DNA from: Geobacter sp. AOG2
GTDB taxonomy: Bacteria; Desulfobacterota; Desulfuromonadia; Geobacterales; Pseudopelobacteraceae
Direction of reading: 5' to 3'
DNA length: 64,000 nucleotides
Assembly: GCF_019972295.1 (NCBI RefSeq)
Contig: NZ_BLJA01000001.1
Span: forward strand, 404,049 to 468,048
The notes under the pieces were generated by a model. It did no database searches. It saw only the letters and a list, made by a program, of their open reading frames with translations, and had not been told where the DNA came from. The translations under genes and the position numbers were made by a program. Positions within the stretch are counted from its first letter, which is position 1. The number at the start of each line of letters is the position of its first letter. This document shows, one piece after another, positions 1 to 64,000 of this stretch.

Positions 1-736
1 CCACGATGCTGACCGCTATTTCCTCCGGGGTCTGGGCGCCGATGTCCAGGCCGACCGGGGTGACGATCCGCCCTCGTTGCTCCTCGCCAAATCCTTCCTT
101 TTCCAGGATCGCCAGCAGGGTCTCCCGCTTGCGCCGGCTCCCCAACAGGCCGATAAAACCGGTTTCGGTGGCCAGACACCCGCGTACGGCGTCGAAATCG
201 TGCAGGTGCCCCGGTGTGGCGATCACCGCAAAACTGTCCCGATCGAGCGCCAGTTGCCTGAAGGAATCCTTCACCGGCGCGCAGATGATGGTGTCGGCGC
301 CGGGGAGCAGGGCGTGGGTGCTACAGTCGGGCCGTTCATCCACCGCGACCACGCGGAAGCCGCAGGTATGGGCAAGTGCCGTGACCGCCCGGCCCACATG
401 GCCGGTCCCGAACATGACCAGAAGCGTCCGGCGACCCTGAGGCTCGATAAAGACCGTCATGCTGCCGCCGCAGGCGAAGCCCTGGTCCTCGGTCAGCACA
501 AAGGGGAGCGTCCTGTGCCCGCCGTCGCCGAGAGCGGCCAGGGCTGCCTCGACGCTTTCCAACTCCACCCTGCCGCCCCCCACACTCCCTAATACCGTGC
601 CGTCGCCCCGCACCAGCATCTTGGCGCCGGATTTGCGGGGGGACGAACCGCTGTGCGCGATGACGGTGGCGAGGGCAAACGGTTCGCCCAGCCGGGCGAG
701 CCGCGCCATCTCCTCGTAGAGTTCAAGATCGGTCAT
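1..736 (-). CDS. XdhC/CoxI family molybdenum-hydroxylase maturation protein (3' end cut by window)
   Basis: Reading leftwards from ATG 736, the frame stays open for 245 codons to the window edge, so the C-terminus is missing. The N-terminus (residues about 15-40: [20 protein letters not shown]) matches the XdhC/CoxI domain, and a Rossmann-type stretch ([16 protein letters not shown]) lies near residue 130, followed by GHLHDFDAV and LLGSRRKRE motifs typical of the XdhC C-terminal domain. XdhC proteins bind molybdenum cofactor, promote its sulfuration and insert it into xanthine-dehydrogenase-family enzymes. Its ATG overlaps the stop of the upstream large-subunit gene by 4 bases (ATGA), so it is the last gene of a translationally coupled operon and is probably dedicated to that enzyme. 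The function is inferred from family and context. Confidence 0.9.
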
Positions 737-2904
737 GCCTTGCTCCGGGCGGCCATGACCTTTTCCGGCGTCAGGGGTAGCGACCGTATCCGTGCGCCCG
801 TGGCGGCGAACAGTGCATTGGCCACGGCCGGCGCGATGGGGGGCACGCCCGGTTCGCCCACGCCGCCGGGCGGTTCGTCGCTGGGGATGATGTGTACCTC
901 CACCAGGGGCGAACCCTGCATGCGTACCAGCGGGTAGGTGTCGAAATTTCCCTGTTCCACCCGGCCGTTTTTGAGGGTGATGGCCCCGTAGAGCGCCGCG
1001 GAGAGACCGAAGACGATGCCCGACTCCATCTGAGCCGCGATGGTGTCAGGGTTGACGATCCGGCCGCAGTCGATGGCGCAGACGACACGGTGGACCTGCA
1101 CTTGGCCCGCGGCATCCAGGGAGACCTCGGCTACCTGGGCGACGAAGCTGCCGAAGGACTCGTGCAGGGCAATGCCCCGGCCGGTACCGACCGGCAGTTT
1201 TGTCCCCCAGCCCGCCTTTTCGGCCGCCGTCTGCAGCACGGCCAGATGGCGGGGGTGGTTTGCCAGCAGGGCGCGGCGGTACTGGTAGGGGTCCTTGCCG
1301 GCGCTGTGGGCCAGTTCATCCAGGAAACTCTCCACCACGAAGGCGTTGTGGGAATGCCCCACCGAGCGCCACCAGAGCACCGGTACCCCGTTCTTGGTCG
1401 TGTGCAGGTCCACCAGCAGGTTCGGTATGGCGTACGGGGTATCGGCCGCCCCCTCCACCGAGGTGTGGTCGATGCCGCCCTTCACCATGGCCGACTCGAA
1501 AGCGGTGCCGGCGATGATCGACTGCCCCACGATGGTGTGGCGCCAGGCCAGGGGGTACCCCTTGTCGTCAAGGCAGGCGGCAATGCGGTCATACCACATG
1601 GGACGGTAGAATCCGGCCCGCATGTCGTCGTCGCGGGAGCGGATCACCTTGACCGGCTTCCCGACCGCCTTGGCCACCTGCACCGCCTCGACGACGAAAT
1701 CCGACGCGGGACAGGCCCTCCGGCCGAAGCCCCCGCCCAGGAAGGTGGTCTCCAGAGCGACCTGTTCCGGCTTGAGCCCGGCCTCACGAGCGGCGGCGTT
1801 GCGGTCCACGGTCTGGAACTGGGAGCCGGTGCGGATCAGGCAATGGTCCTTTTTCAAGTCCACGAAGCAGTTGAGCGGTTCCATGGTGGCATGGGCCAGG
1901 TAGGGGACTTCGTATTCGGCCTGCAGGGGATGGGCCGCCTTGGCCAGTTCGGTAGGGGCATCGCCGTCGTGGCGCGCCGCCAGGCCGGGCATGGCGGAGA
2001 GCCGGGCATACTCCTCGCGCATGGCGGGAGTGGATATCTGCGCCCATTGTCCCTCGTCCCAGGTAATCTCCAGCGCCTCGCGTCCCTTCTGGGCAGGCCA
2101 GAAACCCTCGGCAACCACCGCCACGCCGGCGGGCACGGCCACGACCTGCTTCACCCCCGGCACCGTAAGGGCCTTTTTCGCGTCGAAACTCTTCACTGTT
2201 CCGCCGAACACCGGCGGCCGGGCGATGACCGCAGTCAGCATGCCGGGGACGTGCACGTCAATACCGAAGATCGCCGTCCCGTTGATTTTGGCCGGGCTGT
2301 CCAGGCGGTGGATCGGTTTGCCGAGCAGTTTTCTCTGTTTGGGATTCTTCAGTTTCGGTTCCTGGGGCACCGGCAGTTTGGCGGCCCTGGTCGCCAGGCT
2401 GCCGTAGCCCGCGCGCTTGCCGCCGGGGCCGACGACCACGCCGTTCTCGGCACGGCAGGCGGAGGGTTCCACTTTCCAACTTTTGGCGGCTGCCGCCACC
2501 AGCATCTCGCGGGCCGCCGCACCGGCCTTGGAGAGTCGCTCCCATTCGGACCGCACGCTGGTGCTGCCGCCGGTCACCATGATCGCGCCGAACTGGGTGT
2601 GGTTGTATTCCGGCGCCACCGGCGCCGCTTGGACCCGTACCCGTTTCCAGTCGCACTCGAGTTCCTCGGCGATCAGCATGGGGAGGGAGGTGTAGACCCC
2701 CTGACCCATCTCGGATTTATTGACGATGACGGTCACGCTGCCGTCGGTGCCGATGCGCAGGAAGGCGTTGGGGGCAAAGGTCGTCGCCGCGGCAGCGGCG
2801 TCACGGCCACCCAGGGGGATGTGGCAGGCCAGCACCAATCCGCCTCCCACCAGCAGGCCGGTCTTGATGAATTCCCGTCGGCTCACCTTGATGATCTCGC
2901 TCAT
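733..2904 (-). CDS. Molybdopterin-binding large subunit of an isoquinoline 1-oxidoreductase / aldehyde dehydrogenase type enzyme
   Basis: A 723-residue protein of the xanthine oxidase superfamily, closest in layout to IorB-type beta subunits. The N-terminus has a twin-arginine signal (SRREFIK, residues 8-14) followed by a hydrophobic stretch ending LVLAC, so Tat export and perhaps lipidation are likely. [10 protein letters not shown] (cofactor binding) and the C-terminal GVGEPGVPP, which carries the catalytic Glu, are present. The start ATG 2904 was chosen because it overlaps the small-subunit stop by ATGA and places the Tat motif at the N-terminus; the frame extends further upstream, but only as a shadow of the small-subunit gene. 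The enzyme would hydroxylate an aldehyde or N-heterocycle using water, passing electrons through the 2Fe-2S subunit. No FAD subunit is adjacent. The substrate cannot be inferred. Confidence 0.9.
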
Positions 2905-3365
2905 GACCGTTTCCCTCCCTTTCCCGCCTTGGCGGCGGTATGGATCGCCCGACGGATGCGGCCATAGGTGCCGCAGCGGCAGAGGTTGCCGCTCATGGCA
3001 GCGTCGATGTCGGCATCCGTGGGGTGGGGCTTCTGCTCCATGAGGGCCACGGCGCTCATGATCTGCCCCGGCTGGCAGTAACCGCACTGGGAAACCTCGT
3101 CGGCCAGCCAGGCCTTTTTTACGGGATGGTTTTCGGCAATACCCTCGATGGTGGTGACCTTCTTGCCCTGCACATCGCTGAGCGGTGTGATACAGGAACG
3201 TTCCGGCCGGCCGTCGATATGGACCGTGCAGGCGCCGCACAATCCCTCGCCGCAGCCGAATTTTGTGCCGGTGAGATGCAGGTGGTCCCGCAGCACCCAG
3301 AGGAGCGGGGTGTCGGGGCTGAGTTCCACGGCCTGTTTCTTGCCATTCAGAGAGAAGGTGATCAC
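2901..3365 (-). CDS. 2Fe-2S small subunit of the molybdenum hydroxylase
   Basis: A 154-residue protein with the two-cluster architecture of xanthine oxidase family small subunits: an N-terminal plant-ferredoxin fold with [11 protein letters not shown] and a later Cys (residues about 40-75), and a C-terminal helical domain with [16 protein letters not shown] and [12 protein letters not shown]. It relays electrons from the molybdenum site of the large subunit to an external acceptor. GTG 3365 was taken as the start because AAAGGAGG lies just upstream and the resulting length suits the family; the frame continues upstream without a comparable ribosome site. The protein has no signal of its own, so if exported it would ride on the Tat signal of its partner, as described for IorAB-like enzymes. 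Confidence 0.92.
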
Positions 3366-3575
3366 GGTTTCCTCCTTTGATTCGGTATGTTCCAATGGGT
3401 ACGAGATGGTCGGGGGATGTTCTCGCGCGTCTAAAAATTGTAGCCGGAAATCGTCCGTCGGCAACCGATGTATGCATTAAAATTGCATAATTGATAGCGA
3501 TATATAATTGAATTTACATCGCAAATCCGAGGGTCAGTGCCATCTGGCGTGGTTTTGAGCTTATCACGCACAGGG

Positions 3576-3604
3576 TGTTGACATGGCCCGGAGACATGTC
3601 AACA
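3576..3604. promoter_or_regulatory. 10-bp perfect inverted repeat, candidate operator in the 3366-3643 divergent intergenic region
   Basis: The divergent region between the molybdenum hydroxylase operon and the NTF2-like gene contains TGTTGACATG (3576-3585) and its exact reverse complement CATGTCAACA (3595-3604), separated by 9 bases. The left arm includes TTGACA, which resembles a -35 element for the rightward gene at 3644. A second symmetric motif, TATGCA-N7-TGCATA, lies in an AT-rich stretch at about 3473-3491 nearer the hydroxylase genes. The symmetry and position suggest dimeric regulator sites, but no regulator gene is adjacent and the assignment is inference. Confidence 0.4.
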
Positions 3605-3643
3605 TTTTAAAGCAGGTAGTTACGAGAGAAAGGGGGTACAGCG

Positions 3644-4111
3644 ATGAAGATCGAACACACGCCGGTTACCGGCCGGGAAGAGAAGGATAACCTGATGCCG
3701 CAGATGCGAGCCCTGTCGGAATTTTATGAAGCCCTCAACAGCAGGGATATGGAAAAAATGGCGCAAAATTGGGTACCGAGCGATGAGGCTGTCATGGACA
3801 ACCCCCTGGGGGGCATCAAGCGCGGTTGGGAAGAGATCAGGGACGTGTATGAACGGCTTTTCGGCAGCCGGTCCGAATATCGGTTCGAGTTCTACGATTA
3901 CACTCTCCACGGGGCGGGAGAACTGTTCTATGTCGTGGGAAGGGAGCGGGGTATGTTCAGCATGGAAGGGACGGTTCTCGACCTGGCCATCAGGACGAGC
4001 AGGATCTTCAGGCTCATGGACGGCCGCTGGCGCCAGGTCCACCACCACGGTTCAATCGAGGACCCGGACCTACTGGCGAGCTATCAGAAAGCTGTGCTGG
4101 GAAAGGGTTGA
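3644..4111 (+). CDS. SnoaL-like / NTF2-fold protein of unknown function
   Basis: A 155-residue protein with the pattern of SnoaL-like/ketosteroid-isomerase-type NTF2 folds: an N-terminal helix pair (LSEFYEALNSRDMEKMAQNWVPSDE), then strands ending in WRQVHHHGSIEDPDLL. AAAGGGGG is placed well upstream of ATG 3644. Such domains are small cone-shaped pockets used by isomerases, hydrolases or non-catalytic binding proteins; similar stand-alone proteins often carry the C-terminal HHHGS pattern seen here, but the substrate is unknown. It is transcribed divergently from the molybdenum hydroxylase operon and converges on pcrA, so it is probably monocistronic. Confidence 0.8.
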   Translation: MKIEHTPVTGREEKDNLMPQMRALSEFYEALNSRDMEKMAQNWVPSDEAVMDNPLGGIKRGWEEIRDVYERLFGSRSEYRFEFYDYTLHGAGELFYVVGRERGMFSMEGTVLDLAIRTSRIFRLMDGRWRQVHHHGSIEDPDLLASYQKAVLGKG

Positions 4112-4113
4112 TT

Positions 4114-4133
4114 GAGCGGGCCTAGGCCCGCTC
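4114..4133. terminator. Perfect 20-bp palindrome between converging genes
   Basis: A self-complementary stretch (GAGCGGGCCT followed by AGGCCCGCTC) lies 3 bases after the NTF2-like gene and runs into the last codons of pcrA on the other strand. It can fold into a GC-rich hairpin in either transcript. No strong T-run follows on either side, so a terminator role is plausible but not proven. Confidence 0.45.
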
Positions 4134-6356
4134 CAGTCCGGCGAACCGGAGCAACAGCTTCTTGGGGCCCGCAGAGTTGAACCAGACGATGGCCTTCTGG
4201 GCTTCGCCGCTTCCCTCGATCTTCCTGATGGTGCCGACCCCGAACTTGGCGTGCCGCACCTTCATGCCCACAAAGACCTCACCGTATTCCTCCTCCGGCT
4301 CCGGAACGACCTCTATCTCGTTAGTGTCGCTGAATTGAGCGGCTGCGGCCAGGTTGTGGCTTTCGGCGTATTCCTGCCGGATGGCCGGTGTCCGTCCGAA
4401 CGTCCGCTCGGTCCGGTAGCCGCTCCCTGTCCCGTTTCCTTCCTCATCCAGCAACTCTCCCGGGATATCTTTGAGAAAACGGGACGGCGGGTTGGACTGG
4501 TCCTGGCCGAACAGGTAGCGCCGGCGGGCGTTCAGGAGGTAGAGCCGCTCCCGCGCACGGGTCATGCCCACGTAGCACAGGCGCCGCTCCTCCTCCATGC
4601 CGTCCAGGTCGTCCAAAGCGCGGACATGGGGGAAAAGGCGCTCCTCCATGCCGATCATGAAGACCGCTTTGAACTCCAGGCCTTTGGCGGCGTGGAGCGT
4701 CATCAGCGTCACCGAGGGTTTGCCCTGCTCCCCCTGCTCCAGGTCCGAGACCAGGGAAACCTGCTCCAGAAATTCGGACAGACCGGCGTCGGGATCCCTC
4801 TCGCAGAACTCCTCCATGGCCGCCAAGAGTTGTTCCAGGTTCTCCAACCGCTCCGCATCATCCTCGTCCCGGCTCTCCTTGAGCCGGGTCAGGTAGCCGC
4901 TCTCCTCCATCACCATGCGGGTCAGCCCCGGCAAGCCCAGGGATGCGCCGGTTTCCCGGAAGCGCTCCATCATGGCGGCAAAGGCTGCGACCTTAGCCCG
5001 CGGCCCGGCCCCTAACAACCCGCTTTCCGCGGCATCTTGCAGGGCTGTGTACATGCTGGTTCCCCCCCGGCTGGCCTGGAGGGAAATTTTGTCGATGCTG
5101 GCACTGCCGATGCCCCGGGCCGGGACGTTGATGATCCGCTTCAGGGAGATCTCGTCGGCCGGGTTGTCCAGCACTCGCAAGTAGGCCAGGACATCCTTGA
5201 CCTCCATACGGGCGTAAAACCTGACGCCGCCCACGATGTGATAGGGGAGCGCCTCGGACACCAGAGCTTCTTCAACCTGACGCGATTGGGCGTTGGTGCG
5301 GTAGAAGACCGCCATCTCCTCCAGAGGGATTCCACCTGCCCGCAGGCGGGAGATCTCGCGGCATACGGTGCGCGCCTCCTCCCGGTCCGATTCCACCCGC
5401 AGGTAGCGGATGTTTTCTCCGGCCGGGTTTTCGGTCCAGAGGGTCTTGCCTTTTCGGCCGAAATTGTGCCTGACCACCTCTCCGGCCGCCTTGAGGATGG
5501 TGGCTGTGGAGCGGTAATTCTGCTCCAGGCGGACCACGCGCACGCCGGGGAAGTCTTTTTCGAATTCCAGGATGTTGCGGATGTCGGCCCCGCGCCAGGA
5601 ATAGATGGACTGGTCGTCGTCCCCCACCACGCACAGGTTACGCCGCTCCCCCGCCAGGAGCTTGATCAGGCCGTACTGCACCGGGTTGGTGTCCTGGTAC
5701 TCGTCCACCAGGATCCATTGGAAACGCTCCTGGTAGTGGCGTCGCACTTCGGGGAATTGGGACAGCAGGCGCACGGTCTGGATCAGCATGTCGCCGAAGT
5801 CCAGGGCGTTGCATTTCTTTAGTCGTTCCTGATAGGCGGCATAGATGCGCACCAGCCGCTCGTTGAAAATGTCGCCGGTTGCCACGGCGTCCAGATCCTC
5901 GGGGAACAGGCCGCGGTTCTTGAAGTCGTCGATCTTGGCGCCGATGGTCTTGGGGGGAAAGCGTTTGTCGTCCAGGTTGAGTTCGGCCAGCACGTCCTTC
6001 AGGAGGCGCTCGGAGTCCTTGTCGTCGTAGATGGCAAACGACGATTCGTAACCCAGATGGTGGATCTCTCTGCGGAGGATGCGGCCACAGGCTGCGTGAA
6101 AGGTGGAAATCTGGGGTACTTCCCCGCCGCCGAGCAGCTTCCTGACCCGCTCGGCCATCTCATTGGCGGCCTTGTTGGTAAAGGTTACGGCCAGGATATT
6201 CCAGGGGGGTACACCCCGCTCACGGATCAAGTGGGCGATGCGATGGGTGATGACACGGGTTTTGCCCGATCCGGCTCCGGCCAGGATCAGGAGCGGTCCC
6301 TCGCCGTGCAGCACGGCCTCTTTCTGGGGCGGGTTGAGGTGGGTAAGGAGATTCAT
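4122..6356 (-). CDS. pcrA: ATP-dependent DNA helicase UvrD/PcrA
   Basis: A 744-residue superfamily 1A helicase of normal length. Visible motifs include the Q-motif region LNPPQKEAV, Walker A AGAGSGKT, motif II VDEYQDTNPVQY, motif III VGDDDQSIYSWRGA, motif IV EQNYRSTATIL, motif V TLMTLHAAKGLEF and motif VI RRLCYVGMTRARERLYLL. The last 60 residues (VFVGMKVRHAKFGVGTIRKIEG) form the Tudor-like C-terminal domain of PcrA/UvrD that contacts RNA polymerase. It unwinds DNA 3'-5' in nucleotide excision and mismatch repair and removes RecA or stalled transcription complexes. It stands alone here, transcribed away from the etf operon. Confidence 0.97.
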   Translation of the reverse strand: MNLLTHLNPPQKEAVLHGEGPLLILAGAGSGKTRVITHRIAHLIRERGVPPWNILAVTFTNKAANEMAERVRKLLGGGEVPQISTFHAACGRILRREIHHLGYESSFAIYDDKDSERLLKDVLAELNLDDKRFPPKTIGAKIDDFKNRGLFPEDLDAVATGDIFNERLVRIYAAYQERLKKCNALDFGDMLIQTVRLLSQFPEVRRHYQERFQWILVDEYQDTNPVQYGLIKLLAGERRNLCVVGDDDQSIYSWRGADIRNILEFEKDFPGVRVVRLEQNYRSTATILKAAGEVVRHNFGRKGKTLWTENPAGENIRYLRVESDREEARTVCREISRLRAGGIPLEEMAVFYRTNAQSRQVEEALVSEALPYHIVGGVRFYARMEVKDVLAYLRVLDNPADEISLKRIINVPARGIGSASIDKISLQASRGGTSMYTALQDAAESGLLGAGPRAKVAAFAAMMERFRETGASLGLPGLTRMVMEESGYLTRLKESRDEDDAERLENLEQLLAAMEEFCERDPDAGLSEFLEQVSLVSDLEQGEQGKPSVTLMTLHAAKGLEFKAVFMIGMEERLFPHVRALDDLDGMEEERRLCYVGMTRARERLYLLNARRRYLFGQDQSNPPSRFLKDIPGELLDEEGNGTGSGYRTERTFGRTPAIRQEYAESHNLAAAAQFSDTNEIEVVPEPEEEYGEVFVGMKVRHAKFGVGTIRKIEGSGEAQKAIVWFNSAGPKKLLLRFAGLERA

Positions 6357-6648
6357 GGTTCTTTTTTAGTCGCTGGAGGGATGCGCGTCAAGCGGAAAGC
6401 CGTGCCCTAAAAATAGTCAACTATTGACCGGCGGGAGAATGTTGATACAATAGGGGTGCACAAAGTGCCTTTATTTGAGGCAGGGCGCCGCAATAATCAG
6501 CGCACGTCAGGATGTGTTTTTTAGTTTAACTAAAATTTTGTCGGTTTGTTTTTTCGGGAAGCAACAAGTCCAACTCCAGCGAGACAGCAGCAGTCTTTCC
6601 CCTGACCGGTCACTTTAAAAAGTGCGTATACTTTGACTATGGTCAAAT
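6357..6648. other. Non-coding region upstream of the etfB promoter, with a 17-nt palindrome at 6519-6535
   Basis: This divergent spacer between pcrA and the etfB sigma-54 promoter has no credible gene. It contains TTTTAGTT-T-AACTAAAA (6519-6535), a perfect 8-1-8 palindrome in an AT-rich setting about 115-130 bases upstream of the -24 element. That spacing suits an upstream activator site or a repressor operator. A short hairpin, TTTGAC-TATG-GTCAAA, lies at about 6632-6647, directly upstream of the -24 box. Neither matches the classical NifA site TGT-N10-ACA. Confidence 0.45.
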
Positions 6649-6664
6649 AGGCATACTTTCTGCT
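6649..6664 (+). promoter_or_regulatory. Sigma-54 type promoter for etfBA
   Basis: AGGCATACTTTCTGCT shows the -24 GG (6650-6651) and -12 GC (6662-6663) separated by exactly 10 bases, as in the consensus TGGCACG-N4-TTGCW. The predicted start is near 6675, giving a leader of about 105 bases before etfB. The match is weaker at the first T than in the nifH and nifB promoters. It supports nitrogen control through RpoN and an enhancer-binding protein such as GnfM or NifA. Confidence 0.65.
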
Positions 6665-6679
6665 CTTGCCATGAATACT

Positions 6680-6745
6680 CCTGTTGCTGAAAACAGGATT
6701 TTATGTAGGGCACCGGAGCCCGGCATGGGACCGTGCCGGGCTTTT
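6680..6745 (+). terminator. etfB leader: hexaloop hairpin plus intrinsic terminator (candidate antitermination site)
   Basis: Two hairpins follow the predicted start. The first (6680-6697) is CCTGTT-GCTGAA-AACAGG, a 6-bp stem closing a six-base loop. The second (6718-6741) has an 8-bp GC-rich stem GCCCGGCA/TGCCGGGC followed by TTTT, a typical intrinsic terminator placed before the etfB ribosome site. A hexaloop hairpin preceding a terminator is the layout of ANTAR target RNAs. The first loop has the expected G at position 4 but G instead of A at position 1, so the match is partial. Confidence 0.6.
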
Positions 6746-6779
6746 CGTTATCGTAGCTCATACCAGGAGAACTTCATCC

Positions 6780-7595
6780 ATGCTCGTAGTCGCCTGTATC
6801 AAGCAGGTCCCCGACACCACCCAGGTGCAGATCGACCCGGTCACCAACACCTTGGTACGCGAGGGCATCCCCTTTATCGTCAATCCCTATGATACCCATG
6901 CGCTGGAAGAGGCGTTGCGCCTGAAAGACCGCTTTGGCTGCAAGGTCGCCGCCATCTCCATGGGGCCTCCCAATGCCGAAGCGACCCTCAGAAAGGCCTT
7001 GGCCCTGGGGGTCGATATGGCTATCCTGCTTTCCGACCGGGTTTTCGGCGGAGCCGACACGCTGGCCACCAGCAACGTCCTTTCGGCGGCAATCCGCAAG
7101 TTGCACACCGAGGCGGACGAGGTTGGCCTGGTGTTATGCGGCAAGCAGACCATCGATGGCGATACCGCTCAGGTCGGCCCCGGCATTGCCACCCGACTGG
7201 CCTATCACCAGCTCACCCTGGTGGACCGCATCGACAATCTGGATGTCGGCGGCAAACGTATCCGCGTCAGCCGCAAGCTGGAAGGGCGCCACGAGATCGT
7301 CGAGGCGCCATTGCCCGCCATGCTGACCGTCGTGCGGGAACTGAACCGGCCGCGCTATCCCCGCGTACCCATGCGCCTGGCCGCAGCCGACGCCCAGGTA
7401 GAGGTCTGGAACAATCAGGTACTCAAGCTGGACGAACAGGCCATCGGCCTCAAGGGGTCGCCCACCTGGGTCAGCAAGATCTTCTCCCCGGAGCGGGCCA
7501 AAGGGGAGATCATCGGCGACGGCTATGGCGATCCCGAAGGCACGGCTGCGCTGCTGATCGATAAGCTGCTGGCGAAGGATATGCTGCCGCTCTAA
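6780..7595 (+). CDS. etfB: Electron transfer flavoprotein beta subunit (FixA/EtfB-like, bifurcating type)
   Basis: A 271-residue EtfB. ATG 6780 sits 8 bases after AGGAG. The N-terminus (VVACIKQVPDTTQVQIDP) and the loop CGKQTIDGDTAQVGPGIA are characteristic; the IDGDTAQVGP loop is found in EtfB proteins that hold FAD rather than AMP, as in bifurcating or confurcating ETFs and the nitrogen-fixation FixA. It forms a heterodimer with the following EtfA (38-base gap). A sigma-54 promoter and a leader terminator upstream place it in the nitrogen regulon. The likely role is moving NADH-derived electrons to ferredoxin for nitrogenase with a quinone co-acceptor; this is inferred, not seen. The alternative is an acyl-CoA dehydrogenase ETF. 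Confidence 0.93.
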   Translation: MLVVACIKQVPDTTQVQIDPVTNTLVREGIPFIVNPYDTHALEEALRLKDRFGCKVAAISMGPPNAEATLRKALALGVDMAILLSDRVFGGADTLATSNVLSAAIRKLHTEADEVGLVLCGKQTIDGDTAQVGPGIATRLAYHQLTLVDRIDNLDVGGKRIRVSRKLEGRHEIVEAPLPAMLTVVRELNRPRYPRVPMRLAAADAQVEVWNNQVLKLDEQAIGLKGSPTWVSKIFSPERAKGEIIGDGYGDPEGTAALLIDKLLAKDMLPL

Positions 7596-7633
7596 TAGTT
7601 ACCTTTATAAAATGAAGAAAAAGGTTTTCCGAC

Positions 7634-8965
7634 ATGACTGAACCGCAACCACAACCCAAAGTGAAGAAACCACGCGGCAAGGCGCGCCTGCTGGAGGGCA
7701 AGTGCATTGCCTGCGGCGCCCGTTGCCAGAGCGTCTGCCCGGTCAATGCCATCGAGATGAACGATGCCGGTGAGCCGGTGGTCATTCCGGAAAAATGCAT
7801 CGGCTGCGTCAAGTGCATCAAGATCTGTCCCGCCAGTGCCCTGGAGATGTTCTTCACCCCTGAAGAGTTGAAGATACTGGAACAACTGGCTGCTGCCGCC
7901 ACCCCTGTCGAAGAGGAAGTGGACGAAGAGGCCGCGGCCCTGGCCAAAAAGCTGGCCGCCTACCGTGGCGTATGGGTCTTCGTCGAACAGACCGAGGGAG
8001 AACCGGCCAAGGTGTCGTGGGAACTGCTCGGCGTCGGAGCCCAGTTGGCCGCCTCTCTGGGGGTGGAGTTGTGCGCCCTGGTGATCGGCGAAAAGGTGGA
8101 GCATCTCTGTGCCGAGGCTTTTGCCCACGGTGCTTCCAAAGCCTACCTGGTGGATGCCCCGGTGTACCGCAACTACCGGACCGAGGCCTATCTGGAGGCC
8201 TGTTGCCACCTGATCGCCAAACACAAACCGGAGGTCATCCTCATGGGCGCCACCGGTATGGGGCGCGACCTGGCCGGAGCCGTCGCGACCCGCGTCGCCA
8301 CGGGGCTGACCGCCGACTGCACCGGCCTCGGTATCGACGACAAGCGTAACCTCATGCAGACGCGCCCGGCCTTTGGCGGCAACATCATGGCAACCATCAT
8401 GTGCGATAAGTTCCGTCCCCAGATGGCCACGGTCCGTCCCAACGTGATGCCGATGCCGGAGTGCCGGGAGGGCGCCACGGGCACCATCATTCGCGAGGAC
8501 TTCGTGGTTCCCGAGGAGAATATTCTCACCAAGGTCATCGAGATCATCCATGATACGAAGAACAAAAGCCACGTGGATATCACGGGAGCCGAGTTCATCG
8601 TCTCCGGCGGCCGCGGCATGATGGCGCCTGAAAACTTCGCCATTCTAAAAGAATTAGCCGAGGAGTTGGGCGGCGTGGTGGGCGCCTCCCGCAGCGCCGT
8701 GGATGCCGGCTGGATGCCGGTTGACCGCCAGGTCGGCCAGACCGGCAAGACCGTCCGCCCCAAGATCTACATCGCCTGCGGCATCTCCGGCGCCATCCAG
8801 CATCTGGTCGGCATGCAGGATTCGGACATGGTCATCGCCATCAACCGCGACCGTCAGGCGCCGATCTTCGAGGTCGCCACCTACGGCATCGTCGGCGACC
8901 TGTTCCAGGTGGTCCCGGCCATCACGAAACGGATCAGGGAGTTGAAGCAGCAGCGAACGCATTGA
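7634..8965 (+). CDS. etfA: Electron transfer flavoprotein alpha subunit with N-terminal two-cluster ferredoxin domain
   Basis: A 443-residue fusion. Residues 20-70 form a bacterial ferredoxin with two [4Fe-4S] motifs: C24-x2-C27-x3-C31-x3-C35P (three residues between the second and third Cys, one more than usual) and C55-x2-C58-x2-C61-x3-C65P. After a charged linker (VEEEVDEEAAALAKK), residues 115-443 are EtfA, with the FAD-binding C-terminal region SRSAVDAGWMPVDRQVGQTG and PKIYIACGISGAIQHLVGM. The ferredoxin head would give EtfAB its own Fe-S relay, as in several anaerobic ETFs. Its partners are EtfB upstream and the HdrD-like protein downstream. Cytoplasmic, docked to the membrane partner. 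Confidence 0.93.
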   Translation: MTEPQPQPKVKKPRGKARLLEGKCIACGARCQSVCPVNAIEMNDAGEPVVIPEKCIGCVKCIKICPASALEMFFTPEELKILEQLAAAATPVEEEVDEEAAALAKKLAAYRGVWVFVEQTEGEPAKVSWELLGVGAQLAASLGVELCALVIGEKVEHLCAEAFAHGASKAYLVDAPVYRNYRTEAYLEACCHLIAKHKPEVILMGATGMGRDLAGAVATRVATGLTADCTGLGIDDKRNLMQTRPAFGGNIMATIMCDKFRPQMATVRPNVMPMPECREGATGTIIREDFVVPEENILTKVIEIIHDTKNKSHVDITGAEFIVSGGRGMMAPENFAILKELAEELGGVVGASRSAVDAGWMPVDRQVGQTGKTVRPKIYIACGISGAIQHLVGMQDSDMVIAINRDRQAPIFEVATYGIVGDLFQVVPAITKRIRELKQQRTH

Positions 8966-9012
8966 CTTTTCACATTTGCCACAGAGCCATAGAATCACAG
9001 AGAAAAAAACAA

Positions 9013-9132
9013 GTTGTTCAAAAATAGTCAGATCGTCGCACCCGCTAGACAGGCCCTGCGGAGGCGTAGCAGCGCTACGCCGCACAAGGGGGCCTTCGAG
9101 GACGGCGGCGAGATGGCTGTTTTTCAACAACC
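9013..9132. repeat. Family A dispersed repeat, copy A1 (MITE-like)
   Basis: A 120-bp element with imperfect terminal inverted repeats (GTTGTTCAAAAA at the left, TTTTTCAACAAC at the right, 11 of 12 complementary) and a central perfect palindrome GGCGTAGC-AGC-GCTACGCC. It fills the etfA to Fe-S oxidoreductase gap. Closely related copies lie at 35870-36064 (same orientation) and 47552-47745 (inverted). It carries no coding capacity of its own. Size, inverted ends and dispersal suggest a non-autonomous mobile element; no clear target duplication was seen. Confidence 0.8.
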
Positions 9133-9148
9133 TTCTTGAGGTCTTGAC

Positions 9149-11122
9149 ATGACACCCAACCCGACCATATTCACCCCCCTCCTGATCGTCTCCCTCGGTA
9201 TCTTTGCCTGGGGTTGCTGGCGCAGGTTCAGCCTGGTGGCCATAGGCCAGGCGGAGAACCGGTTCGACAACATAGGTCAACGTATCGGCGAAATGCTACA
9301 GTATGCCTTCGGGCAGAAGCGGGTCTTGGCCAAGCCATTCGGCCTCAATCATTTCGTCATCTTCTGGTCGTTCATCATCCTTTTGGTTTCCAATACCGAA
9401 TTCCTGTTGCACGGCGTATTCCCTTCCATAAGCCTGTCACACCTGCCCGACGGCGTCTATTTTCCGCTGCTGCTGGTGATTGATGTCGTGTCGCTCCTTG
9501 CCCTCGTAGCGGTAGTCATTGCCATGGTCAGGCGGATTGTTGCGCCTCCCTATCCCGAGGCCCGCACTATCGATGCGTTCTTCATCCTGGGGCTGATCGC
9601 CACCCTGATGATGGCAAACTTCGGCATGAATGCCGCCAGGATATCCCGCCTGCCGGAAAATTATCTCGCCATTGCCCACACCTACATGCCGGTTTCGAGC
9701 GTTGTGGCCGGCCTGATTGCGTCCTCCGCAGGCGCCCTGGTGTTTAACGTCAGTTGGTGGGCGCATGCCGCCGCACTTCTGATATTCATGGCCTATCTCC
9801 CCCACAGCAAGCACATGCACATTCTGACCGCCATCCCCAACTGTTTTTTCCGGCGGTTGGAAAAGCCCAATACGCAACCGAGAGAGGAGTTCGTCGGCGG
9901 TAACACCTTTGGCGTCGCCCAGGCGGACCGCTTCACCTGGAAAGACCTGCTGGATTCCATGGCCTGTACCGAGTGCGGCCGCTGCCAGAAGGTCTGCCCG
10001 GCAAACATTACCGGCAAGCCGCTCAATCCGAGGGCTGTTGTCCACGATATCAAGGTCAACCTGCTGGAGAACGGTGCACTGCTCAAACAGGGAGCAGCCC
10101 CGGCCAAACCTCTGATCGGGGATGGGGGCGAGGGGAGTGTCGGAGAGGAGTCCATCTGGGGCTGCACCACCTGCGGCGCCTGCATGGAAGCCTGCCCGGT
10201 CTTCATCGAACAGATGCCCAAGATCGTCAAGATGCGTCGCCACCTTGTGGAGACCGAGGCCCACTTTCCCGAGGAGTTGCTCAACCTGTTCGAGAACATG
10301 GAGGGTCGCAGCAACCCATGGGGTATCGCCCCGTCGGAGCGCACCAAGTGGTGCGCCCAGATGGAGGTCAAGCCTTTCGACAAGAATACCACCGAGTACC
10401 TGCTCTACGTCGGCTGTGCCGGCTCGTTCGATTCGCGTAGCAAGCACGTCAGCGTGGCCCTGGCCCAACTGTTGGACAAGGCCGGTGTCTCCTGGGGGAT
10501 CCTGGGCAAGGACGAGAAGTGCTGCGGCGACAGCCTGCGCCGCCTGGGCAACGAGTACGTCTTTGACCGCATGGCCAAAGAGAACGTGCGGATCTTTACC
10601 GAGCGGGGCGTCAAAAAGGTCATCACCCAGTGTCCACACTGTTTCTCGACACTGAAAAACGACTACAAACAGTACGGGCTCGAACTTGAAGTGATCCACC
10701 ACAGCGAATTCCTGCGGAATCTGGTGCAGGACGGCTATCTCAAGCAGGAGGGGGCATCCGCGGAGTTGGGGGCCACCGTATTTCACGATTCCTGTTACCT
10801 GGGAAGGCACAACGACGTGTACGATGCGCCGCGCGAGGTGATCAAGCTGGCCACCGGGGCGGCCCCGGCCGAGATGGAGCGCAACCGCAACAACGCTTTC
10901 TGTTGCGGGGCCGGCGGCGGCAGGATGTGGATGGAAGAGCATACCGGCGAGCGGATCAACCTCAACCGGGTCAAGGAGGCGTTGGAGGAGAAACCGGACA
11001 CCATTTGCGTTTCCTGCCCCTATTGCCTGACCATGTTCGAGGACGGGCTCAAGGATGTGAAAGCCGACAGCGTCAAGGTGCGCGATGTGGCAGAGGTTCT
11101 GGCCGAGGCCGTGCTCAGGTAG
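9149..11122 (+). CDS. Membrane-bound HdrD-like Fe-S oxidoreductase (ETF:menaquinone oxidoreductase type)
   Basis: A 657-residue protein with four to six N-terminal membrane helices (nitrate-reductase-gamma-like; for example HFVIFWSFIILLVSNTEFLL and FFILGLIATLMMANFG), then two [4Fe-4S] motifs, CTECGRCQKVCP and CTTCGACMEACP, and two CCG domains of heterodisulfide reductase type (KCCGDSLRRLGNE, QCPHCFSTL, HDSCYLGRHN, FCCGAGGGRMW, CVSCPYCLTMF). Proteins of this build couple EtfAB to the menaquinone pool (known as EMO in fatty-acid and aromatic oxidisers). Here it follows etfBA in what looks like one operon, interrupted only by repeat A1, and no fixC or fixX is present. The direction of electron flow is not evident from sequence. 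Confidence 0.88.
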   Translation: MTPNPTIFTPLLIVSLGIFAWGCWRRFSLVAIGQAENRFDNIGQRIGEMLQYAFGQKRVLAKPFGLNHFVIFWSFIILLVSNTEFLLHGVFPSISLSHLPDGVYFPLLLVIDVVSLLALVAVVIAMVRRIVAPPYPEARTIDAFFILGLIATLMMANFGMNAARISRLPENYLAIAHTYMPVSSVVAGLIASSAGALVFNVSWWAHAAALLIFMAYLPHSKHMHILTAIPNCFFRRLEKPNTQPREEFVGGNTFGVAQADRFTWKDLLDSMACTECGRCQKVCPANITGKPLNPRAVVHDIKVNLLENGALLKQGAAPAKPLIGDGGEGSVGEESIWGCTTCGACMEACPVFIEQMPKIVKMRRHLVETEAHFPEELLNLFENMEGRSNPWGIAPSERTKWCAQMEVKPFDKNTTEYLLYVGCAGSFDSRSKHVSVALAQLLDKAGVSWGILGKDEKCCGDSLRRLGNEYVFDRMAKENVRIFTERGVKKVITQCPHCFSTLKNDYKQYGLELEVIHHSEFLRNLVQDGYLKQEGASAELGATVFHDSCYLGRHNDVYDAPREVIKLATGAAPAEMERNRNNAFCCGAGGGRMWMEEHTGERINLNRVKEALEEKPDTICVSCPYCLTMFEDGLKDVKADSVKVRDVAEVLAEAVLR

Positions 11123-11166
11123 GTTTCGACTGGATAAAAGGCTATAACAAACTGTGCAAACCCGAG

Positions 11167-11193
11167 GGCCCCGGCAGTGCTGACGGGGCCTTT
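11167..11193 (+). terminator. Intrinsic terminator of the etf operon
   Basis: GGCCCCG (11167-11173) and CGGGGCC (11184-11190) form a 7-bp GC stem with a 10-base loop followed by TTT. It lies 45 bases after the oxidoreductase stop and just before the gnfR sigma-54 promoter, so it separates the two transcription units rather than sitting in the gnfR leader. Confidence 0.7.
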
Positions 11194-11204
11194 CAGGCAT
11201 ATAC

Positions 11205-11221
11205 TGGCATGTTAGATGCAA
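11205..11221 (+). promoter_or_regulatory. Sigma-54 promoter for the ANTAR regulator gene
   Basis: TGGCATGTTAGATGCAA has GG at 11206-11207 and GC at 11218-11219 with 10 bases between, an excellent fit to TGGCACG-N4-TTGCA. It is nearly the same as the nifH promoter (16171-16187), sharing TGGCATG and ATGCAA. The predicted transcript starts near 11231, leaving a 29-base leader with GGGAGG as ribosome site and no terminator. So gnfR would be made directly under RpoN control, while its presumed targets need the extra antitermination step. Confidence 0.85.
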
Positions 11222-11259
11222 CTCCATTTGGTATCCGATGGCCACCGGGAGGATGATAC

Positions 11260-11823
11260 ATGAAGACAGTTTTAATATGTGACGACGAGCCGCTTATCAG
11301 AATGGGTCTGAAAGCCATGCTCATGGATCTTGGATTCGAAGACGTCCTGGAATGCGGGGATGGTAAAAGTGCCGTGGAGATGGCCATGGCGAGCTTTCCC
11401 GATATGGCGGTCCTGGATGTGGTCATGCCGGAAATGGACGGGATAACCGCCGCAAAAGAGATCAAGAAAAAACTCAAGATCCCCATCATACTCCTGACCA
11501 ACTGTTTCGATGCCCAGACCGCGAAACGGGCAGCAGAGAGCGGAATTGCCGCTTTTTTAACCAAGCCGTTGCGCGAGCAGGATCTTGTCCCGGCGATCGA
11601 GATCGCTTTGGCCCATACGGAACACGTGGAAGACCTCAAAGAGAAGATTGAAGACCTGAAAGAAACCATTGAGAATCGCAAGGTGATAGAAAAGGCCAAG
11701 GGAACGCTGATGGAAAAACAGCGTATGAGCGAGGCCGATGCCTATCGCGCCATGCAGAAGATGGCCATGGACAAGCGCAAAAGCCTGCGCCAGGTGGCGG
11801 ATGGCATCCTGAAGGGGGTATAA
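11260..11823 (+). CDS. gnfR: Response regulator with ANTAR RNA-binding output domain (GnfR-like nif antiterminator)
   Basis: A 187-residue protein. Residues 1-120 are a receiver domain with the acidic pair D8/D9, phosphoacceptor D53 (MAVLDVVMPEMDG), T80 and K102. A coiled linker (EDLKEKIEDLKETIENRK) leads to a C-terminal ANTAR domain (about 127-185: VIEKAKGTLMEKQRMSEADAYRAMQKMAMDKRKSLRQVADGIL). ANTAR proteins bind paired hexaloop hairpins and prevent terminator formation. In Geobacter sulfurreducens an ANTAR response regulator, GnfR, paired with kinase GnfK, controls nif genes this way. The nif location, sigma-54 promoter and leader terminators before etfB, nifB and nifH support the same role. 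The kinase is not in the window. Confidence 0.88.
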   Translation: MKTVLICDDEPLIRMGLKAMLMDLGFEDVLECGDGKSAVEMAMASFPDMAVLDVVMPEMDGITAAKEIKKKLKIPIILLTNCFDAQTAKRAAESGIAAFLTKPLREQDLVPAIEIALAHTEHVEDLKEKIEDLKETIENRKVIEKAKGTLMEKQRMSEADAYRAMQKMAMDKRKSLRQVADGILKGV

Positions 11824-11841
11824 CCGATTGAAGCCGGCCGT

Positions 11842-11863
11842 GGGCAACCCTGTGTGGTTGCCC
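11842..11863. terminator. Hairpin between converging gnfR and draG
   Basis: GGGCAACC-CTGTGT-GGTTGCCC is a perfect 8-bp stem with a six-base loop, 18 bases after the gnfR stop and 8 bases before the draG stop on the other strand. No good T-run follows on the plus strand. It could end either transcript. Confidence 0.55.
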
Positions 11864-11870
11864 CGTCGCC

Positions 11871-12776
11871 TTACCCCAATCTCCCCGCCGGGCTGGCACT
11901 GATCAGCCGCTCGGTTAGTACGTTAATCTCTGTGATCACTTTTTTATCCATCTTTTTCAGCCAGCGCGGTGGGATGCCTTCCATCCCAAAGTAGGCACCT
12001 GCCAGCATGCCGCAGATGGCGCCGGTAGTGTCCGCGTCAGCGCCCTGGTTGACGGTCCCCACGACGCATTCCTCGAAACTTTTCCCCCTGAAAAACCAGT
12101 GAAAGACGGTCTGGAGCGTATCAACCACATAGCCGGTGGCAAGTCCCCGGTAGGGCTCGAAGTTGAAGGTGGGAAAACGGGCTACCAAGCCGTCGGCTTG
12201 ACGGCGCAGGCGGTTCCGTGATGCGCCGCAGATCGCCAGGTGCAGCATCTCTCCCAGGCAGATGCAGGCCGCGTCTGACAAGGGGTTGTTGTGGGTTATA
12301 TGGGCCTGCTCGACCGCATATTTTTTCAGCAGTTCTCCGTCGGGTAGAGAGAAGAGCGCCACCGGAATGATCCGCATTGCTGCACCGTTGCCCGCATCCC
12401 ACTCGTTTGGAGGCACCTCCGTAGTGCCATGCAGCATGAAGGCACGGATGCCCTTGCGGCAGGTGTCGCCGCAATCCACCGGTCGAGATTTGAGCCAGGC
12501 GGCAAAATTGCGGGAGATCGCCTCTACGGACCAGCCTTGGCTTTCGATGATCGCCCGGGCGATGCAGAGCGCCATCTCGGTGTCGTCGGTTACCTGCCCC
12601 GGCTTCAGGCGAAGCCAGCCACCGCCGATGATGTCCTTGAAAGTGCCGTATTTTGCGGCAATCTCCGGCGCGGTCATGAACTCCACCGTGGCACCCAGAG
12701 CGTCGCCAATGGCCATCCCGATGAAGGCGGCCGCAGCCCTGTTGCGGATCTCTGCTGGGTTATACTGGTTGAACAT
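11871..12776 (-). CDS. draG: ADP-ribosyl-[dinitrogen reductase] hydrolase
   Basis: A protein of about 300 residues matching DraG along its length: FIGMAIGDALGATVEFM near the N-terminus, GGGWLRLKPGQVTDDTEMAL (metal-binding Thr-Asp-Asp), SRPVDCGDTCRKGIR, DAGNGAAMRI, ITHNNPLSDAA and NQGADADTTGAICGMLAGA. DraG removes ADP-ribose from an arginine of NifH, reactivating nitrogenase when fixed nitrogen runs out. The target arginine (R99) is present in NifH of this window. ATG 12776 gives the best family fit; ATG 12791 adds five residues and neither has a strong ribosome site. It has its own sigma-54-like promoter and is divergent from nifB. The partner transferase gene draT is absent from the window. 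Confidence 0.92.
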   Translation of the reverse strand: MFNQYNPAEIRNRAAAAFIGMAIGDALGATVEFMTAPEIAAKYGTFKDIIGGGWLRLKPGQVTDDTEMALCIARAIIESQGWSVEAISRNFAAWLKSRPVDCGDTCRKGIRAFMLHGTTEVPPNEWDAGNGAAMRIIPVALFSLPDGELLKKYAVEQAHITHNNPLSDAACICLGEMLHLAICGASRNRLRRQADGLVARFPTFNFEPYRGLATGYVVDTLQTVFHWFFRGKSFEECVVGTVNQGADADTTGAICGMLAGAYFGMEGIPPRWLKKMDKKVITEINVLTERLISASPAGRLG

Positions 12777-12830
12777 GGAGCAACCATTCATAATGGATTT
12801 GCACGATTCCCGCGTATTCCACATTAGACC

Positions 12831-12846
12831 TGCAAAAGCGAAACCA
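12831..12846 (-). promoter_or_regulatory. Sigma-54-like promoter for draG
   Basis: On the minus strand the sequence reads TGGTTTCGCTTTTGCA, with GG and GC exactly 10 bases apart and a perfect TTGCA -12 half; the -24 half keeps TGG but loses CA. The predicted start is near 12820, 30-45 bases before draG. It faces away from the nifB promoter in the same divergent region. Confidence 0.6.
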
Positions 12847-12990
12847 GAACAGAAAAAAATATACATGATCAAAAAAAAGGCAATTTGTCGTGTTCAGGTC
12901 GCGTCACGTGAACGCCGGGCTTCCGGGGAATCTCTCGCGATACGCCATTATTCGTGCCTTTGCAGGGTAATCGTAAATAATATTGTTCTC

Positions 12991-13006
12991 TGGCACGCTC
13001 TATGCC
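12991..13006 (+). promoter_or_regulatory. Sigma-54 promoter for nifB
   Basis: TGGCACGCTCTATGCC has a perfect -24 half (TGGCACG) and GC at 13004-13005 exactly 10 bases after GG (12992-12993). The predicted start is near 13017, giving a 99-base leader with a terminator before nifB. Confidence 0.85.
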
Positions 13007-13066
13007 TTACCCCTTACCCATAGGTAGATTAAAATCTCAATGACACCAACTCAGCTAACGGCAACG

Positions 13067-13096
13067 GAGCCTGTGGAGTGAGCAACAGGCTCTTTT
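13067..13096 (+). terminator. nifB leader terminator (candidate ANTAR target)
   Basis: GAGCCTGT (13067-13074) and ACAGGCTC (13085-13092) form a perfect 8-bp stem followed by TTTT, between the sigma-54 start and the nifB ribosome site. Inside the 10-base loop a further G-C pair can close a six-base loop AGTGAG, which has A at position 1 and G at position 4, the loop signature reported for ANTAR target hairpins. Its CCTGT/ACAGG stem resembles the first hairpin of the etfB leader. A convincing first hairpin was not found in this leader. Confidence 0.65.
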
Positions 13097-13115
13097 GATT
13101 GAAAGGAGAACAACC

Positions 13116-13982
13116 ATGGCGAGTGCATGTGACATGAAAAATAAGATCCAGGGGCATCCCTGCTTCGGCGGCAATCATCATAAAAACGGCCGCATGCATC
13201 TGGCGGTTGCCCCTCGATGCAACATCAAGTGCGGTTATTGCACCCGCAAACATGATTGCGCCAACGAATCCCGTCCCGGTGTGACCAGCCGTCTGCTGAC
13301 CCCCGAGGAAGCCATTATCAAGGTGCGGGAGGTGATGGCCAGTCCGGTGGTGGGGCCAATTATCAAGGTGATCGGTATTGCCGGCCCCGGTGATCCGCTG
13401 GCCAACGAGGAGACCTTTGAAACCTTTGAGCTGGTCAAGAAGGAATTCCCGGAACTCATGTTGTGCATGAGCACCAACGGCCTGCTGTTGCCCGAGTCTA
13501 TCGACCGCCTGTACGAATTGGGCCTGCACAGCCTGACCGTCACCATCAACGCCGTCGATCCCGAGGTCGGAGCCAAAATCTATCGACACGTCATCTACCA
13601 CGGTAACCATTATACCGGTGTGGAAGGCGCCCGGATCCTGATCGCCAACCAGTTCGAGGGGTTGAAGCGCGCCGCCGAACTTGGCCTCACCATCAAGGTG
13701 AATTCCGTGCTGGTGCCCGGGGTGAACGACGACCAGTTGCCGCTGATCGCCGAGCGGGTCAAGAAATTGGGGGCCTTTGTGATGAACATCATGCCGATTA
13801 TCCCCCAGGCCGAACTGTCGCACATCGAACCACCCAGCGAAGAGCGGCTCGCGGAGGTGCGCAAGGCCAACGAGTCGGTTATCGGGCAGTTCAGCCATTG
13901 CAAACAGTGTCGCGCCGACGCCGTTGGCCTGATCGGGCAGGATGTGACGGTCGGCGAGTCAGCCTGCGCGGTACCGAAATGA
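13116..13982 (+). CDS. nifB: Nitrogenase cofactor biosynthesis radical SAM protein NifB (short form)
   Basis: A 288-residue NifB that stops after the radical SAM core and lacks the C-terminal NifX-like domain of longer NifBs. The SAM cluster motif is CNIKCGYCTRKHDCANESRPG; other conserved parts are HPCFGG at the N-terminus, GIAGPGDPLAN and the C-terminal HCKQCRADAVG. NifB fuses two [4Fe-4S] units with carbide insertion to make NifB-co, the core of FeMo-cofactor. ATG 13116 has AAAGGAG upstream. It leads a nifB-GNAT-nifV operon under a sigma-54 promoter and leader terminator. Confidence 0.96.
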   Translation: MASACDMKNKIQGHPCFGGNHHKNGRMHLAVAPRCNIKCGYCTRKHDCANESRPGVTSRLLTPEEAIIKVREVMASPVVGPIIKVIGIAGPGDPLANEETFETFELVKKEFPELMLCMSTNGLLLPESIDRLYELGLHSLTVTINAVDPEVGAKIYRHVIYHGNHYTGVEGARILIANQFEGLKRAAELGLTIKVNSVLVPGVNDDQLPLIAERVKKLGAFVMNIMPIIPQAELSHIEPPSEERLAEVRKANESVIGQFSHCKQCRADAVGLIGQDVTVGESACAVPK

Positions 13983-14006
13983 ATAAGGCTGCGGAGTGAA
14001 TAAGGC

Positions 14007-14816
14007 ATGACCATCGAGCCGTTTCGTAAAGAGGATGTGCCTCGCTTTCTCGGGCTGGCAGCCGTGGAAAACTGGGTAGCGGAGCCGTGGGAATTCGATT
14101 TCCTGTTGTCCTCTTTTCCCTCCGGTTGTCTCTCGGCGCGGGACGAAGCCGGTGCGGCCATAGGTTTTGTGACCTCCCTGCGCCACGACCTGAGCGGCTG
14201 GATCGGCAATCTTATCGTTGATCAGCGCCACCGCAGTTGTGGCATCGGCGAAGCGCTTTTCCTCGGGGCGTTTGACAACCTGCGTAATGTTGGTGTCGAG
14301 ACGTTCTGGCTGACTGCCTCGAAAATGGGCAAAGCCCTGTATGAAAAACACGGCTTCAGCAGCACCGACACCATCATCCGCTGGACCGGCAAGGTCAGCG
14401 AACCGGCCGGGCCTGTTCCCGCTGCGGCGGGGGAGTTGGATGCGGCCCTCGACCAGCTCGGTTGGGGGGACCGGCGCGACGGCCTGCTTGCCGCTACATC
14501 CAGGCGCGGCACTGTCGTGTCCGAAGACTCGGCTTTTGCGGTTATTCAACCGTGCGGCCACGCGGTACAGGTGGGACCATTCAGCGCTCTTTCGTCGGAC
14601 CGTGCGGCGCGCCTGCTTGACAAGGCGCTGAACAGCCTGCCGGCCGGCATGACGGTTTATATCGATACCCCGGCCTGCAACCGTGGAGCGGTTGCACTGC
14701 TGCAGGAACGGGGCTTTATGGATCACGGCACCAACGTCCTCATGTATGCCGGTGCCAAACCGGACTACAGGCCGGAATATGTTTTTGGTTTGGCAACCAT
14801 GGGCAGTTGCGGGTGA
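14007..14816 (+). CDS. GNAT family N-acetyltransferase between nifB and nifV
   Basis: A 269-residue protein with an N-terminal GNAT domain: GFVTSLRHDLSGWIGNLIVDQRHRSCGIGEALF carries the acetyl-CoA loop (RSCGIG standing for R/Q-x-x-G-x-G/A), then ALYEKHGFSSTDT. The C-terminal 130 residues resemble a second, degenerate GNAT-type lobe (AVALLQERGFMDHGTNVLMYAG). It sits 24 bases after nifB and 29 before nifV, so it is co-transcribed. The substrate is unknown. Location suggests a role tied to nitrogen fixation, such as modifying a nitrogenase assembly protein or a small metabolite, but nothing in the sequence shows which. Confidence 0.85.
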   Translation: MTIEPFRKEDVPRFLGLAAVENWVAEPWEFDFLLSSFPSGCLSARDEAGAAIGFVTSLRHDLSGWIGNLIVDQRHRSCGIGEALFLGAFDNLRNVGVETFWLTASKMGKALYEKHGFSSTDTIIRWTGKVSEPAGPVPAAAGELDAALDQLGWGDRRDGLLAATSRRGTVVSEDSAFAVIQPCGHAVQVGPFSALSSDRAARLLDKALNSLPAGMTVYIDTPACNRGAVALLQERGFMDHGTNVLMYAGAKPDYRPEYVFGLATMGSCG

Positions 14817-14845
14817 TTCGGGGTTTTGGAGATAAGGAGATGACC

Positions 14846-15976
14846 ATGAACGAACCATCAATCATCATTGACGATACGACACTACGCGACGGCGAGCAGA
14901 CGGCCGGCGTAGTGTTCAACAGGCGCGACAAGATCGCCATTGCCCGCATGCTCGATTCCATCGGCGTACAGGAGCTGGAATGCGGCATCCCGGCCATGGG
15001 CAAGGAAGAACAGAGCGATGTCAAGGCGTTGGTGGACCTGGGGCTGAACGCCCGCCTGATCACCTGGAACCGGGCCACGGTGCCCGACATCCAGGCCAGC
15101 ATCGAGAGCGGAGTAACGGCCGTGGACGTCTCCCTGTCGGTTTCGGATATCATGATCCGCAACAAGATCAGGAAGACCCGTGAATGGGTCAAGGAACAAC
15201 TCAAGGTCGCCCTTGGTTTCGCCAAGGGGAAAGGGCTGTACGTTTCGGTCGGGGGTGAGGACGCCAGCCGGGCCGATATTCCCTTTCTCATCGAACTGAT
15301 GCAGATCACGTGGGCCATGGGGGGGGACCGTTTCCGTTTTTGCGATACCCTGGGTATCCTCGATCCTTTCGGCACCTACGATATGGTGCGCGCCCTCCGT
15401 ACGGCCGTGCCCGAGCTGCCTCTCGAGGTGCACACCCACAACGACCTGGGGATGGCAACCGCCAACGCCATTGCCGGCATCCGCGCCGGAGCCCAGTTCG
15501 TCAATACGACGGTCAACGGCCTGGGGGAGCGGGCCGGCAACGCAGCCCTGGAAGAGGTGGTAATGGGGCTCAAGCATGCCAGCGGCATCGACACCGGCAT
15601 CGATACCCACCGTTTTCGGGAGCTGTCGTTGTTTGTGGCCAAGGCCTCCAACCGGCCGTTGCCGGCCTGGAAAGCGGTGGTTGGCGAGCGGGTCTTTGCC
15701 CACGAATCGGGCCTGCATGCCGACGGCGTGATCAAGGACCCCAGAAATTACGAAGGATTCGATCCGGCCGAGGTAGGTCTTGTGCGGCAGATTGTGGTGG
15801 GCAAGCATTCCGGTACCAGCGGCCTTATGGAGCGGTATAAGGATATGGGTATTGCCATCAGCCGTTCCGAGGCCATGCACCTGATGGACAAGGTCAGAAA
15901 GATTGCCCAGCAGACGCGGCGGCCGCTCAGTAACAGCCAGCTGATCAAACTCTATGGTCTGAAGAGGGCCGCTTGA
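14846..15976 (+). CDS. nifV: Homocitrate synthase NifV
   Basis: A 376-residue DRE-TIM metallolyase: DDTTLRDGEQTAGVVF (substrate and metal site), GGEDASRAD, FRFCDTLGILDP, the metal-binding HTHNDLGMATANA and NGLGERAGNA. It condenses acetyl-CoA with 2-oxoglutarate to homocitrate, the organic ligand of FeMo-cofactor. ATG 14846 was preferred over ATG 14840 because AAGGAG (14834-14839) abuts the latter with no spacing but is 6 bases from the former. It ends the nifB operon, followed by a strong terminator. Confidence 0.95.
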   Translation: MNEPSIIIDDTTLRDGEQTAGVVFNRRDKIAIARMLDSIGVQELECGIPAMGKEEQSDVKALVDLGLNARLITWNRATVPDIQASIESGVTAVDVSLSVSDIMIRNKIRKTREWVKEQLKVALGFAKGKGLYVSVGGEDASRADIPFLIELMQITWAMGGDRFRFCDTLGILDPFGTYDMVRALRTAVPELPLEVHTHNDLGMATANAIAGIRAGAQFVNTTVNGLGERAGNAALEEVVMGLKHASGIDTGIDTHRFRELSLFVAKASNRPLPAWKAVVGERVFAHESGLHADGVIKDPRNYEGFDPAEVGLVRQIVVGKHSGTSGLMERYKDMGIAISRSEAMHLMDKVRKIAQQTRRPLSNSQLIKLYGLKRAA

Positions 15977-16012
15977 TCAGGCCCTTCTGGTGAGGAGTGT
16001 AGCATAATCAAA

Positions 16013-16036
16013 GGCACCGGCTGCGGTGCCTTTTTT
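16013..16036 (+). terminator. Intrinsic terminator after nifV
   Basis: GGCACCG-GCTG-CGGTGCC followed by TTTTTT: a 7-bp stem, four-base loop and six T residues, about 35 bases after the nifV stop. Confidence 0.9.
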
Positions 16037-16170
16037 ATGGGCATAATGGTTGAGGGTAGGACGTGCTGGCAATGAGCATGCGTGCATAATAAATATGCAA
16101 TTTTGGTTGCGACAATCGTGTTATTCAGGGCGCTATTTTAAATTATGTTATAATACAGATAGTTGTGAAT

Positions 16171-16187
16171 TGGCATGCAGGATGCAA
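16171..16187 (+). promoter_or_regulatory. Sigma-54 promoter for nifHDK
   Basis: TGGCATGCAGGATGCAA has GG (16172-16173) and GC (16184-16185) 10 bases apart. The predicted start is near 16197, leaving a 136-base leader. The upstream 16037-16170 stretch is AT-rich and holds TGCATA-N5-TATGCA at about 16084-16100, a possible activator site; no classical TGT-N10-ACA NifA box was found. Confidence 0.88.
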
Positions 16188-16240
16188 TAACGAGTTTCAA
16201 AACATTCGGCGTTGAAAAAACACTAATCGAATTCGGCAAA

Positions 16241-17199
<959 letters not shown>

Positions 17200-17257
17200 T
17201 CCCAGAAGGCATACAGCAGAGGCTGGATTTGCCTCTCATAATCAGAGGAGACCTATT

Positions 17258-18703
17258 ATGTCAGACAAGATACGAAAAGTTGAAGGTATCACCAAGGAAT
17301 CGACCGAGACCTTGATCGCCGAAACCTTGGCTGTCTACCCCGAAAAGGCCAAGAAGAAGCGCGCCCCGCATCTGGGCGCCAATGATCCGGCATCCGGTTC
17401 GGCCTGCGTCAAGTCCAACAAGAAGACCGTCCCCGGCGTCATGAGCGCCCGCGGCTGCGCCTATGCAGGCGCCAAAGGGGTGGTCTGGGGACCGATCCGC
17501 GACATGGTCCACGTCTCCCATGGTCCGGTCGGCTGTGGCTGGTATTCTTGGGGTACCCGCCGCAATATGATGAGCGGCATCACCGGCGTTACCAGCTTTC
17601 CGATGCAGTTTACCTCCGATTTCCAGGAGAAGGACATTGTGTACGGCGGCGACAAGAAGCTCAAAACCTTGCTGGAAGAGGCTCATGACTTGTTCCCGCT
17701 GGCCAAGGGGATCTCGGTCCTTTCCGAATGCCCGGTCGGCCTGATCGGCGATGACATCAACTCGGTCGCCAAGCAGTCGGCCAAGGATCTGGACATCCCC
17801 ATCATCCCTTGTAACTGCGAGGGGTTCCGTGGTGTTTCCCAGTCGTTGGGACACCACATCTCCAACGATACGATTCGCGACTTCATCATTGGAACCCGCG
17901 AGTACGCCGAACCGGAAAGCCCCTATGACATTGCCCTGATCGGCGAATACAACATTGGTGGCGACGCCTGGTCAACGAAGCCGCTTCTCGAAGAGTGCGG
18001 TTTCAACGTCAAGGCTGTCTGGACCGGCGACGGCGAACTGGAGAAGATCGCCGCCACCCACACGGTCAAGCTCAACGTCATCCACTGCTACCGCTCCATG
18101 AACTACATGTGCAAGGTTATGGAAGAGAAGTACGGCATTCCCTGGATCGAACTCAATTTCTTCGGCCCGACCAAGATTCGCAACAGCCTCAGGCAGCTTG
18201 CCGCATTGTTCGACGATACCATCAAAGCCAAGGTGGAGGCAGTGATCGCCAAATACGACCCGATCATGCAGGCGGTTATCGACGAGTACAAGCCGCGCCT
18301 GGATGGCAAGAAGGTCATGCTGCTGGTCGGCGGGCTTCGTCCGCGCCACACCATCGGCGCCTATGAGGATCTGGGAATGGACTGCGTCGGTTCGGGCTAC
18401 GAATTCGCCCACACGGACGATTACGACCGCACCGCCCCGGAGATGCCCGACGCCACCGTGGTCTACGACGACCCCTCCGAGTACGAGTTCGAGAAGTTTG
18501 CCGACGCCCTCAAGCCTGACCTGGTCGGTTCCGGCATCAAGGAGAAATACGTCTTTCAGAAGATGGGTATCCCCTTCCGCCAGATGCATAGTTGGGACTA
18601 TTCCGGTCCGTACCACGGCTATAAGGGATTCGAGGTGTTTGCCCGCGATGTTGACATGGCGATTAACAGCCCGACGTGGAAGCTGGTGAAGGCGCCTTTC
18701 TGA
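17258..18703 (+). CDS. nifD: Nitrogenase molybdenum-iron protein alpha chain NifD
   Basis: A 481-residue NifD. P-cluster ligands lie in [18 protein letters not shown] and [16 protein letters not shown], a further Cys in PCNCEGFRG, the FeMo-cofactor Cys in [14 protein letters not shown] and the cofactor His in [15 protein letters not shown]. The [14 protein letters not shown] region and the lack of the short anf/vnf features indicate a molybdenum nitrogenase. ATG 17258 follows AGAGGAG at 17244-17250; the open frame extends about 100 bases upstream into nifH but without a ribosome site. Gap to nifH is 58 bases. Confidence 0.98.
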
Positions 18704-18786
18704 TTATGTCGGGTTGTCCCCCCTACGGGAAAAAATAACCGTACCGTGGACGGATTGGTCCCGGACGGCTTAAGGAGAGATAAATC

Positions 18787-20256
18787 ATGTCAAACGCACT
18801 AGGACTTGAAGTCAAAAAGATTGTCGAGACGCCGCCGGAAGAGGTGGAGCGGGTCAAGGAATGGATCAACACGGAAGAGTATAAAGAGAAGAACTTTGCC
18901 CGTCAGGCACTGGTGATCAACCCGGCCCACGCCTGTCAGCCGCTCGGCGCCCAGCTTGCCGCCCACGGTTTCGAGGGGACGCTGCCTTTCGTACACGGTT
19001 CCCAGGGGTGTGCCTCCTATTACCGCTCCACCCTCAACCGTCACTTCCGCGAGCCCGCCCCGGCCGCATCGGATGCCATGACCGAGGACGGCGCGGTGTT
19101 CGGTGGCCAGAACAACCTGCACGAGGGGCTGGAAAACGCCAATGCCATCTACAAGCCGAAGATGATAGCGGTTTTCACCTCCTGCATGCCGGAGGTTATC
19201 GGCGACGACCTGACCGCCTTCATCAAGAACGCCAAACAAAAGGGATTGGTGCCCAAGGAACTCCCGATCCCCTATGCCAACACCCCCAGCTTCAACGGTA
19301 CTCATATCCACGGCTATGACTCCATGCTGGTCTCGATCCTGCAAAACCTGACCGAGGGTAAACAGGTCGAGGGGCGCTGCACCGGCAAGCTCAACCTGAT
19401 CGCCGGCTGCGACTTCAATACCGGTGACTATCGCGAGTATAAGCGCATCCTGGAGGCCTTCGGCATCCCCCATACAATCCTGGCCGATATCTCCGACAGC
19501 TTTGATTCCCCCTGCGACGGCAACTACCATCTCTACGCCGGCGGAACCAAGCTGGAGGATGCCGCCGACTCCATCAACGGCAAGGCCACCATCGCCATCG
19601 GCGCCTATGCCACCCCCAAGACCTTCGGCTGGATCAAGGACAACTACTCCGGCAAGCATGCCACCATGCCGATGCCCATGGGGATCGAGAAGACCGATGC
19701 CTTTATCATGAAACTGGCCGAACTGTTCGGCAAGGAGGTGCCCGCCTCCCTGAAAAACGAGCGCGGCCGCGCCGTGGACGCCGTCACCGACTCCCATCAG
19801 TACATCCACGGCAAGAAGTTCGCCGTCTACGGCGACCCGGACTACCTGCTGGGCTATGTATCCTTCCTGCTGGAGGTGGGCGCCCGCCCGCACCACATCC
19901 TGTGCAGCAGGGGTAACAAGAAGCTGGAGAAGGAACTGCAGGCCCTGCTGGACGGCTCCATGTACGGCCAGGGGTGCAAGATCTACATGAACAAGGACCT
20001 GTGGCACCTGCGGAGCCTGATCATGACCGACCCGGTGGACGCCATGATCGGCGATACCCATGGCAAGTTCGCCGCCCGTGACGCGAAGATTCCGCTGTTC
20101 CGTTTCGGTTTCCCGATCTTCGACCGGGTCAACAAACACCGTTACCCGATTATCGGCTACCAGGGCGTCGTTAACATGATGACAGAGATCTGCAACAAGT
20201 TCATCGATATTACCGATGAAACGTGTGAGGATCGCAACTTCGAGATGATGCGGTAG
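18787..20256 (+). CDS. nifK: Nitrogenase molybdenum-iron protein beta chain NifK
   Basis: A 489-residue NifK with P-cluster ligands in NPAHACQPLGAQ, FVHGSQGCASYYRSTLNRHFREP and FTSCMPEVIGDD, plus GGQNNLHEGLENA. It pairs with NifD to form the alpha2beta2 dinitrogenase. ATG 18787 follows AAGGAGAG. The 83-base gap to nifD contains no obvious terminator, consistent with one nifHDK transcript ending at the hairpin at 20289-20316. nifE and nifN do not follow; katG comes next on the opposite strand. Confidence 0.98.
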   Translation: MSNALGLEVKKIVETPPEEVERVKEWINTEEYKEKNFARQALVINPAHACQPLGAQLAAHGFEGTLPFVHGSQGCASYYRSTLNRHFREPAPAASDAMTEDGAVFGGQNNLHEGLENANAIYKPKMIAVFTSCMPEVIGDDLTAFIKNAKQKGLVPKELPIPYANTPSFNGTHIHGYDSMLVSILQNLTEGKQVEGRCTGKLNLIAGCDFNTGDYREYKRILEAFGIPHTILADISDSFDSPCDGNYHLYAGGTKLEDAADSINGKATIAIGAYATPKTFGWIKDNYSGKHATMPMPMGIEKTDAFIMKLAELFGKEVPASLKNERGRAVDAVTDSHQYIHGKKFAVYGDPDYLLGYVSFLLEVGARPHHILCSRGNKKLEKELQALLDGSMYGQGCKIYMNKDLWHLRSLIMTDPVDAMIGDTHGKFAARDAKIPLFRFGFPIFDRVNKHRYPIIGYQGVVNMMTEICNKFIDITDETCEDRNFEMMR

Positions 20257-20288
20257 GCAGAAGGATTCATAAAATGCAGGTAATGAAA

Positions 20289-20316
20289 AGAGGCGGCCAT
20301 GGGGCCGCCTCTTTTC
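20289..20316. terminator. Bidirectional terminator between nifK and katG
   Basis: AGAGGCGGCC-ATGG-GGCCGCCTCT is a perfect 10-bp stem with a four-base loop, with TTTT after it on the plus strand and CTTTTCA-type sequence on the minus strand. It lies 33 bases after nifK, converging with katG. Confidence 0.92.
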
Positions 20317-20377
20317 GTTTGTTTCCATGGCGTTTTTACCGTCCTGCCGGAGACCCTCGAAGGCACCGGCGCTACGA

Positions 20378-22684
<2,307 letters not shown>

Positions 22685-22706
22685 TTATCTCATGGGTAAA
22701 TTATAA

Positions 22707-22735
22707 GTATAATTATTAGATAGTAATTATTACTA
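22707..22735. promoter_or_regulatory. Tandem PerR/Fur-type boxes upstream of katG
   Basis: Two 15-bp sites share one base. 22707-22721 (GTATAATTATTAGAT) matches 12 of 14 defined positions of the Per box TTATAATNATTATAA. 22721-22735 (TAGTAATTATTACTA) is a perfect 7-1-7 palindrome with 10 of 14 matches. They lie 122-150 bases upstream of the katG start and 33 bases past the end of the PerR-like gene. Binding by that regulator is inferred. Confidence 0.7.
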
Positions 22736-22767
22736 TAGTTATGTCAAAAAAAACCATTCTGCCGCCG

Positions 22768-23202
22768 TTATCCATCCAGACAATTTTTGCAGATCCCGTA
22801 TACTACTACGCTCCGGTTGTCGACCCTGCCCCAGGTTTTTACTATTTCCGGGAGAGCCGCCTCGTCCATGAACGGCCACTGGAAGTCCATGATAGCGTTG
22901 CATCTGCTACAGATCAGATGATGGTGGCGCGCGAGCGTCACCTCAAAGCGCCCCTGGCTCTCGATGGTTTCCACTTTATTAATCATACCATGGTGTACGA
23001 AGGTTGCCAGTGTCCGATACACCGTATCCAGCGATAAAGTGGGGATTTTTTTGCGCAGCCTCTGGTGGAGCGCTTCCGCAGAAGGGTGGTCGGGCGACCG
23101 GGCCAGTTCGCTGAAAATCTCCAGGCGCTGGTGGGTTAACTTGAGCCCCGCTTTCCGGCAGGCATCCCCGAACTGTTTCAGTTGTTCCTGTAAAGCGTCC
23201 AT
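22768..23202 (-). CDS. Fur family regulator, PerR-like
   Basis: A 144-residue Fur-family protein: winged helix (LTHQRLEIFSELARSPDHPSAEALHQRLRKKIPTLSLDTVYRTLATFVHHGMI), then the metal-binding dimerisation domain with RHHHLICSRC and a second pair GICKNC, forming the structural zinc site. Placement directly before katG, with matching palindromes in between, points to PerR, which senses peroxide through iron-catalysed histidine oxidation and derepresses katG. Fur or Zur function cannot be excluded from sequence. ATG 23202 is preceded by GGGGCACGG, a weak ribosome site. Confidence 0.85.
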   Translation of the reverse strand: MDALQEQLKQFGDACRKAGLKLTHQRLEIFSELARSPDHPSAEALHQRLRKKIPTLSLDTVYRTLATFVHHGMINKVETIESQGRFEVTLARHHHLICSRCNAIMDFQWPFMDEAALPEIVKTWGRVDNRSVVVYGICKNCLDG

Positions 23203-23404
23203 GATCCGTGCCCCGACCCTGGATGAAATGAATTGTTACTATATAAGAATAATACCTATCTGCGGCAGGTGTGTCAAGCAATGCATGGCAGTACGTGTCA
23301 GGCCTGCCCGGCAACGACATTATCTCCGCAGGCGACGTGCCGTCGACAGCAGAATCTTCGCCTGCACTCTGGTAAAGTGCGGTAGTGGTGGTTATAGTAC
23401 ATGC

Positions 23405-24349
23405 ATGGAGCACGTGAGCGAAATACACGGGCCGCATGTCGAAGAGTGGGCAGAGGTCTCCGCAGGGCTGATTTCGGAGCCTCCTTCCAGGGGCCGGACC
23501 CAGCTCTGGGCGCTGGTCCTGGATGCCCGTTCGGTGCCGTGCCGTCTTGAACAAGATGCGGGACGCTGGTTCCTGTTGGTGCCGGTCAGCCACCTCGACA
23601 GGGCTCGAGAAGAGTTACGGCTCTTCGAGGAGGAAAACCGTGATTGGCCCCCCGCGGCCCCGCCGGTCCACCCTCTGGTGGAAAATACCCTGTCTACCCT
23701 CTCGATTCTGATTCTCCTGGCAACCTTCCACAACCTGACGCAACTCGATGGTACGCTGTCCGCCTTTTCCCAACCGGATTGGACCGGGCTCGGCAATGCA
23801 CAAGCCGGGAAAATACTGGACGGCCAATGGTGGCGGATCGTAACGGCTCTCACCCTGCATGTCGACAGCCTGCATCTGGTCAGCAACCTGGCCATCGGGG
23901 GCATCTTCGTCATCTTTCTCTGTCGTGAACTCGGCTCAGGGCCGGCCTGGTGCCTACTGTTGGGGGCCGGAGCCCTGGGGAACCTGGCCAATGCATACGC
24001 CCAATCTCCCGATCATAGTTCGGTGGGGGCCTCCACCGCTGTGTTCGGAGCTGTCGGCATCCTTGCGGCGCTCAGCCTGGTGCGTTACCGACAGCACTTG
24101 CAGCGGCGCTGGCTGCTCCCCTTCGCGTCGGCCCTGGCCCTCCTGGCCCTGCTTGGGACGGAGGGCAAAAACACCGACCTGGGGGCACATCTGTTTGGTT
24201 TTTTGTTCGGAATCGGCCTTGGTCTGGTGGCGGAATATCTGTTGGGGAAGAACGGCCGTCCCGGCCGCCTGCTCAACGCCCTATTGGCGATGCTCAGCGC
24301 CGCAGTAGTCATTGCAGCCTGGTGGGCGGCGCTGGAGTTCGGGGGATGA
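23405..24349 (+). CDS. Rhomboid family intramembrane serine protease
   Basis: A 314-residue protein: a soluble N-terminal domain of about 95 residues, then six to seven membrane helices. The catalytic Ser lies in SSVGASTAVFGAVG, the His in TDLGAHLFGFLFGIGLG, and the conserved loop before them reads WWRIVTALTLHVDSLHLVSNL. Rhomboids cut transmembrane substrates within the membrane; the target is unknown. ATG 23405 gives a full-length domain; the open frame reaches back to 22964, but that part lies antisense over the PerR-like gene and has no rhomboid features. A GC hairpin (24370-24390) follows. Confidence 0.87.
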   Translation: MEHVSEIHGPHVEEWAEVSAGLISEPPSRGRTQLWALVLDARSVPCRLEQDAGRWFLLVPVSHLDRAREELRLFEEENRDWPPAAPPVHPLVENTLSTLSILILLATFHNLTQLDGTLSAFSQPDWTGLGNAQAGKILDGQWWRIVTALTLHVDSLHLVSNLAIGGIFVIFLCRELGSGPAWCLLLGAGALGNLANAYAQSPDHSSVGASTAVFGAVGILAALSLVRYRQHLQRRWLLPFASALALLALLGTEGKNTDLGAHLFGFLFGIGLGLVAEYLLGKNGRPGRLLNALLAMLSAAVVIAAWWAALEFGG

Positions 24350-24369
24350 CCTGCGTCTTCAATCGGGCG

Positions 24370-24390
24370 GAGAGGGGCCCAGGCCCTCTC
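24370..24390. terminator. Hairpin between converging rhomboid and sensor kinase genes
   Basis: GAGAGGG-GCCCAGG-CCCTCTC, a perfect 7-bp stem, sits 20 bases after the rhomboid stop and 7 bases from the kinase stop on the other strand. The following bases are C/T-rich without a clean T-run. Confidence 0.55.
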
Positions 24391-24397
24391 CCTTCCG

Positions 24398-26674
24398 TCA
24401 TGGCGGCACATGGCCATTGGTCGGGGCATCGGCCACCATAAAGGGGATTACGACGTGGAATGTGCTGCCCATCCCTTCCTTGCTTTCGGCCCAGATCCTG
24501 CCTCCCATGAGTTCCGATAGCTGCCGACAGATTGAGAGTCCCAAGCCGGTTCCGCCATATTTACGTGTTGTGGACGTATCTGCTTGACTGAAGGGGGCAA
24601 ATATCCGCTCCATGGCCTCCGGCTTGATGCCGATGCCGGTATCCGCCACGCTGAGCCAAAGAAAGACGATAGCGCCATGGCGCTCGAACTGGTGGGCGGA
24701 AACGGTCACCGAACCGTGCTCCGTGAATTTGACGGCATTGTTTATCAGGTTGATCAGGATTTGTTTCAGGCGCAGTTGGTCTCCCACCAACGCATCGGGA
24801 AGTTGAGGGGATATTGCGGTTTGCATGGTGAGTTTTTTGGCATGGATGTGGGCCGCCTGGGCACGCATCGCGCTGCTGATAATGTCCCTCAGGCTGAATG
24901 ATGCCGATTCCAGCTCGATCTTGCCGGCCTCTATCTTGGAAAGGTCGAGCACATCGTTGATCAACGACAAGAGGAGTTCGGAGGAGTCCATAATCGCCTC
25001 CAGGCACTCCTTTTGCTCGCCGCTGAGTTCAGTCAGTCCGAGGATGCTGGCCATGCCCATGATGCCGTTCATGGGGGTACGGATTTCGTGACTCATGTTG
25101 GCCAGGAATTCGCTCTTTGCCCTGTTGGCTGCATCGGCTGCCTCCTTGGCCCGCTGCAGCTCATGTTCCATCCGCTTGCGCTCGGTGATGTCGACGGCAA
25201 TGGCCAATACGGCCTTTTCGCCGTTGTAGCAAAAGGGCATGCCCGTAATCTCGACATCGAAGATGCTCCCATCCAGCCGGAGCAGTTTTTCCTCCTTCTT
25301 GAGGGAGGCCGTGTTCCTGTCCGTGATGATGCTGACCCGTTCCTGCACAATCCCGCGGAAATCGGCATGAATCGTTTCGGAGATCGGTTTGCCGATCAAC
25401 TCCTTCGGGTCCTGGGCGCCGAATTTGGCGACAGCGGTCGGGTTAAGATAGACGTACCTCCCGTTAACATGGACCATGATCATGTTGGGGGAAAATTCGA
25501 TTATCGACCGGAAGCGCGCCTCGCTCTCCTTCAATGCCTGCTCCGACAGCAGGCGGTCGCTGACATCGTTGGCCAGCCGTTGCGCCATATCGTCAAAGGC
25601 AAGCCCCAGTTCTCCCAGTTCCCCCCCTCCCACACTCCGGGCAACCCTGACCGACAGGTCGCCTTGGGCAAGGCGCCGGGATGCCGCCTGCAACAACTCG
25701 ATCTTTTCTATGACCCGTTTTTTATTGATATACCAGGCCACACTGATCATCAGGACCATCAGCGAGAACAGCAGCCCCACATTAAACCGGAGTCTGGTAC
25801 TCGTCCGGCCCAGGACCGCATCCTTTTTCATGCCGACCCGTATGTACAGGTAAGGTGTTTGCTCGCCTTCCAAGCGCAGCTTGCGGTAGGAAAATATGCG
25901 GTCGATGGCGGTGTTGCCGGTGGCTTCGAACGTCCCCTCATTGGGGCCGTTACGCATGCGTTCGAACAGATCGGCCCGGTCCTTTTTGCCGACAAGACGG
26001 GGGCTGTTCGCCGAATAGAGGATGATGCCCCGGTGATCGACCAGAAGGATTGAAGAGTTGGGAAAGGTAATGTTGCTTTTGAGCAGGTCTTTGTATTTTT
26101 GGAGGACAATGGCAACCGATGCCGCGCCGCTGATGTGCCCGGAGTCATCCCTGATGGGGTAGCTGAAGCTGATGGTAGGTGTCTTGAGAAGTTTGCCGAC
26201 CACGTATTCGCCGGAGGAGAAGTTGCCCGATGCGATGGCGTTTCTGACGTGCCGCCGATCAGCGTAAGACGTCGGGCTCTTTATCGGGATGGCCGATGCC
26301 CACAACAGGCCGGATTTGTCCTGGAGGCCGATATTGCCGTACTGGGGGTTTAATTTGATGATCTCCGCGAGCAGCTTGCTCGTTCCGGCCCCGTCATGCT
26401 GCTGGACCGACGGCACATGGCTCAGGGTGATCAATAACTGCTCTACGCCTGCTACAAGGATGTTCTGGTTATTGGCGATCTGGTCGGCAATCCCGGCGGC
26501 AATCGCGGTTGCCCCCTCGATATCATGAGCCCGTTGCTGGACGCTCGAATAGACGATAATCCCCGTGGGAACGATCGTCATGAGGATGATCAGGATTATG
26601 ATATGTTTTCGTATCGACATGGAAAACAGATTCGACTCCGTCACTGTCCTGATGCTGTAAGCGGCTGCTTGCAT
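24398..26674 (-). CDS. Membrane sensor histidine kinase with periplasmic Cache-like sensor and PAS domain
   Basis: About 758 residues. A first membrane helix (HIIILIILMTIVPTGIIVY) and a second (LLFSLMVLMISVAWYI) flank a periplasmic domain of some 270 residues resembling dCache (LWASAIPIKSPTSYADRRHVRNAIASGNFSSGEY). A HAMP region, a PAS domain (FRSIIEFSPNMIMVHVNGRYVYLNPTAVAKFG), HisKA with His about residue 529 ([15 protein letters not shown]) and HATPase ([16 protein letters not shown]) follow. There is no receiver domain and no adjacent response regulator. The signal is unknown. The start is uncertain: ATG 26674 or ATG 26620, neither with a good ribosome site. Confidence 0.88.
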   Translation of the reverse strand: MQAAAYSIRTVTESNLFSMSIRKHIIILIILMTIVPTGIIVYSSVQQRAHDIEGATAIAAGIADQIANNQNILVAGVEQLLITLSHVPSVQQHDGAGTSKLLAEIIKLNPQYGNIGLQDKSGLLWASAIPIKSPTSYADRRHVRNAIASGNFSSGEYVVGKLLKTPTISFSYPIRDDSGHISGAASVAIVLQKYKDLLKSNITFPNSSILLVDHRGIILYSANSPRLVGKKDRADLFERMRNGPNEGTFEATGNTAIDRIFSYRKLRLEGEQTPYLYIRVGMKKDAVLGRTSTRLRFNVGLLFSLMVLMISVAWYINKKRVIEKIELLQAASRRLAQGDLSVRVARSVGGGELGELGLAFDDMAQRLANDVSDRLLSEQALKESEARFRSIIEFSPNMIMVHVNGRYVYLNPTAVAKFGAQDPKELIGKPISETIHADFRGIVQERVSIITDRNTASLKKEEKLLRLDGSIFDVEITGMPFCYNGEKAVLAIAVDITERKRMEHELQRAKEAADAANRAKSEFLANMSHEIRTPMNGIMGMASILGLTELSGEQKECLEAIMDSSELLLSLINDVLDLSKIEAGKIELESASFSLRDIISSAMRAQAAHIHAKKLTMQTAISPQLPDALVGDQLRLKQILINLINNAVKFTEHGSVTVSAHQFERHGAIVFLWLSVADTGIGIKPEAMERIFAPFSQADTSTTRKYGGTGLGLSICRQLSELMGGRIWAESKEGMGSTFHVVIPFMVADAPTNGHVPP

Positions 26675-26815
26675 AAAAAGCGCTCTGCAAGAATATAGTA
26701 ATCTGAAAACAAATGCTATAATAAGCAATAAACAAACGCTGCGGTCTGTTTTGTCGGCAGGCCGGCGGTTTTCAGAGCCAGGAATGCTGCGAAGGTTTGC
26801 AGCAGGAGGTGGATA

Positions 26816-27439
26816 ATGAAAAATGGCACGATACGAACCCTGATCGCGGCCGCTCTTCTTCTGGGAGGAGGCTGCGCCCTTCATGGGGGGGCGCCTGTCC
26901 CCATAGACCTTGGGTCATCGGCGCCCGGCGCGACGGTCAGCCTCAGGGGAGAGACGCACCAACTTGTCGGCACCCCCTTGCAAGTGGGACGCCCTCTGCC
27001 GGCAACCGCCCTGATCGATGCTTTTACGATGGAAAAAGTCGATATATCGCAAATGGAAGGGAAGGTTCTCATCTTGAGCGTGGTCCCTTCCATCGATACC
27101 AAGGTCTGCGAGCTCCAGACACACTATCTTGGCGAAAAGGGTGCGCGACTTCCCCGGGATGTGGTCCGTATCGTTGTCAGTCGTGATACCCCTTTTGCCC
27201 AGAAACGTTTTGCCGAAGAGGCAAAGCTTGGGGGGCTCACCTTTCTTTCCGACTATAAGGAAGGCGCCTTCGGCCGTGCCACGGGGCTGCTCATCGGCGA
27301 CAATATGCTGCTTGCCCGGTCGGTGGTTGTCGTGGACAAGGCGGGCATAGTCCGCTATATCCAGGTGGTCCCCGAACTTTCGCATCTTCCCGACATGGAG
27401 GCCGCCTTTGCGAAAGCGGCGGCTCTCAGCGGCACGTAG
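26816..27439 (+). CDS. Exported lipoprotein-like thiol peroxidase (Tpx family) lacking the resolving cysteine
   Basis: A 207-residue protein. An N-terminal signal ends in LLLGGGC (C20), an imperfect lipobox suggesting a lipoprotein. The rest matches atypical 2-Cys thiol peroxidase Tpx: FTMEKVDISQMEGKVLILSVVPSIDTKVCELQT holds the peroxidatic C98, and SRDTPFAQKRFAEEAKLGG matches the region that in E. coli Tpx reads SRFC, but the resolving Cys is Ala (A133). It should therefore work as a 1-Cys peroxidase needing an external thiol. It reduces peroxides, probably outside the inner membrane. GGAGG precedes ATG 26816. Confidence 0.87.
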   Translation: MKNGTIRTLIAAALLLGGGCALHGGAPVPIDLGSSAPGATVSLRGETHQLVGTPLQVGRPLPATALIDAFTMEKVDISQMEGKVLILSVVPSIDTKVCELQTHYLGEKGARLPRDVVRIVVSRDTPFAQKRFAEEAKLGGLTFLSDYKEGAFGRATGLLIGDNMLLARSVVVVDKAGIVRYIQVVPELSHLPDMEAAFAKAAALSGT

Positions 27440-27528
27440 AAGAGGGGCGGGGTCGAGCCCGTACGAGGGAGAAGATTGGACATGCTTTTGGCGGCACTCG
27501 TTGCCACAAGGGGGAGGGAGACGTCCGT

Positions 27529-27849
27529 ATGAAGGTGATCGTGGATTTGTGCATCGTGCCGATTGGTGTCGGCGTATCGTTGTCGCCCTATGTGGCTGCG
27601 TGTGAAAAGGTGCTGTCCCAGGCAGGCCTGAAGGTTGTATTACATGCGAACGGGACGGATATCGAAGGCGAGTGGGATGCCGTGTTCGCGGCGGTCAGGC
27701 AGTGCCATGAGGTCGTGCATGGGATGGGTGCACCCCGGATCACCACGACCATAAAGGTGGGAACACGTACGGACCGTATCCAGACCATGGAGGACAAGGT
27801 GAAAAGCGTGAAGAGCAAGCTGGGAGAGGTGCGGATTGAGGGCGCCTGA
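27529..27849 (+). CDS. MTH1187 family thiamine-binding protein
   Basis: A 106-residue protein with the ferredoxin-like MTH1187/YkoF fold: MKVIVDLCIVPIGVGVSLSPYV, the central HANGTDIEGEWDAVFAAVRQCHEVVHGMGAPRITTTIKVGTRTDR, and the conserved QTMEDKVKSV tail. Members bind thiamine or hydroxymethylpyrimidine and are often placed with thiamine genes; here the thi operon is 12 kb away. GGGAGGGAGACG precedes ATG 27529. The stop overlaps the next start by 14 bases. Confidence 0.85.
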   Translation: MKVIVDLCIVPIGVGVSLSPYVAACEKVLSQAGLKVVLHANGTDIEGEWDAVFAAVRQCHEVVHGMGAPRITTTIKVGTRTDRIQTMEDKVKSVKSKLGEVRIEGA

Positions 27850-28354
27850 GCGACCCTGCGCCGCCTCCAATATTGTGCTGATCGGGATGCCGGGGGCCGG
27901 AAAGAGCACGATTGGCGTCATCCTCGCCAAGCTGGCCTCGTTGGACTTCATCGACACCGACGTCCTCATCCAAAGCTGCGAGCGCCGCTCGCTTCAGAGC
28001 ATCATCGACTCCCAGGGATATATGGCCCTGCGGGAGATCGAAGAACGCATCCTGCTCGACCTTGAGTGCCGGGATCACGTCATCGCGACGGGGGGGAGCG
28101 CCGTCTATAGCCGGGCCGCCATGGCGCATCTGGCCGAAAACGGGGTTGTGGTTTTTCTGGATGTTGACCTGGCCACCCTTGAGTCGAGAGCCTTGGACCT
28201 GGGGAGGAGAGGGGTTGCCAAACACCCCGGCCAGAGTTTTGCCGAACTCTTTGAAGAGCGGCACAGGTTGTATGTGGCATATGCGGATGTGACGGTTGAC
28301 TGCAGGGGACGTACCCACGAGATGGTCTGCACAGAGATTCTCGGCAGGCTGTAA
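27836..28354 (+). CDS. Shikimate kinase
   Basis: A 172-residue P-loop kinase: Walker A GMPGAGKST (residues 17-25), the shikimate-binding FIDTDVLIQ (Asp), the conserved YMALREIEERIL (Arg-Glu) and ATGGSAVY, and a lid with LGRRGVAKHPGQ. It phosphorylates shikimate at O3 in chorismate synthesis. The shikimate-binding residues seem retained, so AroK-type activity is likely; the lid reads RGVAKHP instead of the usual R-P-L, so a related sugar or cofactor kinase is possible. TTG 27836 has GAGAGG six bases upstream and overlaps the preceding gene, implying translational coupling. Confidence 0.8.
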   Translation: MRAPERPCAASNIVLIGMPGAGKSTIGVILAKLASLDFIDTDVLIQSCERRSLQSIIDSQGYMALREIEERILLDLECRDHVIATGGSAVYSRAAMAHLAENGVVVFLDVDLATLESRALDLGRRGVAKHPGQSFAELFEERHRLYVAYADVTVDCRGRTHEMVCTEILGRL

Positions 28355-28387
28355 CTGCCGCGATAGTGAGAAGGAGAGGGGGTTTCC

Positions 28388-28915
28388 ATGACCATTCTTC
28401 GTCAGATAGCCCAATTGGGACAACCGGTTCTCCGCCAGGAGACCGAGCTTGTCGGCGATCCGGCCGATAGGGCCCTGCAGGCGCTGATCGACGACATGCT
28501 GGCGACCATGGCCGAGGCCAACGGTGTCGGTATCGCCGCGCCCCAGGTGTATGAGCCGTTGCGCCTGTTCGTAGTGGCTTCACGCCCTAATCCCCGGTAT
28601 CCCCAAGCCCCGGCAATGGAGCCGACCCCCATGCTTAACCCGGAGATCCTCTGGCAGTCGGATGAGATCGAGAAGGGGTGGGAAGGGTGTCTGAGCGTGC
28701 CGGGCATCCGGGGTATGGTGCCGCGCAGCCTGCGTATCGGTGTGCGCTATCTGTCCCGCACGGGCCAAGTGTGCGATGATGAATTGTCCGGTTTTATTGC
28801 CCGGGTTTTCCAGCATGAATACGATCACATCAGCGGCATGGTCTTTCTGGACCGGGTGGCAAGCAGCCGCGACTTGATCAGTGAACGCGAGTATCTGCGG
28901 CTCGTCTCGGCCTGA
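28388..28915 (+). CDS. def: Peptide deformylase (first copy)
   Basis: A 175-residue deformylase with all three motifs: GVGIAAPQ, EGCLSVPG (metal Cys) and QHEYDH (HExxH). It removes the formyl group from nascent proteins. AGGAGAGGGGG precedes ATG 28388. A second complete deformylase lies at 59791-60297 and differs substantially; neither is next to fmt, the usual partner gene. Confidence 0.95.
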   Translation: MTILRQIAQLGQPVLRQETELVGDPADRALQALIDDMLATMAEANGVGIAAPQVYEPLRLFVVASRPNPRYPQAPAMEPTPMLNPEILWQSDEIEKGWEGCLSVPGIRGMVPRSLRIGVRYLSRTGQVCDDELSGFIARVFQHEYDHISGMVFLDRVASSRDLISEREYLRLVSA

Positions 28916-28931
28916 AAATTCATGACATGGG

Positions 28932-29106
28932 CCTGAATCCGTGGCGCCTTCACGGCTCCTCTCGCTTGGCATGCCTCAGCCCCGGCGTTGCAGGCCGTAT
29001 CTCCACCGAGGCGGAGGACCGACGGCACAGTTGGCATGATGCTGTTTGGGCGGTGTTGGACTCCGGCATGTCGCTCGCTCCACCGTGAAGGCGCCACGGA
29101 TTCAGG
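28932..29106. repeat. 175-bp element bounded by perfect 24-bp inverted repeats
   Basis: The arm at 28932-28955 (beginning CCTGAATCCGTGG) is exactly reverse complementary to 29083-29106 (ending CCACGGATTCAGG), with 127 bases between. Weaker symmetry continues inwards (GGCATGCC near 28968 against GGCATG near 29065). It fills the deformylase to DUF3124 gap. No gene fits inside, no flanking target duplication is obvious, and no second copy was noticed in the window. It may be a non-autonomous mobile element or a structured RNA. Confidence 0.85.
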
Positions 29107-29166
29107 GTGGAGTGTTCACGGGGGCAGCCCCGGCCATTTAATGCAAGACAGAACAGGAGGGATGAC

Positions 29167-29664
29167 ATGAAGCACCACCCGCGTATCGCACTGGCGGCGA
29201 TAATGCTTATCCTGGCCATCTGCGGCCACGCCCCGGCCTCGGCCGCCCCTGATGCCCTTGAATACCGGCTTTCCAGGGGGCAGACCGTATATGTGCCGGC
29301 CTATTCCAATGTTTTCAGCGGGCCGAAAGCGCTGCCTTTCAGCCTGGCGACCATGCTGAGCATCCGGAATGTGGATCTGCACAACCGGATGAGGGTCACC
29401 GCCATAGACTACTACGGCACCGACGGCAAACGGCTTCGCTCGCACCTCGACAAGCCGTTGACATTGCCACCGCTGGGATCGACGTCCGTATACCTGGGCG
29501 AGCAGGACACGGCGGGCGGATTCGGGGCGAGTTTCGTCGTCCGCTGGGACGCCGTCAAGGTCATCAACGAGCCAATTGTGGAGTGCGTCATGATCGGCGC
29601 CAAATCGGGGCAGGGGATTTCCTTTGTCAGCCCGGGGCGGGTGATCAAGGAAAACACGCGGTGA
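29167..29664 (+). CDS. Exported DUF3124 domain protein
   Basis: A 165-residue protein with a Sec signal (ALAAIMLILAICGHAPASA, cleavage near residue 26) and a DUF3124 body: GQTVYVPAYSNVFSGPKALPFSLATMLSIRNVD, YYGTDGKRLRSHL, LPPLGSTSVYLGEQDTAGGFGASFVVRW and the C-terminal GISFVSPGRVI. The family has no known function; it is predicted periplasmic. AGGAGGG lies upstream of ATG 29167. Confidence 0.85.
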   Translation: MKHHPRIALAAIMLILAICGHAPASAAPDALEYRLSRGQTVYVPAYSNVFSGPKALPFSLATMLSIRNVDLHNRMRVTAIDYYGTDGKRLRSHLDKPLTLPPLGSTSVYLGEQDTAGGFGASFVVRWDAVKVINEPIVECVMIGAKSGQGISFVSPGRVIKENTR

Positions 29665-29754
29665 CGACGGGCAGTAAACAGGTGATTTTTGCCGGCCGGG
29701 ATGCTATAGTCCCTGCCCATAAGCAGGTTTGAATCCCATAGGGGGACGCAGGCA

Positions 29755-30972
29755 ATGGCAGAACAGAAGATCTATCTGGTGGGGGCAGGCATCACGGGGT
29801 GGGAGGGGTTTGGCGCCAAGGCGCTGGAGATCATCGGCAAGTCCGGGGTGATGATCGGCCACCAGCGGCACCTGGACTGCTTTCCCAACTATGCCGGCGA
29901 AAAGATGCCCCTGGGCGATCTTTCCGAACTGCTGGATTTCCTCAAAAAGACCGAAAAACGCGTGGCCCTGCTGGCCTCGGGCGACCCCACCTTCTTCGGC
30001 GTATCCCGCTTCCTTCTGCGCAATCTGCCCAAGGAACGGATCGAGATCTTTCCCAATGTCACCAGCATGCAGTATGCCTTTGCCCGCATCAAGGAGCCGT
30101 GGGATGACGCCATCTTCGTGTCCGTGCATGGCCGTGGCCTGCATCCGGCAGTGGACAAGATCGTGGCCGCCGAGAAGGCGTGCGTCCTGACCGACAAGGT
30201 CAACACCCCGGCAACCATTGCCGCAGAACTGATCGAACGGGGTGCGGAGGGGTACGAAGCATGGTTGTGCGAGGATCTGGGGCTGGCGGGCGAGAAGTTC
30301 ACCAAAACCTCGGTGCGCGGTCTTCTGGAGTTGAAGCCCTCCGACCTCAATATCCTGATCCTGATCCGGACCTACGAGCCGAATCTGACCCACTACCCCC
30401 TGATCGGCATCGACGATGAGGAGTTCCAGACCTCGAAGAAGTTGATTACCAAGCAGGAGGTGCGGGCCGTCACCCTGGCCAAGCTCCAGTTGCAGGATGA
30501 CCTGGTGCTGTGGGACGTGGGGGCCGGAAGCGGTTCCGTCTCCATCGAGGCGTCCAACCTGATGCCCAATGGCCGCATCTTTGCCGTGGAGCAGAATACC
30601 CAATGCCTGACTTTTATCCGGGAAAACCTGAAAAAATTCCTGGCCCGCAACGTGAAGCTGGTGGAAGGGGAGGCGCCGGAGGCGCTGGACGCACTGCCTG
30701 ACCCGGACCGGGTTTTCATCGGCGGGTCCGGCGGGCACCTGGAGGAGATCATCGCCACGGTGGACGGCCGCCTCAAGCCGGAGGGGGTGGTGGTACTGAA
30801 CGCCGTGACCCTGGATACCCTGACCAAGTCGGTTGAATTCCTTGAGGATCACGGTTTTACGATCGAAGCGGCCTGCGTCAATATCGCCAAAACCCGTAAC
30901 CTGACCGAGTACAAGATGTTCGAGGCCCAGAACCCGGTCTACGTGATCACTGCCCGCAAGGGGAACGAATAG
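29755..30972 (+). CDS. cbiET: Precorrin-6Y/cobalt-precorrin C5,C15-methyltransferase fusion (CbiE-CbiT)
   Basis: A 405-residue fusion. Residues 1-200 form a tetrapyrrole methylase (CbiE: IYLVGAGITGWEGFGAKALEII, LASGDPTFFGVSRFLL), and residues 215-405 a CbiT-type SAM methyltransferase (TKQEVRAVTLAKLQLQDDLVLWDVGAGSGSVSIEAS, FIGGSGGHLEEI). Together they methylate C5 and C15 and decarboxylate the C12 acetate in corrin synthesis, like CobL. Its stop overlaps the GTG of the next gene by one base. The promoter region has TATAGT near 29705. The rest of the cobalamin pathway is outside the window. Confidence 0.93.
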   Translation: MAEQKIYLVGAGITGWEGFGAKALEIIGKSGVMIGHQRHLDCFPNYAGEKMPLGDLSELLDFLKKTEKRVALLASGDPTFFGVSRFLLRNLPKERIEIFPNVTSMQYAFARIKEPWDDAIFVSVHGRGLHPAVDKIVAAEKACVLTDKVNTPATIAAELIERGAEGYEAWLCEDLGLAGEKFTKTSVRGLLELKPSDLNILILIRTYEPNLTHYPLIGIDDEEFQTSKKLITKQEVRAVTLAKLQLQDDLVLWDVGAGSGSVSIEASNLMPNGRIFAVEQNTQCLTFIRENLKKFLARNVKLVEGEAPEALDALPDPDRVFIGGSGGHLEEIIATVDGRLKPEGVVVLNAVTLDTLTKSVEFLEDHGFTIEAACVNIAKTRNLTEYKMFEAQNPVYVITARKGNE

Positions 30973-31688
30973 TGGCAACGATCTACGCCGTGGGGGTGGG
31001 TCCCGGCGACCCCGAGTTGCTGACCCGTAAGGCCGAGCGTATCCTGCGGCAAGCGGACGTGATCCTGGCGCCGGTGTCCAACCCCTCCGAAGCCAGCGTG
31101 GCCTTGGCGACCATCCGCGAGTTCCTGGATGAAGCCCGCCAGGAGGTCATTGTTCACCAGTTTCCCATGACTTCGGATAAGGCTCGTCTGATACCCGCCT
31201 GGCAGGAGGCGGCCGCCCTGATCGCCGTCCGGGCTGAAGCCGGCAAGGACGTGGCCTTCGTGACCATCGGCGACCCGCTGTTCTATTCCACCTTTATTTA
31301 TCTGCAGCGCATCCTGCGGGAGATCTGCCCCCATATCCCCCTGGAGATCGTCCCCGGTATCTCCAGCGTCAACGCCGCTGCGGCCCAGGCCGGCATTCCG
31401 CTGGCGGAGGCCGACGAAAAGATGGCGGTCATCCCCGCCACCGCCGGCGTGGAGAAGATCGCCGAGGCTCTGGTAAGATTTGAGACGGTGGTGCTGCTCA
31501 AGGTCAAGCCGGTCTACGCCGATATTCTGGAGCTGATTCGGCAGACGGGCCGCGAACAAGGTACGGTCTTCGTGGAACGGGTCGGGAGCGACCGCCAGAA
31601 GGTGCTGACCGATTTTGCCGAGATCGCCGCCCATGTCCCCGATTATCTGTCACTGATGATCGTAAGGAGACTAGCAACAATAACATGA
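30972..31688 (+). CDS. cbiL: Precorrin-2 / cobalt-factor-II C20-methyltransferase
   Basis: A 238-residue tetrapyrrole methylase: IYAVGVGPGDPELLTRKAERILRQADVILAP at the N-terminus, FVTIGDPLFYSTFIYL, and EIVPGISSVNAAAAQAGIPLAEADEKMAVIPA, all typical of CbiL/CobI. It adds a methyl at C20 of the corrin precursor. The GTG start shares a base with the cbiET stop (TAGTG), a coupling signal. Family B repeat follows within 5 bases of the stop. Confidence 0.92.
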   Translation: MATIYAVGVGPGDPELLTRKAERILRQADVILAPVSNPSEASVALATIREFLDEARQEVIVHQFPMTSDKARLIPAWQEAAALIAVRAEAGKDVAFVTIGDPLFYSTFIYLQRILREICPHIPLEIVPGISSVNAAAAQAGIPLAEADEKMAVIPATAGVEKIAEALVRFETVVLLKVKPVYADILELIRQTGREQGTVFVERVGSDRQKVLTDFAEIAAHVPDYLSLMIVRRLATIT

Positions 31689-31692
31689 ACGT

Positions 31693-31822
31693 CTTGCATC
31701 TCATCTTCCGGCCATCTTTGGCCGCAGCTCAATCACAAAATCCTCGGCGTAGCCCTGCTACGCCTGCGGTTTTGTCCAATCGCTACCGCCAAATCCGACC
31801 AAAATCCGAGTGCAATTTTGTT
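31693..31822. repeat. Family B dispersed repeat, copy B1
   Basis: About 130 bp, starting GTCTTGCATC and containing CTCAATCACAAAATCCTC, then the palindrome CGTAG-(N7)-CTACG within GGCGTAGCCCTGCTACGCC, then GCGGTTTTGT and GCCAAATC. A second copy with the same order of blocks is at 60874-61001. The core palindrome is like that of family A (GCGTAGC-N3-GCTACGC). It lies after cbiL and could act in transcript ending or stability. Confidence 0.75.
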
Positions 31823-31848
31823 CAACTTATTATTACTAGCCTCCTAAG

Positions 31849-32178
31849 ATGTTCCTGCTGAAGCTCGCCGTCGCCAACCTGATCATTATCGCCTGCGTCC
31901 TGCTGGGCAGACGCATTCCGTCGCTGGGGGGGCTGATCGCCACCATGCCGCTCATCAGCCTGATCGTCCTGGCCTGGCTGGCCACGGACCGGCCCGGAGA
32001 CGGGGCGCTTATCACCGGCTATACCAGAGGGGTGTTGTGGGGCCTGGTGCCCACCATGGTCTTCTTTGCGGCGGCATACCTCTGCCTGCGGAAGGGGATG
32101 GGGCTGCCGGCGGCGTTGGGAACAGGGGGCGCCCTGTGGCTGGGAGGGGCGCTCCTGCATCAGTGGCTTTTGCGCTGA
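31849..32178 (+). CDS. DUF3147-type small membrane protein
   Basis: A 109-residue, strongly hydrophobic protein with about four membrane helices (FLLKLAVANLIIIACVLL, LIATMPLISLIVLAWLA, GVLWGLVPTMVFFAAAYLCL, AALGTGGALWLGGALLHQWLL). The GGLIATMPLIS and GLVPTMVFF patterns fit DUF3147. No function is known. ATG 31849 follows AGCCTCCTAAG with no clear Shine-Dalgarno. A perfect 20-bp hairpin follows the stop. Confidence 0.75.
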   Translation: MFLLKLAVANLIIIACVLLGRRIPSLGGLIATMPLISLIVLAWLATDRPGDGALITGYTRGVLWGLVPTMVFFAAAYLCLRKGMGLPAALGTGGALWLGGALLHQWLLR

Positions 32179-32182
32179 GAAT

Positions 32183-32232
32183 CCAAACAACAACGCCTTT
32201 CCTGCACTAATCGGAAAGGCGTTGTTGTTTGG
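32183..32232. terminator. Bidirectional terminator with perfect 20-bp stem
   Basis: 32183-32202 and 32213-32232 are exactly complementary (CCAAACAACAACGCCTTTCC and its reverse complement) with a 10-base loop. The distal part is T/G-rich on either strand. It separates the DUF3147 gene from the converging lipoprotein gene. Confidence 0.85.
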
Positions 32233-32278
32233 TGCAGTGTTTTTACCGGGGAATCCAGGTGATTTCCCGGACAAACCG

Positions 32279-33271
32279 TTAGAGCGTGCTCCCCTTGGCG
32301 GGGACGATCTCGTCGGTGGCCGGGGCTACGGGCGCGGCTGGCGCGGTCGGGGCAGCAGGGGCAGCAGGGGCAGCAGGGGCAGCGGCCGGTTGCTGTATCG
32401 CGGGGGCCGGGACGGGTTGTTCGACCGGCTTCGGCTGCTCCGGGCTCGTTGCCGGCTTGCCGGCCGGAACGGCATCCTTTTTCTCCGCGTCGGCGTCATA
32501 TTTCAGAAGCGAGACGATATCGTCGAACTGTTTTCCGTAGACCTGCGATTCCTGTGTCTCCCGCAGCAAAATATCTTTTTGCCTCTGATCCAACGTCCGC
32601 CTGATGCCGTCGAGGGTTTTGAACTTCAGGTCGGCCTTGCCGGATAAGTTGGCCTCCGCCTCGCTGAAATCGGGGTACTGGAGGTTGATCAGGGGCGAGT
32701 ATGACAGAATGCGGCCGCGGAAGTTGGGATATTCCCAGAGGATGGTGCCGTCGCCATCCAGGATCTGGGCGGTGAGGATGAGGTAGTTATAGTCACTGGT
32801 TTGGGACGACAGCAATGAATTGGAATACACCTTTTCGTTCTGGGTGAGGCCGCTGACCACCAACAGCATGACGGCGTCCAGGTTGTTTTTCCTGAGATAA
32901 TTCCGCAGCTCATCGGTTTTCCAGAAATATTTATTGTACCGTATCGTGGCGTCATCGCGCTTTTCGCTGCGGAAGAAGAGGTCGCTGAAGATGCGCTGCG
33001 GATCGCCGTCCAGAAGCGCCACGGTGTAGTAGTCGCCGGTCGCTTTGAGTTTGCGGACGAGTTGCTGTTCATACTTGCGGTTCATATCGGCAATCAGGTT
33101 CACGAGCTGGTCTTTCTCGGGATACCTGATGTCGGAGTTCACATCGATGATGATAGGCGCAACGCCGAGCACCTTGACCTTTGCGGCAAAATGCTCCGTG
33201 GGAACATTGAAATGGTTCTGGGCGCAGCCGAACAACAGCGCCAAAAGCGGCAACAAGAACAGTCGTTTCAT
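32279..33271 (-). CDS. Outer-membrane-type lipoprotein with Pro/Ala-rich tail
   Basis: About 330 residues. A lipoprotein signal (MKRLFLLPLLALLFGC, lipobox LFGC) precedes a globular region with KVKVLGVAPIIIDVNSDIRYPEKDQLVNLIADMNRKYEQQLVRKL, LDAVMLLVVSGLTQNEKVYSNSLLSSQT and LILTAQILDGDGTILWEYP, resembling putative lipoproteins of the DUF799/GNA1162 type involved in envelope assembly. The last 60 residues are low-complexity Pro/Ala (PAAAPAAPAAPAAPTAPAAP), encoded by repeated GGGGCAGCA units (32340-32385) prone to slippage. AGGAGG six bases before ATG 33271 fixes the start. The function is unknown; the family link is tentative. Confidence 0.75.
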   Translation of the reverse strand: MKRLFLLPLLALLFGCAQNHFNVPTEHFAAKVKVLGVAPIIIDVNSDIRYPEKDQLVNLIADMNRKYEQQLVRKLKATGDYYTVALLDGDPQRIFSDLFFRSEKRDDATIRYNKYFWKTDELRNYLRKNNLDAVMLLVVSGLTQNEKVYSNSLLSSQTSDYNYLILTAQILDGDGTILWEYPNFRGRILSYSPLINLQYPDFSEAEANLSGKADLKFKTLDGIRRTLDQRQKDILLRETQESQVYGKQFDDIVSLLKYDADAEKKDAVPAGKPATSPEQPKPVEQPVPAPAIQQPAAAPAAPAAPAAPTAPAAPVAPATDEIVPAKGSTL

Positions 33272-33479
33272 CCCTATCCTCCTCATGCGTGCGTGATCCT
33301 TCATGGTTCCCGTATGTTTTATACCAGATGCCCAACCCCATTTCCAGATAATTTGGTGCCGCAACGGCCCGCAGGAATGCGCTTTCCGGTCCTCGCTCCG
33401 CCAATGCAATACGCCCGTGCAGGTATTTTCCCGGGCACCGCCTGCTGGGGAGCAAGGTCGCAAAAAGCAGCATATTTGG
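33272..33479. other. Intergenic region before the metX promoter
   Basis: This roughly 200-base divergent spacer between the lipoprotein gene and the metX promoter holds no credible reading frame or strong hairpin. It presumably contains the leftward promoter for the lipoprotein gene, but no convincing -35/-10 pair was recognised. Confidence 0.4.
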
Positions 33480-33509
33480 TTGACAATGCTCGCGTTCTTC
33501 CCTTATTCT
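33480..33509 (+). promoter_or_regulatory. Probable sigma-70 promoter for metX
   Basis: TTGACA at 33480-33485 is a perfect -35. TATTCT at 33504-33509 matches four of six -10 positions with an 18-base spacer. It lies just upstream of the SAM-I aptamer, in the expected place. Confidence 0.55.
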
Positions 33510-33524
33510 CATTCAATAGACCTG

Positions 33525-33620
33525 CTTATCGAGAGTGGTGGAGGGAAAGGCCCTGTGAAACCACAGCAACCGGCCAATGAGGCGTCAGGTGCTAATTCCT
33601 GCCGAAAGGCAAAGATGAGG
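33525..33620 (+). ncRNA. SAM-I (S-box) riboswitch
   Basis: The S-box core is clear: CTTATC at 33525-33530 pairs with GATGAG at 33614-33619 (P1), with GAGAGTGGTGGAGGGA, GGCCCTGTGAAACC, CAGCAACC and GGTGCTAATTCCTGC in the canonical order. It binds S-adenosylmethionine and should lower metX expression when SAM is high. Confidence 0.96.
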
Positions 33621-33646
33621 GGTGTGCTGTAACCGTTGCGTTTCAG

Positions 33647-33677
33647 CCCCTTCTCATACCGTGTGAAGGGGTTTTTT
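33647..33677 (+). terminator. SAM-I expression platform: terminator overlapping the metX ribosome site
   Basis: CCCCTTC (33647-33653) pairs with GAAGGGG (33665-33671), followed by six T residues (33672-33677). The competing antiterminator pairs ATGAGGGG (33615-33622, the 3' side of P1) with CCCC and CTCAT (33647-33657). AAGGGG of the terminator stem is also the only Shine-Dalgarno, 7 bases before ATG 33679, so the same fold can block translation. Confidence 0.9.
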
Positions 33678-33678
33678 C

Positions 33679-34794
33679 ATGTCCGTCGGCATTGTCACGG
33701 AACAATCCATAGCCTTCCAATCCGGCATCAGGTTGGACAGCGGGCGCATCCTCGCCCCCATCACGCTCGCCTACGAAACCTACGGAGTCCTCAGCGAATC
33801 CCGGTCGAACGCTATTCTGGTGGAGCATGCCTGGACCGGCGACGCCCACCTGGCGGGCAAACACCGCGAAGAGGACGCCAGGCCGGGATGGTGGGACGCC
33901 ATCGTCGGACCGGGACGTTTGCTGGATACCGACCGCTATTTCGTGATCTGTTCCAATGTGATCGGCTCGTGCCATGGTTCCACCGGCCCCACGTCAATCA
34001 ACCCCAAAACCGGCAAACGTTATAACCTTGCTTTTCCGGTCGTGACCGTGCGCGACATGGTGCGCGCCCAGAAGCTTTTGATCGATGCCCTTGGCATCGA
34101 GAAGCTGTTGTGCGTCATGGGTGGGAGCATGGGAGGGATGCAGGCCCTGGAGTGGGCCACGCAGTATCCCGGGAACATCGCTTCGGCCATCGTGCTGGCG
34201 ACTACGCCGCGTCCCTCTCCGCAGGCCATTTCCCTCAACGCCGTGGCCCGTTGGGCCATCTTCAACGACCCCACGTGGCGCAAAGGCGAGTATAAGCACA
34301 ACCCCAAGGACGGTCTGGCCTTGGCCCGCGGCATCGGCCACATCACGTTCCTGTCGGACGAATCCATGAACACGAAGTTCGGTCGGCGCTTTTCGGCCAA
34401 GGACGGCCAGTTCGATTTTTTCGGCCAGTTCGAGGTGGAGCGCTACCTGAATTACAACGGCTACAACTTTGTGGACCGCTTCGATGCCAATTCCTTCCTG
34501 TACCTGGCCAAGGCCCTGGACCTCTACGACATTGCCCTGGGGTACGAATCAATGGCCGAGGCCTTTGCCGGGGTGGCCGCGCCGCTGCAGTTTTTCGCCT
34601 TCACCTCGGACTGGCTCTATCCGGCCTATCAGACCGAAGAGATGGTCGATTGCCTGCGCAGCCAGGGTAAACCGGTCGAATACCACCTGATCACGTCCGC
34701 TTACGGCCATGATGCTTTTCTGCTGGAACACGAGACCTTCGCCCCCCTGGTGCGGGACTTCTTCGCGCGCGTGGAGCGGGACGGGGCCTGTTGA
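33679..34794 (+). CDS. metX: Homoserine O-acetyltransferase MetX
   Basis: A 371-residue alpha/beta hydrolase: [17 protein letters not shown] (oxyanion side), [17 protein letters not shown], the nucleophile elbow [27 protein letters not shown] (Asp) and [13 protein letters not shown] (His). It acetylates homoserine with acetyl-CoA in methionine synthesis. It is controlled by the SAM-I riboswitch directly upstream. No metW follows as it does in many proteobacteria; ttcA begins 5 bases after the stop. Confidence 0.95.
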
Positions 34795-34798
34795 GCTT

Positions 34799-35629
34799 AT
34801 GACGCTTTTGCTCGACGAATTCAAAGATAAGGGGCTTCTCAGGAAGCTGCGGCATGGCATCGGCCGGGCTGTTGCCGACTTCGGCCTGATTGAGGAAGGG
34901 GATCGTGTTGCCGTGGCGGTGTCGGGGGGTAAAGATTCCTATACCCTGCTGCTGTTGTTGGAGGAGTTGCGCCGGCGCGCGCCCGTTTCGTTCGAGATCG
35001 TGGCGGTCAACATCGATTCAGGGTATCCCGGCTACCGCACGGACGTCATCGAGCGATTTCTGCGGGAGAACGGCTTCACCTACCGCATGGTGCCCACCGA
35101 GCACTATGCCCTCATTCAGGAAAAACGCAGGGCCGGTTCATCATTCTGTTCGATCTGTGCGCGCTTCAAGCGCGGCGCCCTCTATACGGCAGCCCAGGAA
35201 TTGGGGTGCAACAAACTGGCCTTGGGGCACCATCAGGACGATTTCATCGAAACCCTGCTGCTGAACCAGTTTTTTGTCGGCTCGCTCAAGGCCATGGCGG
35301 CCTCCATGCTGGCGGACAACGGCGAGACGGTGGTGATCAGGCCGCTTGTGTACCTGGCCGAGGAGGAGATCATCCGCTTTTCCCGGGAAGCCGATCTGCC
35401 GGTGGTCTGTTGCTGCTGCCCGGTCTGCGGCACGGCCGACCTGCAGCGCAAGCGGATGAAACAGCTTCTGAAGGAGTTGGAAAAGGATATTCCCCACGTC
35501 AAGAACAGCCTGTTGAAGGCGATTTCAAACGTACACCCCCGCCACCTTCTTGATCGGCGCCTGCAGGCGGCGCTCCCCGACCTTTGCGTGCCTCTCCTTC
35601 CTGGCGGGCCGGACGGGGAGCAGGGCTGA
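34799..35629 (+). CDS. ttcA: tRNA 2-thiocytidine biosynthesis protein TtcA
   Basis: A 276-residue PP-loop ATPase: SGGKDSYTLL (residues 43-52), CSICARFKRGALYTAA with the CxxC pair, GHHQDDFIETLLLN and CCCCPVCG near the C-terminus. TtcA thiolates cytidine 32 of certain tRNAs and carries a labile Fe-S cluster. ATG 34799 was used; frames upstream overlap metX. The last 20 residues (QAALPDLCVPLLPGGPDGEQG) go beyond the usual end and overlap an opposite-strand small gene. Confidence 0.92.
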   Translation: MTLLLDEFKDKGLLRKLRHGIGRAVADFGLIEEGDRVAVAVSGGKDSYTLLLLLEELRRRAPVSFEIVAVNIDSGYPGYRTDVIERFLRENGFTYRMVPTEHYALIQEKRRAGSSFCSICARFKRGALYTAAQELGCNKLALGHHQDDFIETLLLNQFFVGSLKAMAASMLADNGETVVIRPLVYLAEEEIIRFSREADLPVVCCCCPVCGTADLQRKRMKQLLKELEKDIPHVKNSLLKAISNVHPRHLLDRRLQAALPDLCVPLLPGGPDGEQG

Positions 35630-35710
35630 AACATCCTGCCGCAGGTCAAGCCACGCCACATACCCGCCATACGCGACCGCAATCAATCCCAGCAATACCA
35701 TCGGTTCCAT
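35525..35710 (-). CDS. Small single-helix membrane protein, antisense to the ttcA 3' end
   Basis: A 61-residue frame from ATG 35710 with GGAGG six bases upstream, an unusually good ribosome site. It encodes one N-terminal hydrophobic helix (MVLLGLIAVAYGGYVAW) followed by a basic tail (RPARKERHAKVGERRLQAPIKK), as expected of a small inner-membrane protein. Its last 105 bases overlap ttcA in antisense. No family was recognised. The alternative is that it is fortuitous. Confidence 0.5.
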   Translation of the reverse strand: MEPMVLLGLIAVAYGGYVAWLDLRQDVSALLPVRPARKERHAKVGERRLQAPIKKVAGVYV

Positions 35711-35869
35711 AAGACACCTCCGTTTCATTTGAGGAAACGATAGCATTGCCTTATGACAGAAAGTGTCGCATCATGAAGACGATGATCGATTTTCGGTGGG
35801 GTGCTTTAGGGTGTGGTTGTGACGTGGGTGGATAAGGAGTTGCCGGCCGGCGTGAATGACGGGACTCAG

Positions 35870-36064
35870 GTTGTTCAAAAATAGTCAGATCGTAGCACCC
35901 GCAGTATAATCGCCCAGCGATTATCGGTGACGAAGCGGAGCGGAGTTCATCCCGCAGGGACAGAACCGGAACGGTTCTGCTAAAGGCCCTGAGGAGGCGT
36001 AGCAGCGCTACGCCGCACGAAAGGGCTTTCGAGGACGGCGGCGAGATGGCTGTTTTTCAACAAC
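35870..36064. repeat. Family A dispersed repeat, copy A2 with 75-bp internal insertion
   Basis: It has the same ends as A1 (GTTGTTCAAAAATAGTCAGATCG and GGCGAGATGGCTGTTTTTCAACAAC) and the central GGCGTAGCAGCGCTACGCC. Between them is an extra segment with two perfect hairpins: ATAATCGC-CCA-GCGATTAT (about 35906-35924) and CAGAACCG-GAA-CGGTTCTG (about 35961-35979). The right end is 3 bases from the motB stop on the minus strand. Confidence 0.8.
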
Positions 36065-36067
36065 CGC

Positions 36068-36853
36068 CTAAGGCTCGCCCCGCTCGCCCTCTCCGGAGAG
36101 CAGGACAATATCCACGCGGCGGTTCTTGGCGCGGTTTTCGGGGGTCGAGTTGTCCGTGACGGGGCGGAACTCTCCGTACCCGGTGGCGGATATCTTTTCG
36201 GGCTCCGCATCGTAGTATTTGAGGAGGTACTTGAGGACATTGGTGGCCCGGGCGGTCGACAGTTCCCAGTTGGAGGGGTACTGGGCGGTGCTGATGGGAA
36301 CATTGTCCGTATGCCCTTCGATCCGCAGGGGATTGTTATACTGGGTCATGACCTCGGCAATGGTGTTGAGCAGTTCGTGGGCGCTCTGCTTGATCTGGGC
36401 CTGCCCGGAATCGAAGAAACCGGCCTCCTTGAGGCTGACGATCAGTCCCCTCCGGGTAATGGTGAGATTGACCTTGTTTTGGGCGCCTTGTTTCACAAGG
36501 TAGGCCTCAATGGAAGACTTTATCTGGCGGAAATCCTTGTCGTCGGCACGGGTGCGTGCCTGCCCGCTGCGGGCCCTCCCGGATGGGGCAACGGACATCT
36601 CCGGCTTGATGGTCGGTATGATGCTGATCGGCTTGGACTGGATAACGTTGATCTTCGGCGAAGGCGCGCCGGCGGTCACCATGCCGAAGGACTGTTGAAG
36701 CGACTGCATGACCTCCTCGACCTTCTTCTTGTCGGTCTGGGACATGGCATACAGGGTCGTGAAGACGGCAAACAGAAGGGTGATGAAGTCGGCGTAGGAT
36801 ACCAGCCAGCGTTCGTGATTGGCATGTTTTTCCGGTTCTTTTTTCAGTGCCAT
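36068..36853 (-). CDS. motB: Flagellar motor stator protein MotB
   Basis: A 261-residue protein with a single membrane helix carrying the proton-accepting D22 (WLVSYADFITLLFAVFTTLYAMS), a plug and linker region, and a C-terminal OmpA-like peptidoglycan-binding domain (IEGHTDNVPISTAQYPSNWELSTARATNVLKYLL, ENRAKNRRVDI). It forms the ion-conducting stator with MotA, 6 bases upstream. Confidence 0.95.
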   Translation of the reverse strand: MALKKEPEKHANHERWLVSYADFITLLFAVFTTLYAMSQTDKKKVEEVMQSLQQSFGMVTAGAPSPKINVIQSKPISIIPTIKPEMSVAPSGRARSGQARTRADDKDFRQIKSSIEAYLVKQGAQNKVNLTITRRGLIVSLKEAGFFDSGQAQIKQSAHELLNTIAEVMTQYNNPLRIEGHTDNVPISTAQYPSNWELSTARATNVLKYLLKYYDAEPEKISATGYGEFRPVTDNSTPENRAKNRRVDIVLLSGEGERGEP

Positions 36854-36859
36854 GGCTGG

Positions 36860-37606
36860 TTAATGGGCGCCTACGAAGGCTTTCAGTTTCTGTTCGATGA
36901 AGTGCGGGTTCTCGCCGTTCTGAATGGCGATCAACCCCTCCAGGATCATGACCCGCCGCAACACCTCTTCCTTCATGCGGATCTTCAGCTTGCTGGCTAT
37001 GGGAAGACAGATGATATTGGCGGTCATCAGGCCGTAAATGGTGGCGACGAAGGCCACGGCGATGCCGGCCCCCAGCTTGGAAGTATCCGAGAGGTTGCTC
37101 ATGACGTGGATCAGGCCGAGAACGGCGCCGATGATACCGATGGTCGGGGCGTAACCGCCGGCCGCCTCGAAAAACTCGACGCTGTGTTTGGTGTTGTCCT
37201 CGTAGGCCATGATGTCGGCTTCCAGGGTTTCCCGCAGTTTTTGCGGGTCAATGCCGTCGACCACCAGCGATATCCCTTTCTTGATAAAGGGGTCTCTGGC
37301 GGACTGGGCCTCCTGCTCCAGAGAGATGAGCCCGTTGCGTCGCGCCTTGGTGGCATAGTTGATGATGTCCTTGACCACCGCATCGTGATCGATCTTCGGC
37401 GGCAGGAAAGCGTTTTTGACATCCTTGAAGGCCTTGATAATGGCGGGAAGCGGGAAGCTCACGAACGCGGCGCCAAAGGTGCCGCCCAGAACGATCAGGG
37501 CGGCTGTCGGCTGGATCAGCGCCTTCATGTGCAGGCCTTCCAGCGCAGCACCGCCGAAAATGGCCCCGAATCCCATTAACAAGCCTATGAGTGTTGCGAT
37601 ATCCAT
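36860..37606 (-). CDS. motA: Flagellar motor stator protein MotA
   Basis: A 248-residue protein with four membrane helices: ATLIGLLMGFGAIFGGAAL, ALIVLGGTFGAAFVSFPL, APTIGIIGAVLGLIHVMS and GAGIAVAFVATIYGLMTANIICLPIA. The cytoplasmic loop contains the charged segment that touches FliG. It is preceded by flbD with a 3-base gap; order flbD-motA-motB on the minus strand. Confidence 0.95.
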   Translation of the reverse strand: MDIATLIGLLMGFGAIFGGAALEGLHMKALIQPTAALIVLGGTFGAAFVSFPLPAIIKAFKDVKNAFLPPKIDHDAVVKDIINYATKARRNGLISLEQEAQSARDPFIKKGISLVVDGIDPQKLRETLEADIMAYEDNTKHSVEFFEAAGGYAPTIGIIGAVLGLIHVMSNLSDTSKLGAGIAVAFVATIYGLMTANIICLPIASKLKIRMKEEVLRRVMILEGLIAIQNGENPHFIEQKLKAFVGAH

Positions 37607-37609
37607 ATC

Positions 37610-37930
37610 CTAGAATTCCTGGCTGTGAAATGGACTGCGTTCGTGCTCTTCACGATTGTCGATGGTAAGGTTTCTGTTCAGGGTTGCACTGCGAAAAAGG
37701 CTTTTTTTGGCCTTTGTGAGGTACTTGCGTCCTATGGCATTTCCAGAGCGCCGTATGATCCTGGCGCGGAAGGCCACAACCCTGCTGATGATATCGGCGG
37801 CGGATTCCTTTACGATAAAATGATGGCCGTTGAAGAGCGTAATGACCGTATCGGGTGTTTCCTCTATACTGACGATGTGATCAGGGTTCAAATACATCGC
37901 CTGTCTGTCCATACGGGTCAGGAAAATCAT
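37610..37930 (-). CDS. flbD: FlbD family flagellar protein
   Basis: A 106-residue protein. The first 60 residues (MIFLTRMDRQAMYLNPDHIVSIEETPDTVITLFNGHHFIVKESAADIISRVVAFRARI) match the short FlbD family found ahead of motA in flagellar clusters. The basic C-terminal 45 residues are an extension beyond the family length. It is not the NtrC-like FlbD of Caulobacter. The exact function is unknown. It leads the motAB transcript; TTGACC-N17-TTTATA at about 37987-37959 is a weak candidate promoter. Confidence 0.85.
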   Translation of the reverse strand: MIFLTRMDRQAMYLNPDHIVSIEETPDTVITLFNGHHFIVKESAADIISRVVAFRARIIRRSGNAIGRKYLTKAKKSLFRSATLNRNLTIDNREEHERSPFHSQEF

Positions 37931-38028
37931 AATACCACCGGAGATATGAATGTTTGTCTATAAATATCAAAAACGCTGTCAGGTCAAGAACTTTTTGCCT
38001 AAAGTTAGGGTGAGCACATTATTGCCCG

Positions 38029-39123
38029 CTACAAAAAGGCATCGATGGCCGGGAAGTCGATATAGCGTTCTGAGATTGAGTTGATCAGTTCGATTTTTTC
38101 CCGGTCCTCCGGTCCGATCTTTGAGACGTGTTCCCTGAGACGGTGGAAAACCTCCGAAGAGGTCTCCTCGATGCGGATATAGGGGATCTTGCTGTCGTCA
38201 AGGATTTGCCGGGTGATGAGCGACATGGGGGCATGGCCGCTGATGACCAGGCCGGCCAAACGTTTTCTGAAATCCGGTATGTGATGCAATGAAGAAGCGG
38301 TGACGATCAACTCATCCCGCGAACTGGTCACAATGAGCAGCGTGGAGTCTTCAAGGTGATCGATGACCCGCTGTGAAGATGCCGCCCCCAACTGGATGGT
38401 ATGGCAAATACGGCTTCTGTCGTCGGGGTTCCCTTTGAGCGACTGTCCGAGCATTACAGCCACATGTTGCAGGGTCGGATGGGCCAGGATCGGATTATAG
38501 TCAAAGGCGCTTGTCACCAGGAGGTCGGTTCCGCTAAAGGCCTTCTTGAGGTAGGCAAGGGAGCGTTCGCGTTTTTCCGGCACCAGCTTGTTGACCATGA
38601 TGACGCGGACGTCGGCCTTTTCCCGCTCATACAGCGCAAGGTTCAGTTCTACGGCGTCAATCACATTGCCGATGCCGCCGTTGGTAACCATGAGCACCGG
38701 TGCGCCCGCTATGGTGGCAACCTGGGCGTTGTTTGCGCCGACCACCGAGCCGACGCCGCCGTGGCCGGCTCCTTCTATGATCAGAAAGTCGTATTTTTGC
38801 TCCAGTTCGTGAATCGCCCCGGCGATGAGGGTGCGGGGTATTTCCGGGGAAATCTTGCCGTCCAGAAATTTTCTGGTCGAGCCGGGAGTGAGGGTCATGG
38901 GCGACATGAGGTGTGCGTCGCTATCCAGGCCGTAAACGCTGGCCATCATGGCGGCATCCATATCCATGGTCAGGCCGTTGTACTCGATGCATTTGGGGCC
39001 GAGCGGTTTCACGAAGCCGACCCGCTCATACTTTTTACGCGCCAGATGCATGAGCGACAGGCTGATGGTGGTCTTGCCGCAATGTTGGCCGGTGGCGGCT
39101 ATGAATATCTTTTTACAGGCCAT
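38029..39123 (-). CDS. BioD-like P-loop ATPase with DRTGG domain (phosphotransacetylase N-terminal-like)
   Basis: About 364 residues. Residues 1-210 form a dethiobiotin-synthetase/CobQ-type P-loop domain (FIAATGQHCGKTTISLSL, IIEGAGHGGVGSVVGANNAQVATIAGAPVLMV), then a DRTGG-like domain (ILAHPTLQHVAVMLGQSL, LIVTSSRDELIVTASSLHHIPDFRKRLAGLVISGHAP). The layout equals the N-terminal regulatory part of long phosphotransacetylases but without the catalytic domain. Such stand-alone proteins are of unknown function. ATG 39123 was preferred; a GTG at 39156 has no spacing from its ribosome site. Confidence 0.8.
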   Translation of the reverse strand: MACKKIFIAATGQHCGKTTISLSLMHLARKKYERVGFVKPLGPKCIEYNGLTMDMDAAMMASVYGLDSDAHLMSPMTLTPGSTRKFLDGKISPEIPRTLIAGAIHELEQKYDFLIIEGAGHGGVGSVVGANNAQVATIAGAPVLMVTNGGIGNVIDAVELNLALYEREKADVRVIMVNKLVPEKRERSLAYLKKAFSGTDLLVTSAFDYNPILAHPTLQHVAVMLGQSLKGNPDDRSRICHTIQLGAASSQRVIDHLEDSTLLIVTSSRDELIVTASSLHHIPDFRKRLAGLVISGHAPMSLITRQILDDSKIPYIRIEETSSEVFHRLREHVSKIGPEDREKIELINSISERYIDFPAIDAFL

Positions 39124-39183
39124 GAGTCTTTTTTCATCCTCTCGAAACCATGTCACTCCGGCTGGCTGCCGCAGAGACTTTGG

Positions 39184-39510
39184 TCATGCCCCTTCAAGAA
39201 ACCGCAGGAAGTGCTCTTCACCGGCCTGGAAGCGCAGAAACCTTACCCCCATGCCGCTTTTCTTGGCCAGATGAAAGAGGTTTTGCGGTACCTTCTTTGC
39301 CCACATGACCCGCGCGTCAACCTGAATCAGGTTGTCATCAACGGTAAATTCGATTCTGATCCTGCTGTTGGGTGGGCAGACATTGGCGGTTCTGATGAAC
39401 ATGCCGGTCGTCGATACGTCCTCGCTGAATGCCACACGGCTTGCGCCGTCGATGCCGAAATGGACGGTCAAACGTTTTTTAAGCCGCCGTATAATTCTCT
39501 TTTCGGTCAT
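39184..39510 (-). CDS. PilZ domain protein (c-di-GMP receptor)
   Basis: A 108-residue single-domain PilZ protein. The RRLKKR motif near the N-terminus (R-x3-R type) and EDVSTTGMFI (D/N-x-S-x-x-G) are both present, so c-di-GMP binding is likely; the barrel continues with RIRIEFTVDDNLIQVDARVMWAKK. Such proteins modulate motility, exopolysaccharide or transcription. Its neighbours include motAB, but on a separate transcript. Partner unknown. Confidence 0.85.
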   Translation of the reverse strand: MTEKRIIRRLKKRLTVHFGIDGASRVAFSEDVSTTGMFIRTANVCPPNSRIRIEFTVDDNLIQVDARVMWAKKVPQNLFHLAKKSGMGVRFLRFQAGEEHFLRFLEGA

Positions 39511-39685
39511 TATGCCCTCAAACTGAAGTGCTTATTACGCAATGAAAGCGCCACGACTATACCACAAAACAACGGATGCGGGAGAAGATTTGAAAAGGTG
39601 GGGAATTTTACTTGCCACTTTCCCGGATTATGGCGGCATAAATTCAATTGACAGACCCGCGCCAATACACTAGGTTAATGTAAAC

Positions 39686-39765
39686 GCTGGGGGAGTTTCG
39701 ACTGAGAGCGGCAATGCCCGCGACCCTTAGTACCTGATCCGGGTAATGCCGGCGTAGGGAAGCGC
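39686..39765 (+). ncRNA. TPP riboswitch (THI element)
   Basis: The conserved thi box is present in order: CTGGGGGAGT, ACTGAGAGCGG, GACCCTTAGTACCTGATCC and GGGTAATGCCGGCGTAGGGAA. It binds thiamine pyrophosphate and controls thiSG-thiE downstream. The region 39511-39685 upstream has no other recognised feature. Confidence 0.96.
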
Positions 39766-39781
39766 AGACATCCGATGTTCC

Positions 39782-39803
39782 AAGCCGCTTCCGCGGCTTT
39801 TTT
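39782..39803 (+). terminator. Terminator of the TPP riboswitch expression platform
   Basis: AAGCCGC-TTCC-GCGGCTT followed by a T-run (T39798-39803) lies 16 bases after the aptamer and 76 before thiS. This implies transcriptional attenuation by TPP. Confidence 0.85.
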
Positions 39804-39878
39804 GCGTTTTAGGAGGCCGTTCAACAGCCTGTTCACGACCCGTGCAGTCAGTTCGTACCGGGCGCTGAAGGAGAAAAC

Positions 39879-40079
39879 ATGCACATTACACTGAATGGCG
39901 AGACCATCGACATCGCCGATGGCAGCACGGTCGCCGGCCTTCTGGAGCATCTGCAGCTGCCGCGTGAGCGGGTGGCGGTGGAGGTCAATCTGGATATCGT
40001 TCCCAAGGCGGCCTATGACGGTCACGGGTTGTCCGAGGGAGACAGGATAGAGATCGTCCACTTCGTGGGCGGGGGATAA
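39879..40079 (+). CDS. thiS: Sulfur carrier protein ThiS
   Basis: A 66-residue ubiquitin-fold protein ending in VHFVGGG, the di-glycine tail that is thiocarboxylated to donate sulfur for the thiazole ring. AAGGAG precedes ATG 39879. It is the first gene after the TPP riboswitch, 86 bases before thiG. Confidence 0.94.
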   Translation: MHITLNGETIDIADGSTVAGLLEHLQLPRERVAVEVNLDIVPKAAYDGHGLSEGDRIEIVHFVGGG

Positions 40080-40165
40080 AGGGCGGGTAAGGGTAACGGC
40101 GGGGGAAACCGTTCGCCGGAACCCCGTCCTGTAGTCAACACGGCAGCACAAGGAGAGGCTCTACC

Positions 40166-40945
40166 ATGACAACCAAAAACGATACATGGACGATTGCCGG
40201 CCGCGAATTTACCTCACGCCTGATGGTGGGTACCGGCAAATACGCCAGCTTCCAGCAGACGGCCGAAGCCCTGGAGGCTTCGGGGGCCGAGATCATTACC
40301 GTTGCGGTGCGGCGGGTCAACCTGGACCGGAGCAAGGAATCACTCCTGGATTATATCGACCCCAAGAAATACACCCTGCTCCCCAACACCGCGGGCTGCT
40401 ACACGGCCGACGACGCCATACGCACCTGCCGCCTGGCCAGGGAGGCGGGCATGTCGGATTTTGTCAAGCTTGAGGTGCTGGGAGACGAGAAGACCCTCTT
40501 CCCGGACAACGAGGAGTTGCTCAAGGCCGCCAGGATTCTGGTCAAGGAGGGTTTCACCGTACTCCCCTACACCAGCGACGACGTGATCATGTGCCGAAAG
40601 CTGGAGGATATCGGCTGTGCCGCGGTCATGCCGCTGGGTGCCCCCATCGGCAGCGGCCTGGGTATTCGTAACCCCTATAACATCAGGATCATTCTGGAAA
40701 CGGTCAAGATTCCGGTGATCGTGGACGCCGGGGTCGGCTCGGCCTCCGATGCGGCCGTCGCCATGGAGTTGGGCTGCGCCGGCGTGCTTATGAACACCGC
40801 CATCGCCGGAGCCCAGGACCCTATTGCCATGGCCCGCGCCATGAAGCTGGCCGTGGAGGCGGGGCGGCTGTCCTATAAGGCCGGACGGATCCCCCGCAAG
40901 CTCTACGCGAACGCATCCAGCCCGCTGGACGGCATGATTGCCTAG
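40166..40945 (+). CDS. thiG: Thiazole synthase ThiG
   Basis: A 259-residue TIM barrel: [20 protein letters not shown], the catalytic Lys in [30 protein letters not shown] and [30 protein letters not shown]. It makes the thiazole phosphate from deoxyxylulose phosphate, ThiS-thiocarboxylate and dehydroglycine. AAGGAGAGG precedes ATG 40166. No thiH, thiO or thiF is in the window. Confidence 0.96.
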
Positions 40946-41170
40946 TTTCCGCCCGGAAAGGGTTCTTTTCCGCCCATGCGGCGTCAATCTTCGGGCTTGC
41001 TTGTGCGGCGTACCGATGTACGCCTCCGCGCAATCCCTTGATTTCCTTGCCTGGACGAAAAATTCCTCCTTTCCGAATCGGAAACTGCTCGTTTCTAATT
41101 GTGACGCATTCACCCAAGGGCGTGACCGGTTGCGCCCCGATGATCTTTGTCGCATGTTTCCCGTGTCCCC
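40946..41170. other. Intergenic gap with imperfect palindrome between thiG and the thiE fusion
   Basis: This spacer carries GGCGTAC-CGAT-GTACGCC at about 41007-41024, flanked by TCAATCTTCGGG and CCCTTGATTTCC. The architecture resembles families A and B (GCGTAGC-N3-GCTACGC core) but the sequence differs. No gene or terminator with a T-run is evident, so read-through from thiG is possible. Confidence 0.5.
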
Positions 41171-42727
41171 ATGAAACCAGTTGATTTTTCCCTGTACCTG
41201 ATTACCGACCGCAGCCAGACCGCGGGCCGGCCGCTTGTGGACGTGGTGCGCGCCGCACTGTCCGGTGGGGTGCGCGCCGTGCAACTGCGGGAGAAGGATC
41301 TGCCGGATGATGAATATACTGAGCTTGCCCTGGCGCTCAGGCACGTAACCAGGGAGTTCGGAGCGCGGCTCTTCATCAACAGCCGGGTCGATATCGCCCT
41401 GGCCGTGGGAGCCGACGGCGTCCATCTGGGGACGGCCTCCGCACCCGTGGCCGAGGTGCGCGGGCGGTGCGGCAAGGGCATGATGATCGGCTATTCCTGC
41501 CACGGTCTGGCAGAAGCGCGCCGCGCGGTGCATGACGGGGCGGACTTCATCACCTTCGGCCCGGTCTTTGCGACCCCCTCCAAGGCGGCTTATGGGGAGC
41601 CGCTGGGGTGTGCAGACTTGCAGCGGGCGGTGGAGGCGTTGCCGGTCCCGGTGTTTGCCCTCGGCGGCGTGAAGCCTGAAAACATGACCGCCGTGCGGGG
41701 GACGGGCTGCAGCCACGTGGCCCTGATCTCTGCCGTCAGTGCCGCCCCCGATCCCTGCCGCGCGGCCCGGGAACTCCTGGCAAGTCTGGGAAACCCGTTG
41801 CCCACGGCCGTCCATCACGAGTTGCGCATCCACTCCTATGGCCATTACCTGCGGCGGCGCTTCGACTGCCGGGTCAGCAAGGTCAACGTGGATGCCGGTT
41901 TTACCTGCCCCAACCGGGACGGCAGCAAAGGGACCGGCGGCTGCATCTACTGTAACAACGTCTCCTTCTCCCCCAAGGACACCCAGTCGGTCATTCCCCT
42001 GGAAGAACAACTCTCTGCCGGCATGGCCTACCATCGGCACCGTCTCGGCTCCGAGAAGTTCATCGTCTATTTTCAAAAATACACCAATACCTACGCCTCC
42101 GTGGATGTTTTGGCCGACCTCTACCGTCGCGCCCTGGCCCATCCGGACGTGGTCGGCATCTCGGTCGGCACCCGGCCCGACTCTCTGACCGACGAGGCAT
42201 TGGAGCTGTTGACGGAGATCGCCCGTGACCGTTACGTCTGTCTGGAGTTGGGGCTCCAATCCGGTGATGACGCCATCCTGGAGCGTATCAATCGTGGTCA
42301 TACCGTGGACGATTTCGTCGCGGCCGTGCAGCGGGCGGCGGGACGAAATTTCGATATCTGCGCCCACCTGATTCATGGCTTTCCCGGTGAACGGCCGGAG
42401 GATTTTCTTAAAAGCCCCGAGCTGATCGCCTCCCTGCCGATCGACTCGGTCAAGCTCCATCAACTCCACGCCGTCGAAGGGACCGAATTGGCCGCCATGT
42501 ACCGCCGTGGCGAGTTCGTACCTCTCACCCTGGAAAGATACGTGGCCTCGGCCGCCGATTTTCTGGAGCGCCTGCCGGCCCGCATCACGGTACAGCGGCT
42601 GTACGGCTCGGCGCCGCTGGCGATCAGGGTGGCGCCCCAATGGGGGCTGAAGAACAACCAGATGTGGTTCGCGGTGGTCAACGAACTGCGGCGGCGCGGC
42701 ACGTGGCAGGGGTATCGGTTCAATTGA
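41171..42727 (+). CDS. thiE: Thiamine-phosphate synthase (ThiE) fused in frame to a TIGR01212/YhcC-type radical SAM protein
   Basis: A 518-residue fusion. Residues 1-205 are ThiE: LYLITDRSQTAGRPLVDVV, VQLREKDLPDDEY, LFINSRVDIALAVGADGVHLG, DFITFGPVFATPSKAAYGEPLG and VFALGGVKPENM. After a short linker (LGNPLPTAVHHELRIHSYGHYLRRRF) comes a radical SAM protein with the unusual cluster motif C-x11-C-x2-C (CPNRDGSKGTGGCIYC), then YFQKYTNTYAS, VGISVGTRPDSL and CLELGLQSGDDAILERINRGH, all typical of TIGR01212. No stop and no ribosome site lies at the junction (about 41785-41815). ThiE joins HMP-PP and thiazole phosphate. The radical SAM half has no known substrate. Confidence 0.88.
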   Translation: MKPVDFSLYLITDRSQTAGRPLVDVVRAALSGGVRAVQLREKDLPDDEYTELALALRHVTREFGARLFINSRVDIALAVGADGVHLGTASAPVAEVRGRCGKGMMIGYSCHGLAEARRAVHDGADFITFGPVFATPSKAAYGEPLGCADLQRAVEALPVPVFALGGVKPENMTAVRGTGCSHVALISAVSAAPDPCRAARELLASLGNPLPTAVHHELRIHSYGHYLRRRFDCRVSKVNVDAGFTCPNRDGSKGTGGCIYCNNVSFSPKDTQSVIPLEEQLSAGMAYHRHRLGSEKFIVYFQKYTNTYASVDVLADLYRRALAHPDVVGISVGTRPDSLTDEALELLTEIARDRYVCLELGLQSGDDAILERINRGHTVDDFVAAVQRAAGRNFDICAHLIHGFPGERPEDFLKSPELIASLPIDSVKLHQLHAVEGTELAAMYRRGEFVPLTLERYVASAADFLERLPARITVQRLYGSAPLAIRVAPQWGLKNNQMWFAVVNELRRRGTWQGYRFN

Positions 42728-42861
42728 CCCGCCGGAGAACGGCGATGTATTCGTTTCCTGCCGGGGAAAGTGCTTTTTTCGGCCGCCCGGCGGTGCTATA
42801 GTAACCGTCCGCACAGATGCCCCGCTTCTGCCGCATTTAAAAAGAATTGAGGAGATAGAAC

Positions 42862-44262
42862 ATGTCCGACCTGCGCGTCCGTTTCGCACCCAGCCCAACC
42901 GGCTACCTCCATGTGGGGGGAGCCCGTACCGCCCTGTTCAACTGGCTTTTGGCCAGAAAGCAGGGGGGCACCTTCATCCTGCGCATAGAGGACACCGACG
43001 TCGAACGCTCCACCCAGGAATCCATCGACGCCATCCTGCAGGCCATGGAATGGCTTGGGCTGGATTGGGACGAGGGTCCCTTTTACCAGACCGACAACTT
43101 CGATCTGTACCGGGACTATGTCCAAAAACTGCTGGAGCAGGGGAAGGCCTACAAGTGCTACTGCACGGCGGAAGAGTTGGAGGCCAAGCGTGAGCTGGCC
43201 ATGAAGGAAGGCCGCAAACCCAAATATGACGGCACCTGCCGTGAACGGGGCGACCAGCCGGCCGACAGGCCGTTCGTCGTCCGTTTCCGTGCCCCCCAGG
43301 AAGGGGAAGTGGCCTTTGACGACCTGATCAAGGGCCGCATCGCCTTCCCGGCCGAGGAGTTGGACGACCTGATCATCCAGCGGAGCGACGGCACGCCGAC
43401 CTACAACTTCTGCGTGGTGATCGACGACGCCATCATGAAGGTCACCACCGTGATCCGCGGTGACGACCACGTGAACAACACACCGCGCCAGATCCAGCTC
43501 TACGAGGCGCTTGGCTTTCCGGTGCCCGCGTTCGCCCATGTGCCCATGATCCTGGGTGACGACAAGGCCCGTCTCTCCAAGCGTCACGGCGCCACCAGCG
43601 TGATGGCCTACCGGGACATGGGCTTCCTGCCCGAGGCCCTGCTCAACTACCTGGTGCGCCTGGGGTGGAGCCACGGCGACGACGAGATCTTCAGCCGCGA
43701 GGAAATGATCCAAAAGTTCGACATCAACGGCGTGGGCCGGTCCGCCAGTGTCTTCAACACGGAGAAGTTGTTGTGGCTGAATGCCCATTACATCAAAAAC
43801 ACCGATCCGACCCGACTGGCCGGACTGCTGTTGCCCCATCTGGAAAAGCGCGGCATAGCCGCCCAGGGCGGCCCCGATGTGGTCGCGGTGGTAAAGACGC
43901 TCCAGGAACGGGCCCAGACCCTGGAAGAGATGGCCGAGCGGGCCGTGTTCTATTTCAAGGCCCCCGACTCCTACGACGAGGCGGCCCTGGCCAAGTTCGA
44001 CAAGGAACACCTGCGGGCGGTCTACGACACGGTGGCCGACAGGCTGGCAACTTCCGCCGCTGCCGCGGTCGAAGAGGTCGATGCCCTGTTCAAGGAGATC
44101 TGTGCCGACAAGGGGTGGAAGATGGGCCAGGTTGGGCAGCCGGTGCGCATCGCCCTTTCGGGCGGTACCCAGGCCCCCGGCATCGGCGAGATCGTCATGA
44201 CCCTGGGGATCGATGAAACCGTCAAGCGGATTGCCAAGGCGCGGGCGGCTGTGGCGGCATAG
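42862..44262 (+). CDS. gltX: Glutamyl-tRNA synthetase
   Basis: A 466-residue class I synthetase with the HIGH-type motif [19 protein letters not shown] (residues 9-27) and KMSKS-type [26 protein letters not shown] and YDGTCRERG lie in the tRNA acceptor-binding insert. AGGAG precedes ATG 42862. It charges tRNA-Glu, and also tRNA-Gln if the cell uses the amidotransferase route. Confidence 0.96.
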
Positions 44263-44274
44263 CAAGCGTATCAC

Positions 44275-44377
44275 CTTTCCCTTCACCCGGCCTTCGGCCG
44301 CCCTCTCCCCCGGGAGAGGGTAAAATAAGCCCTTCTCCCCTGGGGAGAAGGTGCCTCGAAGGGGCGGATGAGGGGGC
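44275..44377. repeat. Family C repeat, copy C1
   Basis: Two hairpin modules in tandem: CCCTCTCCC-CGGGAGAGGG and CTTCTCCCC-TGGGGAGAAG, flanked by CCTTTCCCTTCACCCGGCCTTCGGCC and GGCGGATGAGGGGG. The inverse of this order is found at 63101-63206, and a related unit is inserted in the family A copy at 47552-47745. It lies between gltX and uvrB. Confidence 0.8.
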
Positions 44378-44439
44378 CTTACCGTCCCTCCGACGGGAAG
44401 GTTCTGGACAGGGTCGTCCGGTGAGGCTAGAATGATTCC

Positions 44440-46467
44440 ATGAGTTCGCGTGAATCCATATTCAACCTGACCACAACCTATACCCCCCGCGGCGACCAGC
44501 CCCAGGCCATTGCCGAACTGGTGGAAGGGGTCGAGCGCGGCGACCAGCACCAGGTGCTCCTGGGGGTGACCGGCTCGGGCAAGACCTTCACCGTGGCCAA
44601 CGTCATTGCCCAGACCGGGCGGCCGGCCCTGGTGCTGGCCCCCAACAAGACCCTGGCGGCCCAGCTCTATGGCGAGTTCAAGGAGCTCTTCCCGGACAAC
44701 GCCGTGGAGTATTTCGTCTCCTACTACGACTACTACCAGCCGGAAGCCTACCTCCCCACCACCGACACCTTCATCGAGAAGGACTCCTCGATCAACGACG
44801 AGATCGACAAGATGCGCCATTCGGCCACCCGCAGCCTCCTGACCCGGCGCGACGTGATCATTGTGGCCTCGGTCTCCTGCATCTACGGCATCGGCTCGCC
44901 CGAGGCCTACGCCAGCCTGCATATCTTTTTCCACCAGGGGGAGGAGTACGGCCGCGACACCCTGTTGAGAAAACTGGTGGAGATCCAGTACGAACGCAAC
45001 GACATGGATTTCCACCGCGGCGCCTTCCGGGTGCGGGGCGACGTGGTGGAGGTCTTCCCGGCCTACGACAGCGACAAGGCACTGCGCATCGAGTTCTTCG
45101 GCGACGAGGTGGAGGCCATCAGCGAGATCGACCCGTTGCGGGGCGTGGTGCTCCAGAAGTTGACCAAGTGCGCCATCTACCCGGCCTCCCATTACGTTTC
45201 CACCCGCGAGACCCTGGAACGGGCGGTGGAGCAGATCCGCACGGACCTGGGGGAGCGTCTCCGCTATTTCGGGGAACGGAACATGCTGCTGGAGGCCCAA
45301 CGTATCGAGCAGCGCACCTTTTTCGACATCGAGATGATGGAGGAGATGGGGTTCTGCCAGGGGATCGAGAACTATTCCCGTTATTTCGACGGCCGCAGTG
45401 AGGGGGAGCCCCCCTACACCCTGATCGACTATTTCCCCGAGGATTTCGTGCTCTTCGTGGACGAGTCCCACATCACTATTCCCCAGGTTGGGGGCATGTA
45501 CCGGGGGGACCGCAGCCGTAAGGAGACCCTGGTGCAGTATGGTTTCCGCCTGCCGGCGGCCCTGGACAACCGGCCGCTCAACTTCCAGGAGTTCGAGAAG
45601 CGTATCCGTCAGGCGGTGTACGTCTCGGCCACGCCGGCGGATTTCGAGATGGAGCGGAGCGGCGGCGTTTTCGTGGAGCAGGTCATTCGCCCCACCGGAT
45701 TGGTGGACCCGAAGATCGAGATCCGGCCCGCCACGGCGGCGGGTGCTGCCCTCGGCCAGGTGGACGATCTCCTCCACGAGGTCCGGGAGACCGTGGCCAA
45801 GGGTGAGCGGGTGCTGGTGACCACCCTGACCAAGCGCATGGCCGAGGAATTGACCAACTATTATCAGGAGTTGGGCGTCAAGGTGCGTTATCTGCACTCG
45901 GATATCGTCACCATCGAGCGGATGCAGATCCTGCGCGACCTCAGGCTGGGGGAATTCGACGTGCTGGTGGGCATCAACCTGTTGCGGGAGGGACTGGACT
46001 TGCCGGAGGTTTCCCTGGTGGCCATCCTGGACGCGGACAAGGAGGGGTTCCTCCGTTCCGCCCGCTCCCTGATCCAGACCTGCGGCCGGGCCGCCCGCAA
46101 CGTGGGAGGCCGGGTGCTGATGTACGCCGATACGGTGACCCGCTCCATGCAGGCCTGCATCGACGAGACCGAGCGCCGCCGCGCCAAGCAGCTGGCCTAC
46201 AATGAAGAATTCGGCATCACCCCCGAGACGGTCAAAAAAAGCATGGGCACGATCCTGGGTTCCATCGAGGAGAAGGATTACTACACCCCGGCGGGGGGCG
46301 TGGCCGAGACGGCCGAGGAGTACGTGGCCCCCAAGGAGATCCCCAAGCTGGTCAAAAAGCTGCGCAAGGAGATGCTGGCGGCGGCCAAGGCCCTGGATTT
46401 CGAAAGCGCCGCCAAGCTGCGGGACCGGATCAAGCGGCTGGAGGAGATGGAGTTGGCTTTGCGGTGA
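44440..46467 (+). CDS. uvrB: Excinuclease ABC subunit B
   Basis: A 675-residue UvrB: Walker [15 protein letters not shown], the damage-probing beta-hairpin [21 protein letters not shown], motif [13 protein letters not shown], helicase motifs [11 protein letters not shown] and [13 protein letters not shown], and a C-terminal UvrC-binding coiled coil [22 protein letters not shown]. It verifies DNA damage with UvrA and UvrC. The gene order is gltX-uvrB-mutY-like, all on the plus strand. Confidence 0.97.
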
Positions 46468-46490
46468 CCCCGGCGAATCTCTTAAAAGCA

Positions 46491-46653
46491 AATCTGCCAC
46501 AGAGACACGGAGACACAGAGGTGCACAGAGGTACACAGAGGTACACAGAGAAAGGCAAAAGGCTTTTTGGGGTAAAACCATTATCTGGAATCGTTGTTTT
46601 TTGTTTGTCTTACGCCCGGTTTTCTCTGTGTCTCTGCGTCTCTGTGGCAGAAT
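46491..46653. repeat. CACAGAG-type inverted repeat element (family D)
   Basis: 46491-46520 and 46624-46653 are inverted copies matching at 27 of 30 positions (TCTGCCACAGAGACACGGAG and its counterpart CTCTGTGTCTCTGCGTCTCT). The left arm is extended by three tandem copies of a 10-mer, AGGTACACAG (one variant AGGTGCACAG), at about 46519-46550. This CACAGAG-type sequence occurs in many environmental bacteria and often gives rise to spurious protein annotations. It sits between uvrB and the glycosylase gene; a shorter fragment lies at about 8978-9004. Confidence 0.8.
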
Positions 46654-46681
46654 TGCCGTTTTTTTATCATAGGATTGAAGT

Positions 46682-47548
46682 TTGACATTGAACCCTGAAC
46701 ACCTCACCAGCCATTACCACGAAACCGGCACCCTCGCCCCCGCAACGGTCAAGGCCTTCCGGAAACTTATCCTGGCCCACCACCGCACCAACCCCCGCCC
46801 CATGCCGTGGCGCGAGACCCGCGACCCCTATCGCATCCTGGTTTCCGAGATCATGCTCCAGCAGACCCAGGTGGAACGGGTCAAGGCCAAGTATGCCGAG
46901 TTTCTGGCGTCCTTTCCCACGCTTGCCGACCTGGCCGCCGCGCCGCTGCCCTCCGTGTTGCAGGTGTGGCAGGGGCTGGGCTACAACCGTCGCGCCCTGG
47001 CCCTCAAACGGTGTGCCGAAGAGATCGTGGACCACTTCGCCGGACGGTTTCCCACGGCCATAGAGGAGTTGGAAGCCCTGCCCGGCATCGGCCCGTACAC
47101 GGCCCGGGCCGTGGCGACCTTTGCCTTCGGGGCCGCGGAGCCCTTCATCGAGACCAATATCCGCACGGTCTTCATCCATTTCTTTTTCCACAACAGGGAC
47201 CAGGTGGGAGACCGGGAGATCATGCCCCTGGTCGCCGCTACGTTAGACAGAGCCGACCCCCGCACGTGGTACTACGGGCTGATGGATTACGGCGTGCTGC
47301 TCAAGCAGAACCACCCCAACCCGGGCCGCCGCAGCGCCCACCACACCCGGCAGTCGAAATTCGAGGGGTCGAATCGCCAGTTGCGTAGCCGCATGCTGCG
47401 GGAGGTCATGGAGCAGCCGGGGATAACGGCGGGAAAATTGGCCGAACTGCTCGGGGCCGAGCCGGAGGCGGTGAAGCGCAACCTGGAGGCCATGGAGCGC
47501 GAGGGGTTTCTCTACAAACAGGGGAAAGGGATGGGGATCAAGGGATAA
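46682..47548 (+). CDS. MutY-like HhH-GPD DNA glycosylase with C-terminal winged helix and no Fe-S cluster
   Basis: A 288-residue protein. MPWRETRDPYRILVSEIMLQQTQVERV gives the MutY-like N-terminus with the catalytic Glu equivalent E56; the helix-hairpin-helix is LEALPGIGPYTARAVATFAFG with Y139 as in many MutYs. Where MutY has the catalytic Asp (DGNV) this protein has E157 (FIETNIRTV). The four-Cys cluster loop is missing, and the MutT-like domain is replaced by a winged helix (LREVMEQPGITAGKLAELLGAEPEAVKRNLEAMEREGFLY). It is probably a base-excision glycosylase, perhaps for A/G mispairs, but specificity is uncertain. The start is a TTG (46682); no ATG is available before the core. Confidence 0.8.
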   Translation: MTLNPEHLTSHYHETGTLAPATVKAFRKLILAHHRTNPRPMPWRETRDPYRILVSEIMLQQTQVERVKAKYAEFLASFPTLADLAAAPLPSVLQVWQGLGYNRRALALKRCAEEIVDHFAGRFPTAIEELEALPGIGPYTARAVATFAFGAAEPFIETNIRTVFIHFFFHNRDQVGDREIMPLVAATLDRADPRTWYYGLMDYGVLLKQNHPNPGRRSAHHTRQSKFEGSNRQLRSRMLREVMEQPGITAGKLAELLGAEPEAVKRNLEAMEREGFLYKQGKGMGIKG

Positions 47549-47551
47549 CAG

Positions 47552-47745
47552 GTTGTTGAAAAACGGTCATCTCGCCGCCATCCTCGAAAGCCCTTTCGTG
47601 CGGCGTAGCGCTGCGGTCCCTCACCCAATCCCTCTCCCGGAGGGAGAGGGCACGGCATGCTCTCCCCCTCCGGGGGAGAGATAGAGAGAGGGCTGCCTCC
47701 TCAGTGCCTTCTGCGGGTGCGACGATCTGGCTATTTTTGAACAAT
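47552..47745. repeat. Family A dispersed repeat, copy A3 (inverted) carrying a family C insertion
   Basis: The ends are GTTGTTGAAAAACGGTCATCTCGCCG and CGATCTGGCTATTTTTGAACAAT, the reverse orientation of A1 and A2. The middle contains CCTCACCCAATCCCTCTCCCGG and CTCTCCCCCTCCGGGGGAGAG, a family C unit, so C appears nested in A. It lies between the glycosylase and the cytochrome gene. Confidence 0.8.
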
Positions 47746-47760
47746 CTGCCGAAACAAGAA

Positions 47761-47784
47761 GAGGGCGGCACCGGTGCCGCCCTC
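47761..47784 (-). terminator. Terminator of the cytochrome gene
   Basis: A perfect 24-bp palindrome (GAGGGCGGCACC then GGTGCCGCCCTC), followed on the minus strand by TTCTTGTTT, 28 bases past the cytochrome stop. Confidence 0.85.
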
Positions 47785-47812
47785 CCGTGAAACCTGTCAA
47801 CCGTTCAAACGG

Positions 47813-48076
47813 TTACTTGTGGCAGTCTTTGCAGGAGGTCGGGCCTTTGCCCATGGTGCTGTGGCAACCTTTGCAGTTCTTGTGAGCCCAGTCCTTGCCG
47901 AAGCCTTCGATCTTGCCGCCGGTTGCGGAGGCATGGCATTTCGTACAGTCCTTCAGCATTTCCTGATGGGCTTTGTGATTGAACGTGACGCCCCTTTTCA
48001 GGGTGATCACGTCGGCGGCAAAAGCGGTCCCGGCAAAAGCTGCGATGGCGAGGATGGCGATTACGGTCTTTTTCAT
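47813..48076 (-). CDS. ppcA: Periplasmic triheme cytochrome c7 (PpcA family)
   Basis: An 87-residue protein: Sec signal (IAILAIAAFAGTAFA), then a mature domain of about 67 residues with three CXXCH haem sites (CTKCH, CKGCH, CKDCH) and extra axial His in FNHKAHQ and WAHKNC. KIEGFGKDWAHKNCKGCHSTMGKGPTSC follows the PpcA pattern closely. It shuttles electrons across the periplasm between the inner-membrane quinol oxidases and outer-membrane conduits in metal-reducing Geobacter. AAGGAG precedes ATG 48076. Which of the PpcA-E paralogues it is cannot be told. Confidence 0.93.
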   Translation of the reverse strand: MKKTVIAILAIAAFAGTAFAADVITLKRGVTFNHKAHQEMLKDCTKCHASATGGKIEGFGKDWAHKNCKGCHSTMGKGPTSCKDCHK

Positions 48077-48505
48077 GATTTTCTCTCCTTGATCGTGTTG
48101 TGCTGCTAAAATTCGTATACGCGATAATGCATTGTAAGGTCACGGTCAGTCAACAATTTTTTTGTCGGCGTCTTTACCGCCCCTGCCCATTTTTTTTCCC
48201 GGCTTCCCGTGTTCTCCGTCGTCACATCGTCGGCGCCAGTCGTCAATCCGTTACCTTGCATCCTTCATATTCGCTCTCGCATTCTTTCAGCATGACCTGT
48301 GCCAAGATGCTGACGCGCTTGTAATATATTTAAATTACTCATGTTGACCGTGCTGCTCCGTTATTGTCTGCCGGTTTGTTACCTCAATTGGGGCAGAAGT
48401 TTGTTCTTTTGCGTCAAGCTCCACCTTTCACCTGAAAAAGCCTTGCCATGCGTTCGTGTTCATGTAAAATCCCCAAGGTACGGAATATCACTGATGGAGG
48501 ACATG
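48077..48505. other. Divergent intergenic region between ppcA and gspG
   Basis: These 429 bases hold no credible gene. On the minus strand TTGACT at about 48149 with CATTAT 18 bases on is a plausible ppcA promoter. The region towards gspG is AT-rich near 48320 (TAATATATTTAAATTACTC). No strong hairpin or repeat was seen. An open frame reaching back to 48341 in frame with gspG lacks a ribosome site. Confidence 0.45.
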
Positions 48506-48946
48506 ATGAAACAATTCAACAACAGACACGGCTTCACCCTTATCGAGATCATGGTGGTGATCGTCATTCTGGCACTCCTGGCCGCGCTGGTCGGACCCAA
48601 GATCATGGGCCGTACCGATGACGCCAAGATTGAGACCACCAAGACCCAGATCAGAAGCCTGGAATCGGCTCTTAAACTGTATAAACTCGATAACGGCGTC
48701 TACCCTTCAACGGAACAGGGATTGAATTCACTGGTGACAAAGCCGACCGTGGGCGTCATCCCCAAAAACTATAAGGAGGGCGGCTACCTGGAGAGCAAGA
48801 ATGTGCCCAAGGATGGCTGGAGTAACGACTTCCTGTATGTTTCGCCGGGTGAGCACGGCGATTATGATCTCTACTCCTACGGTGCCGACGGTGCCAAGGG
48901 GGGCGAAGGGAAGAACGCCGATATCGACAGTTGGGATTTGAAATAA
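48506..48946 (+). CDS. gspG: Type II secretion major pseudopilin GspG
   Basis: A 146-residue pseudopilin: short basic leader KQFNNRHG, prepilin peptidase site G-FTLIE, the hydrophobic helix FTLIEIMVVIVILALLAALV, then the GspG-specific YKLDNGVYPSTEQGLNSLVTKPT and the calcium-site C-terminus YDLYSYGADGAKGGEGKNADIDSWDL. It polymerises into the type II pseudopilus. No other gsp gene adjoins it, so it is an orphan copy here. ATG 48506 has GGAGG five bases upstream. Confidence 0.93.
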   Translation: MKQFNNRHGFTLIEIMVVIVILALLAALVGPKIMGRTDDAKIETTKTQIRSLESALKLYKLDNGVYPSTEQGLNSLVTKPTVGVIPKNYKEGGYLESKNVPKDGWSNDFLYVSPGEHGDYDLYSYGADGAKGGEGKNADIDSWDLK

Positions 48947-48968
48947 GCCCCTTTTTCTTATTTAACAG

Positions 48969-48996
48969 TTGAAATTTTGTTTTTCTGAGTTATAGT
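48969..48996 (+). promoter_or_regulatory. Sigma-70 promoter for ppdK
   Basis: TTGAAA (48969-48974) and TATAGT (48991-48996) with a 16-base spacer give a good housekeeping promoter about 90 bases before ppdK. Confidence 0.7.
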
Positions 48997-49085
48997 GGAC
49001 CGCCTAACCTATTATTTTAATTATGAATAAAAGTTTTTAGCCGGTCTAAAGCACGATTCCCTAATATTCCTGAGGAGGCAGCACT

Positions 49086-51746
49086 ATGACGCAGAAGTAT
49101 GTTTATTTCTTTGGCAACGGCCAGGCCGAGGGCCGGGCAGAGATGAAAAACCTGCTGGGTGGCAAGGGGGCCAATCTGGCCGAAATGACCAGCATCGGCC
49201 TTCCGGTCCCCCCCGGCTTTACCATCACCACCGAGGTCTGCACCGAATTCTATAAGAACAACCAGGCATATCCCGAATCCCTGGCCGCTACCGTGGCCGA
49301 AAACCTCAAAAAGGTCGAGGCGCTGATGGACAGGAAGTTCGGGGACCCCCAGAATCCCCTTCTTGTCTCCGTCCGCTCCGGTGCCCGCGCCTCCATGCCC
49401 GGCATGATGGATACCATCCTCAATCTTGGCCTGAACGATACCACGGTCCAGGGAATCATCGCCCAGAGCGGTGATGAACGTTTCGCCTATGACGCCTACC
49501 GCCGCTTCGTGCAGATGTATTCCGACGTGGTCATGGGCATGGAGAAGGATATCCTCGAACACCTTCTGGAACAGAAGAAAGAACAGCGGGGCGTCCAGCT
49601 GGACACGGATTTGACGGCCGGCGACTGGAAGGAACTGGTCGGCGCGTTCAAGCACAAGATCAAAGAGGAGTTGGGGAAAGAATTTCCGGAAGACCCCCAT
49701 GAGCAGTTGTGGGGCGCCATCGGGGCCGTTTTCGGCTCGTGGATGAACCAGCGCGCCATAACCTATCGTAAGCTCAACAACATTCCCGCCGACTGGGGCA
49801 CCGCGGTCAACGTCCAGTCCATGGTGTTCGGCAACATGGGCGACGATTGCGCAACCGGCGTGGCGTTTACCCGCGACCCCTCCACCGGTGAAGACTATTT
49901 CTTCGGCGAGTTCCTGGTCAACGCTCAGGGCGAGGACGTGGTGGCGGGTATCCGTACGCCCCAGCCGATCAACCGCGTCAAGGACAAGGACGGCAAACTC
50001 CCCTCCATGGAAGAGGTCCTGCCCGAATGCTACCGGCAACTGGCCGATATCCGCGGCATCCTGGAAAAGCATTACAAGGACATGCAGGACATCGAATTCA
50101 CCATCGAGAAGGGCAAGCTCTTCATGCTGCAGACCCGTAACGGCAAACGCACCGCGCCGGCTGCCATCAAGATCGCCGTAGACATGGTGAAGGAAGGGCT
50201 GATCGATGAGAAGGAGGCGGTCATGCGGGTCCAACCCTCCCAACTCGACCAACTCCTGCATCCCTCCCTCGACCCCGCCGCCCATAAGCAGATCATTGCC
50301 AAGGGGCTGCCGGCCTCACCGGGCGCCGCTTCCGGCATGGTGGTTTTCAGCGCCGATGAGGCGGAGGCCGAAGCCAAGCTGGGCAAGAAGGTCATCCTGG
50401 TGCGTATCGAGACCAGTCCCGAGGATATCCACGGCATGCACGCCGCCCAGGGGATCCTCACCGCCCGCGGCGGTATGACCTCCCACGCGGCGGTCGTGGC
50501 CCGCGGCATGGGAAAATGCTGCGTGGCCGGCTGTGGCGATATCAAGGTGGATTATGCCGGAGAAACCTTTGCCGCAAGGGGCGGGGTGGTGGTGAAAAAA
50601 GGCGATACGATCACCCTGGACGGCTCCTGCGGCGAGGTGATGCTGGGCGCCGTGCCGACAGTAGCCCCGGCCCTGACCGGCGATTTCGCCCAATTGATGA
50701 CCTGGGTCGATACCTACCGTAAACTCAAGGTCCGTGCCAATGCCGACACCCCCCATGATGCCAAGGTCGCCCGCCAGTTCGGCGCCGAGGGGATCGGCCT
50801 GTGCCGTACCGAGCATATGTTTTTCGACGCCGAGCGCATTGCAGCCGTCCGTGAGATGATCCTCTCCGAGGATGTGGAAGGACGCGAAAAGGCCCTGGCC
50901 AAGATCCTGCCCATGCAGAAAGGGGATTTCATCGGTCTCTTCCGCGAAATGAAGGGACTGCCGGTAACCATCCGCCTGCTGGACCCGCCGCTGCACGAGT
51001 TCCTCCCCCAGGAGGAAAAGGATCTGGAGGAACTTTCCAAGACCATGAAGGTGCCGGTCGGCGCCCTCAGACACAAGGTGGAGTTCCTGCACGAATTCAA
51101 TCCGATGCTCGGCCATCGCGGTTGTCGTCTGGGCATCACCTTTCCTGAAATCTACGACATGCAGGTGCGGGCCATCATGGAGGCGGCCTGTGAACTGGTC
51201 AAAAACGAGGGTTTCGCCATCGTCCCGGAGATCATGATCCCCCTGATCGCCACCGCCAAGGAACTTCAGGTGCTCAAAGAGAACACCGTGGCTATCTGCG
51301 ATGAGGTTATCGCCCGGTACGGCGTGAGGTTGGAATACCTGATCGGCACCATGATCGAGCTGCCCCGTGCGGCGCTTACCGCCGACGAGATCGCCGTCGA
51401 TGCTGAATTCTTCTCCTTCGGCACCAACGACCTGACCCAGACCACCTTCGGACTTTCACGCGACGATGCCGGTAAATTCCTGCCGTTCTATGTGGATCAT
51501 GGTATCCTGCCGGAAGACCCCTTTGTATCGCTGGACCAGAACGGCGTTGGCCAATTGGTGAAGATGGCGGCGGAAAAGGGCCGCGCCACACGTCCGGGCA
51601 TAAAACTTGGCATTTGCGGCGAACATGGCGGCGACCCGTCCTCGGTCATCTTCTGCCACAAGGTCGGATTGGATTACGTCTCCTGTTCGCCCTTCCGGGT
51701 GCCCATTGCCCGGCTTGCGGCGGCCCACGCCGCTTTGTCCTCCTGA
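49086..51746 (+). CDS. ppdK: Pyruvate, phosphate dikinase
   Basis: An 886-residue enzyme of the usual length. The N-terminal nucleotide-binding domain reads [26 protein letters not shown], the swivelling domain carries the phospho-His in [19 protein letters not shown], and the C-terminal PEP/pyruvate barrel has [34 protein letters not shown] and [12 protein letters not shown]. It interconverts pyruvate and PEP with ATP/AMP/PPi, a gluconeogenic entry point for acetate-using Geobacter. GAGGAGG precedes ATG 49086. Monocistronic, with its own promoter and terminator. Confidence 0.97.
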
Positions 51747-51777
51747 TTCGCTCTCTCCGCAATGCGGCCTGAATGCG

Positions 51778-51812
51778 AAGACCCCACGGGATGCTCCTGC
51801 CGTGGGGTCTTT
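51778..51812 (+). terminator. Intrinsic terminator after ppdK
   Basis: AAGACCCCACGG and CCGTGGGGTCTT form a perfect 12-bp stem with a 10-base loop followed by TTTGCG, about 30 bases past the stop. Confidence 0.9.
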
Positions 51813-51919
51813 GCGTTTCTTTACCAACGCTGTTGTAAATATAAGTTTAAAAATATGAAATTTACGAGTATATTCTTTGCCAGAAAAAAGCGTTCTTCAT
51901 TATGTTGTTTGGAGACGTT

Positions 51920-54900
51920 ATGAATATACTGCAAACCGGCGACGATGCCGACCCTCCCGAGAACGCGATATCCCTCTTTCTGTTGCTCACCGCCGCCGGC
52001 GTAGCCGGTAATTATTTCAAATTGCAGTTATTTTTTGATGTCGACTATGTCTTCGGCAGTATCTTCGCCATGCTGGCGCTCCAGTTCTTCGGCCTTGGCC
52101 GGGGCGTGCTGGCAGGGCTCCTCATCAGCAGCATTACCTGGTTGACCTGGAATCATCCCTACGCAATCATCATCATGACCCTTGAGGTCGCCGTGACCGG
52201 CTGGCTCAACCGACGGAAGCGGCTGGCGCTGGTCCCGGCGAACGTCGCGTATTGGTTGTTTGTAGGCATCCCGCTGATCTGTCTGGCTTTTTACGGCATC
52301 ATGGGCGTGCCGTTCAACAATACCTTCCTGATCATGATCAAGATGCCCCTGAACGGCATTGCCAATACCCTGCTGGCCCGGCTGTTATTCATGGCTATCG
52401 CGCCCCGCTTCCGGAAAACGCTCTTTCCGCTCCGGGAGGTGATATTCAATCTGCTGGCCCTTTTCATACTGCTGCCGACGTTGATCACCCTTGCCATCGA
52501 GAGCAGGTACGAATTTGCAAAGGCAGAACTCGGCATCCGTCGGAAGTTGTACGAGAAGAGCCGCCTTGCCGCAACCAACCTCGCGATGTGGCAGAGAGAC
52601 CGATTGACCATGCTGACCCATCTGGCCGGGATGGCCGCCTCCCATTCACCTGCCATGATGCACGCCAGCATTGAGCAAATCCGTGCCCTGGACCGGAACT
52701 TCAGCGCGCTGGGGCTCATAAGCAAGGGGTGGACGCTCACCGACGTGGCGCCTGTCGGCGGCACAACGGGCCGCCCCGGTGTTCCTTTCCCCGACGCTTC
52801 CTGCGTCGCCGTGCTGAAAAAGACGCTTCAACCCTGCTTCTCCGATGTTCTTATCCCCGGGATCGGCAGACCGGAACCGGCGATTGTGGTTGCGGCGCCG
52901 GTAATCTCAAACGGCGGATATAGCGGCAATATTGCGGGTGTTCTCGACCTTGGGAAGATCCGCGGGCTCCTGGAGGGAGGCTCCACCGCCGACAAGGTCT
53001 GCTTCACCCTTCTGGACAGTCACGGCAGGGTCATCGTGACTAACAGGGGGGACCTGAGGGCGATGGAACACTATGCCCGCCAGCAGGGGGAATACCATCG
53101 CCTCGACAAGGATATTCTGGCCTGGCATCCTCTGCTGGCCGTAAATACTCCGGCCATGGAGCGCTGGAGGAAAACGAGCTACATCACTTCGACACGGGTC
53201 GGCACGGCGGGGGCTTGGGAACTGATTCTGGAACAACCGCTGGCGCCGGTCCTGACCCCCTTTTACGAACACCGCGCCACCATGATGGTCGCCATGTCCG
53301 GCATACTCTTTGCGATATTGGCGTTAGCCGAGGTGTTCAGTCGAAGGATCATTATTTGGGCCGACAAACTGCGGGGGATTTCGTCGAATATACCACTCAA
53401 ACTGTTATCGGGTGAAGAGATCGTCTGGCCTGAAAGCGGCATTATGGAAACCAGCCACCTGATCGACAACTTTCGGGAGATGATCGGCGCCTTGAGTGAC
53501 AACTTCATAAAGATCAAGCGGCTGAACTCGACCCTGGAGGAGCGGGTCGAAGAGCGTACCAAGGCGCTCCGGGAGAGCGAGCACCAACTGCTGGACGCCC
53601 AGAGGGTGGCCCGGCTCGGCTTTTATGTACTGGATATCAACTCCGGCGTATGGTCCAGTTCGGCGGTTATGGATGAAATATTCGGCATAGACGAATACCC
53701 ACGGGATGTGAACGGATGGTTGGATCTCGTCTCGCCCGACGACCGCGCGGTCATGCAGGAGTATTTTCTGTCGGAGGTTCTGGGCGAAAAGAAGCCCTTT
53801 GATCGTCAGTATCGTATTATACGTCAGGCGGACGGGTGCGAACGCTGGGTGCATGGGCTTGGGGCGCTGCAGATGGATGAAAACGGGGTGCCGGTTACCA
53901 TGTTCGGCACAATACAGGACATAACCGAGCGCAAACTGGTGGAAGAGGCGCTGCAACAGGCCAAGGCCGCTGCCGACGAGGCCAGCGCTGCCAAGAGCGA
54001 GTTCCTGGCCAACATGAGCCATGAGATCCGTACCCCCATGAACGGCATCATCGGCATGAGCGACCTGCTGCTTGATTCGGAATTGACCGAGGAACAGCGC
54101 AGCTATGCCGAGGTTGTCAGTTCATGCGGCAAAAGCCTGCTCGCCATCATCAACGATATCCTGGATCTGTCGAAGATCGAGGCCCGCAAGCTGGAGCTGG
54201 AATTGGTCGACTTCGACCTGCAGTGCGTATTGGACGATACGCTGGAGATGCTGATGCCGTTGGCGAACGACAAGGGGCTCGCCATGAGTTGCGCCATTGC
54301 GCCGGAGGTGCCGCGGCAACTGCGGGGAGACCCGGGCAGACTGCGCCAGATCATCATCAATCTGACCGGGAATGCCTTGAAATTTACCCTTCGGGGAAGC
54401 GTGGACATCGCTGTCGGCCTGGCTGCCGGGGAGGCGCATCACGCAACCCTCCGTTTCCAGGTCAGGGATACGGGCATCGGCATCCCCGGGGACCGCCTGG
54501 ACGGCATCTTCTCTTCGTTCGTTCAGGTGGATGGCTCGACGACCCGTAAATACGGCGGCACCGGCCTGGGCCTCTCCATATCCCGGCAATTGGCTGAGTT
54601 GATGGGGGGCGCCATCGGTGTTGAGAGCGAAGAGGGCGAGGGTTCTACCTTCTGGTTTACGGTCCGACTGGCCTTGCAGCCCACGCTTGCCGCGACGCAG
54701 CCAGTCGATGGCGGAAACGCGCCCGCAACACCGGCCAGTCCCGTCCCTGTTTCCACGGTGCAACGTGGATGCATCCTGGTGGCCGAGGATAACCCGACCA
54801 ACCAGGCCGTCGCCGTTGCGATCCTGAAGAAGCTGGGCTATCGTGCCGATGCGGTGGCGGACGGCCGCGAGGCGGTCAGGGCGTTACAGACGACCCCCTA

Positions 54901-55558
54901 TGACCTGGTGCTGATGGACTGCCAGATGCCGGAAATGGACGGTTACGAGGCGACGGCAATGATCCGCTCTCCCGATTCGGCAGTCCTGAACCACGGGGTT
55001 CCGATCATTGCCGTAACCGCCCATGTGCTGCGGGAGGAGCAGGAGAGGTGCCGGGCAGCGGGTATGGACGACTATCTCGCCAAGCCGATTCAGCCGGAGC
55101 TTGTGGCGGCAATGGTTAAAAAATGGTTATCGTCCGGTTCCGGCGGGGATTCTCCTGCGGTCGAAAATGCGCAAGAGGACGGCACGTCTGAACACGCCGC
55201 CATATTTGATGAATTTGACTTTATGAAGCGCAACATGCATGATAAAAAACTCGGCCGCGATGTGGTTGCACTGTATGTCGTGAGCGCCGCCGACAGCCTG
55301 GCATCGCTTCAGGATACCCTCGCGGCCGGTGACGACGGGCGGGTGCTGTATCTGGCCCACTCGTTGAAGGGGGCATCGGCCACCATCAGCGCGCCAACAA
55401 TGTATCGTCTTGCCGCGGAACTGGAAAAAATGGGCAAAAACAGGGAGCTTGAGCGCGCCGGTATTCTGGTGCAGGAGTTGGAGGACGAGTTCGAACGCCT
55501 GAAGGGGGTGCTGGCGGGGCGCGGGTGGTATCAGCGGCATCCTGCCCCTGGAATTTAG
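51920..55558 (+). CDS. Hybrid sensor histidine kinase (integral membrane sensor, PAS, HisKA, HATPase, receiver, HPt)
   Basis: A 1212-residue protein. Residues 15-205 contain multiple membrane helices of MASE type; about 205-430 is an extracytoplasmic sensor; a further helix ([19 protein letters not shown]) leads to a coiled segment, a PAS/PAC domain ([25 protein letters not shown]), HisKA with H701, HATPase ([16 protein letters not shown]), a receiver with D1000 ([16 protein letters not shown]) and a C-terminal HPt with H1147 ([13 protein letters not shown]). A complete His-Asp-His relay lies in one chain, but no DNA-binding regulator is adjacent. ATG 51920 has GGAG five bases upstream. Its receiver DNA is nearly identical to that of the kinase at 56489-59155. 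Confidence 0.92.
54771..55092 (+). repeat. 322-bp near-identical receiver-domain segment (copy 1 of 2)
   Basis: Compared base by base with 58785-59106, only about eight substitutions were found and no gaps, roughly 97 percent identity, while the kinase sequences on both sides diverge strongly. The match starts at GCATCCTGGTGGCCGAGGAT and ends at CCGATTCA, close to the receiver-domain limits. Confidence 0.9.
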
Positions 55559-55598
55559 TATTCGGCCTGGCAGGTCGCCGGGAAGGACGGGAGGTACC

Positions 55599-56492
55599 AT
55601 GAGAATCATTATTGCAATTGTCATCGCGGCCGTTATGCTGCCCGCCTGTATGGCACCCGCCCGCGCGGCGGACCTGGCGGAGGTGCAGCAACGGGGGGTA
55701 CTGCGCCATTTGGGGGTTCCCTACGCCAATTTCGTCAGCGGTTCCGGCGACGGTCTTGATGTTGAACTGATCAAGGGATTCGCTGCCAGTATCGGAGTGC
55801 GATACGAATATGTTCCCGAAAATTGGGACACCATCGTCCGGGATCTTACCGGCCACAAGGTCAAGGTGACCGGCGACCAGGTCGAATTTTTGGAGGAAAC
55901 GCCGGTTAAGGGGGATTTGATCGCCAATGGCTTCACCATTCTTCCCTGGCGGGAAAAGGTACTCACGTTTTCAACGCCGGTCTTTCCCAGCCAGATTTGG
56001 CTGGTAGCCCTGGCAGAGTCGAAGGTGAGGCCGATAAAACCGACCGGTTCCGTGGATCGGGATATTTCGAGGACAAAGGCGCTGATGAAGGGCAAGAGCG
56101 TGCTGACCTTGGAAAAGACCTGCCTCGACCCATCGCTCTACAAGCTGTCGGAGACCGGCGCCAGGGTAATCTGCTTCAGAGGTAAACTGAACGAGTTGGC
56201 GCCGGCGTTGCTGAAGAGAGAGGCGGAGATGACCATCCTCGACTTCCCCGATGCCTTGATAGCACTGGAAAAATGGCCCGGAAGGTTCAAGGTTATCGGA
56301 CCCGTCTCGCACAAACAAATGATGGGCGTCGCTTTTGCGAAGGATTCCCAAAAGCTGTGCAAAGCCTTCAATGAATTCCTGAGTAAATCGAGAAAGGACG
56401 GCAGTTACCTGAAGATCGTCAAAAAATATTATCCTTCCTCTGTCCGCTATTTCCCGGAATTTTTCAAGGGCACCGATTACCGCGCACGATGA
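55599..56492 (+). CDS. Periplasmic solute-binding protein, family 3 (SBP_bac_3)
   Basis: A 297-residue protein with a signal ([20 protein letters not shown], cleaved near residue 24) and a type II periplasmic binding fold: [85 protein letters not shown] and [37 protein letters not shown]. No ABC transporter genes are present. Its stop overlaps the start of the next hybrid kinase by ATGA, so it is probably a signal-binding partner of that kinase rather than an uptake protein. GGGAGG precedes ATG 55599. Confidence 0.88.
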
Positions 56493-59155
56493 CCCGTCCG
56501 TCGGCATCCATACCGCGTCGTCTTTTGCTCGGCCTGCTGGGGGTGGCCCTGGTAGGCTATCTGGTATATCTGGTGATTGCCCAGTATCAGGCGCAGCGGG
56601 AACTCCAGCGTTATACCTCCCTTCGCATCGTCCAGGGGGCCGAGAAACGGGCCATTGCGGTCAGTTATTTTCTTCAGGAGCGCCTCAACGATATCCAGAA
56701 CATCGCCCGCTCACGGGAACTTTCGTTGTATTTCGAGAACAGGGCGCTCGGCATGTCGATGGAGTATGGGTTAGGGGCCAGTCTTGATGCGCTCCGTGAA
56801 TTTGCCGCTTCCTACGAAAACAAGAAAATCATCGCCGACAAGCCGATTTTCAGCCGTATTCTGATTCTGGGACCGAAAGGGGAAGTCCTGGCCGGTAGCC
56901 TTCCTGCGGACGGGGGAGCGGACTGGCGCACACAATTACTGACTCATCCTGATGAAAGACGGATGTTTTTGGACAGCCATGATGCCAACCATGCTCTCAT
57001 TCTCGTATGCCCGGTTACCTTCAAGGATGTCCCTGCGGGGTTCGTAATCGCCTGGCTTGATGTCGGCCAAATCTTTACCCGCTTTGTCGAGGAGGAAAGT
57101 CTGGAGGCGGGACGAGCCGATGCGCTCATCATGGACGGGATCTATCTCCTCAGTACGCAAAAGGTTGGCGGTGGTTTGCCTTCCCGGCTTCTGCCCGACC
57201 CCCGGAAGTTAAAACAAGGCGAGATACATTCTTTCCATATCGTGACGCCTGAAAAAGTATCCCTGCATATGATGGGTTCGCGTATCCCTGTCCCTGATAC
57301 GCCGCTTTCCCTGGCCTTCTTTTTTCCCGATACCTCCCACGGCAGCGCCAATTCACCCCGCATGTTTCTCCTCGTTTCCGGTACGTTGGGGGCGTTCATC
57401 CTGATCAGCGGGGCGTTTTCCCTGCGTGCCGCCACCCGCGCCAAACTCTTGCAGGCCCGGCTGGCTGAGCAGGGCATCAGGGAACATGAGGTGGCGGAAC
57501 GGAACAGGCTCCTCGAATCGGAAATGGCGGTTCGCATCCAGCTTCAGGATGAACTGCTGCGGGCAAAGGAACAGGCCGAAGCGGCCAACAGGGCCAAGAG
57601 CGAATTCCTGGCCAACATGAGCCATGAGATCCGCACCCCCATGAACGGCGTCATCGGCATGAGCGATCTTTTGCTGACGAGCGATCTTAATGACGAGCAG
57701 CGCACCTATGCCGAAATCGTCCGCAGCAGCGGCATGAGCCTGCTGGAACTCATCAATGACATCCTCGACTTTTCCAAGATAGAGGCCCGGAAGCTTCAGT
57801 TGCAGAGTTTGGATTTCAACCTCCGGGACCTGCTGGAGGAGACAACAGAGATGTTCGCCATGCAGGCCTATGAGCAAGGCCTTGAACTGGTTTGCCTGAT
57901 CGAGCCCCAGGTGCCTTTATTCCTGCGTGGCGACCCGGGGCGGTTACGCCAGATTGTCATCAATCTGGTGGGTAATGCCATCAAGTTCACTCCCCACGGT
58001 CAGGTGGTCATCCACGCCCAGTGCGACCACACGGACGGAGAGCGGGTACAGGTACGCGTCTCGGTCACCGATACCGGCATCGGCATCCCGAAGCGACAAC
58101 TGGCGGGCCTCTTCGACCAGTTTACCCAAGTGGATGGCTCTGCTACGCGCAGATACGGCGGTACGGGGTTGGGGCTTGCCATCAGCAAGCAACTGGCCGG
58201 GTTGATGGATGGCACTATCGGCGTCGAAAGCAACGAGGGGGCGGGTTCGACGTTCTGGTTTACCGTCGGGCTGGAATTGCAGCAGGGGGGTAAAACCACC
58301 GTAGTGGAGCCGTGCGATGAGTTCAGGGATGTGCCGGTCCTTGTCGTGGACGACAATCAGGCGTCTCGCAGGCAGATATGCAGTTTGTTGACATCAGGGG
58401 GGTGCGTCTGCCACGAAGCGCCGGATGGGCACACCGCTTTGTCGGTGCTCCGCGCGGCGGCCCAAAGCGGGAAACCGGTTCGGATCGCATTGCTGGATAG
58501 GTATATGCCGGATATGGATGGCCCGGAACTGGCCCGGAACATCAGGGAGGATCATCGGATCAGCGCCACGAGCCTGATCATTATAACGCCGTTGACCAGT
58601 TTGAGCGATGTGACGTATTACCGGAAAGACGGCTTTGCAGGATACCTGTTTAAACCGGTCCGCCAGTCGCATCTGTATGAACGGCTCGTCACGATACTGG
58701 AAACAGAGGAGGTTGACGCACCTCAGGCGCCTGTGGTCATGGCCCCGGTCAAAACGGGCGCGGAATGCGTAAACCGGCCGGCGCGCATCCTGGTGGCCGA
58801 GGATAACCCGACCAACCAGGCCGTCGCCGTAGCGATCCTGAAGAAGCTGGGCTATCGTGCCGATGCGGTGGCGGACGGCCGCGAGGCGGTCAGGGCGTTA
58901 CAGACGATCCCCTATGACCTGGTGCTGATGGATTGCCAGATGCCGGAAATGGATGGTTACGAGGCGACGGCAATGATCCGCTCTCCCGATTCAGCGGTCC
59001 TGAACCACGGGGTTCCGATCATTGCCGTAACCGCCCATGTGCTGCGGGAGGAGCAGGAGAGGTGCCGGGCAGCGGGCATGGACGACTATCTCGCCAAACC
59101 GATTCATTCCGAGGTCGTGGCGAAACTGCTGGCTAAATGGTTACTGCGGGGATGA
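56489..59155 (+). CDS. Hybrid sensor histidine kinase with two receiver domains
   Basis: An 888-residue protein. An N-terminal helix ([20 protein letters not shown]) and a second at about 295-315 ([20 protein letters not shown]) bracket a Cache-like periplasmic domain. A coiled linker, HisKA with H379, HATPase ([16 protein letters not shown]), receiver 1 with D670 ([13 protein letters not shown]) and receiver 2 with D815 ([13 protein letters not shown]) follow. There is no HPt and no output domain, so a separate HPt must finish the relay; the HPt of the kinase at 51920-55558 is a candidate. The start is fixed by the ATGA overlap with the binding protein gene. Confidence 0.92.
58785..59106 (+). 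repeat. 322-bp near-identical receiver-domain segment (copy 2 of 2)
   Basis: Partner of 54771-55092. It encodes the second receiver of this kinase; the first receiver, directly upstream in the same gene, is unrelated in sequence. The pattern suggests a recent domain duplication or gene conversion. Confidence 0.9.
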
Positions 59156-59193
59156 AGACGCGCCCGGTTTAAGAGCCGTAAATCGCTTCGCGA

Positions 59194-59742
59194 TTACTGT
59201 TCTCCGAACACCAGGGCGCTGAAGATGTAGATCTCGCACTCCTTTTGCCAGGCGTTCTCGGGCAGACCGGCCTTGATGCAGGTGTGCTTCAGGAAGGTCT
59301 CCCGATCCCAGCCGTATTCGGTGGCCACCTGGGGAAGCAGTACGCCGCGATAGCTGTTCTTGATGATATAGATGCCGTGCTTCCCCACCTGGATCTGATC
59401 GACCGATGCGATCTTTTCCAGCGGAGACAACACCGATATTTCAAGGTTGAAGTCCTCCAGGTCCTGGCGCTTCATGGGGTAGAAACGCGGGTCGCGGGTC
59501 GCGGCCGACACGGCCATCTCCTGTACCAGCTCGTAGAGCGGTTTATCCGAGACGAAGTTGCCGATGCAGCCCCGCAGGCGCTCTTGCTGCTTGATGGTCA
59601 CAAAACAGCCGTTTTCACGGACAAGCCCCTTTGAGGTGGTTTCCACCGGGGGGATCCGTCCGTCGGAGACATAGGCGATGATGGTATCGCGGGCGATCTT
59701 CAGCAGATCTTTCTGTTCCTTTTTCGTCAAGAGTTCCGCCAT
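59194..59742 (-). CDS. AMMECR1 domain protein (AmmeMemoRadiSam system protein A)
   Basis: A 182-residue AMMECR1 protein: SKGLVRENGCFVTIKQQERLRGCIGNFVSDKPLYELVQEMAVSAATRDPRF holds the invariant LRGCIG, and GVLLPQVATEYGWDRETFLKHTCIKAGLP the C-terminal signature. Members occur with Memo and a radical SAM protein, not seen here. The function is unresolved, with RNA or nucleotide modification suspected. ATG 59742 follows GGAGAC. Gap to the upstream deformylase is 48 bases, same strand. Confidence 0.9.
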   Translation of the reverse strand: MAELLTKKEQKDLLKIARDTIIAYVSDGRIPPVETTSKGLVRENGCFVTIKQQERLRGCIGNFVSDKPLYELVQEMAVSAATRDPRFYPMKRQDLEDFNLEISVLSPLEKIASVDQIQVGKHGIYIIKNSYRGVLLPQVATEYGWDRETFLKHTCIKAGLPENAWQKECEIYIFSALVFGEQ

Positions 59743-59790
59743 GTCTCCTCCAGGTTTTCATCCGAAAACCGCCCGTTTCCGGGGTGCAAA

Positions 59791-60297
59791 CTACTTGTAG
59801 TTCTTCCGCCGGAACAGCCCGGTCTTCAGGCTGACGATCCGATCCAGAAACAGGATGCCGTCCAGGTGATCCATCTCGTGCTGTATGGCCACCGCCTCGA
59901 AGCCGGTTGCGGTGATGACCCGCGCGGTCCCGTCCGGTTCGTCGAACCTGACCGTGATCTCCGTGGCCCGTTCCACATCCCCGGTATAGTCCGGCACGCT
60001 CATGCACCCCTCGCGCATGACGGCCGTTCCGCTCCGGGCCGTGATCTCGGGATTGATCATGCAGAGCTGGCCGTGGTTGTTGTCCTTGCCGTGCCGGCTG
60101 GCCGACACGTCCACCACGCAGACCCGTAGGGTTACGCCGATCTGCGGCGCTGCCACCCCGACGGAACCGGGGCCGTCGCGCATGGTGTCGAGCAGGTCCT
60201 GGATCAGGGTGTGTATCAGGTTGTCGATGGCTTCCACCCGGTGGCAGAGCTTCTTGAGCACCGGGTGCGGATACCGCAGAATAGGTTGAGTCGCCAT
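59791..60297 (-). CDS. def: Peptide deformylase (second copy)
   Basis: A 168-residue deformylase with VGVAAPQ, EGCMSVPD and QHEMDHLDG, all catalytic residues intact. IAILRYPHPVLKKLC-like N-terminus (ILRYPHPVLKK) is the usual family start. It differs from the copy at 28388-28915 in sequence and context. It is 3 bases downstream of the GcvR-like gene, so the two are co-transcribed. Confidence 0.95.
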   Translation of the reverse strand: MATQPILRYPHPVLKKLCHRVEAIDNLIHTLIQDLLDTMRDGPGSVGVAAPQIGVTLRVCVVDVSASRHGKDNNHGQLCMINPEITARSGTAVMREGCMSVPDYTGDVERATEITVRFDEPDGTARVITATGFEAVAIQHEMDHLDGILFLDRIVSLKTGLFRRKNYK

Positions 60298-60300
60298 ATG

Positions 60301-60861
60301 TCAGAGGGCTACCGGCGTAACCACCCGCACGCCGATTTCCACGTTCAACTCCTTTTTCAGGTTTCCCAGCAACGCTTCAAGCTCTTCGGGGGTCTGGCCT
60401 TCCGGCAGGGCCACTTCCAGCATCATCACGTAGACCGGCTCTTCGGCCGTGCCGATCAGTTTGGTGTTCAGATCGGTGATATTAACGCCCCGCTCCGCCA
60501 GTTCCTGGGTCACGCGGTAAACAATGCCCGGCTGGTCGGCTCCGTAGACGGAGACAAGGCAAATCTCCCCCGGGGGTTCCAGACGGGCGATCTCGTCGGC
60601 CTGCAGGGTGCGTACGGCCAGGGACATGCCGAGCCCGTCGCAGACCGGTTTCAACTCGTCATGGAGGCGGCTTTTGCTGAACGGCCTGCCATGGGAGACG
60701 ATCAGGATCACGGCAAACTCGCCGCCCAACATGGTGCAACTGGAGTCGGCGATATTGCAGCCCAGGCGGAAGAGCGCTTCGGCAATGCCGGACACGATGC
60801 CGGTACGGTCTTTGCCGACAACGGATACGGCGTAGTGCAGTATTTCAGGCTGCGGCGTCAT
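60301..60861 (-). CDS. GcvR-like protein with two ACT domains
   Basis: A 186-residue protein made of two ACT domains: HYAVSVVGKDRTGIVSGIAEALFRLGCNIADSSCTMLGGEFAVILIV and LVSVYGADQPGIVYRVTQELAERGVNITDLNTKL. The pattern is that of the glycine cleavage system repressor GcvR, which acts by protein contact with GcvA. No gcv genes are near, so the name marks similarity only; amino-acid sensing is likely. AAGGGGG before ATG 60861 sets the start. Confidence 0.85.
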   Translation of the reverse strand: MTPQPEILHYAVSVVGKDRTGIVSGIAEALFRLGCNIADSSCTMLGGEFAVILIVSHGRPFSKSRLHDELKPVCDGLGMSLAVRTLQADEIARLEPPGEICLVSVYGADQPGIVYRVTQELAERGVNITDLNTKLIGTAEEPVYVMMLEVALPEGQTPEELEALLGNLKKELNVEIGVRVVTPVAL

Positions 60862-60873
60862 ATAACCCCCTTG

Positions 60874-61001
60874 GTCTTGCATCCTGCCTTCCGGGCATCT
60901 TTGGCGGCCCCTCAATCACAAAATCCTCGACGTAGCGCTGCTACGCCTGCGGTTTTGTTCAATCAGGCCCGCCAAATCTACCCGAAATCCAGGCGCAATA
61001 C
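60874..61001. repeat. Family B dispersed repeat, copy B2
   Basis: It matches B1 (31693-31822) in block order: GTCTTGCATC, CCGGGCATCTTTGGC, CTCAATCACAAAATCCTCGA, CGTAGC-GCT-GCTACG, CCTGCGGTTTTGT, GCCAAATC, CGAAATCC. It occupies the divergent gap between the GcvR-like gene and the molybdopterin oxidoreductase gene. Confidence 0.75.
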
Positions 61002-61086
61002 CTGGTCAAAGTAGTTCTTAGGGTCTACACAATGGATCGAAACCGAGTATAATATGTTATCCCGCACATCTGGAAGGAAAATCTCC

Positions 61087-63099
61087 ATGAGCCCCAATAT
61101 TGTTCGTTCCGTCTGTCCCTACGACTGCCCCGACGCCTGCGGCTTGCTGGTTGAGGTGGAGGAGGGCCGCGCCGTGCGCGTTAGCGGCGATCCCGATCAC
61201 CCCATGACCCGTGGCGTGCTCTGCCCCAAGATGAATCACTACGAGCGCACCGTCCACTCGCCGCGCCGTCTGACGACGCCGTTGATGCGTACCGGTCCCA
61301 AGGGGAAGGGCTGTTTCGAACCGGTATCATGGGCCGAGGCGATCGAACGCATCTGCTCCTGCTGGAAAGGGCTGATCGCCAGCTACGGAGGAGAATGCGT
61401 CCTCCCCTATTCCTACGCCGGGACCATGGGACTGGTGCAGAGGAACAGCGGGCATCCTTTTTTCCATAAACTGGGGGCCTCGCGCCTGGAACGGACCATC
61501 TGCTCTCCGGCCAAGGATGCGGGGTGGAAGGCGGTCATGGGGGACACCCCGGCCATGGAGCCCGGAGAGATGGAGCAGAGCGACCTGGTTATCCTGTGGG
61601 GGATAAATGCCGCCGCCACCAGTATCCACGCCATGCGGGACGCCCAGGCCGCCCGTCGGCGCGGCGCTCGTCTGTGGGTCATCGACACCTACCGCACACC
61701 GACCTGCGAGGCGGCGGACGAGGCCTTCATCGTGCGCCCCGGCGGCGACGGCGCCCTGGCCCTGGGGATGATGCACGTCATGGTCCGCGACGGCCTGACG
61801 GACCGGCCTTTTATCCGGGACAACGTGACAGGCTTCGAGGAGTTTGCCGAAAAGGTGCTGCCTGATTGCGCCCCGGAGCGCATGTCGGAGGCCTGCGGCC
61901 TGCAGGCCTGTGTCATCGAACGCCTGGCGCGGGAGTTTGCGGCCGCAAAGGCCCCCTTCGTCCGCCTGGGGAGCGGCCTGACCCGTTACGGCAACGGTGC
62001 CATGACCGTCCGCACCATCGCCTGCCTGCCCGCGCTCAGCGGGGCGTGGCAGCGCCCCGGCGGCGGCGTGTTCCCCGGCACCTCCACCGGGGGCGCTTTC
62101 CCTCTGCACCGGGTCACGCGGGAGGATTTTTTGGAGCGGCCGGCGCGCCTGGTGAGCATGAACCAACTGGGGGCCGCGCTGACCGAACTGGACGACCCGC
62201 CCGTCATGTCCCTGTACGTCTATCACTCCAATCCGGCCGCCGTGACGCCGGACCAGAACGCCGTCATCAGGGGGCTTGAGCGCAACGACCTGTTCACCGT
62301 GGTGCACGAGCGTTTCCTGACCGATACGGCCCGCTATGCCGACATCGTCCTGCCTGCCACCTCGTCCCTGGAGCAGTCCGACCTGTTCCGCTGCTATGGC
62401 GGCTACCACAGCCAGCGCAGCAGGGCGGCCCTGCCGCCGGTGGGTGAGGCCAAATCCAACTGGGAGGTGTTTTCGCTTCTGGCCGCCGGTATGGGATGGG
62501 ACGAACCCTTTTTCAGGCAGTCGGCCGACGACTTGGTGGAACAGTTGTTGGATTTCGACACCCCCTGGCGGGACAGGGAGACGACCCGACGCCTGCGGGA
62601 GGGGGAACCGGTGCTGCTGACGCCCCCCTCGAGCCCCAAGGGCGACTGGAAGACCCCCTCCGGCAGGATCGAGATCTTGAACTCCCGGGAGCCGGAGCCG
62701 TTGCCGCGCCTGCTTCCCACCCATGCCGCCGGTGACCACCTGCCCCTGCGCCTGCAGTCGGCAACCACCCCATTTGCCCTCAATTCCAGTTTTTACGAGC
62801 AGGAAGATTTGCGGGAGAAACAGGGGGGCATGACGCTGATGATGCACCCGCAGGATGCGGCCGGGCGGTCTCTGGCTGATGGCCAGGCAGTGACGGCCCA
62901 TAACGGCCTTGGCGAGGTGGCCTTTACCCTGAAGGTCACGGAGCGGGTCCCGGCGGGGACGGTGGTCACGGAAGGGGTCTGGTGGCGGGAGTTTTGCCCC
63001 GGCGAGCGCGGCGTAAACGCCCTGACGTCTCAACGCCTGACCGACGGCGGGAGAGGGAGCACGTTGTACGACGTGGCGGTGGAGGTGCGGAGGGCGTAA
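61087..63099 (+). CDS. Molybdopterin-dependent oxidoreductase (DMSO reductase superfamily, cytoplasmic)
   Basis: A 670-residue protein with an N-terminal [4Fe-4S] motif C10-x3-C14-x3-C18 and C46 (CPYDCPDACGLL, GVLCPKMN), then molybdopterin domains (DLVILWGINAAATSIHAM, IVRPGGDGALALGM) and a C-terminal cofactor-binding domain (MHPQDAAGRSLADGQAVTAHNGLGEV). There is no Tat or Sec signal, so it is predicted to be cytoplasmic. CSPAKDAG occupies the region that usually carries the molybdenum ligand; there is no in-frame stop to suggest selenocysteine. Substrate unknown. GGAAGGA precedes ATG 61087. Confidence 0.88.
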   Translation: MSPNIVRSVCPYDCPDACGLLVEVEEGRAVRVSGDPDHPMTRGVLCPKMNHYERTVHSPRRLTTPLMRTGPKGKGCFEPVSWAEAIERICSCWKGLIASYGGECVLPYSYAGTMGLVQRNSGHPFFHKLGASRLERTICSPAKDAGWKAVMGDTPAMEPGEMEQSDLVILWGINAAATSIHAMRDAQAARRRGARLWVIDTYRTPTCEAADEAFIVRPGGDGALALGMMHVMVRDGLTDRPFIRDNVTGFEEFAEKVLPDCAPERMSEACGLQACVIERLAREFAAAKAPFVRLGSGLTRYGNGAMTVRTIACLPALSGAWQRPGGGVFPGTSTGGAFPLHRVTREDFLERPARLVSMNQLGAALTELDDPPVMSLYVYHSNPAAVTPDQNAVIRGLERNDLFTVVHERFLTDTARYADIVLPATSSLEQSDLFRCYGGYHSQRSRAALPPVGEAKSNWEVFSLLAAGMGWDEPFFRQSADDLVEQLLDFDTPWRDRETTRRLREGEPVLLTPPSSPKGDWKTPSGRIEILNSREPEPLPRLLPTHAAGDHLPLRLQSATTPFALNSSFYEQEDLREKQGGMTLMMHPQDAAGRSLADGQAVTAHNGLGEVAFTLKVTERVPAGTVVTEGVWWREFCPGERGVNALTSQRLTDGGRGSTLYDVAVEVRRA

Positions 63100-63100
63100 G

Positions 63101-63206
63101 CCCCCTCATCCGCCCCTCCGGGGCACCTTCTCCCTGAGGGAGAAGGGAGCAGATTTTTCCCCTCGCCCACCGGGAGAGGGTGGCCGAAGGCCGGGTGAGG
63201 GGAAAG
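63101..63206. repeat. Family C repeat, copy C3 (inverse of C1)
   Basis: CCCTCATCCGCCCCTCCGGGG, CTTCTCCCTGAGGGAGAAG, then CACCGGGAGAGGGTG and GGCCGAAGGCCGGGTGAGGGG: the reverse order of C1 (44275-44377). It lies between converging genes and could serve as a terminator for both. Confidence 0.8.
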
Positions 63207-63219
63207 CTGAGGGGATACC

Positions 63220-64000
63220 CTACCTCTTCCGCAGTACCCGTTTGTCCCCCACCCGGATGGTGAGTTTCTCGCTGTCGAAGTATTCCAGGAGCGGGATGAG
63301 GAACTTGCGCGACAGGCCGGTCTGTTCCCGATATTCGGGCGGGGTGATCTCCCCTTTCGCCCGGATGAGGGCCACCAGTTTCTCCCGCAGGCCGTCCAGG
63401 GCCGGGGCGGCGTAGAACAGATCGCTGGAGATGCGCACCGCCTCCCCCTTCCTGACCAAAAGCGCCAGATTGTCGCGGACGGCCTTTTCGTCGCAGCGGA
63501 AGCGCTCCATGATCTCCTTGATCGTCGGCGGCTCGTTGCCCTTCTCCCCCAGGAAGGCGGCTATCTTGCCCGCCAGGCTGTCGCCGGAGGCGGAACTCTG
63601 CACAACCCGCCCGGCGGGTTTGACGATGTCACGTTCGGCGACCAGGGAACCGTCCCGCTCCATGGCCGACAGCAAGGGGGTGAAGAAGCGCTGGTCGCTC
63701 CGCTTGGGCAGCCGCGTTTTGAGTTCTTCCTTGCCCATGCCCTCCTTGAGGGGATTGGCTGCCAGAAAAGCGGTAACCTCGCCCAGCAGGCCGGTCTTCA
63801 AGGTTGCAAACGACTCTCTCGACAGGAAGATGCGCGGCTCCCGGACCATTTGAACGATCTCCCCGCCGGAGAGCAGTCCGGCCAGGGCCGTTTCGACCGC
63901 TTTGCGCGGGAGGCCGGAACGGAGCAGGGTTTCCTCGAAGGTAATCCCGGAGAGCAGGCCTTGGCCGACGAGCAGGGCGCAGATGCGCTGGTGCTCGTCG
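63220..64000 (-). CDS. selB: Selenocysteine-specific elongation factor SelB, C-terminal part (5' end cut by window)
   Basis: The frame is open from the window edge through 260 codons to a stop at 63220. It encodes winged-helix repeats typical of the SelB C-terminus: ICALLVGQGLLSGITFEETLLRSGLPRKAVETALAGLLSGGEIV, GKIAAFLGEKGNEPPTIKEIMERFRCDEKAVRDNLALLVRKGEAV and ALIRAKGEITPPEYREQTGLSRKFLIPLLEYFDSEKLTIRVGDKRVL. These bind the SECIS hairpin in selenoprotein mRNA. The GTPase domains would lie beyond 64000. The presence of selB implies selenoproteins elsewhere in the genome; none was seen in the window. Confidence 0.9.
   Translation of the reverse strand, partial: DEHQRICALLVGQGLLSGITFEETLLRSGLPRKAVETALAGLLSGGEIVQMVREPRIFLSRESFATLKTGLLGEVTAFLAANPLKEGMGKEELKTRLPKRSDQRFFTPLLSAMERDGSLVAERDIVKPAGRVVQSSASGDSLAGKIAAFLGEKGNEPPTIKEIMERFRCDEKAVRDNLALLVRKGEAVRISSDLFYAAPALDGLREKLVALIRAKGEITPPEYREQTGLSRKFLIPLLEYFDSEKLTIRVGDKRVLRKR

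Follow-up and report, generated by a model that had tools for sequence, protein, structure and literature searches.

A clade of radical SAM (rSAM) proteins within the TIGR01212 family, one member of which forms the second half of a fusion gene in the window (the whole 64,000-nucleotide stretch of DNA analysed here), probably supplies dehydroglycine to the thiazole synthase ThiG and thereby replaces ThiH. Gene content, gene order and alignments make a strong case that a new enzyme would act here at a known step; dehydroglycine as its product, and the chemistry by which it would form, are what I infer from that pattern.

Results

The genome to which the window belongs is a single contig of 3.92 Mb. 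Its genus is probably Oryzomonas (Geobacteraceae, Geobacterales); the rSAM protein of another genome of this genus, G002, is identical to that of Oryzomonas japonica Red96. An open reading frame of 518 residues at 41171-42727 (+) carries a ThiE-family half and an rSAM half in one frame, with no internal stop (Table 1). Residues 7-202 match the ThiE model TIGR00693 with 189 bits (NCBIfam cut-off 145) and residues 220-517 match TIGR01212 with 312 bits (NCBIfam cut-off 180), the cluster cysteines of the rSAM half being residues 246, 258 and 261. The predicted structure (mean pLDDT 88.5, pTM 0.72) comprises two folds, ThiE/TenI-like in the N-terminal part and Elp3-like in the C-terminal part.

Table 1. 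Features of the thi operon and its surroundings in the window.
Feature	Position	Strand	Evidence or remark
SAM riboswitch	33523-33621		RF00162, 78.1 bits
AAA_26/DRTGG-domain protein	38029-39156	-	adjoins the thi operon, on the opposite strand
PilZ gene	39184-39510	-	beside the AAA_26/DRTGG gene
TPP riboswitch aptamer	39679-39777	+	RF00059, 69.3 bits (gathering score 54.3)
Terminator-like hairpin with T-rich tail, directly 3' of the aptamer	39782-39809	+	hairpin 39782-39799
thiS, sulfur carrier protein	39879-40079	+	TIGR01683, 84.9 bits (cut-off 37.45)
thiG, thiazole synthase, rSAM-paired type	40166-40945	+	PF05690, 393 bits; ThiG tree
Fusion, N-terminal half, ThiE-family, TenI-like at two catalytic positions	41171-41800	+	TIGR00693, residue alignments, fold
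Fusion, C-terminal half, TIGR01212-family rSAM of the thi clade, proposed dehydroglycine synthase	41801-42727	+	TIGR01212, 312 bits

The cluster, in which no thiH was found, is headed by a TPP riboswitch, as are 8 of the 11 relative loci scanned. The terminator-like hairpin behind the aptamer, one of five sites found where 3.2 were expected by chance, is presumably the expression platform of the riboswitch. Between thiG and the fusion lies a gap of 225 bp (40946-41170); the gap between match ends is at most 61 bp in all 22 thiG-thiE-rSAM loci outside the genus. The longer gap may hold a promoter or a start of its own. By eye, no Shine-Dalgarno sequence was seen upstream of the fusion's ATG, nor a ribosome-binding motif upstream of an in-frame TTG at 41822, in principle a possible internal start. 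A sequence-only reading of this DNA had placed the fusion under the TPP riboswitch; the aptamer does head thiS, thiG and the fusion, but given the 225-bp gap and the lack of a visible Shine-Dalgarno sequence, control of the fusion itself is presumed from gene order.

Across the order, the rSAM gene is tied to thiG. Less than 4 kb downstream of a listed thiG and on the same strand lie 134 of the 141 rSAM genes; among the seven exceptions, the position of thiG is absent from the listing in four (G349, G377, G406 and G425), thiG lies on another contig than the rSAM gene in two (G395 and G416), and one is a second rSAM copy of G008, which starts 18 bp behind thiC (ThiC 1002 bits, cut-off 650). Clusters of the form thiG-rSAM or thiS-thiG-rSAM that have no thiE also occur (L093, L146, L192, L223, L224 and L225), which makes ThiG, and not ThiE, the rSAM protein's constant partner. 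Extra ThiGs without an adjoining rSAM gene are found in G015, G382 and G387 (L215, L216 and L217), each of which has the rSAM gene elsewhere in the genome, and in G013 the contig stops directly after an extra ThiG. The extra ThiG of L215 adjoins, by eye, a gene for an Mrp-type ATPase.

The distribution of the clade is complementary to that of ThiH. With the curated cut-offs applied throughout for ThiH (TIGR02351) and ThiO (TIGR02352), no ThiH was found in the window's own genome, where the best match reaches 28.1 bits against a cut-off of 380 and falls at another gene. Among the matches listed for 57 relatives, five genomes are without the thi clade (G014, G032, G038, G041 and G051), and ThiH passes its cut-off in exactly those five, a comparison set down beforehand; of the other 52, 50 have a full rSAM gene and two a copy cut by a contig end (G016 and G029). 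Among the same matches ThiO reached its cut-off in none of the 57 (best 73 bits against 250.8; 53.6 bits in the window's own genome).

The same complementarity is seen in the 141 genomes of the order. Among the matches listed, ThiG is present in 136, the thi-clade rSAM at E <= 1e-100 in 127 (a few copies being partial) and ThiH over its cut-off in eight; the 136 ThiG genomes divide into 126 with the rSAM only, seven with ThiH only, one with both and two in which the locus is cut by a contig end. The genome with both, G418, is a metagenome-assembled genome with 7% contamination, and each of the two genes adjoins a ThiG of its own type. In G029 and G423 the contig edges fall exactly where the rSAM gene would be, the first half of it being visible in G029. 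Five genomes without ThiG (G394, G422, G426, G373 and G376) have neither the rSAM nor ThiH at these thresholds, and among the matches listed for the 141 genomes no rSAM genome without ThiG was found. The ThiH-only genomes come from two genera, each in a different family (g2 of f1 and g12 of f4), and their ThiGs stand apart in the tree, which makes at least two independent switches likely.

Below the cut-off, 14 of the 127 rSAM genomes have ThiH-family matches of 250-293 bits at 16 places, which I read as HydG-type; in G008, G015 and G024 two such genes stand side by side. No thi genes lie beside them at the five places examined (L046-L048, L253 and L254). HydG also makes dehydroglycine.

Three of the ThiH genomes (G014, G032 and G429) preserve a trace of the exchange. 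Their thi operon reads thiS-thiE-thiG'-thiH, where thiS and thiE share 75-78% DNA identity with those of G020, an rSAM-bearing genome of the same genus, and ThiG' is of the ThiH-paired type. Behind thiH, at a distance of 43-65 bp, sits a decayed rSAM tail of 37-54 residues that is 80-85% identical to the intact protein of G020; the remainder of the rSAM gene gave no match at these loci. This layout indicates that thiG and the rSAM gene were exchanged together for thiG' and thiH. Among the 70 rows of a ThiG tree (built from matches of at least 200 residues, partner labels assigned by hand from the loci), a branch with a value of 100 sets off all 16 ThiH-paired ThiGs to one side, and the rSAM-paired ThiGs lie within a group of 37 (91).

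Since the rSAM protein swaps with ThiH nearly one for one, and with a matching ThiG, the same product is the most likely one. It is conceivable, and I think unlikely, that the rSAM protein serves thiazole synthesis with some other product, acting on ThiG or ThiS, replacing ThiF or repairing a damaged intermediate. The accessible portion of a 2004 study (PMC545781) reports Geobacter species as lacking not only thiH but also thiF and thiM, which would suit such a role, and describes a fused thiED in Geobacter and Desulfuromonas. Against it, the counterpart of the rSAM protein in the switch is ThiH, which makes dehydroglycine according to the available part of PMC9046217, and ThiF-like genes, counted by a rough motif scan of the thi loci (a stricter pattern matched nothing anywhere), occur at four of four ThiH loci in the wider class and at none of the seven in the order. 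The swap of rSAM and ThiH within the order is thus not tied to a linked thiF, and supply of dehydroglycine remains the preferred reading.

The thi-linked genes are distinct from the housekeeping member of their family. In a tree of the TIGR01212 family (143 rows, of which 139 are different; matches shorter than 230 residues dropped and the best match per locus kept), they make up a clade of 44 rows (99); another clade (100) holds nine unlinked TIGR01212 genes of the order, and the remaining rows fall mostly by phylum. The thi clade and the housekeeping gene of the order (44 and nine tree rows) are therefore not in the same orthologous group. The window's own genome has such a second, unfused TIGR01212 gene (L002/L104), 42% identical and scoring 371 bits to TIGR01212. 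The 143-row alignment has 25 positions with a residue fixed to at least 95% within the thi clade and found in under 30% elsewhere. The family's cluster cysteines are present, as C36, C48 and C51 in the rSAM half, and at least 97% conserved over all rows. Net charge as a sign of tRNA binding was uninformative, the mean of the thi clade (+2.3) not being below those of its relatives (+0.9 and +0.2). The genes of family f32 (L112-L115, L117, L119 and L122) are sister to the thi rSAM clade (99); no thi genes were found within 1.5 kb of them at any of the seven loci (at L115 the ORFs were read by eye).

The paralogue bears on what the family is known to do. The sequence-only reading had taken TIGR01212 proteins to be without a known substrate, which no longer holds: the family's current NCBIfam name is 'tRNA modification radical SAM protein MnmL/YtqA', and MnmL is listed with MnmC for nm5s2U34 in the table of a 2025 review, as far as its available text goes (PMC12548931). 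The nine unlinked genes of the order are presumably the true MnmL. It is distinctly improbable that the thi-linked protein is a second tRNA modifier of MnmL type that merely shares the operon, perhaps coupling wobble modification to the supply of thiamine or glutamyl-tRNA. It does pass the TIGR01212 (MnmL/YtqA) cut-off, and gltX, the gene for the enzyme that charges tRNA-Glu, is found close to the cluster at 11 of 25 thiG-rSAM loci; in the other 14, some of which end early, gltX was not found. Against this reading, a separate TIGR01212 gene is present in at least 52 of the 57 relatives, among them all five ThiH genomes, and nine such genes form their own clade in the tree. Nor would a tRNA modifier account for the lack of the thi copy in genomes with ThiH and in genomes without ThiG, or for the scar beside thiH.

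The fusion itself is a narrow event. Among the matches listed, its frame is open in all six genomes of the genus, and dN/dS across them is 0.19-0.38 for the ThiE half, 0.10-0.29 for the 25-codon junction and 0.09-0.14 for the rSAM half, so it is not a sequencing error; with both domains over their cut-offs, the in-frame fusion claimed by the sequence-only reading is confirmed. That reading had also proposed a search for the same fusion in other genomes, and outside the genus none was seen among the 141 rSAM matches of the order, a result that holds for copies not truncated at a contig end. G355, G360 and G370, the sole frames longer than 500 amino acids outside the genus, were rejected as further fusions, thiE lying in another frame in all three. 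Elsewhere in the order thiE, where present, is a separate neighbour of the rSAM gene; two genes that already stood side by side were joined recently, and the fusion is, as such, incidental. Set against the worry that the two domains might be separate and unlinked in all relatives, they are separate outside the genus, yet still neighbours there, and fused within it. That the fusion is a chance read-through of adjacent genes, meaningless for the rSAM family, is highly improbable, although it is compatible with replacement of ThiH: the fusion is confined to one genus of six genomes, and where thi-clade genes were examined elsewhere, thiE is a distinct gene, often in another frame, so chance may account for the fusion event, yet genomes throughout the order keep the gene neighbourhood and purifying selection acts more strongly on the rSAM half than on the ThiE half. 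The operon, rather than a fusion restricted to one genus, gives the functional clue. Strong support for the earlier suggestion of a role for the rSAM half in thiamine synthesis comes from linkage within the operon, the complementary distribution of ThiH and the scar, not from the fusion.

The ThiE-family half raises a question of its own. The genome encodes another ThiE, fused to ThiD, that keeps NDD and GQDD, whereas the half in the window has NSR and GTAS where Bacillus subtilis ThiE has NDD and GQED. Two Asp residues of these motifs, at positions read from alignments, bind Mg-pyrophosphate in B. subtilis ThiE. The second Asp, at the GQ(E/D)D position, is replaced by Ser, Gly or Ala in all 41 operon copies aligned (these rows are only the loci with an operon thiE, and at least four are the same gene under two locus ids), and the first varies, being Ser in the window; both positions are thus lost in the window copy and only the second throughout the order. 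The operon ThiE domains in ThiH genomes look no different, so the loss of Asp is independent of the rSAM protein. Against the NCBIfam TenI model, the N-terminal half scores 108.9 bits, below the cut-off of 251, and the target-normalised TM-scores of its predicted structure are 0.85 to TenI (1yad) and 0.91 to ThiE (1xi3). Although HMM and nearest fold say ThiE, the residues suggest that the operon domain may be a TenI-type thiazole tautomerase instead.

Among the matches listed for a sample of 297 genomes of the phylum, the thi clade occurs only in its own order, in seven genomes, and was not found in the 289 genomes from outside it; the thi clade scores at least 580 bits and the rest of the family no more than 348. 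A scan of named genomes matched at least 590 stretches, and of the best 80 of these 13 are of the thi clade, all 13 beside thiG; the other 67 loci (38-50% identity) have neither thiG nor thiS within the stretch, and one has a thiE-like gene (L155). With at least 590 stretches matched, the clade may occur beyond the order.

ThiG is present in 110 of the 297 genomes, and 21 of the 110 have no ThiH-family match at 1e-60: the seven thi-clade genomes and 14 others, of which seven have ThiO over its cut-off. This leaves seven ThiG genomes (G074, G226, G294, G314, G111, G090 and G250) with no ThiH match at 1e-60, no ThiO over cut-off and no thi clade, so lack of the known enzymes is not in itself a pointer to the thi rSAM. 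Three of the seven have weaker ThiO-like matches of 111-155 bits. Their loci (L239-L245) are of the form thiS-thiG-thiE. In other families a ThiH/HydG-like gene lies upstream of thiS-thiG with no ThiH over cut-off (L246:2943-4415, also L247, L249 and L250); the one scanned, that of L246, is HydG-type, with 387 bits (cut-off 312) against 311 bits to ThiH. HydG-like lyases may be the dehydroglycine synthases at loci of this type.

Discussion

Under the reading preferred here, the thi-clade TIGR01212 protein would take over the job of ThiH and make dehydroglycine (2-iminoacetate), a short-lived compound that ThiG would join with DXP and the ThiS thiocarboxylate to give the thiazole of vitamin B1. 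Most likely, the 5'-deoxyadenosyl radical would abstract hydrogen at the alpha carbon of glycine, and one electron would then be lost. To act on the group of cmnm5U in tRNA that stems from glycine, MnmL would have to make an attack of the same kind. The fusion in Oryzomonas to what may be a TenI-type tautomerase, which would act just after ThiG, would tie together the steps before and after ThiG. Taken as a whole, the more specific proposal of a third class of dehydroglycine synthase, namely an oxygen-independent rSAM glycine dehydrogenase from TIGR01212 that attacks free glycine, hands its product to ThiG and in Oryzomonas is fused to a tautomerase, seems to me evenly balanced between right and wrong.

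The proposal would offer, for the iron-reducing Geobacter group, a candidate for a missing step: thiH is reported as absent from Geobacter (PMC545781, in the portion available), yet G. sulfurreducens PCA, whose thi locus is not among the loci read here, is cultured in vitamin-free medium according to excerpts of PMC8357294 and PMC3500873. If it is true, a further way to the thiazole precursor of B1 exists alongside ThiO and ThiH, a family of tRNA-modifying radical enzymes gave rise to a small-molecule enzyme, and the family-model name MnmL/YtqA should be corrected for the thi-clade genes. In a search of openly licensed literature by title and start of abstract, in which the family names were not paired with thiamine, I found no paper on TIGR01212 in thiamine synthesis or on replacement of thiH in Geobacter.

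Among known systems the closest counterpart is ThiH, likewise an rSAM enzyme encoded beside thiG in thi operons and complementary in distribution; it belongs to a different radical SAM family, however, and is paired with another type of ThiG. The available part of PMC9046217 has ThiH making dehydroglycine, which is hydrolysed in water, and passing it to ThiG, with which it is reported to form a complex. Unlike ThiH, the thi-clade protein is probably not a tyrosine lyase. ThiO, an FAD glycine oxidase that would give the same product from glycine, is an unrelated protein and needs oxygen (PMC9046217, in the same part). With MnmL/YtqA the thi clade has in common the TIGR01212 HMM, the CysX11CysX2Cys motif and, judged by sequence and fold, an Elp3-like core; it differs as a separate paralogous clade with 25 clade-specific positions that is linked to thiG and co-exists with another TIGR01212 copy. 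The side chain of cmnm5U is derived from glycine, and the oxidase domain of MnmC and ThiO are related FAD enzymes. By analogy, MnmL may stand to MnmC as the thi clade stands to ThiO, both attacking the alpha carbon of a glycine unit. The N-terminal half, finally, shares its fold with TenI and ThiE and passes the ThiE HMM, but it differs from ThiE in having no Asp at the GQ(E/D)D position in any operon copy, the other ThiE being fused to ThiD elsewhere in the genome.
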